Below, piece after piece: positions 1-42,158 of a stretch of 42,158 nt of DNA; the stretch's first letter is position 1; every line of letters begins with the position of its first letter. Where the stretch lies: the IMG/VR virus record IMGVR_UViG_3300025646_000096, positions 1 to 42,158 of that record. One strand, 5' to 3'. Position numbers and translations under genes: made by a program. The notes below the pieces were generated by a model. The model was not told where the DNA came from and did not search any database. It worked only from the letters and a program-made list of their open reading frames with translations. Source of the DNA: a virus.

Positions 1-442
1 GTGGATGGATATCTGGGTTCACTCCAGCAAGAGGGGCAGGCACCGCAAGCAATGGAATAAAGCTACCTGAAAAAGATGCCCCAATAATGAGATACTTAAT
101 ATCCCAACCCGCAGCATTCATCACAGGACTCCATACGACCTTATTGGTGTTTCGCCACTTTCGTTCTCCAGCATCATAATTGCGTGGCCCAATATTCTCA
201 GCCACGATTCCTGAAGCATAATTCCCTGTCTCTCCTGAAGGGGAGGTAAAGGTATCAAACCCAGATGCCAGCGATGCATCAATAGCAATAGCTGCCTGCA
301 ATGTGGCTGTGTCGCCAATGTTATTCAGCCTGAATCCGGTCGGCAAACTTGCTGCCGCCGCATCTACTGAGTATTGAGTTGTATCCCCAAGAAGATCACC
401 AACCAGGGATTGAAGGAACTTTGAATTGATTGCTGTAGACAT
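1..442 (-). CDS. Putative virion/tail-fibre protein, C-terminus cut by window edge
   Basis: An open frame starts with ATG at 442 and runs off the left edge with no stop; 147 residues are visible. The N-terminus reads MSTAINSKFLQSLVGDLLGD, loosely like the first residues of the two structural proteins at 2629 and 3022 (short Ser/Thr start, then an amphipathic helix). The rest is rich in Ala, Gly, Ser and Thr without Cys, as is common in fibre or virion decoration proteins. It is the last visible gene of the minus-strand structural block. No family is recognised; the virion role is inferred from position and composition. Confidence 0.6.
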   Translation of the reverse strand, partial: MSTAINSKFLQSLVGDLLGDTTQYSVDAAAASLPTGFRLNNIGDTATLQAAIAIDASLASGFDTFTSPSGETGNYASGIVAENIGPRNYDAGERKWRNTNKVVWSPVMNAAGWDIKYLIIGASFSGSFIPLLAVPAPLAGVNPDIHP

Positions 443-493
443 TGGATGTTTGGGTAAAAGAATTTGGTTAAAATATGTGATCAGTCAAGACAC

Positions 494-1087
494 TTAGTTT
501 GCATTTGGCACAACAAGGTTCATATTCCGAAAAGGAACCTCATACGGAAATATTATCGCCACTGCCCCTGTACCCTTCGCAGGTGAAGCCGCCATGAATA
601 TTGTTGCGGTGAATAGTGACCCATCACTTCTTCTTGCCTCCTTACAAACCAATCCATGCACCCCAGATCGCCTCTCCATTGCCTTGTCGTAAGCTTTTCT
701 ATGATCAGAAATAACGCTGGAATCCATTAAATCCTCAATACACATTGAGAAATAATCCAATCGATTATAGTTAAACATTTCCGCCGCATTATCGTTCCAC
801 CAAGTCAATCTATGGGAGTCATCCGCATGCACTATGCCAGCTCCTACGCTCTCCAAAATAGATACAGTAAGATTCTGCTTGTGGGCCAAGTCTGTGAGTT
901 TTAATTCCAGTTTAGCAAAATGCCTCTCTTGCGACTCCCTTACATCACTTGGCTTTGTTTCACTCTCATAGAACCCTATGGCCGTAAAACAAAGTAAGAT
1001 TGCGAGCATTACTAAAATAACACCAAACATAACCTCTCTCTTGAGGCTACTTTTGTTTAGTTCAGAAAAAGGTGTTTGAGTTTTCAT
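494..1087 (-). CDS. Membrane-anchored PAS-domain protein
   Basis: The protein has 197 residues from the ATG at 1087; the longer frame upstream of that overlaps the preceding gene and is not needed. Residues 1-18 are polar and basic, about 19-42 form one hydrophobic membrane segment, about 43-75 a charged helical linker, and about 76-180 a PAS-like domain: ILESVGAGIVHADDSHRLTW, the WWNDNAAEMFNY signature, a helical middle, then RSDGSLFTATIFMA typical of the PAC strand region. No kinase, GGDEF or DNA-binding output domain follows. It overlaps the small membrane gene upstream by 26 bp, so the two are probably co-translated. PAS domains usually sense ligands or mediate dimerisation; in a phage membrane protein the role is unknown. 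A sensor of host state or a lysis-timing factor is speculation from position. Confidence 0.72.
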   Translation of the reverse strand: MKTQTPFSELNKSSLKREVMFGVILVMLAILLCFTAIGFYESETKPSDVRESQERHFAKLELKLTDLAHKQNLTVSILESVGAGIVHADDSHRLTWWNDNAAEMFNYNRLDYFSMCIEDLMDSSVISDHRKAYDKAMERRSGVHGLVCKEARRSDGSLFTATIFMAASPAKGTGAVAIIFPYEVPFRNMNLVVPNAN

Positions 1088-1328
1088 TTTTACGCTTCCA
1101 GTCCTTGTATAAGTCCTCAAGCTCTTTGTGGACCTCCTCTGGCGACATATTCCCCAGCCTACCAAAGAACAATACTGCCGATATTTGAAACTTCTTACAT
1201 TGCGTGTAGTCCTTCCACAGCCATCTGAACACAAACGCCAGCAAGGCAATAAGTATAACCCCAACAATTATCAGTAACTTTGCCGCCGAAACATCCGTCT
1301 CTAATATCTTGATAAGAAATTCAAACAT
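1062..1328 (-). CDS. Small single-pass membrane protein (holin-like candidate)
   Basis: The protein has 88 residues from the ATG at 1328 (MFEFLIKILE); upstream starts in the same frame extend into non-coding leader. Residues about 14-37 form a strongly hydrophobic helix (AAKLLIIVGVILIALLAFVF) followed by RWLWK, which suggests the N-terminus outside and the C-terminus in the cytoplasm. The C-terminal half is charged and helical. Its size, single membrane segment and position at the end of the structural operon fit a class III holin or another lysis helper, but there is no diagnostic motif. It overlaps the PAS protein gene downstream, which suggests the two act together. Confidence 0.62.
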   Translation of the reverse strand: MFEFLIKILETDVSAAKLLIIVGVILIALLAFVFRWLWKDYTQCKKFQISAVLFFGRLGNMSPEEVHKELEDLYKDWKRKNENSNTFF

Positions 1329-1399
1329 CGCCAATTTTAATAAGGATGAATATGTGCGACCAAGGAATGTGACCCTGGCCGCACACATGCAAGATTGAA

Positions 1400-2629
1400 T
1401 TATGCGTTTACAGCAGTTTCGAAGTCGGTGAAATCACCAAGAGCGTCACCACTACTATTGATGATCAACTTATCGGTTGGAATATAAACTTCCGCAAGGG
1501 CGTATCCGGTAGCCGCAGAAACATCCGTTGTTCCCGCACCGTCTTGGTGTGTGGCAAAGATGAATCGATCCAAGCCTTCATCCCATCCGAAGAATGCCCC
1601 ATCCTCGCTTGAGCCACGAGTAAACTGGATACCAGCATCGCCGACAGCATTTGAAGCCTGGTCAGCATCCTTAGCAATTTCGATAATCTGGTCAGTAACT
1701 GAAACAGTTGTGGAATCAACGGTTGTAGTAGTGCCCTGAATAGTAAGATTACCAGTGACAGTCAGATTTCCGCCAACAGACATATCAACATCAGTTTGGA
1801 CAGTGCCAGTCAGGTATCCGCCAGAGAGGTTGATGCCATTCTGGAACTCAGTAGCAGAGTCAAATACGGATTCTCCTGAAACAGAGATACCCGCAGATCC
1901 TATGGCAATTTGATTTGAGTCAGTAATACCCCCACCTTGCAACTCGATAGCTCCTGTACCCATGGATAGCGATCCGGATCCAGAGGACAGATTCACGCCA
2001 CCATTATTACTGAGCGAGATGCCGGATGAGCCAACATCAATACCACCATCTCCGAAAAGATGTTGAGTAGAGCTTGACGAAGCATCAATGTACGCATTGG
2101 AACCAAAGGTAATAACGCCATTTGTTCCCAGTGTGATACTACCATCCGCAAGGGATAGATCGATACCACTGGAGCTTGGGTACAGACTTCCGGATCCAGA
2201 GGACATATCGATACCGCCTGAGCCGCTAATGGAAATACCTCCATCAGTCATAGTGATACTACCATTAGTACCAAAGGTAATAGATCCATCCGCAGAAGAA
2301 AGGTCAATGCCGCTTGAAGATGGCAGTAGGCTTCCAGACCCAGAGGACATGTCAATGCCTCCTGAGCCTCCCATGGTGATGCCAGCAGAGGCTCCAAAGG
2401 TTAAGCCGATATCATTCGTTGATATATCGATACCGCCTGAGCCGACTGTGATTGCACCTCCTCCGGATAGGGAAATTCCACCAGTACCGGAGATATCAAG
2501 ACCAGTGCTTCCGGTCATGTCGATATCTGGAACCGTCAAAACTCCTGTTAGAGTAGGGCTATCGCCGCTGATTTTTCCTGCGAGCTTGGTATTAACCAAT
2601 TGCCCGATTTGAGTCATTAATGAGGACAT
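1400..2629 (-). CDS. Gly/Ser-rich repeat tail fibre or virion protein
   Basis: This 409-residue protein begins MSSLMTQIGQLVNTKL, nearly matching the N-terminus of the next gene upstream. Residues about 30-270 are glycine/serine-rich repeats with alternating hydrophobic positions (GGIDMSSGSGSL, SSGIDLS.ADGSIT.GTNG, partly duplicated over about 50 residues). This pattern is expected of a trimeric beta-helix or collagen-like fibre shaft. Residues about 285-400 contain VTGNLTIQGTTTTVDSTTVS and a globular end with GIQFTRGSSEDGAFFGWDEG, a style frequent in phage virion fibre proteins. The antisense open frame over the repeats is a composition artefact. The structural call is firm; the exact position in the tail is not known. 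Confidence 0.75.
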   Translation of the reverse strand: MSSLMTQIGQLVNTKLAGKISGDSPTLTGVLTVPDIDMTGSTGLDISGTGGISLSGGGAITVGSGGIDISTNDIGLTFGASAGITMGGSGGIDMSSGSGSLLPSSSGIDLSSADGSITFGTNGSITMTDGGISISGSGGIDMSSGSGSLYPSSSGIDLSLADGSITLGTNGVITFGSNAYIDASSSSTQHLFGDGGIDVGSSGISLSNNGGVNLSSGSGSLSMGTGAIELQGGGITDSNQIAIGSAGISVSGESVFDSATEFQNGINLSGGYLTGTVQTDVDMSVGGNLTVTGNLTIQGTTTTVDSTTVSVTDQIIEIAKDADQASNAVGDAGIQFTRGSSEDGAFFGWDEGLDRFIFATHQDGAGTTDVSAATGYALAEVYIPTDKLIINSSGDALGDFTDFETAVNA

Positions 2630-2665
2630 TATATTTCCTTGTATTTTAGGTTAACAAAAAGTGTT

Positions 2666-3022
2666 TTATGTGGATGAGGTTACAGTAAGCTCATCATCCT
2701 CTCCGCATGTTACGTGGATATGTGTGTAGGCACTTGGGGTCGTGTACGACTTACTTGTGCCGCCATTGATGGTTGCGGTTGATCCGGTCCGAGTAAAGGA
2801 GATGTTATTTGTGCCATCCTTAACTTCAATGATACACCTCAATCCAGCCTTTATCACTCCATCATCGATCTGGAAATCCACGGAATTTGAACTGGTGTCC
2901 ACTGGCACAACCTTCTGATTGAATGACATATCCAGATCTGGACTTGCTGCCGTTATGGGACTTTTGGCACTCAATAGCCTGTCCCTTATGAAGTTACCAA
3001 CCTGTGTCATCAAGCTACTCAT
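2666..3022 (-). CDS. Small virion-associated protein sharing the fibre N-terminal tag
   Basis: The protein has 118 residues and starts MSSLMTQVGNFIRDRLLSAK. The first 14 residues closely repeat those of the fibre gene at 2629, which suggests a common attachment peptide. The remainder is a compact beta-rich domain (QIDDGVIKAGLRCIIEVKDG, then GTSKSYTTPSAYTHIHVT). The start overlaps the stop of the 663-residue gene upstream by four bases (ATGA), so translation is coupled. It may be a short decoration or adhesin head carried on the same anchor; the function is unproven. Confidence 0.65.
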   Translation of the reverse strand: MSSLMTQVGNFIRDRLLSAKSPITAASPDLDMSFNQKVVPVDTSSNSVDFQIDDGVIKAGLRCIIEVKDGTNNISFTRTGSTATINGGTSKSYTTPSAYTHIHVTCGEDDELTVTSST

Positions 3023-5010
3023 GATACGATCTCCATGTCTACACTGAATCTGCCCTCAATAGTAAGCTGCGAGTTGCCTCCAACCCCTGCATCGGTTCCC
3101 TCCACAACTGAGGATGCACCCCCAGCGGTTAGGCCAGAACTCACCATTGCTATTTGAATACCGGAGCTTCTGGTTGCGGAAGTTTCTCCGAACACTGCCT
3201 CAATGTTGGACATCTCTATGGTGAAATCATACGGATTGTAGTCCCTCTGAGCAAGAGGAAGAGGATAAAACAATGGGTTATCACTATATGCAGCATGCAG
3301 GGCATCCAGCTCCCCGAAATGCCAAGCCTCAGTTCCGGCATCACCTGAATACTTAGTGAAGTGATTTGAGAGCATGTGGCCTACTGTTCTTGGTATCCAG
3401 TTTTCCATGCTGTAAAATCCTGGCTTAAGGAAGTTTGAATCACTCCATACCTTTCCTGAGTTGAGATACGGAATCAACGCCAATGGAATAAACCCAATGT
3501 TATCATTGAACTTCACCGCCAAGACACAGTGACGATTATCCACATCCATCGTATTATTTGATGGATTGAACCAAACATATCGATAGTGATTTGAGAAATA
3601 TGTGTCATCCCAAGCTACAACGCCCGCTGCATTCCTCCACCATCTTGCGTGATAATCAGGGGTTCTCTGGCCATCACTGACGGTATAATCCGCTGGGTCA
3701 TCATGGAAGTTCTCAACCGAGTTTAACTCATACCCATTGCTCCATAGAGTGTACCCAATGGCATCATGGTAAGAGAGGTAATTTTCACTCGTGTCCCTGA
3801 GTCTATGCACGTAACAACCCCGCACAGTGATGTTGATTTCTGTGGCACTTGCAAGACCTACAGGGGTCCACTCAAGCGGAGTCTGAACCGAATCATGGAT
3901 TTGTAGATCTCCCGCATATTGGGATCCTGCCACATCCATACTTCCTGGATCAACATCAAGCCCGGGTATTGCCATATCAATATCACCAAAAGGAACAATG
4001 GCTGTCAGGACATTCCATGTGCCTACATCAAACTCAAATCCCTGGACCTCAAAGTCGGTTTCCAGATCCTCATCCTCTGCGGTCCCAGCCAGATTTACGG
4101 CCTCCGCAAAGTCCTCCGCAGTACCAAGCGTCTCCGCAATAATCTGATTGATAAGATCTGTCAATTCGCCGATGTCTGCACCGCCGCCGCAAGTGTACTG
4201 ATTCGGATTATCTAAGTCCACCTCCTCAAGCGAGTCATCGCCCTCAGACATCTCAACAAAGGTGTTCTTGTAAAAATTCATTGGCCATGTGATGGGCCAT
4301 GTCACCGGAACAAGAACCCTCACAATCCTGGTTGTGCCCTTGCGTCCTGCAAGTGTGACTCTCAGGTTCTCTGCGGTATCGCCAGCCTCTTCAACGACAA
4401 CCGTAATCTCATCCTCCATGCAGCACTTAAATGTCTGTATGCCATTATTGATTCCAGTCGATCTTGCTCCTCCAGTAATTGATACAGTAGCCTTCTTTGT
4501 GCCATTCACATATATGCTTAGCCTTGTGGCATTGGTGCCACTATTACTAAGACTGGCCCTGACATCATCCACAACAAAAGAGTATGGTGCCCTGAAGGTC
4601 ATAACTGTGCCAACCTGAACATCCTTTGAGTCCGTCCATAAGGCATCCACATTGAATCTCTCAATGTCATATCTATTGGCTTCCACGTCCTGGGATAATG
4701 CCAATCTCTGGGAGTCCACCAACGCAATCTCTGCCTGGAGTAATTGCAAGAGTTCCAGTAATCCATTTACTCTCTCCTCCTCACCATCCACTCTATCAGT
4801 GAGGCTACTCAAAGAATTTGAAACAGTCTGAATACTTGCACTCAGATTTGAAATATTAAGCTGTGCACTCCGAACATTCTCTTCTAAGGCAAGATGCTCC
4901 TTAAGTGTCACAAGGCCATCAATAAGGGCAGCAAAGCTACTCTCCTGATACTCATCGCCACGCTGGAAGAGTGACTTGAGGTAATTTCTGCTATACTCTA
5001 CTCCGCTCAT
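3019..5010 (-). CDS. Large tail fibre/receptor-binding candidate
   Basis: This 663-residue protein has an N-terminal region (1-125) of heptad-like helices (ENVRSAQLNISNLSASIQTV, then SLSSLTDRVDGEEERV), probably a trimeric coiled-coil stalk. About 125-235 is a beta domain (VGTMTFRAPYSFVVDDVRAS style). After an acidic linker comes a large aromatic-rich C-terminal domain (270-663) with many Trp, Tyr and His, suited to surface recognition. It sits between the adaptor gene and the two short tagged virion genes, with TAATG and ATGA overlaps on both sides. A receptor-binding fibre or spike is the best reading. No enzymatic motif is visible. Confidence 0.65.
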   Translation of the reverse strand: MSGVEYSRNYLKSLFQRGDEYQESSFAALIDGLVTLKEHLALEENVRSAQLNISNLSASIQTVSNSLSSLTDRVDGEEERVNGLLELLQLLQAEIALVDSQRLALSQDVEANRYDIERFNVDALWTDSKDVQVGTVMTFRAPYSFVVDDVRASLSNSGTNATRLSIYVNGTKKATVSITGGARSTGINNGIQTFKCCMEDEITVVVEEAGDTAENLRVTLAGRKGTTRIVRVLVPVTWPITWPMNFYKNTFVEMSEGDDSLEEVDLDNPNQYTCGGGADIGELTDLINQIIAETLGTAEDFAEAVNLAGTAEDEDLETDFEVQGFEFDVGTWNVLTAIVPFGDIDMAIPGLDVDPGSMDVAGSQYAGDLQIHDSVQTPLEWTPVGLASATEINITVRGCYVHRLRDTSENYLSYHDAIGYTLWSNGYELNSVENFHDDPADYTVSDGQRTPDYHARWWRNAAGVVAWDDTYFSNHYRYVWFNPSNNTMDVDNRHCVLAVKFNDNIGFIPLALIPYLNSGKVWSDSNFLKPGFYSMENWIPRTVGHMLSNHFTKYSGDAGTEAWHFGELDALHAAYSDNPLFYPLPLAQRDYNPYDFTIEMSNIEAVFGETSATRSSGIQIAMVSSGLTAGGASSVVEGTDAGVGGNSQLTIEGRFSVDMEIVS

Positions 5011-5933
5011 TATATCACATTCCCTCCAATTACAGTGGCCTTTGTTGGATCCCTGGATTCTGTTGCACGCATACTGTGTCTGGTAATATCCTTCCAGGTT
5101 GTGAATATGTGCCGCCTATCTCTTTGGTATTCTGACATGATATTCCTGTAGCCAACTTCATCCTTGTCAATTTCCCTCGAAAGATGAGCTTTTATGTACA
5201 AAGAGCAAGCCCGGGCTTCCCTGATTGTGAAAATTGTTTCATCTCCGTCATGAAGATCCGTTTCCCAGTATTGCGTCTTTTGGTAGGTCTGGATCCCCGT
5301 TCCTTCGATAATCAGCTTCTCATCAACACAAAGCTTTGGATAAAGAATGAAGCCATCATCACCAAACGCTATGGAGTTATGACACCTCCCGTATGATGAC
5401 TCATTTAATATGTGGCGTTCATTCCAAGGGATCCTATCCACCTCACGGTACTGGCTCACTTTAAGATCATTGTTATCAAAAGGGAATCTACGAATAAGAA
5501 TCCTGCTTATCTCGTGGTTGGGAATGGTAACTCGTCCAGTATGTGCACCATCATGTGTTTCAGCGAGGACATTTATCCTGAACCAGTTATCCGGATCATC
5601 CCCGGGAAGACTGCCGCCCTCATCCACATCATGGTAAGACTGAAACACAGGTGTCCCAAATTTTTCCGCAGATCTCATTAAGACACCTCCAGTCTCCACA
5701 ACTACAATGGATCCTTTTGCCCATGCTTCATGCGTTGTCCAAATTGAAGGCTCAACGCTACTCCATGTCACTATCTCAATATCTCGCAAGGCTGACACAA
5801 AGTCCTGTAAATCGACAATAGCTGCTCGTGCCAATTGATTGATGTAGGTTTGAATCCGCTTACCCTTACGAACCGCATCATGCAGGAGCAAATCCCGCAT
5901 ATCTTCTTTGAAATTTCCCCAAGTATATTCCAT
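5010..5933 (-). CDS. Head-tail adaptor-like protein
   Basis: This 307-residue protein opens with MEYTWGNFKEDMRDLLLHD and INQLARAAIVDLQDF, the helical start typical of podoviral adaptor proteins (gp11-type or SU10-type). The C-terminal third carries FILYPKLCVDEKLIIEGTG, then EARACSLYIKAHLSREIDKD and YQRDRRHIFTTWKD, the usual final helices that pack against the portal. Length and position downstream of portal, scaffold and capsid genes agree. It would form the ring joining portal to tail. A middle insertion (about 60-140) makes it somewhat longer than the shortest members. The family assignment is from pattern memory, not a search. Confidence 0.6.
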   Translation of the reverse strand: MEYTWGNFKEDMRDLLLHDAVRKGKRIQTYINQLARAAIVDLQDFVSALRDIEIVTWSSVEPSIWTTHEAWAKGSIVVVETGGVLMRSAEKFGTPVFQSYHDVDEGGSLPGDDPDNWFRINVLAETHDGAHTGRVTIPNHEISRILIRRFPFDNNDLKVSQYREVDRIPWNERHILNESSYGRCHNSIAFGDDGFILYPKLCVDEKLIIEGTGIQTYQKTQYWETDLHDGDETIFTIREARACSLYIKAHLSREIDKDEVGYRNIMSEYQRDRRHIFTTWKDITRHSMRATESRDPTKATVIGGNVI

Positions 5934-6370
5934 TACCTGCCTCTCGGTACTGCGTAGAATCCGACTATTGTTGACATTATTTCTGTAAAACTATGCAGGA
6001 GTAATCCTCCAGATATTGTTACCACATGAAATTCTTTACCTGAACCAAATAGGAATGACATTATTCCCCCAGACAAGTCCTTTTTCGGAACAATTATGTC
6101 GAAAGATATATGTGGGTTTTTCCCGTAATAGATCACCATGTAGCAATACGTTGCCGTGAGCATACAAAAAAGGACACGCCTGGTAAGCTGAACAAACGGG
6201 TCTTTGGCATTCTCCCTTGCTATTTCCGCTTGCACCTTACGCACCTCTGCGTCCTTTAAGGCACTATTGCGATCAGCGGCCCCCTTACGTTCGATCCAGC
6301 CATTTACGATATTGGACACAAGCTTAATGCCTGCACCAACCGCAATATTTGTTACCGCACTCCCCAGCAT
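5933..6370 (-). CDS. Membrane protein, holin-like (GTA/3TM-type candidate)
   Basis: This 145-residue protein has a Gly/Ala/Val-rich N-terminal helix (MLGSAVTNIAVGAGIKLVSN), a charged helix (about 30-58), then a membrane segment at about 66-84 (LFCMLTATYCYMVIYY) and a second hydrophobic stretch at about 115-140 (HVVTISGGLLLHSFTEIMST), ending FYAVPRGR. A charged helix followed by two or three hydrophobic helices and an R-x-R tail resembles three-TM phage holins. Location within the head-to-tail block also suits a virion-linked membrane protein. It is one of two holin candidates in the window. Confidence 0.5.
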   Translation of the reverse strand: MLGSAVTNIAVGAGIKLVSNIVNGWIERKGAADRNSALKDAEVRKVQAEIARENAKDPFVQLTRRVLFCMLTATYCYMVIYYGKNPHISFDIIVPKKDLSGGIMSFLFGSGKEFHVVTISGGLLLHSFTEIMSTIVGFYAVPRGR

Positions 6371-6376
6371 TGTTGG

Positions 6377-6754
6377 TTACTCAATAAGCTCAGCGTTGCC
6401 ATCAACAGCTTCCAATTCTCCTGAAATCAATAGATCTATAGCATCCTCACTTGACTCTTGGGCCGGACGTGCATTGTCAGCACGCTGAGCATGTGGCGGC
6501 TTTGTAGGGTCTTCTGCGATGCTTATGTGAGAGTTGGCTTGCTGAGCTTTCCGCCAATTTTTTTTTAGAGTTTCATAGTCCTCCTCGGAGATCTCTTTCA
6601 GGATTCCAGGGTACTTTTCCAAGGCCAACTTTGCAGTCTCTTCAGAAACTGATGCTATACCACGCCATGTCCTGCCGTGTAATTGAGTAAGAAGCCTGAA
6701 ATCAGGTAGCTTAAATTGTGCGTTCGCCCTTTCGGTGTAAAGATACTTGCTCAT
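6377..6754 (-). CDS. Conserved-looking phage protein of unknown function
   Basis: The 125 residues start MSKYLYTERANAQFKLPDFR. Residues 1-60 look folded (QLHGRTWRGIASVSEETAKL), while 61-125 are polar, Ala/Glu-rich and probably flexible. It lies just after the capsid gene, where head-completion or decoration proteins often sit. No domain is recognised. The leader is A-rich with ACACATATAAGACAAAAG before the ATG and no clear ribosome-binding site. Confidence 0.55.
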   Translation of the reverse strand: MSKYLYTERANAQFKLPDFRLLTQLHGRTWRGIASVSEETAKLALEKYPGILKEISEEDYETLKKNWRKAQQANSHISIAEDPTKPPHAQRADNARPAQESSEDAIDLLISGELEAVDGNAELIE

Positions 6755-6789
6755 CTTTTGTCTTATATGTGTCGTGTGATTAAGGTTGA

Positions 6790-6836
6790 GTTCGACAGGT
6801 GCGGGAGGTAATCAACCCCCCGCACCTTCATCGAAC
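6790..6836 (-). other. Strong hairpin between capsid gene and downstream gene
   Basis: A nested inverted repeat has a 9-bp stem AGGTGCGGG/CCCGCACCT (6798-6806 and 6819-6827) inside a 6-bp GTTCGA/TCGAAC stem (6790-6795 and 6831-6836). No U-tract follows on the minus strand, so it is less likely a simple terminator. It may be an mRNA stabilising or processing structure that keeps capsid message abundant. Confidence 0.6.
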
Positions 6837-6861
6837 ACATAAGGTTGGGGTAATGGCGAAA

Positions 6862-8841
6862 TTAATCGTCGTCGCCTACTCCGCCGCCAATGTTTTCTCC
6901 AGCAGCCTGAGAGATTGCCATCAATGGTGGGGTGTATGTCAATGATCCAGATTTAGAGATGGTGACAGTGGTATTTTCATCATCCTTATAGGATACTGTC
7001 ACTGTATTGGAGAAGTTCTCCAGGAGCAAGTGACGATGGGGGCGATCCAGCATTGCGGTCCAGGTCTCCGAACGCAAGGAGTACTCACGAGATACGGAGT
7101 TCATGCGGCAACGGTAGAGTCGATCAATGGAAGCATTAGGAGACTTCCGAGTAACGGAATTCGATCCTGCAGAACCTTTGTGGATATCAGACCAATCCAA
7201 AAGCCACAACGCACGAGAGCGATTCATCGCATTTGTGTTTGCTGTTGAATTTGCATACTGACCCTGAACGACATTAATCATGTCATCAAAGAATGGATCA
7301 TGGAAGATAGCCAACTGAACACCTACTTCAGGAATGTCGTAAATGTTGTATTGGAACAGAATAATGCCGTTATGCTCAATCTTCTGATCGATCTTAGCAG
7401 TACGCTCAACTGTCCAGTCGTACTTTTTAATGAAGTACTTATTCATTGCCTCAAAGATGTTGTTGGCAGTGATACGGTCAGTCATACCGTCAATAACGAG
7501 AACCTTATCCCCGTCTTGTTCACGGTTGCGTTTCAGGTAGTAGAGATCACCAAACAAGGTATCTAAATCAAGAGCTTCCCCCATGAGGTCACGCACACGC
7601 CCTGTGTTATAGAGCATTGTCTTGATACCAAGAGCGTTTGCCTTGTACTCCAAAGTACAATTCGGATCTTCCGGATCGGAAACCGTTGGCAGATTCTCAT
7701 AGTTGTTCGGATTGTTCTGCTCCTCATTGATCGGCTGATTAAACCAGAAGGCACGGTCCATGTCGTCGTAATAACGCTGAGCAGCTTGCTTATTCTGGTC
7801 GGCAAGAGGCTGGTAGACCATGGAATTAAGGAAAGGATTGACCTCGCCATTCATGATCTTCTTAAGGGTTTCCCTGTACTCCTCATTCACAATACGTGAG
7901 TCACGAGAAGTCTGGAGCCAGTTGACGATGAGCTTTACGTTCAAGTTGGTAGGCTGATTGTAACACCAGGCTTCATAATCATTCACGTTGTTCGCCAGAG
8001 TTTGCACAACACCATGGGTAGGTTTGTAGTGCTCAGGAACTGCACCAGTGGATGCAAATCCACCAGCAGGGACATCGCCACCAACTGGATTCAAAAGAAC
8101 AATAGCCGAGGAATCATCGCCAGTAACGCCCTTTGAGCCAACAATCTCAAACTGAGACTCATAAGCGTTTGGAGCATTACTGTTTCCTGAGTCCTCAAAC
8201 CAACTGGAGATGATCACAAACCCCCCAGGCATGAAATATCGCTCTGGATTAGGGATTGGAGTCTTCCAGTCGGAGCTTCCAAGATTAATCTTGAGCTTCC
8301 AAGTGTCAGTACGAAGAGTGCTGTTGATATAGCCATGCTCTCCTTGACCGATTAAGATCTCTCGGTTTGCACCGATGGATCCCGTAGTCATAGCCTTGTA
8401 TGTGCTAATATCTTCTCCGGTAGCAAATGCACCTGCACCTACCTCATCGGCGATAACGAAGTAATTCGCATTCAAGACAGATCTTTGCCGCCTTTGAATG
8501 AACGGCATGATCACAGATTGACCAGCAACCTTAATCTTGTTCACGAGGGGCTTGATATTTCGAACTGAGGAGTTCAATAAATCTGTAAAACCACGCTCTA
8601 CAACACCAAGCATTTTAGCCTCAGTTGCATTCGCAATTGTTCGGGCCAAATGGATTTCAGTGTTCTTCATTTCTGCGAAGCGTTTCGGGGTAAGCCCCGA
8701 TATCTGAGCCCTCGTAAGGGTGCAGCCTGTACTGGTGTCTACCTTGATTACACGAGGCAACACACCTGGCTGGAGTAAGTCTGTCGAACCCCCCTCTGTA
8801 GCAGAAGTATGGGCTGGATGGTTTTGGTTATTTAATGCCAT
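6862..8841 (-). CDS. Putative major capsid protein
   Basis: This 659-residue protein follows portal and scaffold genes, the standard place for the major capsid protein. The N-terminus is polar and low complexity, then a helix (EIHLARTIANATEAKMLGVV) and mixed alpha/beta sequence. The C-terminal third has VQLAIFHDPFFDDMINVV and SRALWLLDWSDI, like late domains of HK97-fold coat proteins. At 659 residues it is longer than most coat proteins, so insertions or an N-terminal delta-like region are likely. The gene stands alone between a candidate terminator upstream and a strong hairpin downstream, as expected for a highly expressed gene. The leader has no clear Shine-Dalgarno sequence. Confidence 0.68.
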   Translation of the reverse strand: MALNNQNHPAHTSATEGGSTDLLQPGVLPRVIKVDTSTGCTLTRAQISGLTPKRFAEMKNTEIHLARTIANATEAKMLGVVERGFTDLLNSSVRNIKPLVNKIKVAGQSVIMPFIQRRQRSVLNANYFVIADEVGAGAFATGEDISTYKAMTTGSIGANREILIGQGEHGYINSTLRTDTWKLKINLGSSDWKTPIPNPERYFMPGGFVIISSWFEDSGNSNAPNAYESQFEIVGSKGVTGDDSSAIVLLNPVGGDVPAGGFASTGAVPEHYKPTHGVVQTLANNVNDYEAWCYNQPTNLNVKLIVNWLQTSRDSRIVNEEYRETLKKIMNGEVNPFLNSMVYQPLADQNKQAAQRYYDDMDRAFWFNQPINEEQNNPNNYENLPTVSDPEDPNCTLEYKANALGIKTMLYNTGRVRDLMGEALDLDTLFGDLYYLKRNREQDGDKVLVIDGMTDRITANNIFEAMNKYFIKKYDWTVERTAKIDQKIEHNGIILFQYNIYDIPEVGVQLAIFHDPFFDDMINVVQGQYANSTANTNAMNRSRALWLLDWSDIHKGSAGSNSVTRKSPNASIDRLYRCRMNSVSREYSLRSETWTAMLDRPHRHLLLENFSNTVTVSYKDDENTTVTISKSGSLTYTPPLMAISQAAGENIGGGVGDDD

Positions 8842-8925
8842 AGTATTTTAACATTTCAGCCTCAAATTACCACATATCGAAAAAAAACAACGAATATTCG
8901 CATTTTCGTCATACTTTTTACAAAA
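8842..8925 (-). promoter_or_regulatory. Probable capsid-gene promoter/leader with GTATGAC box
   Basis: The segment upstream of the capsid start is AT-rich, with GTATGAC on the minus strand at 8908-8914 and a CCACATAT copy at 8870-8877. TTGTAA about 18 bases ahead of GAATAT is a possible weak -35/-10 pair. The GTATGAC box recurs at four other promoter regions in the window. No sequence resembling a ribosome-binding site precedes the ATG. Confidence 0.4.
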
Positions 8926-8980
8926 ACTGAAAATCAGGACTCAGGACTTAAAACTGAAAACCTCCCACATATGCACCCAC

Positions 8981-9015
8981 AAAAAAGGGGAGCCTCCTTT
9001 TATAGAGACCCCCCT
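8981..9015 (-). terminator. Candidate intrinsic terminator after the scaffold gene
   Basis: On the minus strand AGGGG (9015-9011) pairs with CCCCT (8990-8986), with an inner GAG/CTC pairing, and is followed by a run of six T. It sits between the end of the scaffold gene and the capsid promoter region. The internal loop weakens the stem. Confidence 0.5.
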
Positions 9016-9045
9016 CCGTCTGGTATGTGGGTGGAGAAAAATTAC

Positions 9046-10341
9046 TTACTCATCAAGCCCAAGTGTTGATAAAATCGTGTCCGATAAAGCATTATCACCT
9101 CCCCTATTCTTAGGGGCAGGGGCCGCTCCTCTACCTCTGGATGAGGGAGTTCTCGGAGAAGAAGTTCGGACTTTTTTATCCTTATTTTTTACCTTAGGAA
9201 TCTTGGATGCTTTTCCATAAGCCCTCATATTCTCATCGTGAGCCTTCAGGGCTGCATCTAACTGCTGCTTACTTCTGCCGATAAGTCGCCTCACAACATC
9301 CTGGTTTGACCATGTGTAGTAATTATTGATCTTATCAGGTGCCTTTTCCTGGATTTTCCTATATTCTGTGCGAGTGACAAATTGCCTTCCGTCTGCACTG
9401 CGAGTTTTGGCGGTGCCTAAATTCAAGAATGCCTCCTGCTCTCTCTCAAGCCACGTCAGCAAAGAAGTATGAGTAGGGTTATTTTTATCGAACTGCTTAT
9501 ACCCCTCCTGGATCTCGATAAGCTCTGACACATATTGATTTGCTCGTGTCACATGATGGTTCACGAGATCATATTCAAGCGGCATTGCAGCACGAACCTC
9601 CTCGGATGTCTTTTCCCTTAACTCGTTTGCCAAACCCTCAGGCACCAGGCCAAATACTGCTTGGGTTGCCTGCCTCTTCTGATGCTCAACAATGGGCTTT
9701 AGCTGCATTAAGCGTTGCTCATGCTCGGTTTTTTGCAAAGCTGGGCTCACCTGCTCCATTACCCTTTGCGTTGTTCTCTCAACGAGCATATCATCCTCGG
9801 CTTTGCGAATCTCTTGGCTTGTAACCTTGGGATACCCAGCACGACAAAAATTCTGATACTCCTCATCAGTAGATGGATCAAAGCTTGGATCTTCTGCAAC
9901 ACGCTTTTCCACGTAATCCTTATGCTTTTTCGAGAACTCAATAAAGTCCCTATCCACTGGGCGACCAGTAGACTGTGCAACACGCTTGAGGATTTCATAC
10001 TTGGATTTTTCCTCAGGAACCATATGCCTCGTTAGTTCCTCATCCGGATCATCCTCTTCCTCCTCCTCTTCCTCTTCCTCAAATGCAGGTCTTACGATTT
10101 CACGACGAACAACACGACGAACCTTTCTGCGAGGCATCTCCTCTTCCTCCTCCTCGTCATCGGCATCACCCTCTTCTTCCTCGTCATCATCGTCATCATC
10201 ATCCTCCTCCCCATCGTCATAATCGGAATCAATGATAAAGTCGGCAAGTCCTGCACCAAGATTGCCATCATCTTCTTCCTCGCCTCCCTCAAGGTCCAGG
10301 TCTACTTCTTCTTCTTCTGATTCTTCATCGTAATTGCTCAT
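9046..10341 (-). CDS. Putative capsid scaffolding protein, very acidic N-terminus
   Basis: This 431-residue protein lies between portal and capsid genes, the expected scaffold position. Residues 1-100 are extremely acidic with long Asp/Glu runs interrupted by a basic patch (PRRKVRRVVRREIVRP); 100-360 are helical and charged; the C-terminus is basic (KIPKVKNKDKKVRT, SSRGRGAAP) and ends in a short helix LSDTILSTLGLDE. A helical scaffold with a basic C-terminal coat-binding tail is typical of phage scaffolds. No protease motif was seen. The acidic tract gives Ser-rich antisense open frames that are not genes. The start overlaps the portal gene by 17 bp. Confidence 0.65.
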   Translation of the reverse strand: MSNYDEESEEEEVDLDLEGGEEEDDGNLGAGLADFIIDSDYDDGEEDDDDDDDEEEEGDADDEEEEEEMPRRKVRRVVRREIVRPAFEEEEEEEEEDDPDEELTRHMVPEEKSKYEILKRVAQSTGRPVDRDFIEFSKKHKDYVEKRVAEDPSFDPSTDEEYQNFCRAGYPKVTSQEIRKAEDDMLVERTTQRVMEQVSPALQKTEHEQRLMQLKPIVEHQKRQATQAVFGLVPEGLANELREKTSEEVRAAMPLEYDLVNHHVTRANQYVSELIEIQEGYKQFDKNNPTHTSLLTWLEREQEAFLNLGTAKTRSADGRQFVTRTEYRKIQEKAPDKINNYYTWSNQDVVRRLIGRSKQQLDAALKAHDENMRAYGKASKIPKVKNKDKKVRTSSPRTPSSRGRGAAPAPKNRGGDNALSDTILSTLGLDE

Positions 10342-12640
10342 TTTGCGGATTTCCTTGTGTGTTTGATTGTTGTGGTTGTTCGATATTTAATGCACTCTCA
10401 ACGGTGCCGATCCGCTGATTTAATGCCTGCAATGTCTTTAGCATTTCGGGCATTTGCTGCTGTAATTGTTCTGTAAACTTTTCCGCCTGGATAGACTTCG
10501 CTGCACTCTGGTCCTCCACGCTTTCTGCTTCAATCTTAAGATCATACCCAGACCCAGACATTCTAAAGATTTCATTCAGCATTTCCATCAATCTATCTGG
10601 ACCTATCTTTTGAGCCGCCATTGCCGCAAGCTCTGGAGACATCTTCAGAATCTGCATAAGCATCTGTGACAACACCTGTGCTGACTGTGTATCTCGTGGC
10701 CTTTCCCCGCCATCCCTTGAAGTAAATAGGTAGTCATGCCTTAAATCCTTTGGCATCCCAATCACATTCCTGCGTCTCGGAACATCATGATCACCAATGT
10801 CATCATCGGAACTAACATCAAACCCAGCCTCCTGAATAGTCTTAACAGTGTATCTTCCGGTCACTGGTAGATCAAATTGCTCATCATCGCAAGATATGGT
10901 GTGCTCATAAAGCTGCTTTTTCATCGCAGACCTTAATTCATCAATTCCCTCCGAGATGAAGGAGTATAGAGCATTTGTGGTATTGGTAATCTCCGTGATC
11001 TCGGTTGCCGACACTTCCCTTGGCGAAGGTTGGCCAAGCTCCTGTGGAGATAAAATCAAAAGCCTTTCAACGATATTCAGAATACTAAGAATGGCTGTAG
11101 TGTGAAACTGCACACATTCCGCCATCTCCCTATGCACATCAACAACAGTAAGGAAGTTTTTTGGATCAACACCCAAATCAGTCATGCCAGACCCAGAGTA
11201 GAAAAACGCTTTAGGGTTGCCGTACCAGTTTCCACCCTTCAGTGACTTCTCAATATACTCCTCCTGATCCTCATCAAGTGAATCCCTGTCAATCGCAATG
11301 ATCTTCATCATGCCAGTCTTCATATCATGAAGCATGGTTGTCATGATGTCATTGAGACGATCCTGGAATGGCATAATCTCATGGGCAATGCTGATGTTTG
11401 CAAAGCGATCATCATTCTCATTGATACCACCATAGATGGCTGGAATCGACGGCATGTATTCCGCAAAAAGAACGGTATTATCAGATGCCACCACAAACCT
11501 TACCCACACTGGATACGGATACAACCCAAGATCATAATCACTCGGGATGATCTTCATGAATAGATTGGTGATAAACGATGTCTGATCATCTTCCGAGGCA
11601 GCATACAATCCCACATTCGCCTTGGAATCATTCCGTAGGGCCAAATCATCATCTGCCAGCCCTTCGGTTGAAGGAAACTTGATCTTTATGTCGTCAAAGT
11701 AATATGTGAAGTAATTCGAGTGCTGATTATGTAAGCCGATGAGGTTCTTTGTGTACTCAATCTTATCCACATTCCAAAAGTCCGGATCCCTCGCCAGATC
11801 CCTATGTGGCACAACATCCCAGTATCCGATATACTCAGGGCCAATATCATCATTGATCTGCGGAAGCGGTCTTGACCTATCCCAGAACACCCTTGTTGGA
11901 TGAGGCTTCACATATAACACTCCTGCTCTTTCTGTAACGGACATAATTTCCTTATCCCCAGTTGCAGGATCCTCAACCTCAACCCACCCCTTATCCTCAT
12001 GCCACGCCCCATCTGGAAACAAAACAACACGAGAATACAAAAACATATCTCGAATTGCCTGGTTGGATATGTGGCGATAACCAAAACTGTCCGTCATAAT
12101 CTCCATGCGTTGAGATACTACATCTCCACGCAACTTATCACTAACGGAGGTTCCCCTTGGTTCATATTTGAGATACGGAAATAAATTGGAAAACTTGGAA
12201 ACCTGTGCAGCAAGCCTGCGGTTGATGTATGAACGGATCAGGTTAATTGACACCTCATGCAGTCGCATTTGGTTGATATCAATAATATGTCCATCTTTAT
12301 CCTTTACCGCAAATTCATCTACACAATTCAGCTTCTCAAGAGAACGGATACATTCCGTCATCTTGAGCTTTCCCTGTGCATACTGCATCAGTGGAATATT
12401 TGCCTTGTTAAGAGGCAGGGAGTCCCACGCTAAATCAACAGCCCTATAAAGATGCTCATGTCGGCAACTATACTCTACGCCCTCGTAGATTCTGGACTCA
12501 ATCAGGTCATCAAGCCTCTTCCTGTGAACCCAGTCTGGATCCCCCTCGCTGCTCGTGAACACCTCCCTGAGTCTCTGCTCCGTGCATCCCCTCCTCCTCA
12601 ATAGTCTCAGATCCGTCATTGCTAAAATCAAATAAGTCAA
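10325..12640 (-). CDS. Portal protein
   Basis: A 771-residue protein, the length of podoviral portals, located immediately before the scaffold gene. It has an N-terminal helical domain, a long mixed region with VKPHPTRVFWDRSRPLPQIN and YIGYWDVVPHRDLARDPDFW, a wing and stem (FQDRLNDIMTTMLHDMKTGM), a region SPQELGQPSPREVSATEITE typical of the stem-to-crown transition, and a Gln-rich C-terminus. It would form the dodecameric DNA channel of the head. The true start is uncertain: ATG 12640, ATG 12619 or GTG 12562 are possible, and the first overlaps the upstream gene by 131 bp. A strong GAGGAGGAGG sequence lies inside this overlap but in front of an ATG in the other frame. Confidence 0.82.
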   Translation of the reverse strand: MTYLILAMTDLRLLRRRGCTEQRLREVFTSSEGDPDWVHRKRLDDLIESRIYEGVEYSCRHEHLYRAVDLAWDSLPLNKANIPLMQYAQGKLKMTECIRSLEKLNCVDEFAVKDKDGHIIDINQMRLHEVSINLIRSYINRRLAAQVSKFSNLFPYLKYEPRGTSVSDKLRGDVVSQRMEIMTDSFGYRHISNQAIRDMFLYSRVVLFPDGAWHEDKGWVEVEDPATGDKEIMSVTERAGVLYVKPHPTRVFWDRSRPLPQINDDIGPEYIGYWDVVPHRDLARDPDFWNVDKIEYTKNLIGLHNQHSNYFTYYFDDIKIKFPSTEGLADDDLALRNDSKANVGLYAASEDDQTSFITNLFMKIIPSDYDLGLYPYPVWVRFVVASDNTVLFAEYMPSIPAIYGGINENDDRFANISIAHEIMPFQDRLNDIMTTMLHDMKTGMMKIIAIDRDSLDEDQEEYIEKSLKGGNWYGNPKAFFYSGSGMTDLGVDPKNFLTVVDVHREMAECVQFHTTAILSILNIVERLLILSPQELGQPSPREVSATEITEITNTTNALYSFISEGIDELRSAMKKQLYEHTISCDDEQFDLPVTGRYTVKTIQEAGFDVSSDDDIGDHDVPRRRNVIGMPKDLRHDYLFTSRDGGERPRDTQSAQVLSQMLMQILKMSPELAAMAAQKIGPDRLMEMLNEIFRMSGSGYDLKIEAESVEDQSAAKSIQAEKFTEQLQQQMPEMLKTLQALNQRIGTVESALNIEQPQQSNTQGNPQNEQLR

Positions 12641-12914
12641 TTGTGTCGGGGAAGACTTTCGAAAGAAAGGTATTCTCCAACAGTGTTAAAAGAATACAAA
12701 CTGGCATCCTCAGGTTGTTGGCGTGCATTGATCGCACGAACTCTTTGTGCTCTATTCCACATAAGCTTGCGAGTTCATATATTGTAAAATTAAAAGACTT
12801 GGCAAGCCTTTCGACCCTTTTCTTATCCCAAATACTCCTGACATTTGCTGTTTCGTAATGGGCATCAATTAGTCGAGAAGCCGCTGTCGATGTTGCTTCT
12901 CCATTAATCATCAC
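12510..12914 (-). CDS. Small protein with helix-turn-helix-like segment, overlaps portal start
   Basis: The 134 residues include FTIYELASLCGIEHKEFVRS, which looks like a helix-turn-helix, followed by a hydrophobic helix (MPVCILLTLLENTFLSKV). The last 40 residues are encoded in the same DNA as the portal N-terminus in another frame, so either the portal starts later or the overlap is real. It overlaps the 89-residue gene upstream by 11 bp. Position between terminase and portal suggests a packaging accessory, but no family is recognised. Confidence 0.5.
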   Translation of the reverse strand: MMINGEATSTAASRLIDAHYETANVRSIWDKKRVERLAKSFNFTIYELASLCGIEHKEFVRSMHANNLRMPVCILLTLLENTFLSKVFPDTIDLFDFSNDGSETIEEEGMHGAETQGGVHEQRGGSRLGSQEEA

Positions 12915-13173
12915 CTAAATATGATTCCGGATGATCATCATCAGTTCGCCCGAGGACATCATCTTCATCCTCTTCTTCCTCAACTTCATCCCCCTCAATG
13001 TCAGAGACGTCCTCAACCCCATCGATAGAGCACTGCACCCTTCGATCCGTGATCTCCATAACAGTAGCCTCCACAGTAATCCTCACTGGATCCCCTGGCT
13101 TCAGTCCCTGAAAAAGCTTCTCAACCTCTTCATTATCCTCGATGTCAATTGCGATTTGATTCAGTGATTTCAT
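12904..13173 (-). CDS. Small acidic protein of unknown function
   Basis: The 89-residue protein has a beta-rich core (LKPGDPVRITVEATVMEITD, then RRVQCSIDGVEDVS) resembling a small barrel and an acidic tail (DEVEEEEDEDDVL). Located between large terminase and portal. Similar short barrel proteins occur near phage packaging genes, but the role is unknown. Confidence 0.55.
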   Translation of the reverse strand: MKSLNQIAIDIEDNEEVEKLFQGLKPGDPVRITVEATVMEITDRRVQCSIDGVEDVSDIEGDEVEEEEDEDDVLGRTDDDHPESYLGDD

Positions 13174-13222
13174 AAAATTTTACTTTCAAAGCCAGTCACT
13201 CAATTCTAAAACCGATCATAGG

Positions 13223-14815
13223 TCAAGATCCAACTTCTACTATTTTAACACCCCTTCGGGATGCTTCATTCTGGGTAGGCATCCGGCCTGTTGCCGATAA
13301 CTCCATCATTGGATATGTGGCAGCATCAAACGGGTGAATATAGATACTTCTCTTTGGCTTAAATGCCATTTCCGGCTCATACTTCCCATCCCTCTCCTTC
13401 TCGGAAACCATCTTCTCGAACATGGCAATCATCTTTACGCAATGGGAGTCCACTATGAATTCATCTTGCTGGAGTTTTGCCGCCATCAGACGAACACGCC
13501 CCTCTACCGATCCTGCAAACTTTGGAGCCCGCCACATCTTTATTGGTTCCAACCCAAAGGTTGCACACTTCTCTCTGGATATCTGCTCAATATCCTGAAC
13601 GTCATAGCTTCCAGTCTTGGCCCTAAACTGATTGAATGCTGAGTTATCCGACACATGACGATATGTGAATTTCGTATTCATCTTATCATTCCAGTACTTC
13701 ATCCTTCTCATCACCAAAGTAACCATCTTTGGATATGCCATCTTTTCATTGGTCCAAACCATTTCATCGAAACATGTCCACAGCATCTTATCCCTACCAA
13801 TTAAGCACTGCAGAAAGATGATGGCATTATTTACGGTTCCTGGATCCCATCCACATATAATTGGAAATTCCGGATGAGGGTGAAGTCGTGTCCTTTTATC
13901 ACCAAACACATGCAAGGATCTGTGGAAGTATGGACGAAAGATAGCTTCCCCTAATGGCCGATCAATCCACTTGCCCTCAACCATCCGTTGATACTCAATC
14001 GGATCACCCGCAACACCAGCCATAACCCGATCATAGTACCCTGGAGGCAAGTTGTGCTTATTCTCCTCAATCTTGAGGTGGTAGACTGAGTAATCATCAT
14101 TCCACTCTCCCTCCGGAGACTTCACTTCACCGGTATCATGGTCAATCGATTCAGCATAAGGCATCTCAAAGAACCTAACATAAACCCAGTGGCTGGGGCC
14201 ATCCGGATTGCAAGCCGCTGTGTACTGCTGTGGACCATTGATTCCAGGACGACGACCAACCTGCTGAATACAGGCATCAAAGTAATCTGATGTATCGAGA
14301 GTCGTAAGCTCATCCACAAATATGTAGCTGGCCTCAAATCCCCTGATTCTGTTTTTGAGCACAGCTCCAAACGGGCAAGAAATACACACCACACGAGAAT
14401 ACCCTCCAAACCGGTTCTCGACATCTATGTAAATATTCTTCTGTTCATCCCTCCGCTCCTCACATACTTCGATATCGAGTCCTTCCGCCCACTCCGGAAG
14501 AATCTCTGTCTTCAGTTTATGCCAAACCCCACCAAGAGTAGCCTGCGATTTAACACCAACAATGACAAGTGCCAGTGCATTAAAGTTCTCATACAAGTGC
14601 CGAACAAGCTTATGACCCCCAAGGCAGTAAGTCTTTCCGGTTCCACGTTCTCCATACGCCAATATGTATGGGCTGGGATCATGGAACATCTCATACTGAG
14701 TTGGACTTAAGCTCGGCTCCCATTCTATGTCTCCGTCAGGTCCATAATCCTCTTCCTCAATCTCCTCCTGAAGATTCTCAAGCTCCTCTAATATACTGGC
14801 TATGTCTGCTTTCAC
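13223..14815 (-). CDS. terL: Terminase large subunit
   Basis: This 530-residue packaging motor has an N-terminal ATPase: Walker A GERGTGKT at about residue 54-61, Walker B IFVDELTT with catalytic Glu at about 165-172, and a C-motif region. The C-terminal nuclease begins with ICGWDPGTVNNAIIFLQ, supplying the first catalytic Asp of the RNase H-like fold, with later acidic residues (VSDNSAF; DAATYP). Length is normal for a tailed phage. The start codon overlaps the stop of the small subunit (ATGA), so translation is coupled. It pumps DNA through the portal and cuts the concatemer. Confidence 0.92.
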   Translation of the reverse strand: MKADIASILEELENLQEEIEEEDYGPDGDIEWEPSLSPTQYEMFHDPSPYILAYGERGTGKTYCLGGHKLVRHLYENFNALALVIVGVKSQATLGGVWHKLKTEILPEWAEGLDIEVCEERRDEQKNIYIDVENRFGGYSRVVCISCPFGAVLKNRIRGFEASYIFVDELTTLDTSDYFDACIQQVGRRPGINGPQQYTAACNPDGPSHWVYVRFFEMPYAESIDHDTGEVKSPEGEWNDDYSVYHLKIEENKHNLPPGYYDRVMAGVAGDPIEYQRMVEGKWIDRPLGEAIFRPYFHRSLHVFGDKRTRLHPHPEFPIICGWDPGTVNNAIIFLQCLIGRDKMLWTCFDEMVWTNEKMAYPKMVTLVMRRMKYWNDKMNTKFTYRHVSDNSAFNQFRAKTGSYDVQDIEQISREKCATFGLEPIKMWRAPKFAGSVEGRVRLMAAKLQQDEFIVDSHCVKMIAMFEKMVSEKERDGKYEPEMAFKPKRSIYIHPFDAATYPMMELSATGRMPTQNEASRRGVKIVEVGS

Positions 14816-15492
14816 TCAGTCTCCGCCTCCTTAGCCTCCATCCTATCCTTATCCTTAAGTGCACTGAACCCGGGCTTCCTCTTGCCTCCATTTCTTTTCT
14901 TCTTGTTCTTTTCATGCAACTTCAGCATGCACTCCATACCACGCAGAAGCCTCTCATAGAACTTACCCTGTTGATCACAGCACATAATGAACTGCCGCAT
15001 CTTTATAGCTTGCTGATCAGAATTCAGGCTCTTACTCAATATCTCACTCTTGAGCAATTCAGACATCTCAAAAAGAGATACATTTTGCCGAACTGCAACT
15101 GTGTTTGTAAGCTCCAAAGCACGAGACATAACAAGCCCCAGGTTGCCCTTCATGCCATCAAACACTTTCAGCTTACCGATATTGTCTTTGTTTACTACAA
15201 TATCCTCAATGGCAGACTCAAATATATCCTCCCCATTTGCTTTGATCATCTGAAACTCTTCAGTCAATCCAAGCTCCTCCATAAGGGAGACTGATCGCAT
15301 CTCTGACTCTGGGGAGTTAGGTTCAATAACCTTGCCCTCTCCCCATATGGCATCAAGAATATGCGTAGCTCGGATCCTTTGCTTCAGATACCCAGGCGTA
15401 ATATCCGCTTCATCTGCCGCCGCCCTAAGGTTTCCGTCATGCTTAAGAAGCAATTCGTTGATCTCTAATGTCGTCAGTCTTTGATCGCTCAA
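14812..15492 (-). CDS. terS: Terminase small subunit candidate
   Basis: The 226-residue protein begins with a DNA-binding helix-turn-helix (LTTLEINELLLKHDGNLRAA ADEADITPGYLKQRIRATH), has a helical centre that can oligomerise (IDEVVNKDNIGKLKVFDGMK region) and a basic C-terminus (KNKKKRNGGKRKPG). It directly precedes and overlaps the large subunit gene. HTH, oligomer and tail is the usual small-terminase layout, which recognises the packaging site. Family members are diverse, so the assignment rests on layout and position. Confidence 0.65.
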   Translation of the reverse strand: MSDQRLTTLEINELLLKHDGNLRAAADEADITPGYLKQRIRATHILDAIWGEGKVIEPNSPESEMRSVSLMEELGLTEEFQMIKANGEDIFESAIEDIVVNKDNIGKLKVFDGMKGNLGLVMSRALELTNTVAVRQNVSLFEMSELLKSEILSKSLNSDQQAIKMRQFIMCCDQQGKFYERLLRGMECMLKLHEKNKKKRNGGKRKPGFSALKDKDRMEAKEAETE

Positions 15493-15937
15493 CTTTCATT
15501 TCCTTTCTCCACTCAGCGATGATTTTTATCAACTCAACGAATGTGCTTTTGTAGTGTGGTGACTTGTGTAGATAGGTAAATTTTGGATTCTTCCGCTTGT
15601 ATGATGCAGCACGATTCCTGTGTGCGGTCTTCATGGGATCAAAGTCGCAACCCTTGCAGAACCTCTGAGCATCACCAATAGTGACAGTATCCCAACTCTT
15701 GAGTCTTGATATCTGCTTTACTTGCGTTACTGCCAATCCTGACCTTAATGCAATCTCTTCGTCAGACAGTGCTCTTATGATGCTGCCTGACACAATCTCC
15801 CTTGCAAGGCATCTAACCATGACAGGAGGAAGTCCCGATAGATATTTCCATTTCACTCCTCTTTTACTAAAACCACACACCACATATGCAAGAAAGAAAT
15901 TCAATAAAAGCCTTGCATGTAATTCTATTTTTGTCAT
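15443..15937 (-). CDS. Helix-turn-helix DNA-binding protein at the head of the late block
   Basis: From the ATG at 15937 the product has 164 residues. Residues about 60-100 form a helix-turn-helix (LSDEEIALRSGLAVTQVKQI SRLKSWDTVTIGDAQRF). The C-terminal part is basic and ends in a charged helix. It overlaps the small terminase gene by 50 bp and lies only 12 bp from the divergent ERF gene, so their promoters must overlap coding sequence. It may regulate late genes or help recognise the packaging site. An upstream in-frame ATG at 15967 would overlap the ERF gene and is less likely. Confidence 0.6.
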   Translation of the reverse strand: MTKIELHARLLLNFFLAYVVCGFSKRGVKWKYLSGLPPVMVRCLAREIVSGSIIRALSDEEIALRSGLAVTQVKQISRLKSWDTVTIGDAQRFCKGCDFDPMKTAHRNRAASYKRKNPKFTYLHKSPHYKSTFVELIKIIAEWRKEMKVERSKTDDIRDQRIAS

Positions 15938-15942
15938 ACACT
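15913..15942 (+). promoter_or_regulatory. Candidate promoter of the recombination/replication operon
   Basis: TTGCAT, 18 bases, then TACACT with GTCA directly ahead of the -10, matching the layout of the promoters at 23509-23538 and 28647-28676 (GTCATACA). The expected start of transcription falls within a few bases of the ERF ATG at 15950, which would give a nearly leaderless message. The -35 match is weak. Confidence 0.4.
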
Positions 15943-15949
15943 TTTTCTC

Positions 15950-16702
15950 ATGTCTGATTCCACACACTCAATCATAAAGTCTCTCTTCCACATACAACAG
16001 GAAATCAACGCACCCAAAGGAAAGTATAATTCCTTCGGGAAATACATGTACAGGAGCTGCGAAGACATCCTTGAAGCCGTCAAGCCTTTGCTTCTAAAAA
16101 ATAAATGCATCATTCTGCTTTCTGATGAATTAGTGGAGATCACTGGCGATACCTACATAAAATCTACAGCAGGACTTATTTGCTCGGAAACAGGGAACAA
16201 AATAGAGAATGTTGCATTTGCGAAAGAACCTAAATCCAAGAAAGGGATGGATGAATCACAAATAACTGGGTGCACCTCTTCGTATGCCAGAAAGTACGCA
16301 TTATGTGGACTGCTCGCAATTGATGACAACAAAGATCCAGACTCCATAGAGGAAGGCGTGGATAATGCCGATTCAAAAAAGAAAGAGCAATCTCCGCAAC
16401 ATCCACAACATAATGAAAAGCCAAAGACAGAAGGCGACCTATGGACAACCTGGAGAGAGTATCCAATTCCGTTTGGTAAAAATCAAGGGATTCTATTAGG
16501 ATCATTAAATGAAAACCAACTTGAATGGTACTGTAAAAATGTGGGTGGCGACCAACCAGAATTCCATAAGTGGATAACCGAGGCATACAATGAGGTATTT
16601 GCCAACAGAAAATCCCCAGAACAATCAACAAGCGTAACTGCACCACAACAACCCAATACCGGTGCAGGAAGCGATGAAGAGGATGACGATGTCCCATTCT
16701 GA
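15950..16702 (+). CDS. ERF-family single-strand annealing recombinase
   Basis: This 250-residue protein carries the ERF signatures: an N-terminal helix then KYNSFGKYMYRSCEDILEAV, and GCTSSYARKYALCGLLAIDD followed by Asp-rich residues, the most conserved ERF stretch. Residues 150-250 add a small domain (PFGKNQGILLGSLNENQLEW) seen behind some ERF proteins and an acidic tail ending DEEDDDVPF, like the C-terminal tip of SSB-interacting proteins. It anneals complementary single strands for recombination-dependent replication. First gene of the plus-strand operon; the nuclease gene overlaps its 3' end. Confidence 0.87.
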   Translation: MSDSTHSIIKSLFHIQQEINAPKGKYNSFGKYMYRSCEDILEAVKPLLLKNKCIILLSDELVEITGDTYIKSTAGLICSETGNKIENVAFAKEPKSKKGMDESQITGCTSSYARKYALCGLLAIDDNKDPDSIEEGVDNADSKKKEQSPQHPQHNEKPKTEGDLWTTWREYPIPFGKNQGILLGSLNENQLEWYCKNVGGDQPEFHKWITEAYNEVFANRKSPEQSTSVTAPQQPNTGAGSDEEDDDVPF

Positions 16703-17837
16703 AGAAGAGGAACTTAAGTTTCCGGATGACATTGATTTTTCCGACGAAAGACTGGGGCTTCCGTCCGCCTCCGGAATAGAGTCTTACATGCTGTGCCATG
16801 GTAAATTTGGTGCAGAGAAAGGAATGCCGGAGATAAAAGTTGATGATGGATCCGATGAAGGCTCAGAAAGACACTTGCTCGCACAGTATAACATCTCCCC
16901 TGCCCTTCTAAGGAATGTGGAGCACATTAAGTGCGTGGAGAAGGCAAGGGAATGTATTGAAAAAGTACGAGGAGAAACCATTAAAGGCCACGGATACATA
17001 TGGACCGAGGAACGCCTTCCGCTCGTTGACCGAGGGCAAATCCCATTCCTTACCGCAAAGCTGGATTATGCCGAAATTGTGCCACAGAATCAACGTGCAC
17101 TCATTGTTGATTACAAAATGCTTTATGGGTTTCACACTCCTGCATACATGAACCCACAACTATTCACTCAAGGGGCAGCACTTATGCAAAAAAACAAGTC
17201 TCTCACTGAGGTCTTTATGATGCTGTGCAATCCCCTTCTGTATCCAGCATACTCCATTACCATGTTCCGTAGAGATGATGCCCAAAACTGGGCAAATGAA
17301 ATACGGAAACTCTCACTCAAAATTCGCACCGGACAACAACCAAGAACCCCAGGGTTCAAGCAATGCTTCCACTGCAAGGCACTCACCGCATGCCCTGAGG
17401 CAATAGAAATGATAGATGAATTTATGCATGATGATATTGAAAAACTATTCAACGACCCAAAGCATGCCAAGCGTGCGTATGAAATGGGTAAACTTTGTGA
17501 GCAGTTCGCCAAGAAAACAAAGGCACTTGCCAGAGATCGACTAATGGTAGGGACTGGACGGATAAAGGGATACAAGCTCTCTAAGCCTTCCATGACTGCT
17601 GAATATGACGCTAAGGAGCTTTTCCGTGCTCTACAAGATAGAGGGTTTGATATGCACACCATTGCTAAGACCACAGACATTGTGGAAAGCAGGCTCATTG
17701 AAGAGTGGTCAAAGAAGACAGGAACTTCATTGAGTGAATCCAGAGAGTCCTTAAGATCTGTCATGATCAAGGAGAACGCATGTAAAATGGTGCCTACCCG
17801 GGCAAAAATTATTCGTGACGCAACGCAACCAGCATAA
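16689..17837 (+). CDS. PD-(D/E)XK nuclease, RecB/Cas4-like (DUF2800-like)
   Basis: The ATG at 16689 is preferred because AAGAGG lies six bases before it inside the ERF gene; the product has 382 residues. LPSASGIESYMLCHGKFG with a Cys, then DEGSERHLLAQ, match the opening of DUF2800/Cas4-like nucleases. A catalytic stretch ALIVDYKMLYG (D-x-K) at about 130-140 and NPQLFTQGAALM follow. A Cys cluster (CFHCKALTACPEA) at about 222-234 fits the iron-sulfur-type C-terminal cysteines. It probably resects DNA ends for the ERF annealase next to it. Translation is probably coupled to ERF. Confidence 0.75.
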   Translation: MSHSEEEELKFPDDIDFSDERLGLPSASGIESYMLCHGKFGAEKGMPEIKVDDGSDEGSERHLLAQYNISPALLRNVEHIKCVEKARECIEKVRGETIKGHGYIWTEERLPLVDRGQIPFLTAKLDYAEIVPQNQRALIVDYKMLYGFHTPAYMNPQLFTQGAALMQKNKSLTEVFMMLCNPLLYPAYSITMFRRDDAQNWANEIRKLSLKIRTGQQPRTPGFKQCFHCKALTACPEAIEMIDEFMHDDIEKLFNDPKHAKRAYEMGKLCEQFAKKTKALARDRLMVGTGRIKGYKLSKPSMTAEYDAKELFRALQDRGFDMHTIAKTTDIVESRLIEEWSKKTGTSLSESRESLRSVMIKENACKMVPTRAKIIRDATQPA

Positions 17838-18246
17838 ATACGGGGTTTCCAAAAAAGAGGACAGAATTGCTGATGGAATCCTTTTTGGATCTAAGCTGGA
17901 GAAAAATGGATATGTTCTATTCCGTGACTCTATCGGCCTGGACAGAATCATACTTCAGCCAAGATTTGAACTGCAGCCAAAATTCAAATTTCAAGGCAAA
18001 GGCATCCGTGCTATCCACTACATAGCCGACTTCCTTATTGATTATCATTACGTAATCGACACAAAAGGAATACTGACTCCTGAGTTCCGGATAAAAGAAA
18101 AGATCTTCATGCGGAAGTTTCACCGCCCTATCGTGATTCTTAAATCACAAAAGGCAATACGTGAGTTTATTCAGGATCTTCGATCTTCCTTGCGACTCGA
18201 CCCTTCAGCACAACAGTTCCGGTCTGTATTCGTGTCTCAATCTTAA
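17815..18246 (+). CDS. DUF1064-type predicted endonuclease
   Basis: The 143-residue protein starts with GTG at 17815, overlapping the nuclease gene by 23 bp. The pattern HKYGVSKKEDRIADGILFGS KLE, then LQPRFELQPKF, then HYIADFLIDYHYVIDTKG with FRIKEKIFMRKF matches DUF1064, a compact nuclease-like fold with acidic residue, D-x-K and Lys positions. Such proteins sit in phage replication modules and are thought to cleave branched DNA. The last 26 codons lie antisense to the convergent minus-strand gene, an unusual overlap. Confidence 0.72.
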   Translation: MTQRNQHKYGVSKKEDRIADGILFGSKLEKNGYVLFRDSIGLDRIILQPRFELQPKFKFQGKGIRAIHYIADFLIDYHYVIDTKGILTPEFRIKEKIFMRKFHRPIVILKSQKAIREFIQDLRSSLRLDPSAQQFRSVFVSQS

Positions 18247-18397
18247 CCCACTTCCTTTTCGGAGGTATGCCATGATCGAGATATTCCTTCCGTATCATTG
18301 CCCCGATATCTCCAATCCTAAACTCTTCACCCCTCTCAAGAAGTCGATATCCTTCCGGAAGCGGAGGGGCTGGCAGAATGCAAAATTTCCAAAACAT
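18167..18397 (-). CDS. Small phage protein of the PEGYRLLERGE type
   Basis: The 76 residues include LPEGYRLLERGEEFRIGDIG, a motif common in small phage proteins that pairs with a downstream W or Y and R-rich strand. Here it is followed by PPKRKWVKIETRIQTGTVVL. Function is unknown. It is the only minus-strand gene inside the plus-strand replication block and overlaps the 3' end of the DUF1064 gene by 80 bp tail to tail. A TTGACA-like box lies on its own strand near 18427-18432. Confidence 0.55.
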   Translation of the reverse strand: MFWKFCILPAPPLPEGYRLLERGEEFRIGDIGAMIRKEYLDHGIPPKRKWVKIETRIQTGTVVLKGRVARKIEDPE

Positions 18398-18665
18398 AAA
18401 ATAATTCAGTCCCTTCTTTCAAAAACTGTCAATTTTAATTTGACTCTTGGTATTATTTCTCCATTTTTTACGCATTGGTTAAATTTGTTTTCTACTTTGT
18501 AATCAATCAAGACTCTTCCTTGGAGTTCTCATAAGACCTACGCCACGCTTCAGACACATGGCGAATGATGTTGGAATCACATGGTCTTTTCTAAGGGAGA
18601 GTTTTTTTATTTGACACTTCCTTTTCGGTTTTATCTTTTGAGGACTCCAACATCTAAAAAAGCCC
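18398..18665. promoter_or_regulatory. AT-rich divergent regulatory region upstream of the replication initiator
   Basis: This 268-bp region has no supported gene. It contains back-to-back -35-like boxes forming GTCAA-N7-TTGAC (about 18428-18444), and a second TTGACA at 18611-18616 facing the initiator gene with only a poor -10 (TCTTTT or TATCTT). CACATGG occurs twice near 18555 and 18578. It probably holds the promoters for the divergent minus-strand gene and the initiator. Confidence 0.45.
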
Positions 18666-19556
18666 ATGTGTCTAATAAAACTACATCAGGCTTGGAACTG
18701 TCAGACCCTGACAGGCACTACCAAGCTCGTCTTAATGTCCCTGGCCGACGATGCCAGCAAAGAAGGCTTAGCGACCTCCTCGCTATCCTCAATAATGAAG
18801 CAATCAAATTGCAGTGACTCAACCGCTCGCAGAGCAATAAAGGAACTGGAGGAAAAGGGATTTGTCCAGATACTCAGATCCGGAGGAGGTAGAAACGTCA
18901 CTGAATATTTCGTGAATCCCATCGCTGATTCCGGCCTCGAAAAATCAATTCTTGAGGGGTGTCAAAATGATAGGGGTGTCAAAATGACAGGGGGTGTCAA
19001 AATGACAGGGGTATCCCCTACTGATAATCAGGGCTCAGAGCCTGAGGGGTGTCAAAATGACAGGGGTGAATTACCTATGGTGTCCTCCCCCCTCTCAGAC
19101 TCTCCCCCCACCCACGTTGGGGGAGTGCGTATGGGTACGCATGAGGAGGGCGATTCCGGTAGCGACAGGAAGGGCAGGAAGGCACCAAAGGGAAAGCATC
19201 CTTTACCGGACGACTGGTATCCAAACGAGCACAGCATTAACGTATGCCGGAATATCATGAGGCTAAACCTTCAGATAGCAATGGAGCTTTTTATGAACTG
19301 GGCAAAAGGCAAGGGCAAGTTGTACGTTGACTGGGATATGACATTTCAGAACGCTTGCCGGAAGTGGATCCCAGAAACTCCCAGTGCATTACTGGTGAAC
19401 ACGCCAGAAGACGTGGCCCAGCAAAAAACAATGGATTTTACCATCGACAGCGACAAGGAGTTTGTCGAGTGGATGAAGGAGCGGGGTTACTGGCAAGAAG
19501 GAAGATCTCCTGAAGCCTTAGCGGATTATCGTGAAATGTTTGAAATGGGAGTTTAA
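18666..19556 (+). CDS. Winged-helix replication initiator protein (lambda O / HTH_36-like)
   Basis: This 296-residue protein has an N-terminal winged helix (LTGTTKLVLMSLADDASKEG, LATSSLSSIMKQSNCSDSTA, RRAIKELEEKGFVQI) typical of phage and plasmid initiators. It then has a repetitive linker (GCQNDRGVKMTGGVKMTG) encoded by iterons and a C-terminal domain (LPDDWYPNEHSINVCRNIMR; FQNACRKWI) like those that contact DnaB. The DnaB gene follows three bases after the stop. It should bind the iterons inside its own gene, melt the origin and load helicase. The start is supported by the complete winged helix; the upstream ribosome-binding site is weak. Confidence 0.8.
   Translation: MCLIKLHQAWNCQTLTGTTKLVLMSLADDASKEGLATSSLSSIMKQSNCSDSTARRAIKELEEKGFVQILRSGGGRNVTEYFVNPIADSGLEKSILEGCQNDRGVKMTGGVKMTGVSPTDNQGSEPEGCQNDRGELPMVSSPLSDSPPTHVGGVRMGTHEEGDSGSDRKGRKAPKGKHPLPDDWYPNEHSINVCRNIMRLNLQIAMELFMNWAKGKGKLYVDWDMTFQNACRKWIPETPSALLVNTPEDVAQQKTMDFTIDSDKEFVEWMKERGYWQEGRSPEALADYREMFEMGV
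18954..19069 (+). repeat. Replication-origin iterons: four TGTCAAAATGACA palindromes
   Basis: Four copies of a 13-bp palindrome TGTCA-AAA-TGACA, each flanked by G runs, lie at 18960-18972 (one mismatch, GATA), 18977-18989, 18995-19007 and 19050-19062. The first three are spaced 17-18 bp; the fourth is 55 bp on. Copies 1 and 4 share longer flanks (GAGGGGTGTCAAAATGA). They lie within the initiator gene, as lambda iterons lie in gene O. A 7-bp GC-rich inverted repeat follows at 19102-19108/19119-19125. Origin function is inferred. Confidence 0.82.
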
Positions 19557-19559
19557 GCA

Positions 19560-20996
19560 ATGAGAGATACAGAATTACCATTTGACCAATCCGCACAAGG
19601 CAGCAATCCGCTTATGAGGGTCACTCCGCATAACGTAGGAATTGAGGAGGCGTGGATTGCAATGCTTTTTATGGACTCAAGCCTTATCGATAAGGCTATC
19701 GAGGGTGGAATTACCCATGAGTACTTCTACAGCACGAAATGCCGGATCATTTACAGTACCATCACCAACCTTTGGAAAACAAACAACCTGAATGAGAATG
19801 GGGGGATTGATGAGCTTTCAATTGCTCAAGAACTCAAGAATATCGGGATGTCTGAAGAGGTTGGTGGATTCAGTGAAATCACGAGAATAACCTCCTCTGC
19901 GGAAACGGCAACTTTCTTCGAAACCTACATGGGATACATTCAGGGGTTTCATCATGTTCGGTCTTTGATATCGGTTTGCAATGAAACGCTGGATGCCGCC
20001 TATTCGAATAGTCCGGTAATGAGCCTTTTGGCCGATGTTGACCAAAAGGTAAGCTCCATATCAATGTCAGCACTTGCGGTAAAATCGATTCACAATAGCA
20101 AGGAGGTTGCCGCAAACGCAAAAGAGATAATCCGGCTAAGAAAAGAAAACCGAGGCGTTACAGGGGTAACTACGGGCCTTGAGGATCTGGACGGGATCCT
20201 GAAGGGATTTAAGCCTTCAGAATTGACATATCTCGTAGCACGGCCATCGACCGGAAAGACAGCCCTCTCACTCCATATCACCAAGCATGCCGCTAAGCAC
20301 TTTGGAAGCGTCCTGTACTTCAGCATCGAAATGAGTCACGATCAACTTGGGTGCCGAATGATTCAGGCAGAGTCAGGCGTTCCATTCAGGCTCATGGATG
20401 ACGGACTGCTCAACAAAGTTCAGGAGGCTCAGATTGATGAAGCCAGCGACCGAGTTGGAGAGTTGCCGATTTACATTGATGATTTCAGCTCACCGACAAT
20501 GTCTCACATTCGGAGTCGGGCCAGAAGGTTCGCCAATATCGGTCTCAAGCTTATTGTCGTGGATTACATGCAGTTGATTCAAACAGAGAACCCAAGGACA
20601 TCCAGAGAGCAGCAGGTTGCCGAAATCTCACGAGGATTGAAGGCACTGGCAAAAGACCTGAGCGTTCCTGTTTTGTGTCTCGGGCAATTGAATCGAGATA
20701 TTGAAAAGGGCGGGAACCGGAAACCCAAACTCTCTGACATAAGGGAATCCGGACAGGCTGAACAAGATGCGGACGTAGTGCTTGCCCTTTGGCAGGAAAG
20801 GCCCGATATCAGGGATTGCGTAGACTGTGCGGTACTGAAGCAACGGAACGGGCCAATCGGGGATATCAAGATCAACTATCAGCGAATGACTCAAAGATTT
20901 ACGAAATACTTAATGCCTAAGGTGGAAACCTCCGATGTGCCTACATCTTGGGCAGGATCAACTCACACGGCACGTCAGGAAAGGACGTTTGAATAA
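19560..20996 (+). CDS. dnaB: Replicative DNA helicase, DnaB family
   Basis: The 478-residue protein has the DnaB N-terminal helical domain (EEAWIAMLFMDSSLIDKAIE), a linker, and a RecA-type ATPase: Walker A ARPSTGKTALSLHIT at about 226-240, catalytic YFSIEMS, Walker B LKLIVVDYMQLIQ, and VLCLGQLNRDIEKG followed by DIRESGQAEQDADVV, all highly characteristic. It unwinds DNA 5' to 3' at the fork. It follows the initiator gene and overlaps the SSB start by one base, so the three form an initiation cassette. No phage primase or polymerase is seen, so it probably recruits host DnaG and DNA polymerase III. Confidence 0.96.
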   Translation: MRDTELPFDQSAQGSNPLMRVTPHNVGIEEAWIAMLFMDSSLIDKAIEGGITHEYFYSTKCRIIYSTITNLWKTNNLNENGGIDELSIAQELKNIGMSEEVGGFSEITRITSSAETATFFETYMGYIQGFHHVRSLISVCNETLDAAYSNSPVMSLLADVDQKVSSISMSALAVKSIHNSKEVAANAKEIIRLRKENRGVTGVTTGLEDLDGILKGFKPSELTYLVARPSTGKTALSLHITKHAAKHFGSVLYFSIEMSHDQLGCRMIQAESGVPFRLMDDGLLNKVQEAQIDEASDRVGELPIYIDDFSSPTMSHIRSRARRFANIGLKLIVVDYMQLIQTENPRTSREQQVAEISRGLKALAKDLSVPVLCLGQLNRDIEKGGNRKPKLSDIRESGQAEQDADVVLALWQERPDIRDCVDCAVLKQRNGPIGDIKINYQRMTQRFTKYLMPKVETSDVPTSWAGSTHTARQERTFE

Positions 20997-21430
20997 TGTC
21001 AGGATTCGTAAAAATAACTGCGGTAGGAAATCTTACCGCAGACCCCAAGCATCAAATTGTTGGGCAAAATCAAACCAGCAAATGCGAGTTTCGCATTGCT
21101 GTAACACCTCGGAAGGATGGGCCTACCTCATTCATTCCGTGTGTAGCGTGGAAAGGAACCGCAGACCTCGTATCTAAGTACCTCGAAAAGGGATCAAAAG
21201 TACTGGTCCATGGAGAGTGGTCTCAAGATCAGTGGGAAGCTCAAGACGGATCCGGAACAAGGCAGAAGGACTATATTACGGTAAATGATGTAGTATTCCT
21301 GGGTAGCCCAAATCAAGGCCAACAGACGCAGCAGGCTCAACCGCAGGCTGGATACCATAATCAAGGACAGCAGGGACATCGGCCTCCTCCGCCTGCTGGG
21401 TACAATAATAACGGCTTTGGGCCTCCGTGA
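20996..21430 (+). CDS. ssb: Single-stranded DNA-binding protein
   Basis: The 144-residue protein has an OB fold: VKITAVGNLTADPKHQIV, CEFRIAVTPRKDG, FIPCVAWKGTADLVSKYLEK GSKVLVHGEW and DYITVNDVVFLG. A Gln/Gly/Pro-rich tail (about 105-144) follows and ends NNNGFGPP rather than the acidic DDDIPF tip of host SSB, so host partner recruitment may differ. It coats single-stranded DNA for the adjacent helicase and ERF. TAATG overlap with dnaB. Confidence 0.95.
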   Translation: MSGFVKITAVGNLTADPKHQIVGQNQTSKCEFRIAVTPRKDGPTSFIPCVAWKGTADLVSKYLEKGSKVLVHGEWSQDQWEAQDGSGTRQKDYITVNDVVFLGSPNQGQQTQQAQPQAGYHNQGQQGHRPPPPAGYNNNGFGPP

Positions 21431-21684
21431 GGATAGAGAGGTACGATTCTCAGGATAGATTCCTCGTATCCAGCTTGACCAACCCAGATAATGTACATCT
21501 TGTGGACATGGAAGAGTATGATGGATACGGGGAATGCTCCTGTGAGTACTGGCACTTTAATATTGGCCCAAATCTTAAAAAAGGAGAGGAGCCAGTAAAA
21601 GCTTGTCGGCACATTATTGCAGTCCGGAATATGCTGGCTCGTGAGTTGAAAAATAAATTCAAAAAAATGATTGACGTTAAGTGA
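21427..21684 (+). CDS. SWIM-type zinc-finger protein
   Basis: This 85-residue protein starts with GTG at 21427, overlapping the SSB stop by four bases. The zinc site is C-x-C (ECSCEYWHF) followed 21 residues later by C-x-H (ACRHIIAVRNML), the SWIM pattern found in proteins that bind DNA or partners. A basic C-terminal helix (ELKNKFKKMIDVK) completes it. Small SWIM proteins sit beside phage recombination genes and may act with SSB or ERF. Function is inferred from family and location. Confidence 0.75.
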   Translation: MRIERYDSQDRFLVSSLTNPDNVHLVDMEEYDGYGECSCEYWHFNIGPNLKKGEEPVKACRHIIAVRNMLARELKNKFKKMIDVK

Positions 21685-21710
21685 ATTTTCGTAGTACATT
21701 TTTTATCAAC

Positions 21711-21786
21711 GTCAGGGTAGAGCAGTTGGTAGCTCGCCAGGCTCATAACCTGGAGGTCGGGGGTTCAAGTCCCTCCCCTGCCACCA
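21711..21786 (+). tRNA. tRNA-Met(CAU), initiator-like, CCA encoded
   Basis: A full cloverleaf: acceptor GTCAGGG/CCCTGCC, D stem GAGC/GCTC, anticodon stem CCAGG/CCTGG with loop CTCATAA (anticodon CAT at 21744-21746), T stem GGGGG/CCCTC with loop TTCAAGT, discriminator A and CCA in DNA. The D stem gives A11:U24, and the overall body is very close to bacterial and plastid initiator tRNA. Unlike true fMet tRNA, position 1:72 is G:C paired and the mismatch is T2 x C71. An elongator Met or Ile2 role is not excluded. Confidence 0.88.
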
Positions 21787-21801
21787 ATTTTACAACATAA
21801 A

Positions 21802-22086
21802 ATGTTATTTGAGTCTGGGTACATAATCACCATTGGGGATTTTAAGATCACCAAGTCGGACAGATACAACTTTCATGTTGAGTCAATACATGTAGGTAAG
21901 AGCGGAAAAAGCTCCTGGAAGCATGAAGGATACTACAGTGATCCAGGAAAGGCTCTTTGGGCTGTATTCAAATTGAATATGGGCAAAGAGCCAGCCTTTA
22001 CCGCCGAACAGCTTGCTAAGCAGCTCGACCAGATAAAAAACGAAATATTGAACGCATACCCAGAACCCGCACCAAGCAATGAGTGA
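21802..22086 (+). CDS. Small phage protein, DUF5405-like pattern
   Basis: The 94-residue protein has a compact beta fold (YIITIGDFKITKSDRYNFHV) and a motif WKHEGYYSDPGKALWAVFKL that resembles small phage proteins of the DUF5405 type, followed by a helical tail. It begins 15 bases after the tRNA with leader ACAACATAAAATG and no clear Shine-Dalgarno. The stop overlaps the next gene by 8 bp. Function unknown; the family suggestion is weak. Confidence 0.6.
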   Translation: MLFESGYIITIGDFKITKSDRYNFHVESIHVGKSGKSSWKHEGYYSDPGKALWAVFKLNMGKEPAFTAEQLAKQLDQIKNEILNAYPEPAPSNE

Positions 22087-22552
22087 TAATAAATACGATC
22101 TAAACCAAATCAGTCAAAACCAGCAGAATGAACGCATGGCACTTATGCAGCATCAAGAGAACTGCATGATAATTTCGGAGGCTCTATGCAATCTTGTTGC
22201 CCACCAAATGTTTACCAAGTGCTCATTGATGGATGAGTGGGAGAAGCAGCCAATTGAAGATCACTTAAAGGCATCGCTTAACCAGTATAACAACTTCTCG
22301 AAAAACATGGAGGAGCTGGGCGAGATTATTTCCAGACTTGAGAAAGGTGATGAGATTGAGGCAGATGAAGTTATGTCAAAACTGTCTGAGGTTGCTGGAA
22401 TTGGTGGAGAGCTTGGGGCATCCATCGCAATATGCATGGACACTGCAAAAGTTCAGGTCCATAAACTGCTGGCTCAAAAAGATCCTAAAGAGGTTGAGAC
22501 CCAAATGGAACTCAGGGCAAAAGCTTCTGGTGGCATCATAGAGGATATCTAA
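22079..22552 (+). CDS. Helical protein of unknown function
   Basis: The 157-residue protein is almost entirely helical with long amphipathic stretches (NNFSKNMEELGEIISRLEKG; LSEVAGIGGELGASIAI). It is the last gene of the plus-strand replication block and ends tail to tail with the minus cassette, stops overlapping by four bases. It may be an oligomeric accessory or inhibitor; no family recognised. Confidence 0.6.
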   Translation: MSDNKYDLNQISQNQQNERMALMQHQENCMIISEALCNLVAHQMFTKCSLMDEWEKQPIEDHLKASLNQYNNFSKNMEELGEIISRLEKGDEIEADEVMSKLSEVAGIGGELGASIAICMDTAKVQVHKLLAQKDPKEVETQMELRAKASGGIIEDI

Positions 22553-22929
22553 TCCTCCTTGTTTTTGATAAAGTCACTGCAACACCTCTTGTGTCCGTCC
22601 GGTATTCCTGGAAGCATTGTAGAGGTTGCAAAGAAACGAACCTTGTGGCCCTTACCGCAGGGTTTTTTCATGCTATCAAGGTAGAACCTGCATTCCCTAC
22701 AGAACTTCGCCCTTCCGGAAGCTTTGGCGACTGGTCCAGTTCGCTCTATGCTTCTGGTCTTCTTTTCCTCTGGTGCCTTCTTTTCCGGAAGCCCATTGAG
22801 AATGGATATTGTCCTGCCCTTGAGGGATGGATGCTCCTTTCCTGCGGTAGCAATCCACTCCCCAAGTAGCATGACAAGCTTATCAAGCCGCCTCTTCTTG
22901 ACTATCTTCGTTCCTTGGATCGATGACAT
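22549..22929 (-). CDS. Cys-rich putative zinc-ribbon protein
   Basis: From ATG 22929 (MSSIQGTKIVKKRRLDKLVM) the protein has 126 residues. An N-terminal basic helix is followed by a linker and a zinc-ribbon-like C-terminus: CRECRFYLDSMKKPCGKGHK, then KRCCSDF. It overlaps the DnaJ-type zinc-finger gene upstream by 47 bp and is third in a three-gene minus-strand cassette under the RHH gene promoter. It probably binds metal and perhaps nucleic acid or a host protein. Confidence 0.6.
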   Translation of the reverse strand: MSSIQGTKIVKKRRLDKLVMLLGEWIATAGKEHPSLKGRTISILNGLPEKKAPEEKKTRSIERTGPVAKASGRAKFCRECRFYLDSMKKPCGKGHKVRFFATSTMLPGIPDGHKRCCSDFIKNKED

Positions 22930-23293
22930 ATTGGGCGATGTTGATTGAGATAGGTGGACCTCCATTGGATGGAACTACAATTAAGCCAAGCACTTCCTTT
23001 CCTGCGGGTATCCAAGTGGTGATGACCTTGAATGATCCTTCGGCAATTGCCTGCTTGAGATCATTGAGGTCAGTGTAAAACTTTTGAGCGTTTACCATGT
23101 CTGGGTTCCATCCGGTTCCCGCACATGTTGGGCATAAGTCGGACTTCACTCCGCCTCCTGTTCCATTACATGCATGGCAGTATAAAGGATCAAGGTGGAC
23201 ACCTACCATATTATGGACATTGAGTGTCCTTGGTAGAAATTCGAGGGATCCCTTGTGGTTATTGATATGTGGCAGTTTTTGTATTGTAGTCAT
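22883..23293 (-). CDS. Protein with DnaJ-type CxxCxGxG zinc motifs
   Basis: The 136-residue protein has two DnaJ-like repeats, CHACNGTG and CPTCAGTG, at about residues 39-64, forming one zinc site. A C-terminal domain has ITTWIPAGKEVLGLIVVPSN and PPISINIAQYVIDP. No J domain is present. Isolated half DnaJ zinc modules occur in small phage proteins and may mimic or block host chaperone contacts, but this is speculation. It starts four bases after the RHH gene with AGGAAAGGAG ahead of the ATG. Confidence 0.68.
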   Translation of the reverse strand: MTTIQKLPHINNHKGSLEFLPRTLNVHNMVGVHLDPLYCHACNGTGGGVKSDLCPTCAGTGWNPDMVNAQKFYTDLNDLKQAIAEGSFKVITTWIPAGKEVLGLIVVPSNGGPPISINIAQYVIDPRNEDSQEEAA

Positions 23294-23297
23294 TGGT

Positions 23298-23501
23298 TTA
23301 GTTCTCCTTTCCTATTGATCTCTTGATCAACATTGAAGTGTGCTCTTTATTTATAATGTTTTCAACTACTTTTGTGCCATTTTCGCCCCGCCATTCTTCC
23401 AGGTCTTTTATTTGGCTCCGAGTGGAGTCCAGAACCCTGATAGTAAAGGGCTTCCGTTTTTGGATTTCTGGCAAGGGTTTTCTTCCCCTTTTCTTGCTCA
23501 T
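23298..23501 (-). CDS. Ribbon-helix-helix transcriptional regulator candidate
   Basis: This 67-residue protein has a basic N-terminus (MSKKRGRKPLPEIQKR) then KPFTIRVLDSTRSQIKDLEE, a strand and helix, and NGTKVVENIINKEH as second helix, the RHH layout. It heads the three-gene minus cassette, and its promoter overlaps a GTCATACA box. The GTATGAC sequence at five promoter regions is a candidate operator for it. Autoregulation is inferred. Confidence 0.62.
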   Translation of the reverse strand: MSKKRGRKPLPEIQKRKPFTIRVLDSTRSQIKDLEEWRGENGTKVVENIINKEHTSMLIKRSIGKEN

Positions 23502-23508
23502 TGCCTTT

Positions 23509-23538
23509 TCTGTATGACATTTATTTATTTTTTGTCAA
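23509..23538 (-). promoter_or_regulatory. Candidate promoter of the RHH cassette
   Basis: On the minus strand TTGACA (23538-23533), 18 bases, TACAGA (23514-23509), with GTCA just before the -10 (GTATGAC on plus at 23512-23518). The expected transcription start falls next to the ATG at 23501, implying a leaderless or very short-leader message, or that the AAAGG before the ATG is not used. Confidence 0.5.
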
Positions 23539-23592
23539 GCCTTGAGAGAAAATTGCATTTGACTGGTTGAATAGTTTTTTTATCGTATCCCT

Positions 23593-23895
23593 ATGTTTGA
23601 ACCATTTACAGCTACTCTTGGCCTGCTCTCAAGTGGCATGGGCTTGCTTAGTGCATTTGGTGGAAAGCAGCCAGAAGGAAGATTAAGTCCTGAAATGATG
23701 GACACTTCTTTCTCGCTAATGAACAACAACCAGCCCCAGGGTGACTTTTTAAGCCAATACATGTCATACATGGGAACTCCTCAATCAACACCGCATATGG
23801 GAAGCTCGTTCATGTTCCCGTCAACCTATCAAAATAACCCAAATGGCATGCTTTGGGATAATAGTTTTTTTAACTCAAATACAGGATTCTTTTAA
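23593..23895 (+). CDS. Met/Asn/Ser-rich small protein of unknown function
   Basis: The 100-residue protein has an N-terminal hydrophobic Gly-rich helix (ATLGLLSSGMGLLSAFGG) then a low-complexity region rich in Met, Asn, Gln, Phe and Ser (NNNQPQGDFLSQYMSYMG; FNSNTGFF). Two bases separate it from the next gene. N-terminal helix and disordered tail resemble small internal virion or ejection proteins, but no family matches. Its plus orientation, away from the structural block, argues against a late role. No clear ribosome-binding site. Confidence 0.5.
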   Translation: MFEPFTATLGLLSSGMGLLSAFGGKQPEGRLSPEMMDTSFSLMNNNQPQGDFLSQYMSYMGTPQSTPHMGSSFMFPSTYQNNPNGMLWDNSFFNSNTGFF

Positions 23896-23897
23896 TC

Positions 23898-24968
23898 ATG
23901 GGCCTTTTAGATACAGCAGGAAAATCCGCCAAAGATATTGGCGGAGGTGGATTATCGATACTCAATGGAGTACTTCAGCCAATCGTTGGACTCGGCGGGG
24001 CTATTGGCAATGCTTTGGATAAAATCTATCCTAACAACATTGGCCACAAATTTAAGGACTTTCAGGTTCTGAATGAAGTCTGGGATCCGCTGGCAAATAT
24101 CGGCAAGCGATTCGGAGGGGCACTAAAGGGATTTGCACAAGATCCTAATGCGAAAGATAAAAAGAAGCCTGCGGTTAAGTTGATGGACACATCTCGTGCC
24201 AAGGACTACTATCATTCACCTGGATATGTGCAACCATACTCAGGTATTGGCCTTGAGAGCTTTTATGCCAGCCCGGAGCCTACTATGGAAGTGGGTGGGG
24301 GTGAGGACTCCTATGATATTCCTGGAGTATCATCCCCTTCTTCTATTGAGATGCCAAATGTATTTCTTGATGTGATACCTGATCAGTTTACACCTGTGCT
24401 TGGGTATGGCTATAGCCGTAATTACTCAGATGGAGGCATGTCGGTGCCTTCAGCGTATAATCCGCAGAATGATCCTGCCTACACTGAATACATGTCGGTG
24501 CCTTCAGCGTATAATCCGCAGAATGATCCTGCCTACACTGAATACATGGAGTCTCCTGATATTATTAATTCAGCCCCTAACAACAATCGTGCAGGAGCCC
24601 TGCCAATGCTTCCGGAAATAATTCCGGACGGCGAAGGGGTGTCTGGTTCAATTAGTGCCTCAACAATGCCTCCTTTTACTATTCCAACAGTTGGAGATAT
24701 TTTTGCTCCTGGAAATATGGTGTCAACTATACCTCGCAACATTGCCGCCCCTTCCGGAGATTCCATGATCCCGAAACAGAACTCACTCACAAATGATTTA
24801 GAGTGGGTTCCAGGAACCTCTGTCATTGATCCATTTACGGGAATAGAAACTACTACGCCCGGATATTACATTAAGCGTTCTGCTGGTTCTGTTAAACAAC
24901 TGCCTGCAAAAACCCCAGAGGACGCAGCATACGATAGTTATTTAAGCAACTGGGGCGGAGGTCTTTAA
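23898..24968 (+). CDS. Gly/Pro/Ser/Tyr-rich protein with tandem 18-residue repeat
   Basis: This 356-residue protein opens with an amphipathic Gly-rich helix (ILNGVLQPIVGLGGAIGNAL), then a long disordered region. Residues 181-198 and 199-216 are perfect copies of MSVPSAYNPQNDPAYTEY. A conserved-looking C-terminus has DLEWVPGTSVIDPFTGIETT. No enzymatic motif. It lies with the preceding small Met-rich protein and could be a membrane-perturbing or DNA-ejection protein, or a host-interacting scaffold; function is unknown. The stop overlaps the next start (TAATG). Confidence 0.55.
   Translation: MGLLDTAGKSAKDIGGGGLSILNGVLQPIVGLGGAIGNALDKIYPNNIGHKFKDFQVLNEVWDPLANIGKRFGGALKGFAQDPNAKDKKKPAVKLMDTSRAKDYYHSPGYVQPYSGIGLESFYASPEPTMEVGGGEDSYDIPGVSSPSSIEMPNVFLDVIPDQFTPVLGYGYSRNYSDGGMSVPSAYNPQNDPAYTEYMSVPSAYNPQNDPAYTEYMESPDIINSAPNNNRAGALPMLPEIIPDGEGVSGSISASTMPPFTIPTVGDIFAPGNMVSTIPRNIAAPSGDSMIPKQNSLTNDLEWVPGTSVIDPFTGIETTTPGYYIKRSAGSVKQLPAKTPEDAAYDSYLSNWGGGL
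24438..24545 (+). repeat. Perfect 54-bp tandem duplication within a coding region
   Basis: Two identical 54-bp units (24438-24491 and 24492-24545), each ATGTCGGTGCC...GAATAC, encode 18 residues each in frame. Identity at the DNA level means it is recent or under conversion. Confidence 0.93.
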
Positions 24969-25312
24969 TGGCCAGACTATTGCTTAAGCGACTTCCTGAA
25001 TGGTGGAAGGTTGCCAGCATGAAGCATGGTGGCATCCGGAAGTTGGTGAAAATGATATGTGGTCTACCATTCCTGATTGCCTCTCTGATCTTCATGAGGA
25101 GAGCGGAGTACTTCCGGAGAATGAGGGCATGCTACTCCTGTCCTATCTTCGATCCGCAAAACAAAAGGTGCAAGCATTTGTTTGTTGCAAACATGGGCTG
25201 CGGTTGCTACACTCCTTTTTCAAACCTGGTCCAAGATAAGTGCTGGTACAGAAAGCACATGCTGGACGATGAATTTGGCTGGGACTCCAGCGAATCAACA
25301 CTGAACACATAA
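24968..25312 (+). CDS. Cys-rich protein with hydrophobic segment
   Basis: This 114-residue protein has a basic N-terminus (LLLKRLPEWWKVASMKHGGI RK), a short hydrophobic stretch (MICGLPFLIASLIFM) and a Cys cluster: ACYSCPIFD, RCKHLF, MGCGCYTPF, KCWYRK. The C-C spacing is a metal-ligand style seen in small phage proteins. It may be a membrane-tethered zinc protein. Coupled to the gene upstream by TAATG. No function recognised. Confidence 0.58.
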   Translation: MARLLLKRLPEWWKVASMKHGGIRKLVKMICGLPFLIASLIFMRRAEYFRRMRACYSCPIFDPQNKRCKHLFVANMGCGCYTPFSNLVQDKCWYRKHMLDDEFGWDSSESTLNT

Positions 25313-25327
25313 AAGCAATGACACCGA

Positions 25328-25651
25328 ATGAAGAGATCCCCACTGAAACGCAAAACTCCATTGAAGAGATCGCAGAAGCCGATGGAGCTGAAGTCACGAC
25401 TGAAGCCGATGAGCAAAAAGCGAGAAAAAGAGATAAAAGAATACAGCGTGCTAAGAAAAGACTTTTTAAGTCAAAACCAGTGCTGCCAAGTGGAGTCATG
25501 CGAACGCACTTCCACGGATGTTCACCATGTCAAAGGCCGAGGAAAGTACTATCTCGACATTAGTACATTTATGGCCGTGTGTAGGCCGTGCCACGACAAG
25601 ATACACTTCGGGGATTCGAAGTGGGCAAGAGAGAAGGGGTATTTGGCTTAG
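25328..25651 (+). CDS. HNH endonuclease-like protein
   Basis: The 107-residue protein begins with a basic MKRSPLKRKTPLKRS tail, typical of phage HNH proteins, and has an HNH-type core: CCQVESCERTSTDVHHVKGR, then CRPCHDKIHFG. HH, Cys pairs and the final CH..H supply the metal and catalytic residues of the beta-beta-alpha metal fold. It is likely a nuclease with a recombination or packaging role; it could be NinG-like. Converges with the minus gene at 25648. Confidence 0.72.
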   Translation: MKRSPLKRKTPLKRSQKPMELKSRLKPMSKKREKEIKEYSVLRKDFLSQNQCCQVESCERTSTDVHHVKGRGKYYLDISTFMAVCRPCHDKIHFGDSKWAREKGYLA

Positions 25652-25908
25652 CGAGGCTTCCCAAAGAGGAAGCGTAGCACACACCAGAAACGGGCCTTAA
25701 GCACTGATACGCCTTCAGTTGGTATAGCTGATGCGATCTTATCAAAATCCGGTGCCCTGCGTACCTTACACTTCATGACGGGATATTTCTTGTCCGCCTT
25801 ATCCACAAACTGGCTGAATCTCCATCGAATGGAGCTTACCTCTCTGTTTGTGCCCTCATAGATCCTTTTGTGCTGTCCGTCGATTGTAGATGCGATATAT
25901 GCCTTCAT
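25648..25908 (-). CDS. Small basic protein of unknown function
   Basis: The 86-residue protein (MKAYIASTIDGQHKRIYEGT) has a short beta N-terminus and a basic C-terminus (CVLRFLFGKPR). Its ATG overlaps the stop of the 58-residue gene upstream (ATGA). It is the last gene of the 25.65-27.27 kb minus operon. No motif. Confidence 0.55.
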   Translation of the reverse strand: MKAYIASTIDGQHKRIYEGTNREVSSIRWRFSQFVDKADKKYPVMKCKVRRAPDFDKIASAIPTEGVSVLKARFWCVLRFLFGKPR

Positions 25909-26081
25909 CTTTGTTCTTTCTCCAGGTTGTGAATTGCCTCAACTATACGAGAGTCCCATTCGTGAACATGACACTCTGGATTCTCACGCAGTCTTTTCAG
26001 CTCTTGAAGGACTTCTCGGATTGTGAGTCCTTCAGGAAGGAGGGAATATCCCTCGTAACGCTTAGGCTTAGTTTTTGCCAT
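25905..26081 (-). CDS. 58-residue protein of unknown function
   Basis: MAKTKPKRYEGYSLLPEGLT followed by a helix (REVLQELKRLRENPE) and VHEWDSRIVEAIHNLEKEQR. It overlaps the gene upstream by 14 bp and the gene downstream by 4 bp. The tight coupling to both neighbours is the main support. LPEGLTIREVLQELKRL looks like a short amphipathic helix unit; no family recognised. Confidence 0.6.
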   Translation of the reverse strand: MAKTKPKRYEGYSLLPEGLTIREVLQELKRLRENPECHVHEWDSRIVEAIHNLEKEQR

Positions 26082-26445
26082 TGGCCTCTTTCTTTTTACT
26101 CAGACCCTTTAGAGCAGCAAGCCCATCTCCTTCCTCATTAAGGCTGGGATCAAGGCGAGTAGTCGGCTTCACTTTTTGCGGCTCCTTTGCTTCTGCCACT
26201 GGTGCATTTTCCTTGGCGACAGGTACAGGCTTTTGTGATTTCATGGCGTTACTGATGGAGATCCCTGCTGGTTCAGGGAATGCCTGATCGTAGGCACTCA
26301 AAACCTCCATGCCTGCCTGAATGCAGTTTGCTGTCGGCATCTTACCGTCACTCATCCTGGCAGCGATGCATTGAGCAAAAACTCTCCGGCGTTCCTTTTC
26401 GTGTCCGACTATTGAAAAATACTGTTCTTCTTGAGTGAGGTCCAT
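26068..26445 (-). CDS. Helical, Ala/Lys-rich protein of unknown function
   Basis: The 125-residue protein has a folded helical N-terminus (EEQYFSIVGHEKERRRVFAQ CIAARMSDGKMP) and a long flexible tail rich in Ala, Pro, Glu and Lys (PVPVAKENAPVAEAKEPQKV). Its leader contains AACACATATCAGGAATC, like other leaders in the window. No function recognised. Confidence 0.55.
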   Translation of the reverse strand: MDLTQEEQYFSIVGHEKERRRVFAQCIAARMSDGKMPTANCIQAGMEVLSAYDQAFPEPAGISISNAMKSQKPVPVAKENAPVAEAKEPQKVKPTTRLDPSLNEEGDGLAALKGLSKKKEANGKN

Positions 26446-26698
26446 GTCTATTGATTCCTGATATGTGTTGATTCTGTTGGTTGAAAGGTCGGTTTTTATT
26501 TTAATAGACCGAAGATTACAAGGTAAAAATAATGCCTGTCTCTCCAGGCTGTCACTGCCATTGATTGCCTCCCTTTAGGTCGCCGCAGTTCTGCCCGCAT
26601 TTACACAGTGGAGGTCTCGTGGGACTCTTTATCCAATATCATTGTCCAAAGCCTTCAGTAGCGGGGTGTAGATTGCCCTTGCTGATTGGAAGCTGAAA
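26446..26698. other. Intergenic stretch with a possible degenerate gene remnant
   Basis: This 253-bp gap has no convincing gene. On the minus strand one short frame without a usual start reads RPPLCKCGQNCGDLKGGN, resembling the N-terminal Cys motif of HNH or zinc proteins before a stop, so it may be a decayed fragment. Another frame gives 34 residues from ATG and is weak. No clear terminator was seen. Confidence 0.35.
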
Positions 26699-27265
26699 TT
26701 ACTTTCTGAGTGCTAAGAGTGAGATGCCTATTGCCACTCCTGATAGGATTATGGTAACAATGGATAGGAAGGGGGAATCACTATTCTCTAACTTCCCCTC
26801 CATTTCTTTGCCCCAGACAATCAGATCCTCGTGTGGCTTTTCTTTCTCCTTATCAGTATCTGGTGATGGACTTCGGGGGGCAGCAAGCGGCTCGGTATCA
26901 TTACATGTAGGCTTATACATCTCCGCATACTGATCCCAGGTTCTGAACTTTGGGGTAGCGAAACGCAAGGCAACTCCCTTCAGAGTTCTGTCAAGCTCCT
27001 TGGCGATATTCGGCAGGGGCTCGCCCAGCATATACATCTGAAACATTGTGTCCTCTTCATGCGGGAGCCACATCTTGCAGTTGTTCTTCACGTCTGGAGA
27101 CTTTCGAGGCTTAGACTTTGGCCCCTCGCTGCTCCCTGTCAAAATACGAACCCTTGCTTCAATTGTCTCAATCGATAGCCCAAGGTCGGCTGCGATATCT
27201 GAAAATGATCTCCCTGATGCTACTGACTGAATTATGAAGTTATCGTGTAGTGTTGCGTCACTCAT
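26699..27265 (-). CDS. Tail-anchored DNA-binding protein with two helix-turn-helix regions
   Basis: The 188-residue protein has a helix-turn-helix at about 15-40 (ASGRSFSDIAADLGLSIETI EARVRIL), a second Myb/SANT-like one at about 65-100 (WLPHEEDTMFQMYMLGEPLP NIAKELDRTLKGVALRF), a polar linker rich in Pro, Ser and Glu, and a single C-terminal hydrophobic helix (LSIVTIILSGVAIGISLLAL) ending RK. This is a DNA-binding protein held on the membrane by a C-terminal tail anchor. It could tether phage DNA or regulate from the membrane; both are inference. Downstream of the MazG gene by 24 bp. Confidence 0.7.
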   Translation of the reverse strand: MSDATLHDNFIIQSVASGRSFSDIAADLGLSIETIEARVRILTGSSEGPKSKPRKSPDVKNNCKMWLPHEEDTMFQMYMLGEPLPNIAKELDRTLKGVALRFATPKFRTWDQYAEMYKPTCNDTEPLAAPRSPSPDTDKEKEKPHEDLIVWGKEMEGKLENSDSPFLSIVTIILSGVAIGISLLALRK

Positions 27266-27289
27266 GGCTATATGGTTTGTGTTTGAGAG

Positions 27290-27814
27290 TTAAAACTTTT
27301 TGCCGCCATGCATTTTGGGGCGTGTCTTATTAAACGCCGTTTTTGCACGCATGGCCCCCATGATGTAGTCTTCATCCTCGAAGTATGTGGTAATAAGCTT
27401 CACGCATGAGCATAAGGATAATGAAGTCTTGTACCTACTGACATCTATATCACTTTCCCGCAGGGCTTCAATTGCGTTCGATAGATGCATGTTGACCTCG
27501 TTGAAAAAATCTTCATCATCAAAGTCAATGTCCAATGGGGCATTGAAATCAACAACATCATAGTTATGGCCTGCTCCAAAATCCAGGATGCGGATAACGA
27601 CATCTGCCAGCTCGGCTTGTAAGCCGGAGAATTCCGGAATCTTGTCGTCAGGCGGATTGCCAGCCTTGCGAGCAAGATAGGCTTCTGTTACCTCTGAGTG
27701 CATGAGGGCAATACACTCACCCTTATTCCTTGGATTGTCCCACCAGCCTTTTTCCTTGGCCGTATTATGGATGCCAATCTGCATAGTCTTGAGTTCTTTT
27801 TCGATTTTATTCAT
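27290..27814 (-). CDS. MazG-like nucleotide pyrophosphohydrolase
   Basis: The 174-residue protein has the all-alpha NTP pyrophosphatase signature: WWDNPRNKGECIALMHSEVT EAYLARKAGN gives E..xx..E, and LQAELADVVIRILDFG gives the second E-xx-D pair that binds magnesium. An acidic insertion (DFDDEDFFNEVNMH) and a helical end follow. Phage MazG proteins cleave NTPs, dNTPs or alarmone and may sustain host metabolism. A terminator separates it from the Tad2-like gene upstream, so it may have its own promoter. Leader: CAACACATAAGGT, no strong Shine-Dalgarno. Confidence 0.72.
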   Translation of the reverse strand: MNKIEKELKTMQIGIHNTAKEKGWWDNPRNKGECIALMHSEVTEAYLARKAGNPPDDKIPEFSGLQAELADVVIRILDFGAGHNYDVVDFNAPLDIDFDDEDFFNEVNMHLSNAIEALRESDIDVSRYKTSLSLCSCVKLITTYFEDEDYIMGAMRAKTAFNKTRPKMHGGKKF

Positions 27815-27840
27815 ACCTTATGTGTTGTAGGGTTGCACCC

Positions 27841-27875
27841 AAAAACCCCGCTGCCTTGTTACAGGACAGCAGGGC
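27841..27875 (-). terminator. Intrinsic terminator after the Tad2-like gene
   Basis: On the minus strand CCCTGCTGTCC pairs with AGGCAGCGGGG (with two G:T pairs) around loop GTAACA and is followed by TTTTT. It lies just after the stop of the gene at 27905. Confidence 0.75.
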
Positions 27876-27904
27876 CATCATGGTTTCTACACACCTGCAG
27901 AAAG

Positions 27905-28438
27905 TTAGTCAGTAAGAATCTCCCAGTCTTTGGAAAGCATGTCAGTCTGTGAGGCAAGCCATCCGGTAAGGATCTTCTTGTCTGCGGTGAACATGCGAAT
28001 ACTACCAAGGGCAGAGAAGGTTTCCCCTCCAACCTCGGCCTCAATAACCTTGCGAAGTGCAGGATCATGGATCGCCTTGGTTGGGATGTTGTCATCCGCA
28101 GGAAGCAGGAAAAGGAACATCCCTTTGCCGTTCCATCCCTTGCGAGCGACACGCTGGCCATGCTCAAGGGCATGCAGGGCATCACCAAAGGTAAGCTCTC
28201 CATTGGATCGATGGTGTTTATCAAAAACCACTTTTGGGCACCAAGAGATGTATCCCTCATGGTCTGGATGGTTTGGCTTATTGTCCGGATCGGCTGGATA
28301 CTCTACAAGCATACCGACTTCGTCAGCATCTTCATCATCGGGCATGTCCCATCCACGATATTTATTGTAATCGCCACGAGTAATTTCCATGGCTTTGATT
28401 GCCTTGATTCCGAAGAAGATCTCCATATATGGCTCCAT
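27905..28438 (-). CDS. DUF2829 (Tad2-type, anti-Thoeris family) protein with N-terminal extra domain
   Basis: Residues about 80-177 match DUF2829: LTFGDALHALEHGQRVARKG WNGKGMFLFLLP, then IRMFTADKKILTGWLASQTD MLSKDWEIL. This is the fold of Tad2, which sequesters the cyclic ADP-ribose-type signal of Thoeris defence (established for family members). Residues 15-75 form a second domain (YNKYRGWDMPDDEDADEVGM LVEY, NHPDHEGYISWCPKVVFDKH) seen alone or fused in phages. Known Tad2 proteins act as oligomeric signal sponges; whether this variant does so is inferred. It has its own promoter, leader hairpin and terminator, so expression looks separately controlled. Confidence 0.82.
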   Translation of the reverse strand: MEPYMEIFFGIKAIKAMEITRGDYNKYRGWDMPDDEDADEVGMLVEYPADPDNKPNHPDHEGYISWCPKVVFDKHHRSNGELTFGDALHALEHGQRVARKGWNGKGMFLFLLPADDNIPTKAIHDPALRKVIEAEVGGETFSALGSIRMFTADKKILTGWLASQTDMLSKDWEILTD

Positions 28439-28459
28439 TTACTTACTTTGTTTTAGGTT

Positions 28460-28491
28460 AAAAAGATCGGGGCAGGTAGTCAGCCTGCCCC
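28460..28491 (-). terminator. Leader terminator/attenuator upstream of the Tad2-like gene
   Basis: On the minus strand GGGGCAGG (28491-28484) pairs perfectly with CCTGCCCC (28476-28469) around a 7-base loop and is followed by GATCTTTTT. It lies between the promoter at 28647-28676 and the ATG at 28438, so it would cut most transcripts before the gene unless relieved. Confidence 0.72.
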
Positions 28492-28646
28492 TTGCATGCA
28501 CGGCTCTCGTCAGCATGCCAGTGACTCAAAAGGACGAAAACCCAACGTGGTAATCAACGCCCCGGCCAGAGATAATACTACACAACTACACGGAATGAAC
28601 GAGTTTTGATGAACGGACATATACCAGGTAGTCATAATGCGGAATT

Positions 28647-28676
28647 AATGTATGACGTTAATTGAATTATTGTCAA
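28647..28676 (-). promoter_or_regulatory. Candidate promoter of the Tad2-like gene
   Basis: On the minus strand TTGACA (28676-28671), 18 bases, TACATT (28652-28647), with GTCA directly before the -10 (the GTATGAC box on plus at 28650-28656). The -35 overlaps the end of the upstream gene. A leader of about 200 bases with an attenuator-like hairpin follows. Confidence 0.55.
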
Positions 28677-28864
28677 ACATCTTTTGCGAGTTTTTTCCAA
28701 AATTCATAATCCAGCAGACGGAGCCTCATAGACTCCCATTCCCTTCCTGCAGCCCTGCGGGTAATATCCTTCACTTTTTCAATGAAGTCTTTCGCCTCCT
28801 TCTTCGAACCGTAGAAAAGGTATTCGTTGTGGATTTTACACCTGATATCTACTGCTTCAGTCAT
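28673..28864 (-). CDS. 63-residue protein of unknown function
   Basis: MTEAVDIRCKIHNEYLFYGS followed by a charged helix (KKEAKDFIEKVKDITRRAAG) and REWESMRLRLLDYEFWKKL. It overlaps the ATP-grasp gene stop by 8 bp, which suggests coupling. The last bases hold the -35 of the Tad2 promoter. No motif. Confidence 0.5.
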   Translation of the reverse strand: MTEAVDIRCKIHNEYLFYGSKKEAKDFIEKVKDITRRAAGREWESMRLRLLDYEFWKKLAKDV

Positions 28865-29786
28865 GGCTTGGTTCTTTGATGTTTAAGGTATCCCACTCCT
28901 CTACAAAATCCACGTATGACCTATCGCACCAGAGACCGGTGATGGCCTCCACGATCTTACAGAAATCGTTATAGATGTATCGACCAGCAGAGGTGATGGG
29001 ATTGAGTTCAATAAGGACTGGATCAATGTCTGAAAATAGGTCTCTTGTGGAGATAGGCTTCCCTGTCTTAATGAACCCAATATCCATGACGTAATAGGTG
29101 CAGTCAGGGTACACCCTCCTTACCTCATTGGCAACATCTTGTGCGAAACGCTCAAGTTTTTCAATCGGCTCTCCAGATGCTTCCGGATCATCAAAATAGT
29201 CAGAATATGTGGAAAAGGTCACAGGCTTGTGATTGATCACAAATGTCCGATATTCTTCCTCGTCAAGATTAATGAACTCAGATATCATGAGTTGAGTATT
29301 TGCTGGCATGGCGTGCGTTGCATGCATGTCAAAGCTATCAAGCCCCTCAAGTGTGCCATCGAATGAGAAATCCTTCTCGACAGTCTTCATGAAGCCCCGC
29401 CCCTTATCATCCTTAATGGCATCCCATAGAAGCTGGCGATGTTGCTCCCAGGTTCCGACATTGGTAAACAGGATCTTTCGCTTAGCGAACTGCTGAATCT
29501 CTGCAACACATGCCCAGTCACGAATAGCGACATATTCTTTCATATTGACTGCATAATCACGACTCCATGTGGAGAGCTTCGTAAGTGCCCATGGGCAAGT
29601 TCCACGGATAAGGTGTCGATGCGGCGGAGGATTGTCGCCATCATGCATAAGCATCTGGAGATGCTTGTTTTGCAAATGTTTCAAGATTGACTTCTCAATC
29701 TCCCGCTCTCGGTAGATGCAGAATTCTTTGTCTTCTCTATCCCCTGCATAGGGAACAGGCTTCATTGGTTGGTAGTGGAATATCAT
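28857..29786 (-). CDS. ATP-grasp-fold enzyme (DUF4343/R2K-like)
   Basis: The 309-residue protein has the C-terminal core of ATP-grasp ligases: LMISEFINLDEEEYRTFVIN with a Lys/Arg partner (KP), Asp/Gly-rich VMDIGFIKTGKP, and PVLIELNPITSAGRYIYN, where Glu and Asn bind magnesium-ATP. The middle (about 100-170) carries KRKILFTNVGTWEQHRQLL and KTVEKDFSF. The layout is like DUF4343 and R2K-clade ATP-grasp proteins of phages. Such enzymes activate a carboxylate and join it to an amine or nucleic acid; the substrate here is unknown. It may modify a host or phage polymer, or repair RNA. Leader: AATCAAACACATAACACC. Confidence 0.7.
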   Translation of the reverse strand: MIFHYQPMKPVPYAGDREDKEFCIYREREIEKSILKHLQNKHLQMLMHDGDNPPPHRHLIRGTCPWALTKLSTWSRDYAVNMKEYVAIRDWACVAEIQQFAKRKILFTNVGTWEQHRQLLWDAIKDDKGRGFMKTVEKDFSFDGTLEGLDSFDMHATHAMPANTQLMISEFINLDEEEYRTFVINHKPVTFSTYSDYFDDPEASGEPIEKLERFAQDVANEVRRVYPDCTYYVMDIGFIKTGKPISTRDLFSDIDPVLIELNPITSAGRYIYNDFCKIVEAITGLWCDRSYVDFVEEWDTLNIKEPSHD

Positions 29787-29790
29787 GGTG

Positions 29791-29994
29791 TTATGTGTTT
29801 GATTGTTTTGGGGAGTGATGGTTGCACCTACTGAGATTTTGCACCTTCAGGATTACCCCATGCTTTTTCATAAATGTGCAATCCATATAGATTTTAGAGG
29901 TTCCCCCTTTTTCTTCGAAACGCTTACTGGCCTCGTTTGCGATGAAGAATGCGGCGATAGATAGCACGATCATAATGCCAAATGGCACGATCAT
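29791..29994 (-). CDS. Small N-terminal membrane-anchored protein
   Basis: MIVPFGIMIVLSIAAFFIAN is a membrane helix, followed by a charged cytoplasmic tail with two Cys (MDCTFMKKHG; SRCNHHS). A 21-bp duplication creates two possible starts (29994 and 29973). The stop lies four bases before the ATP-grasp start. Function unknown; 67 or 60 residues. Confidence 0.5.
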   Translation of the reverse strand: MIVPFGIMIVLSIAAFFIANEASKRFEEKGGTSKIYMDCTFMKKHGVILKVQNLSRCNHHSPKQSNT

Positions 29995-30002
29995 AATGCC
30001 AA
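29964..30002. repeat. 21-bp tandem duplication covering a start codon
   Basis: GCACGATCATAATGCCAA occurs at 29964-29981 and 29985-30002 (period 21). On the minus strand both copies contain ATG ATC GTG, so the duplication gives two in-frame starts for the small membrane protein. Confidence 0.85.
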
Positions 30003-30076
30003 TTATTGTTTTTTTGTATTGCTTAGCTTATTTTTCATATCCGGAGTAGTGTTTATGCGGCCTCGCAGCCGATTTT

Positions 30077-30152
30077 ATTGCATGCAATTTGACATATTGG
30101 ATAAATGTTTTTCCGAGGAAACACTTACTGGAAATCGTGGATTGCATGCAAT
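30077..30152. promoter_or_regulatory. Pair of 12-bp perfect palindromes ATTGCATGCAAT
   Basis: The palindrome occurs at 30077-30088 and 30141-30152, 64 bp apart, each followed by TT, in a 159-bp gap between two minus-strand genes. TTGACA follows the first on the plus strand. Possible operator pair for a dimeric regulator; otherwise unexplained. Confidence 0.6.
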
Positions 30153-30153
30153 T

Positions 30154-30750
30154 TTATGACTTTCCTTTCTTTCCCATGCACACGGAAGTTCCCAGATGAG
30201 GTCCGCCACAAATCATTACCTGCGGACTTTTCCGCCCAAGGAATAGGACAAGAACATCCTTCATCCAGTCACGAGCCTCTTCCTCAGTCTCAAACAGATA
30301 CACCTTAGTCCATGGATATGCTATGTCTGGGTATTGCCCACCAGGGACTTCTGGACCATCATCGTGATAGACCACTGCGTATTTAGGAGCCTTGCGAGCA
30401 TCAATTTCATCAAGCTCCATGATGTTAAGTCCAAACAAGTCGTGTTGTATCATGAACTCTATGGCCTTATTGCGAACCTCAGAACCCTTTGGTGCCAAGT
30501 TTATCAACTGTGCTGTTATCAGTGCGAGTTCCTGAACCAACTTGCTGAATTCCACCTCCTTGATATCGAAAGCCTTTAGCTCACGGCGACACCACACGAT
30601 ATCCCGCTTGGCGATATCCTCAAACACCTGCATTGCCGCTTCCATATCCAGTGCTTCGCAGAAGTACAGGCCGACATACCCCTTATCCCGATTGACCGGA
30701 TGATCTGATGGGGAGAAGACCTCATATGTAGCCATGGCGAATTTTTTCAT
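30154..30750 (-). CDS. Protein of unknown function
   Basis: The 198-residue protein from ATG 30750 has AAGAAGGA six bases before the start. A helical middle (LVQELALITAQLINLAPKGS) is followed by a beta region (KYAVVYHDDGPEVPGGQYPD) and a tail with VYLFETEEEARDWMKDVL. The start lies two bases after the metallopeptidase-like gene stop. No domain recognised. Confidence 0.6.
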   Translation of the reverse strand: MKKFAMATYEVFSPSDHPVNRDKGYVGLYFCEALDMEAAMQVFEDIAKRDIVWCRRELKAFDIKEVEFSKLVQELALITAQLINLAPKGSEVRNKAIEFMIQHDLFGLNIMELDEIDARKAPKYAVVYHDDGPEVPGGQYPDIAYPWTKVYLFETEEEARDWMKDVLVLFLGRKSPQVMICGGPHLGTSVCMGKKGKS

Positions 30751-30751
30751 A

Positions 30752-31171
30752 TCAATCCTTCTTCGCAATTGTGAGTGCGATGCCGTGACTCAGCGTGAAG
30801 AAACTGGGCCAGACTGTTTCTGCCAAATGTCCAGCCAGATAAGCCCTGGCTTCAAGATCATCAATTCCACAGTAATCCATAATCCGATCTACCACATGCT
30901 GCATTTCGTGACCCAATATATTGCAAAGACGTGCCCTGCTGGTCATGGGATACAGAAGAATGATACTCTTTCTCTCATCCAAGTTATAGTAGTGGGAGCC
31001 CCCATCCACCATGCCCTTGATATTTTCAATGGGGCTCACGTCTTCTTTATGAAGCTCCAGCTTATCTTCGACAAATTCCTTCACCTCTTCGATGTCGGAA
31101 TCCAGGTCCAGCATCACGACATGTAAATGCCAGTCGTAGACTTCGATTTTTTTGAATAATAGATGTTTCAT
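30752..31171 (-). CDS. HExxH metallopeptidase-like phage protein
   Basis: From ATG 31171 (MKHLLFKKIEVYDWHLHVVM) the product has 139 residues. RLCNILGHEMQHVVDRIMDY carries the HExxH zinc site, and DLEARAYLAGHLAETVW supplies the likely third ligand and a conserved AYL-G turn, as in small phage minigluzincin-like proteins. The natural substrate is unknown; targets such as repressors or host regulators would fit ImmA-like relatives. The longer open frame overlaps tRNA-Phe, so the later start is used. Confidence 0.66.
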   Translation of the reverse strand: MKHLLFKKIEVYDWHLHVVMLDLDSDIEEVKEFVEDKLELHKEDVSPIENIKGMVDGGSHYYNLDERKSIILLYPMTSRARLCNILGHEMQHVVDRIMDYCGIDDLEARAYLAGHLAETVWPSFFTLSHGIALTIAKKD

Positions 31172-31184
31172 ATCTTGTAAAAAA

Positions 31185-31262
31185 TGGTGGGAGCACTCCG
31201 ATTCGAACGGAGATCTTCCGGGCTTCAACCGGACGCAAACTGACCAACTGTGCTATACTCCC
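31185..31262 (-). tRNA. tRNA-Phe(GAA), CCA encoded
   Basis: Reading the minus strand: acceptor GGGAGTA/TGCTCCC with one T:G pair, D stem with one C x T mismatch, anticodon stem TCCGG/CCGGA with loop TTGAAGC (GAA at 31226-31224), T stem CTCCG/CGGAG with loop TTCGAAT, discriminator A and encoded CCA. It abuts the stop of the gene upstream and lies 13 bases before the next ATG, so it is probably cut out of the operon transcript. Confidence 0.9.
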
Positions 31263-31658
31263 TTATTTCGCCTCCTCTTTCGCCTTATCAGCTTCCTCTT
31301 GCAATATTTTTGCACGATGTTTCATAGCAAGCTTTCTCGTGGAAAAGTACGGAACACTTCCATCCTGAATGAAATGAGGACACGACAAATTAAAAGCCAA
31401 CCAACCATCTACTCCAACCCACAAAACAATACTGCTCTCAACATACTTACGCCCTGGTTCCCAGTAATGAACCTCCATGCGAGGAACAACCTTCACCCCA
31501 TCAGATGTCATAAGTGAATTTTTTGGCTCCCTGTCCATAAGCTGCCTCGCTGATTCCTCCCATGCACCCTTTGCCAAATCATAAGCCTCTGCCGGAGGCT
31601 TCTGGAAGCAAACACTCCTGAGCCATGTCTCAAATGGTTTATTGGTTTCTTCGCTCAT
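31263..31658 (-). CDS. Protein of unknown function
   Basis: The 131-residue protein has a beta core (VKVVPRMEVHYWEPGRKYVE SSIVLWVG) and a charged helical tail (RAKILQEEADKAKEEAK). Its stop touches the first base of tRNA-Phe. It overlaps the 59-residue gene upstream by 20 bp. No family recognised. Confidence 0.58.
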   Translation of the reverse strand: MSEETNKPFETWLRSVCFQKPPAEAYDLAKGAWEESARQLMDREPKNSLMTSDGVKVVPRMEVHYWEPGRKYVESSIVLWVGVDGWLAFNLSCPHFIQDGSVPYFSTRKLAMKHRAKILQEEADKAKEEAK

Positions 31659-31818
31659 TCTTCTCTCCTTTCAAGTGCTTGCTTATGAGCTTGTTAGACT
31701 GGACAATCCCTCGCAGCTCTATGGTTATTTCCTTAACACGCTTCACGTTCTGCTTGTCCAAGGATTGCATAAAGCCCAGGAAGTCCCGCCTCTCCATTAC
31801 TTCTCGGATGTTACTCAT
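31639..31818 (-). CDS. 59-residue basic helical protein, first gene of the minus operon
   Basis: MSNIREVMERRDFLGFMQSL followed by DKQNVKRVKEITIELRGIVQ and a basic tail. It begins just downstream of the GTATGAC-rich promoter region and overlaps the next gene by 20 bp. Likely nucleic-acid or protein binding by charge; unproven. Confidence 0.55.
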   Translation of the reverse strand: MSNIREVMERRDFLGFMQSLDKQNVKRVKEITIELRGIVQSNKLISKHLKGEKNERRNQ

Positions 31819-32215
31819 TTTGAATTCGGGGTTATAGTTAGGATCCCCATAATTAACGTCATACGTTTTTTGTCAACCCCTATTTTTTGTCATACGTTAA
31901 TTTTTTTATTTTGTCATACGTTTTTTATTTTTTTGGGAGCCTCATATTTCGACGAGAATCGATTTTTGAGGTTTTTTGGTACATAGGTATGGGTTTTGGG
32001 GTGAAAGGCCTTTCCTGATAGCTTCTCGGTGCCCTAATTTTTCCAGATTCTTGGAAATGTGAGAAAGGGGGGATATAAAAGACAAAACACAAAAAGTTCA
32101 AACCCCCCATAGCCCCGGTCACATATCGGTGCATATGTGGTATGGGCGTAAATAGAGGATATGATGGTTGTCCATCCAAGAAAAATCGCCTCTTTAGGCA
32201 AACCCATAAAACATC
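31819..32215. promoter_or_regulatory. 397-bp divergent regulatory region with three GTATGAC boxes
   Basis: No supported gene. It separates the minus operon (first gene at 31818) from the plus right arm (first gene at 32216). Three GTCATACGTT boxes (GTATGAC on minus) lie at 31858-31864, 31889-31895 and 31913-31919 in T-rich DNA. A minus-strand TTGACA (31876-31871) with weak -10 (ATTATG) faces the minus operon. Further right are a GAAAGGCCTTTC palindrome, an AT box GGATATAAAAG and ATATGTGG at 32133-32140. It is the clearest control hub of the window. Confidence 0.65.
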
Positions 32216-32776
32216 ATGTCAACATTGACAATCAAAAAAACTGAGCCTAAACTCATTAAGTCCAGCAGCAAGCTGGCAACTTCTATCTCCAATTGGAGAA
32301 AACAAAAAACCAAGGCATTAGAAAATGCATTGAAAAATGCAAAAAAATCTATGCACAAAACCATCATTGAAATGATCAGTTTTAATGATGATGGTGATTG
32401 CATTGTTTTCAAAACAATTGGGGAAAAAGATACTCCATCCAAGCCAAACGACAAGATTTTGGTTCAACGTACGGGTAAACGTACAATTGGAAATGAAGAA
32501 TATACTGTAACATTGCCAGTCAATATCGAAGTAGAGAGATGTTCATCCAGCGAAATTGAAAGTTGGCTTAGAAAGCAAGCCAAAGATTTGAACTGCTTGG
32601 TATCTTTGGAGATTCTTCAAATCCTCGAAGATAAAGTTCATCTTATGAAGGCTGACGCATCTGACATGTCGGCAATACTGACTGGTAATGGTATTAAGGA
32701 AGTGAAGTTCTTTCAACGCAACGGCATCTTGAATATTGCTGGAAGGAAGGCTGAAAAGAAGGCATTGAAAGCGTAA
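32216..32776 (+). CDS. Basic protein of unknown function, first gene of the right arm
   Basis: This 186-residue protein has a basic helical N-terminus (ISNWRKQKTKALENALKNAK), a beta-rich middle (TGKRTIGNEEYTVTLPVNIE) and a helical C-terminus ending KAEKKALKA. A strong terminator follows, so the gene is its own unit. Position beside the control region suggests an early regulator or host-takeover protein; no family recognised. Confidence 0.6.
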   Translation: MSTLTIKKTEPKLIKSSSKLATSISNWRKQKTKALENALKNAKKSMHKTIIEMISFNDDGDCIVFKTIGEKDTPSKPNDKILVQRTGKRTIGNEEYTVTLPVNIEVERCSSSEIESWLRKQAKDLNCLVSLEILQILEDKVHLMKADASDMSAILTGNGIKEVKFFQRNGILNIAGRKAEKKALKA

Positions 32777-32783
32777 ACCATCC

Positions 32784-32829
32784 GAGAAGGGGAGCCAGTA
32801 GAGATGCTGGTTCCCCTTTCTCTTTTTTT
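32784..32829 (+). terminator. Strong intrinsic terminator
   Basis: GAGAAGGGGAGCCAG pairs with CTGGTTCCCC...TTCTC (one bulged T) around an 8-base loop and is followed by seven T. It ends the transcript of the 186-residue gene. Confidence 0.9.
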
Positions 32830-32890
32830 CGGCATTCATCATTCATCAACAGTCCTTGCATGGATCCAATGGTAGTAGATGCAGTTTCAT

Positions 32891-32926
32891 GCATGGCTTC
32901 CAATATGTGGATCCTTGGATATGTGG
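32891..32926 (+). repeat. Leader element copy 0 (GCATGGCT...ATATGTGG) with a second ATATGTGG
   Basis: GCATGGCTTCCAATATGTGG at 32891-32910, followed by another ATATGTGG at 32919-32926. It precedes the 61-residue gene and resembles the elements before three later genes. Confidence 0.7.
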
Positions 32927-32949
32927 TGGATGCCCAACCTTTTAATCTT

Positions 32950-33135
32950 ATGAAATCTAAGTCAAACACATGGAGGCCTCTCCCCTTCCAAAAGCGAATC
33001 CTTATGCGTATCGCTGAAGGGATCAAAGAGGCTCCAAGGAAAATCAAAAAAATTCGGAGCAAGCTCCTCCATGGCAAAAAGCCGGATCTCATCATCGTGG
33101 ATGAGATGACGGAGGATGATATGCCTCCTTTCTAA
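32950..33135 (+). CDS. Small basic protein of unknown function
   Basis: The 61-residue product starts MKSKSNTWRPLPFQKRILMR; the longer frame upstream crosses the conserved leader element and is discarded. Basic helix (IKEAPRKIKKIRSKLLHGKK) then PDLIIVDEMTEDDMPPF. The terminal DDMPPF resembles SSB-type tips that bind partners. Function unknown. Confidence 0.55.
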   Translation: MKSKSNTWRPLPFQKRILMRIAEGIKEAPRKIKKIRSKLLHGKKPDLIIVDEMTEDDMPPF

Positions 33136-33167
33136 TGCGTTGAGTGGGTGGGATCTCACTTTTCAAT

Positions 33168-33191
33168 GCATGGCTGCATATGTGGTCATGC
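33168..33191 (+). repeat. Palindromic leader element copy 1
   Basis: GCATGGCTGCATATGTGG then TCATGC, two bases shorter in the middle than copies 2 and 3. Preceded by GGGTGGGAT and followed by AAAAGATAAACCAAAAA and the ATG at 33233. Confidence 0.75.
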
Positions 33192-33232
33192 TTCACTAAA
33201 AGATAAACCAAAAAACCAAACCAAAAACTAAA

Positions 33233-33793
33233 ATGCAAACTGCATCAAATAACTCCAACACCATCGCTAACGCCAACGACTCCAATGAGTCTGTTAAATT
33301 TTTCTTGTTCCAGGGTGGCACAATTTGCCATCCATCTATCTTGGCAATATCATTGCCTCACGAGTTTAAGACTGGCTCAGGGCACATTGTGTCAATCACT
33401 GGGGAAAATAATAAGTTCGTAACGGGTCTTGCCCTTGATCTCAAAAGGTTCTTGATGAGAACCATTAAAAAGAAGATGCGTAATGTGCTTGAGATAGGCA
33501 TCAAGTACATGGAGAAACATCCTGAAGACTATAGTCGGGTATTCTCGGCAACAAGCCCTACTTATGGTGACTCTAATCATGCTACCGAGCCTGGCATCTT
33601 GGAGCTTCTGGCAAGGGCTTACTATGAGCTGAAGTCAGGCATGATCACGCAGGTCATTACCTTATCTCAGGATGATGCTGACCATTTAACCATGATGTCT
33701 GACATCCAGCGGGCTGGACGGGAGAAGCACTGGACTGACCGTCCTCAGGGCGGATTGGCTCATCATCGCATTTTTCAATACGTATATCTTTAA
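33233..33793 (+). CDS. Protein of unknown function
   Basis: This 186-residue protein has an Asn/Ser-rich N-terminus, then FFLFQGGTICHPSILAISLP, a helical region (LKRFLMRTIKKKMRNVLEIG IKYMEKH) and a C-terminal part with LTMMSDIQRAGREKHW. No family recognised. It follows leader element 1 and is monocistronic with its neighbour's element after it. Confidence 0.6.
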   Translation: MQTASNNSNTIANANDSNESVKFFLFQGGTICHPSILAISLPHEFKTGSGHIVSITGENNKFVTGLALDLKRFLMRTIKKKMRNVLEIGIKYMEKHPEDYSRVFSATSPTYGDSNHATEPGILELLARAYYELKSGMITQVITLSQDDADHLTMMSDIQRAGREKHWTDRPQGGLAHHRIFQYVYL

Positions 33794-33829
33794 CATCGTT
33801 GGGTTGGGTTGGGATGCCCAATTTTTCAT

Positions 33830-33855
33830 GCATGGCTACACATATGTGGCTGTGC
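33830..33855 (+). repeat. Palindromic leader element copy 2
   Basis: GCATGGCTACACATATGTGG followed by CTGTGC; central CACATATGTG is a perfect 10-bp palindrome. Upstream GGGTTGGGAT, downstream AAAAGATAAACCAAAAACC before the ATG at 33891. Confidence 0.78.
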
Positions 33856-33890
33856 TTAACCAAAAGATAAACCAAAAACCCAATAAGAAA

Positions 33891-34253
33891 ATGCGTGAAG
33901 CACAATCAATACTAATCACTAATAGCTACACCCAGAGATGGGCAATCATGTTCCAGTCAAGCACTGGAAACATCTTGGGCCTGCCTGTCAGTCAGGTTCA
34001 GTACCAAGACAAGGATGACATCCTGCTTGGTAATGACTTCTCTTGCGAGGAGGTAAATTACTTAATCTTCGACATTGCAGAATCCCTCAATGCTGGTGCT
34101 GAGGGGCTGGATGAGGTCTTCGATAACATCATTGCGTTTCGTGAGATGTTCAGAGGCGGCGAGATGTTCTCCGGTGACAAGCAATACCGTAAGCTTCTCA
34201 CTAAGGTAACTATTTCATGGGAAGCTATGACTATGCTTCCTAAAGTATTCTAA
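33891..34253 (+). CDS. Protein of unknown function
   Basis: From ATG 33891 the product has 120 residues (MREAQSILITNSYTQRWAIM); earlier in-frame ATGs fall inside the leader element. Beta-rich N-half (NILGLPVSQVQYQDKDDILL) and helical C-half (LNAGAEGLDEVFDNIIAFRE). No motif recognised. Confidence 0.57.
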   Translation: MREAQSILITNSYTQRWAIMFQSSTGNILGLPVSQVQYQDKDDILLGNDFSCEEVNYLIFDIAESLNAGAEGLDEVFDNIIAFREMFRGGEMFSGDKQYRKLLTKVTISWEAMTMLPKVF

Positions 34254-34285
34254 TCTCGTGGGTGGGATGGAAACTATTTTTCAGT

Positions 34286-34311
34286 GCATGGCTACACATA
34301 TGTGGTCATGC
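34286..34311 (+). repeat. Palindromic leader element copy 3
   Basis: GCATGGCTACACATATGTGG then TCATGC: outer GCATG/CATGC arms flank the CACATATGTG palindrome. In the same 194-bp gap lie CCACATAT at 34345-34352 and 34379-34386 and ATATGTGG at 34427-34434, plus a 17-bp sequence TTCGGCATTCATCAT also found at about 32828. Confidence 0.8.
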
Positions 34312-34447
34312 ACTTTTGTCGTTGGTGAGTCAGTCGTTGGCTCGCCACATATAAACCCAAAACAACCCATAATAAAGTCCACATATGAAGACCTTCGGCA
34401 TTCATCATCACTCCGCCGATGGATTCATATGTGGCAATTAACTAAAG

Positions 34448-35413
34448 ATGAACACTAAGACCAAAAAGAACCACGCAAGGAAGGGCCATGCCCAGCCTCG
34501 CAAGAAAAGGGAGGCACCAAGTCCTCTGAGAATAGACCATGAGAATAAAGCTCAGCGAGTTACCAAGCTCGTTGGGTTAAGGGCAAAAGCCTATGCATCA
34601 TGGTGTGAGCACGTCGATGCCCACAACATGATCAACGACTGTCGGAAGGCAGTTATTGAGTACCCAGGAGTGGGTACAGACAAGGGGGGAAGACTCCTTG
34701 AAGCTCTTGCGGGAGCTGTAGAAGTAGGGCGTGCCCTACTGGGGGAGATTGCCCCCAAGGACGAAGTTCGATTGAGATTGCCGTCCAATATAAGGGCAGA
34801 GATAAATGCCCAGTATGCAGAGGCTGAACGCCTTGCGGAAAGGATCGCTGAGCGGAAGTCCAAGCATGCCGAGACCATCAAGAGTCTCGATGAGATTATC
34901 TTCATGGCTGGTGTCCAGCATGGAGGTGACTCTATGGAGGCTTTATTTGAGCCGCAGTCTGCAAAGATTGCCGCAATCTCTTCAAAGAAGCAGGTTGTAG
35001 CTACATACAAGAAGTCAATGAAGGCATTGGCTGCACAATTCCAAGGGGCATACAATAAGGCTGTGTCCATGTGGAAGGATGCAATTCGTGATCATCAGGT
35101 AGCCTGCAGGGCTGCATTGATTGAGGCTGCAAAAGAAATGATGCCTCTACTGTCAAAAGAGTCTGACCTTCTTGAGAAGGGGTTCAAATCCTTTGATGCT
35201 CAGGTGAGCAAGGCTAAAGCCGCAGCCGACATTGCTTACGAGACACTTCGTAAGCACAATATCCGCAAGGAGTCTGAAGAGGACTCACTTGCACATGAGT
35301 TACTTCGTGATGCTGCGGCGGCTGGTCGTAAGGATAAGCGAGTCATAAAGGCTGAGCAGTTTCTGCGTAAGTCTCAGGCTCGCAAGTCTCAGACTTGGAA
35401 GGCACGCCGATAG
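34448..35413 (+). CDS. Helical basic protein of unknown function
   Basis: This 321-residue protein has a very basic N-terminus (KNHARKGHAQPRKKREAP), long Ala/Glu/Lys/Arg helices (AEAERLAERIAERKSKHAET; QVSKAKAAADIAYETLRKHN) and a basic end (KSQARKSQTWKARR). It looks like an elongated DNA- or RNA-binding coiled-coil protein. It follows the largest leader gap and starts the long coupled gene chain. No family recognised. Confidence 0.6.
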   Translation: MNTKTKKNHARKGHAQPRKKREAPSPLRIDHENKAQRVTKLVGLRAKAYASWCEHVDAHNMINDCRKAVIEYPGVGTDKGGRLLEALAGAVEVGRALLGEIAPKDEVRLRLPSNIRAEINAQYAEAERLAERIAERKSKHAETIKSLDEIIFMAGVQHGGDSMEALFEPQSAKIAAISSKKQVVATYKKSMKALAAQFQGAYNKAVSMWKDAIRDHQVACRAALIEAAKEMMPLLSKESDLLEKGFKSFDAQVSKAKAAADIAYETLRKHNIRKESEEDSLAHELLRDAAAAGRKDKRVIKAEQFLRKSQARKSQTWKARR

Positions 35414-35946
35414 TGTCTGAAGAACCAGGAAAGAGAGAGCTTCGTCTCTCACAAATCAAGTTGGTCTCCGCCATATGTGAAGCCATTGATGAGGAGAATG
35501 GTGGAGGCGTTGAGTTCTTCTCAAGGCAGTTCAATGAGATCATTGAGTTGTGCAATGAGATGTTCCCTCGCATAAACAACATCATCAATTCGCCATTCAT
35601 CAGTGCTACGAAGGATTCAGGGCTGGCGATATGGAAGGCGTGTGATGAAGTCGGACTGTCCTCTATGTGGCTTGCTTACTGGATATGTGGATGCAATTCA
35701 AACTGGTTTGGCGGCTCTGCTCCGGAAATCAATTACCCTCGGGATGCTGGTGACTTTGGGCGATGCCTGAAGATGCTGGAGGCTGTCAAACCCGATGCTG
35801 TCCGTAGTATCTACTCTATGGTAGGTGAAGCTGGAGATGCCTGGGATGCCTTACTGGATGGCTGGATACAACTCACTGAGCTGTATGAGTCTGGTGATAA
35901 GGCTGCGTGCACGGCTATGATTAAGGAGATCCTTAGCAATGCGTGA
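35413..35946 (+). CDS. Protein of unknown function
   Basis: The GTG start at 35413 overlaps the TAG of the previous gene (TAGTG) and gives 177 residues; an in-frame TTG upstream is less likely. It is helical with a Cys/Trp-rich centre (WKACDEVGLSSMWLAYWICG CNSNWFG). It overlaps the first of the three paralogues by 8 bp. No motif. Confidence 0.57.
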   Translation: MSEEPGKRELRLSQIKLVSAICEAIDEENGGGVEFFSRQFNEIIELCNEMFPRINNIINSPFISATKDSGLAIWKACDEVGLSSMWLAYWICGCNSNWFGGSAPEINYPRDAGDFGRCLKMLEAVKPDAVRSIYSMVGEAGDAWDALLDGWIQLTELYESGDKAACTAMIKEILSNA

Positions 35947-36475
35947 AGGGAACCTAAACCACGTCATCAACCCAATCATGCTGATTGAGGTTTGTATCCG
36001 TGACACACGGAGCATGCTCAATGATGATAGGTACATCTTGGATTGCTCCAAGTGGCATAAGGCGATAAAGCTTCATCGCAATCTATCGCCTGTAGCTGAG
36101 CTTGTCTGTGCATCATGCAATGCTGGTGCCATCATGGCGTTTGGGCTTGGTGTTCGCAACGATGAGGATGTGGAACCTTTAGAATTCGAACCCCAAACAG
36201 CATGGAAGTTGATAATGGTCAATCGCATACGCATGTGCGATATATTTGGCACAGGCGACTCTCTTGAGCTACTTGAGTGGACTGAGTACTTGGAGCCATT
36301 TCGCATCGCTTATTCCAGTGCTCAATCAGTAGCAATGGAGGTCGATGATGGCACCATCATAACGATCAGCGATAATATGAGGTATGGAGACCCTGATGCT
36401 TGGGAAGAATTCCTAAAGATCTTCATTGATGCCTGCACAGATGCTGGAGTCAGCACTAAGGGGCTGGATCAATGA
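35939..36475 (+). CDS. Tandem paralogue 1: CxxCNAGAIMAFGLG family
   Basis: The 178-residue protein carries NPIMLIEVCIRDT, SKWHKAI, CASCNAGAIMAFGLG, VNRIRM, WTEYLEPFRIAYS and a C-terminal helical segment ending TKGLDQ. The same order recurs in the next two genes. WH plus C-x2-C could form a metal site. Proteins with the C-x2-C-AG-x-MA motif occur in many phages but are uncharacterised. ATGA overlap with paralogue 2. Confidence 0.72.
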   Translation: MREGNLNHVINPIMLIEVCIRDTRSMLNDDRYILDCSKWHKAIKLHRNLSPVAELVCASCNAGAIMAFGLGVRNDEDVEPLEFEPQTAWKLIMVNRIRMCDIFGTGDSLELLEWTEYLEPFRIAYSSAQSVAMEVDDGTIITISDNMRYGDPDAWEEFLKIFIDACTDAGVSTKGLDQ

Positions 36476-36984
36476 GGGACACTCTCAAGGGGTTCATCAC
36501 CAACCCAATCATGCTCCTCGATGAGGTTATCAAAGATACTCAGTTGGTTAAGGGGAGTGAGTACCACGTTCTCGATGTGGACTTCTGGCACTCCTCTAAC
36601 CAAAGGAAAGGGAAGTGTGCCGTGTGTAACGCTGGTGCCATCATGGCATTTGGACTCGGTGCATCTTCTGATGATACTCTTGATCCTGACTGGTATGATG
36701 ATGCAACACAGAGTATGCTACTGGCTGTAGATCATATTCGTGCTGGACGTGAAAAATCGGTGGCATGTCACTTCCGGCGATTAGGGTGGGATGATTACAT
36801 CCGTCCTATGGAGCTTGCAATAGCCGCCTCCTGCATGGATCAGGCAGAAACTCCTTCAGGAAGTAATGTCTGCATGAGCATGGAGGTCGGCTCGGTTGAG
36901 GGCTGGATTGCATTCAGGGATATATTCCGCCAGTTTTGTATCCTTGATGGTCTCTGTGTTGATGGATTGAGTGCTGAATCATGA
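36472..36984 (+). CDS. Tandem paralogue 2: CxxCNAGAIMAFGLG family
   Basis: The 170-residue protein carries NPIMLLDEVIKDT, DFWHSSN, CAVCNAGAIMAFGLG, VDHIRAG, WDDYIRPMELAIA, MSMEVGSVEGWIAFRDIF and VDGLSAES. Motif order is as in paralogue 1, but the spacing of WH to CxxC is shorter. It starts in the TGA of paralogue 1. Confidence 0.72.
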   Translation: MRDTLKGFITNPIMLLDEVIKDTQLVKGSEYHVLDVDFWHSSNQRKGKCAVCNAGAIMAFGLGASSDDTLDPDWYDDATQSMLLAVDHIRAGREKSVACHFRRLGWDDYIRPMELAIAASCMDQAETPSGSNVCMSMEVGSVEGWIAFRDIFRQFCILDGLCVDGLSAES

Positions 36985-37520
36985 GCGTCAAGACTCTATC
37001 CTTCATCACTAATCCAATCATGCTGATGGAGCAGGCTATAAACGATATGCGGCTCGTCCAAGAAAGCGACGATCATAAGCTAAATATGGATGTCTGGCAT
37101 GAGATCACATGGAGTAAGGATGAGATAGAGAGCAATGAGCCTATCAAGTGCTCCGTATGTGCTGCTGGCTCCATCATGGCATTTGGCCTTGGTGCCAACC
37201 CAAGCGTGGATATGGATCCTTCAGAATTCGATCCAGACACAGCCCATAAGCTGTACTTGGTCAATTGGATTCGGGAGAATCGCATTAGTGCGATTGCTTG
37301 TTCCTTAGTCGAGCTTGATTGGCTTGCGTATATGCAACCATACGAGGATGCCTTCAAAGAAACTGCGAGCATGACAGTGGAGGCATCAGATGGTCTTCAC
37401 TACCATCTTCGAGGCGGGATGAAGTTTGGTGTCATCCAATGCTGGGAAGCCTTCACGGATTCATGGCGTGGTTTTGCTATGGCCAAGGGACTTGAGGTGT
37501 CAGGACTTCCGCAAGCATGA
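36981..37520 (+). CDS. Tandem paralogue 3: CxxCNAGAIMAFGLG family
   Basis: The 179-residue protein carries NPIMLMEQAINDM, DVWHEIT, CSVCAAGSIMAFGLG, VNWIREN, WLAYMQPYEDAF and VIQCWEAFTDSWRGFA. It has AAGS in place of NAGA. Coupled at both ends by ATGA. The three genes are clearly diverged copies, so duplication is old but retained. Confidence 0.72.
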   Translation: MSVKTLSFITNPIMLMEQAINDMRLVQESDDHKLNMDVWHEITWSKDEIESNEPIKCSVCAAGSIMAFGLGANPSVDMDPSEFDPDTAHKLYLVNWIRENRISAIACSLVELDWLAYMQPYEDAFKETASMTVEASDGLHYHLRGGMKFGVIQCWEAFTDSWRGFAMAKGLEVSGLPQA

Positions 37521-38719
37521 GCGTGAATCACATTAGAGTCAACCTCACCAGTGCAACTATTGATGCTTGCAAGGCTGGCTTAATTGAGAGGTATCGGGAA
37601 GCGGTAGAGGTCGCAAGGAGGCATGAATCAAATGTGATCTACTGCGGACCTGACCGAAACTCACAACTGTCAGAAGAAGGCTTGCAGAATGCTGTCGTTG
37701 CGATGGAAGAATCGCATAAGGCAATGCGTATCATTAGTATTCTTGACTGGCTTCAGGGCGAGGTTGAGCCTAATTATGGCAACTGGAAGGCTGATGAACT
37801 TCTGGCTGACATCAATCGAAGGCTTGATGAGATCAAGACCCCTGATGAGGTCATGCATGATGTAGCACTCGATGCCGTCATGTTATGGGAGTCTATCTTG
37901 GACGATGAGTTCTATGATTGGTTCCCGGGTGATGGTAACATCGCCAAGCAGGAGAATGCACTTAATTGCATCAATGCACTCCATCGCACATGGGAGAATG
38001 CTCGCATTCATCATGGATACGAGGAGCCTTTTGACTTTGAGTTCATCCCTGCGTTCCTTCGTTGGTGCAAAGTCCATGAGGTCAGTGTTGAGCACATGAG
38101 CGACATAGCTTCCCGCAAGGCTGCCGAGGAGATCTCTGTGGCTGCGGAGAAAACTCGTGAACTCAACCGATGCTGCCATATTACTGGGGAGCATGGAACA
38201 ATTACTGCCCGTATTGCAGATGGCAAGATCATCAATCTCGCCAAGAACCTTGAGTCCGAGGATCCAGAGGCTTATCACTCCTACAGATATGTTGGATTCA
38301 AGGAGTGGAAAGAGTTTTATGGAGTGGATGAGGTTCCCAGCAATCTGGATATACATGATGTCCTCATCACGGATGCCAATAATGTGCAGATTCCTCCAGC
38401 CAGACACGGTCAATCAAATGGATACCAAAAGGAAATGGAGTTCATATGTGCTTCAGACCTTATTCCTGATGATATTCGCAAAAGGTTCTGGGAGCTTTTC
38501 ATGGAGGAGCATAGTGGCAAGGTTGTGCCAACACCTGGAGACATACGAATAATGCAGCTCGTTACAGCAGGTGTATTTCTTGAGTTATACACCAAGGCTG
38601 TTGATGGTATGCCTCAAGCTGCCTACATTCGGCTTGGCTGCTGTCCTGATGCTGAGCAAGCATTCAGGGCAAAGCTCATTGATACACCTGATGACGCTCT
38701 CATCTTACTGGATTACTGA
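37517..38719 (+). CDS. Large protein with a LIP..KFWE-type module, unknown function
   Basis: This 400-residue protein starts with ATGA overlap. It has helical N-terminal regions, NRRLDEIKTPDEVMHDVALD, a Cys-containing centre (CCHITGEHGTITARI) and a C-terminal half with YQKEMEFICASDLIPDDIRK RFWELFMEE, a segment echoed in the proteins at 40618 and 41854. No enzyme motif recognised. Confidence 0.6.
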   Translation: MSVNHIRVNLTSATIDACKAGLIERYREAVEVARRHESNVIYCGPDRNSQLSEEGLQNAVVAMEESHKAMRIISILDWLQGEVEPNYGNWKADELLADINRRLDEIKTPDEVMHDVALDAVMLWESILDDEFYDWFPGDGNIAKQENALNCINALHRTWENARIHHGYEEPFDFEFIPAFLRWCKVHEVSVEHMSDIASRKAAEEISVAAEKTRELNRCCHITGEHGTITARIADGKIINLAKNLESEDPEAYHSYRYVGFKEWKEFYGVDEVPSNLDIHDVLITDANNVQIPPARHGQSNGYQKEMEFICASDLIPDDIRKRFWELFMEEHSGKVVPTPGDIRIMQLVTAGVFLELYTKAVDGMPQAAYIRLGCCPDAEQAFRAKLIDTPDDALILLDY

Positions 38720-38722
38720 GTC

Positions 38723-39229
38723 GTGATCGGAGTAAGCCAAGATGGATTCATGGGAATGGATTCAGGCGATAGTCAGGGAGACGGCAAAGTGGTTGTTATT
38801 GGATTGCCATACACTGCTTCGGTGTGTCGGGCACTCGCACAGCATGTCACACATGTAATGCCTGTACCGTTTCTAATCAAGCACATTGAATTAGATAGGT
38901 CAGTCCTGCATGCCAAAGGGATTATGCATATTAATGATAGCACGCCTCATGTCATGCTGGATTCCGTTGATATGATTGAGTTATCTATGCTCAATGATCA
39001 TAAGAGCTTTGAGCGATATGCCAAACTTACTATTCGCTCTGAGGCGGAAGGTAAGTGTGTTCTATTATGTGCATCTCATGCCACGTATGGAGAATCTATT
39101 CTAATGCGTGACATAAGGGAAGCTCAGAAAGATATTACTGATCTTAAGGCTGTATGTAGTTTTCTCGGTACGGAGGTGGAGGATATTATCTCTAAAGTAA
39201 AAGATGGGCATAATGATGACTCCAATTGA
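38723..39229 (+). CDS. Protein of unknown function
   Basis: This 168-residue protein starts with GTG, three bases after the previous stop. The N-terminal half is beta-rich (GKVVVIGLPYTASVCRALAQ), then CVLLCASHATYGESILMRDI and a helical acidic end. VVVIGLP could hint at a small nucleotide-binding-like strand and loop, but no Walker motif is present. Function unknown. Confidence 0.57.
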   Translation: MIGVSQDGFMGMDSGDSQGDGKVVVIGLPYTASVCRALAQHVTHVMPVPFLIKHIELDRSVLHAKGIMHINDSTPHVMLDSVDMIELSMLNDHKSFERYAKLTIRSEAEGKCVLLCASHATYGESILMRDIREAQKDITDLKAVCSFLGTEVEDIISKVKDGHNDDSN

Positions 39230-39482
39230 AGAGTGTATCTGCCGGGCTCCGTTTGATAGGAAGAATATGGCTATCATTAAGATCTATAAAGATTATGCTG
39301 ATATCCAATTCTATCGCAAACCAGTTGCTGAGCATGATGAGCCAAAGATATTGCCAACATGTAAGGCAAAGGTTTTCCGTGCAGGGCTTGTCGTCAGGCA
39401 GGATGCTCAATTGGTCAGTGATCGACTCATGGAACTTGCTGTGTGTGCAACCCAGCGAAAAATAAGGAGGTGGGCAGCGTAA
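39204..39482 (+). CDS. Small protein of unknown function
   Basis: The frame gives 92 residues from ATG 39204, or 89 or 88 from the two ATGs a few bases on (39213, 39216). It contains IIKIYKDYADIQFYRKP and a helical end (VSDRLMELAVCATQRKIRRW). The start overlaps the preceding gene by 26 bp and the stop overlaps the next ATG (TAATG). No motif. Confidence 0.55.
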   Translation: MGIMMTPIEECICRAPFDRKNMAIIKIYKDYADIQFYRKPVAEHDEPKILPTCKAKVFRAGLVVRQDAQLVSDRLMELAVCATQRKIRRWAA

Positions 39483-40051
39483 TGAGTAATACCTACGACA
39501 TGATACTGAATATCCCTATGGAGATCAGTAAGGGCAAGTCCATCTCTACCAAGTGGGGATTCATGGCATCCTACCCATCACCAAGCATTGTGATGCGACT
39601 TGGATCCAGTCTTGTGTGGTCCAATGTTCCTGACCCAAAGCAGTACCATAGACCTGATATCAAAGGATGTCTACTGCGTAGCGACTATGTACTTGGTCAG
39701 TATATCGAGAACTCCAGATCAAGTCATGCAGGATATGAGAAGAATCCAGGTACCATCACATATCGTGGCAAGGATCTGGGGGAGCTTAGTTGTTACGTGG
39801 ATCAGCGTGGATGTATCACATGGAATAAGACAGCTCTATCAGGTGATGCCCCGCAGCTAACAAGTGCTCAAGAAAAGTTCCTTAATGGCAACATTCGGGA
39901 GCATGTCATTAATTCTATAAATGATAATATGAATACTCTTAAGGATAATGCATTAAGGAGAATGAGTAAGTCTATGAGAGATAAGATTATGGATCTCGAA
40001 ATAGGAAAGTTAGACATGGGTATTAATGTGATACTTGAGGGCTTAAAATAA
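39482..40051 (+). CDS. Protein of unknown function
   Basis: From ATG 39482 the product has 189 residues. A beta-rich N-half (STKWGFMASYPSPSIVMRLG; TITYRGKDLGELSCYVDQRG) and a helical C-half (IREHVINSINDNMNTLKDNA). The stop overlaps the ATG of a 31-residue membrane peptide (TAATG). Confidence 0.58.
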   Translation: MSNTYDMILNIPMEISKGKSISTKWGFMASYPSPSIVMRLGSSLVWSNVPDPKQYHRPDIKGCLLRSDYVLGQYIENSRSSHAGYEKNPGTITYRGKDLGELSCYVDQRGCITWNKTALSGDAPQLTSAQEKFLNGNIREHVINSINDNMNTLKDNALRRMSKSMRDKIMDLEIGKLDMGINVILEGLK

Positions 40052-40146
40052 TGAAGGCAATAAAGGATAAGATCTATATCGCATGGTGGGCTTTTATGCT
40101 ATCCCCATTCATCATCGTTCTCGTAGGGATCTATTCTTCACGATGA
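40051..40146 (+). CDS. 31-residue single-span membrane microprotein
   Basis: MKAIKDKIYIAWWAFMLSPF followed by IIVLVGIYSSR. Basic N-terminus and one hydrophobic helix. The ATG overlaps the upstream stop (TAATG) and the stop overlaps the next ATG (ATGA), so it is translationally coupled on both sides, strong support for a real gene this short. It may be a membrane-perturbing or host-interacting peptide. Confidence 0.68.
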   Translation: MKAIKDKIYIAWWAFMLSPFIIVLVGIYSSR

Positions 40147-40472
40147 GCGTCCATATCCACCCAGAGGATAAGAACTTCGAGATCATCATGCACTCAGACC
40201 TACTTGAGGTAAGGAAGAAATACCTTCCTGATCTTGATGGCGACGAGTTCCTTAAAGCACTTGGTAGGCAGGTATTAACCGGTCTTGAGTGCAATCGCAA
40301 GGATGTGTGCATCTACATTCGATACGATGGAGAGATCCTCGGAGTGTTTGGTAAGAGGCACTTGGTAGACACCCGTGAAGGAGCATTCTGCCGTGGTCAA
40401 CGCAGTGTTGCTCCATATGTGGTTGGTGCTATACCTCGTGAAAAAGGGAAGCGGTACAGTTTCCACTCGTAA
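40143..40472 (+). CDS. Protein of unknown function
   Basis: From ATG 40143 the product has 109 residues (MSVHIHPEDKNFEIIMHSDL). LTGLECNRKDVCIYIRYDGE ILGVFGKRHLV is a compact beta segment. ATGA overlap with the microprotein. No family recognised; the longer upstream frame overlaps the microprotein and is rejected. Confidence 0.57.
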   Translation: MSVHIHPEDKNFEIIMHSDLLEVRKKYLPDLDGDEFLKALGRQVLTGLECNRKDVCIYIRYDGEILGVFGKRHLVDTREGAFCRGQRSVAPYVVGAIPREKGKRYSFHS

Positions 40473-40474
40473 GC

Positions 40475-40618
40475 ATGAGCGTCGCTATTTCCAGGTACAA
40501 ATCGTCCAGGCATTGGGCGGTGTACCTGAATGATGAGCTTGTCGCAGTTACCCTCTATAAAAAAGGAGCGGAGTCTGTGAGAGACTTGCTTCTCCAAAAG
40601 GAAAAGGGAACCAAGTAA
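40475..40618 (+). CDS. 47-residue phage protein
   Basis: MSVAISRYKSSRHWAVYLND then ELVAVTLYKKGAESVRDLL. The WAVY..DELVAVTLYKKGAE pattern is recurrent in small phage proteins of unknown role. Its stop overlaps the next ATG (TAATG) and it starts two bases after the previous gene. This is a plausible single-domain protein. Confidence 0.62.
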   Translation: MSVAISRYKSSRHWAVYLNDELVAVTLYKKGAESVRDLLLQKEKGTK

Positions 40619-41109
40619 TGAGTGAAACTACCCAACCTCCTCAGTTCACCGAGGAAGATAAACGATACCACGTATCCAAAGCAGTCACAGCTTTGGTAGG
40701 CGTGCGAGACAGCCTGGATATCCTTCCGGAGGGGACTCCGGATGTTGATGAGATGTCGATAAGTATCGTGCAGGCCATCGACCACGGGCTGACCTACTTA
40801 GGGGTAGATAACCCGGACGACATTATCGACGAACCCGTCATCGGCAAGGATATCCCTCGGCAGGCGTGTTCTTTTGTGAGCATGTCCGATATTATCCCGG
40901 AGAGTTTGGATAAGTTCTGCGAGTACATTAGCCACTCCTGTTTCACTTGGGGGACCAACAAGTTCTCTCTGGTGCCAGCGAGTCACATACACAGGTTTTG
41001 TAAAGACGATTCAGACCTGGATGAGTTGGAAGTCTCTCAGGAAGCGATAGACGCATTCCTTGAGATATTGGAACAGCTCGGAGATACGCTGGTAGATCTT
41101 GAGAACTGA
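40618..41109 (+). CDS. Protein with IIP..DKF...WG.N module, unknown function
   Basis: This 163-residue protein ends with an acidic helix. Residues about 85-125 (SFVSMSDIIPESLDKFCEYI, then CFTWGTNKFSLVPASHI) echo the partial protein at 41854 and the 400-residue protein at 37517. It is one of a family of repeated modules in the right arm. No enzyme motif. Confidence 0.6.
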   Translation: MSETTQPPQFTEEDKRYHVSKAVTALVGVRDSLDILPEGTPDVDEMSISIVQAIDHGLTYLGVDNPDDIIDEPVIGKDIPRQACSFVSMSDIIPESLDKFCEYISHSCFTWGTNKFSLVPASHIHRFCKDDSDLDELEVSQEAIDAFLEILEQLGDTLVDLEN

Positions 41110-41112
41110 GTA

Positions 41113-41373
41113 ATGGCCTTAGCTATGCGTAACGATAAGACATTATCAGAACTCCGCAAGGCGTGCAAAGCTATCGGAGTTAAAGTGAAGAAGCAAACCT
41201 TCAGTGACGGTCCCTTCGTCTCCTTCAGTTGTGCCGATACCGGACAGGTTATCCACAGCACACAGGTATGCTTGTTCGATGTTAAGGAAAAGTCTGCCAA
41301 GCTGGATGAAATCAAGAAGGAGTTCCACGGCATGGAGATCGACGGGTCCTACGTTTACGGATTAAAACCATGA
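41113..41373 (+). CDS. Small protein of unknown function
   Basis: The 86-residue protein carries LSELRKACKAIGVKVKKQTF SDGPFVSFSC and YVYGLKP, a compact alpha-beta fold found in small phage proteins. It starts three bases after the previous stop and overlaps the next ATG by four bases (ATGA). Confidence 0.58.
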   Translation: MALAMRNDKTLSELRKACKAIGVKVKKQTFSDGPFVSFSCADTGQVIHSTQVCLFDVKEKSAKLDEIKKEFHGMEIDGSYVYGLKP

Positions 41374-41585
41374 ACAAGCCAGTAACATTCGACGAAAACG
41401 GTGGTGCCTCATGGACACAGGAAGCCGGAGATCAATACGTGGCAACTGGAGTTGACCGTAGTGGTAAGCGGTTCGTGTTCACGGGTTCCAACTGGAGACA
41501 TATCAAGTGTATTAACATCTGGCAGGGATCCCGCTGGCTCCTCCGTAACGGTAAAAGATTCCTGATCGAGAGGGTTTGCAACTAA
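41370..41585 (+). CDS. Small protein, GKRF...WLLRNGKR type
   Basis: The 71-residue protein has GVDRSGKRFVFTGSNW and NIWQGSRWLLRNGKRFLIER V, a beta-strand pattern frequent in short phage proteins. ATGA overlap with the gene before. Function unknown. Confidence 0.6.
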   Translation: MNKPVTFDENGGASWTQEAGDQYVATGVDRSGKRFVFTGSNWRHIKCINIWQGSRWLLRNGKRFLIERVCN

Positions 41586-41587
41586 CC

Positions 41588-41851
41588 ATGAGAGAGCAAC
41601 TGTTGTACCTATTCCGCACACATTTCTTCTCCATTGACTACGGAGCGGTGCTGACTGCTTGTGAGACCAAGGATGAGGCTGTACGGTGCAGTGAAAAGGA
41701 TGACGAAGGAAATACTTTCGAATACGTCTTTCCTTTCGAGTCCTTAGACGACGCAGTGTGCGAGGACGGGACTGGGGTATCCTTAAAAGATGCCCAGGGG
41801 GACGAATGCGTTGTAGCGTTTTTCTCTCCAGCCCCGGTTAAGATCAACTGA
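41588..41851 (+). CDS. Small acidic protein of unknown function
   Basis: From ATG 41588 (two bases after the previous stop) the product has 87 residues: MREQLLYLFRTHFFSIDYGA and an acidic beta-rich remainder (YVFPFESLDDAVCEDGTGVS). No motif recognised. Confidence 0.57.
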   Translation: MREQLLYLFRTHFFSIDYGAVLTACETKDEAVRCSEKDDEGNTFEYVFPFESLDDAVCEDGTGVSLKDAQGDECVVAFFSPAPVKIN

Positions 41852-41853
41852 CC

Positions 41854-42158
41854 ATGGATTACGACGAACTTCGTATTCAACAGCCTGAGGATATCCAGGC
41901 TGCACTCGACAACATTGTTGATAAAGCAGGAACTTCCGACGCTGATTGGAGTGTCCTACTTGCAGCGGCAAGCATTATCGCTCAGCTTCGAGCGGAAGAC
42001 AAAGGAGACAGGGTGCCTGTTAGATGTGTTACCTATGTGGGCGTTGAGAATCTAATTCCAGCAGATCTGATAGACAAGTTCTGGGAGGCGTTTGATGACG
42101 CACCCTTTAGCTGGGGCGAGAACGATCATAGCTTGATACCTGGCTGGGCATTCATCGG
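41854..42158 (+). CDS. Paralogous LIP..KFWE..F.WG.N protein, cut by window edge
   Basis: An open frame from ATG 41854 runs off the right edge; 101 residues are seen. VRCVTYVGVENLIPADLIDK FWEAF then PFSWGENDHSLIPGWAFI match the module in the 40618 gene and part of the 37517 gene. Start lies two bases after the previous stop. Function unknown. Confidence 0.6.
   Translation, partial: MDYDELRIQQPEDIQAALDNIVDKAGTSDADWSVLLAAASIIAQLRAEDKGDRVPVRCVTYVGVENLIPADLIDKFWEAFDDAPFSWGENDHSLIPGWAFI

What the first reader, a model, noticed from the sequence alone, without database searches (positions are those of the whole stretch)
32880..34311. Repeated palindromic leader element before four right-arm genes
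Elements at 32891, 33168, 33830 and 34286 share GCATGGCT...CATATGTGG...CATGC, a GGGTGGGAT-like box upstream and an AAAAGATAAACC-type leader downstream. GCATG/CATGC arms enclose CACATATGTG. Each precedes a separate unknown gene, so this looks like a shared control element (operator, RNA switch or processing hairpin) that coordinates a novel early gene set.
Basis: partly seen in the sequence, partly recalled or inferred. Interest (0 to 1): 0.74.

Follow-up and report, generated by a model that had tools for sequence, protein, structure and literature searches.

The report
Repeated RNA hairpins before phage genes
Three neighbouring unknown genes of an uncultured phage are each preceded by the same pair of RNA hairpins, built around a short DNA word that this phage uses about ten times more often than chance, so the hairpins are probably shared switches or punctuation marks for those genes.

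Summary
The repeat is real, but it has three full copies rather than four: 33136-33214, 33800-33878 and 34254-34322. The site at 32891 keeps only two short boxes (TGCATGGCT, ATATGTGG). Each full copy starts just after a stop codon: a weaker hairpin ending in a T-run (HP1), a 10-14 bp hairpin (HP2), then the next gene's leader. Folding is strand-specific: the three leaders hold five stems of 9 bp or more in the sense strand and none antisense (shuffle mean 0.27, maximum 3 of 1000), because most imperfect positions are G.U pairs. So it probably acts as RNA, though with three copies covariation is only suggestive.

ATATGTGG is also a phage-wide word: 22 copies in the window (1.9 expected), 12 of them in seven of 25 intergenic regions, and it exceeds codon-shuffled genes too. 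Nineteen relatives lack both the element and the right-arm genes, so conservation could not be tested. At least sixteen use another start-adjacent repeat, GTWAC-N12-GTWAC.

Best reading: an intercistronic leader module (partial terminator plus a regulator-readable 5' hairpin), resembling the ESAS elements of cluster K mycobacteriophages in layout but not in sequence. No promoter was found.

The parts
33136..33214 (+). Full copy E2 (HP1 + HP2 + start of leader), between the stop codon at 33135 and the gene starting at 33233
   Evidence: covariance model 91 bits; alignment
33142..33161 (+). E2 HP1: 7-bp hairpin, loop TGGGAT, followed by T-run
   Evidence: sense -7.5 vs antisense -2.0 kcal/mol
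33168..33191 (+). E2 HP2: 10-bp hairpin, loop AUAU
   Evidence: sense -14.1 vs antisense -4.8 kcal/mol
33800..33878 (+). Full copy E3, between the stop at 33793 and the gene starting at 33891
   Evidence: covariance model 95 bits
33801..33824 (+). E3 HP1: 9-bp hairpin with U-rich 3' arm, loop TGGGAT
   Evidence: sense -10.0 vs antisense -5.3 kcal/mol
33830..33855 (+). E3 HP2: 11-bp hairpin, loop CAUA
   Evidence: sense -15.2 vs antisense -6.3 kcal/mol
34254..34322 (+). Full copy E4, after the stop at 34253; the next gene starts at 34448
   Evidence: covariance model 68 bits
34283..34314 (+). E4 HP2: 14-bp hairpin, loop CAUA, followed by TTT
   Evidence: sense -20.8 vs antisense -12.4 kcal/mol; also listed as terminator-like
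34323..34347 (+). HP3: further sense hairpin in the E4 leader
   Evidence: 11-bp stem; sense -14.9 vs antisense -7.0 kcal/mol
34379..34434 (.). HP4: inverted pair CCACATATGAA / TTCATATGTGG, 14 nt before the start codon at 34448
   Evidence: about equally stable on both strands
32890..32926 (+). E1: partial copy, boxes TGCATGGCT and ATATGTGG plus a second ATATGTGG; no HP2
   Evidence: not found by the model
32119..32140 (+). E0: inverted pair CACATAT / ATATGTGG in the divergent region before the gene at 32216
   Evidence: sequence
32786..32819 (+). Strong intrinsic terminator after the gene 32216-32776
   Evidence: 15-bp stem + CTCTTTTTTT
8870..8972 (-). Two ATATGTGG words in the leader of the probable major capsid gene (start 8841)
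15880..15887 (-). ATATGTGG in the divergent region between structural and replication genes

Best explanation
The repeat is an intercistronic, start-associated control module that works in the sense RNA. HP1 (G-rich 5' arm, U-rich 3' arm, T-run) lies just after the upstream stop codon and acts as a weak terminator or end-stabiliser. HP2 (TGCATGGCT...ATATGTGG folded into a 10-14 bp hairpin) stands at the 5' side of the next gene's leader, followed in two copies by an unstructured A-rich stretch before the start codon. Because both the fold and the two boxes are kept, a phage-coded factor that recognises the ATATGTGG word probably binds there and sets how much of each gene is made. Shown here: the repeats, the strand-specific fold, the enrichment of the word. 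Inferred: terminator activity of HP1, the binding factor, shared control of the genes.
For: Five stems of 9 bp or more on the sense strand of the three leaders, none antisense, 0 of 1000 shuffles reach five. Consensus fold -18.4 kcal/mol sense against -6.0 antisense. Every scorable HP2 pair stays paired in all three copies, with four one-sided changes kept as standard or G.U pairs, and HP1 has two double changes; sliding the partner drops pairing from 94% to at most 43%. The 2-nt indel between E2 and E3 keeps HP2. Flanking proteins are unrelated, so the leaders were not simply copied with their genes. ATATGTGG is concentrated in seven of 25 intergenic regions.
Against: Only three copies in one virus; re-dealing partners among sequences is not significant (107 of 500). 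HP1 of E4 is weak (-2.5 kcal/mol). E1 keeps the boxes without the hairpin, and many ATATGTGG sites lie outside hairpins, which fits a DNA site better. No promoter was found between the strong terminator at 32819 and 34448. No relative carries the element.
Confidence: 0.42

Rival explanations
1. DNA-level operator or promoter element: a phage repressor or activator (or a modified RNA polymerase) binds ATATGTGG/CCACATAT, singly or as inverted pairs, in control regions and dispersed sites across the genome, in the manner of operators and stoperators. The hairpins are a by-product of paired sites.
For: ATATGTGG is the most over-represented 8-mer (22 vs 1.9 in the window; 8 vs 0.7 in the adjoining 12.7 kb). 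ATATGTG is enriched inside genes beyond codon shuffling in all frames (25 vs 4.6 and 12 vs 1.6). Sites stand in the capsid leader and two divergent regions. Inverted pairs at 32119 and 34379 (HP4) are equally stable on both strands. E1 keeps boxes and spacing without the stem. Relatives use a different DNA-like bipartite repeat at gene starts.
Against: Does not explain why most imperfect positions in HP2 and HP3 are sense-strand G.U pairs, or why no stem of 9 bp exists on the other strand. No sigma-70-like promoter in the leaders. No regulator identified.
Confidence: 0.28
2. Generic RNA punctuation: processing or stabilising hairpins between cistrons of one transcript (as with RNase III sites between T7 early genes, own knowledge), with no dedicated regulator.
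For: Strong sense hairpins exactly between consecutive same-direction genes; HP1 and HP2 straddle each junction.
Against: A generic hairpin needs no conserved sequence, yet TGCATGGCT and CATATGTGG are invariant in all three. Stems of 10-14 bp are short for RNase III.
Confidence: 0.17
3. A small repeated element without function for these genes (REP- or MITE-like insertion, or recent local copying of a leader).
For: No copies in relatives and none in other IMG/VR contigs beyond chance matches.
Against: Copies sit only between stop and start codons of adjacent genes and in one orientation; substitutions keep pairing.
Confidence: 0.08
4. Leader-peptide attenuation: ATGGCT inside HP2 starts short peptides (MATHMW..., MAAYVV...) whose translation controls the next gene.
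For: All copies contain ATGGCT followed by an open frame that ends before or across the next start (sequence).
Against: A 2-nt indel between E2 and E3 changes the frame but keeps the hairpin; the start codon is inside the stem.
Confidence: 0.05

Closest known systems
Start-associated and extended start-associated sequences (SAS/ESAS) of cluster K mycobacteriophages (PMC3203893, PMC11373665)
   Same: Short repeated elements with imperfect inverted repeats upstream of starts of mostly unknown, non-structural right-arm genes; consensus differs between subclusters; in Adephagia a putative terminator precedes one ESAS
   Different: No 13-bp SAS, no recognisable SigA-like promoter inside, other sequence and host; here the repeat is a clear sense-strand RNA hairpin and the core word is also dispersed in genes
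Stoperators of cluster A mycobacteriophages such as L5 (PMC9283540)
   Same: More than twenty copies of a short asymmetric word dispersed in promoters and short intergenic spaces
   Different: Many copies here lie inside genes and oppose transcription; repressor unknown; three sites are embedded in RNA hairpins
RNase III sites between T7 early genes (own knowledge)
   Same: Similar hairpins repeated between consecutive same-direction genes
   Different: Shorter stems here, paired HP1-HP2 layout, no evidence of cleavage
GTWAC-N12-GTWAC start-adjacent repeats of the related phages (found here)
   Same: Repeated near gene starts in phages of the same terminase group
   Different: Absent from this virus and from G002 and G003; not hairpin-forming when in direct orientation

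Membership tests
SAS/ESAS elements | 13-bp SAS GGGATAGGAGCCC just upstream of start codons | tested here: not met
   one match with two mismatches, inside a gene at 5428, as expected by chance
SAS/ESAS elements | Repeated inverted repeat upstream of several non-structural gene starts | tested here: met
   three full copies
SAS/ESAS elements | SigA-like -35/-10 promoter inside the element | tested here: not met
   consensus scan gives no site in the leaders; other promoter types not covered
Stoperators | More than twenty copies of one short word across the genome | tested here: met
   22 in the window plus 8 in the adjoining 12.7 kb
Stoperators | Orientation correlates with direction of transcription | tested here: not met
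   intergenic copies mostly sense (10 of 12), but copies inside genes are about equally sense and antisense
Stoperators | Bound by a phage repressor | not testable with these tools
   needs a binding assay; no repressor identified
Intrinsic terminators | GC-rich stem followed by a T-run | tested here: inconclusive
   HP1 has the form but only -2.5 to -10 kcal/mol; among the three copies only E4 HP2 passes the scan
Known RNA families (Rfam 15) | Match above a family's gathering score | tested here: not met
   only two tRNAs in the window; only sub-threshold chance hits at 31800-34600
Hairpin promoters of N4-type or T7-type phage RNA polymerases | Phage-coded single-subunit RNA polymerase | tested here: inconclusive
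   PF00940 found nothing in G000-G002, but the control rang nowhere; 5700-aa protein of G002 gave no polymerase match

The most novel reading that the evidence does not exclude
One phage-coded factor uses the same word, ATATGTGG, in two ways: as a dispersed DNA site throughout the genome and, folded into HP2, as an RNA operator between right-arm genes. This private regulatory code would have replaced the GTWAC-N12-GTWAC code used by the phage's relatives.
Probability: 0.1. Interest if true: 0.8.

Novelty: new variant of a known kind. Interest (0 to 1): 0.5.

Why it matters
Repeated start-associated elements are known in a few phages, but their role is unsettled. Here is an independent case in an uncultured phage group, with a clear strand-specific RNA fold and a genome-wide word. 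Its relatives carry a different but equally repeated start-adjacent code, so turnover of regulator and site could be tested within one phage family.

Tried and rejected
BLASTN of 31500-38500 against GenBank phages: no match. Relatives of right-arm proteins in IMG/VR (gene after E2, three paralogous genes at 35939-37520, gene after E4, gene at 37517): none. Two pattern scans of IMG/VR for the element gave 21 contigs; the seven checked for reading frames lie inside genes of unrelated contigs, and the other fourteen show no element-like context. Hairpin promoters of an N4- or T7-type polymerase: none found, but the test is weak. Gene duplication as source of the similarity: flanking proteins unrelated. 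Leader peptides: frame not kept. Covariance model on 1.09 Mb including relatives: no credible hit outside the window. Coding enrichment of ATATGTG as a codon-pair effect: rejected, all frames are used. SAS motif: absent.

Full report
What the window is. It is a 42-kb IMG/VR phage contig. Another IMG/VR contig (G001) is the same virus (99.99% identical over window 1-23668); it extends 12.7 kb further left and lacks the right arm. Terminase relatives at 57-66% identity are numerous. One relative at 47% sits in an Opitutaceae MAG contig and three at 59% in an 'uncultured archaeon' MAG. The host is therefore unknown; Verrucomicrobiota is a weak guess.

Observation. Three sites are full copies: a covariance model built from them scores them at 68-95 bits and does not find 32891. 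The fourth keeps only the two boxes and their spacing. The GGGTGGGAT-like box is in the three full copies; the AAAAGATAAACC leader is in two.

Anatomy. After each upstream stop codon comes HP1. In E2 it is GAGTGGG-TGGGAT-CTCACTT, in E3 GGGTTGGGT-TGGGAT-GCCCAATTT, and in E4 a weak hairpin; all run into T. Then comes HP2: GCAUGGCUGC-AUAU-GUGGUCAUGC (E2), GCAUGGCUACA-CAUA-UGUGGCUGUGC (E3), AGUGCAUGGCUACA-CAUA-UGUGGUCAUGCACU (E4). The E4 leader adds HP3 and HP4.

RNA or DNA. The imperfect positions of HP2 and HP3 are G.U pairs in the sense strand and would be A.C clashes in the other. HP2 is 1.7 to 3 times more stable in sense. A scan not guided by the folds finds five stems of 9 bp or more in sense, none in antisense, and five were never reached in 1000 dinucleotide shuffles. 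Consensus folding gives -18.4 against -6.0 kcal/mol. All scorable HP2 cells stay paired and HP1 has two double changes. Sliding the partner by 1-3 columns drops pairing from 94% to at most 43%, but re-dealing partners among the three sequences is not significant (107 of 500). RNA-level folding thus rests on strand asymmetry; covariation is only suggestive.

The word ATATGTGG. It is the most over-represented 8-mer of the window (22 against 1.9 expected), and the adjoining 12.7 kb has 8 against 0.7. Twelve window copies lie in seven of 25 intergenic regions (0.14 expected): the probable capsid-gene leader, the divergent structural/replication region, the right-arm divergent region, and E1 to E4. 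Inside genes ATATGTG is the most enriched 7-mer beyond codon shuffling in both parts of the genome (25 vs 4.6; 12 vs 1.6) and uses all frames. The hairpins therefore contain a word that also stands alone as DNA, which keeps the DNA-operator rival strong.

Relatives. I read 19 related phage records. None encodes a detectable homologue of the right-arm genes or carries the element, so conservation is untestable rather than refuted. At least 16 of them have another repeat, GTWAC-N12-GTWAC. Spacer 12 is strongly preferred: 176 pattern counts (88 places, since the pattern is self-complementary) against at most 22 for any other spacer tested. Forty-nine matches, some in near-identical records, lie within 60 nt of a gene start, often with TTGAC upstream and the start codon 0-4 nt away. 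This virus, G002 and G003 have none. The group thus uses start-adjacent repeats that differ between clades, as reported for ESAS between cluster K subclusters (PMC3203893). Whether ATATGTGG is the functional replacement is inference.

Mechanism. Best supported is an intercistronic module: a terminator-like HP1, and a recognisable 5' hairpin HP2 before the leader. HP1 activity, the binding factor and coordination are inferred. The strong terminator at 32786-32819 implies that transcription starts, or reads through, between 32820 and 34448, yet no sigma-70-like site stands out in the leaders. This is the main gap.

Comparison. The layout is most like ESAS with an upstream terminator (PMC11373665 describes such a layout at Adephagia genes 90-91). 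It is not filed as ESAS, because the SAS 13-mer and an internal sigma-70 promoter were looked for and not found. It matches no Rfam family.

Noticed in passing
G005, G006, G009, G010, G012, G016, G017, G018, G020, G025, G026, G029, G030, G031, G036, G037 (L118-L166): Related phages carry a bipartite repeat GTWAC-N12-GTWAC directly upstream of many gene starts, often with TTGAC upstream and an AT-rich -10-like stretch between the halves and the start codon 0-4 nt later; looks like an operator straddling near-leaderless promoters.
   Followed up: partly
window whole; G001 left extension: ATATGTGG is enriched inside genes on both strands beyond codon shuffling, with more copies on the + strand (21 of 30) regardless of gene direction; reason unknown.
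   Followed up: partly
window 31851-31925: Three AACGTATGAC repeats around a TTGACA-N16-AATTAT promoter-like site facing left in the divergent region; the word GTATGAC recurs at 8914, 15939, 23512 and 28650, mostly intergenic. Likely operators of the leftward genes.
   Followed up: partly
window 18953-19068: Four tandem TTGACACCCC repeats inside the lambda O-like replication initiator gene; look like origin iterons.
   Followed up: no
L035 1379-18481 (G002): The relative has a 5700-aa open frame downstream of the tail genes; this virus has the start of a homologue at the left end of G001. No Pfam or PHROG match.
   Followed up: partly
window 1350-1388 (-): A 16-bp hairpin with ATATGTGC at its base overlaps the annotated start region of the gene 1062-1388, suggesting a later true start.
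   Followed up: no
window 35939-37520: Three tandem paralogous genes of unknown function (motif NPIML...C..C.AG.IMAFGLG, 34-39% identity), no relatives found in IMG/VR.
   Followed up: partly
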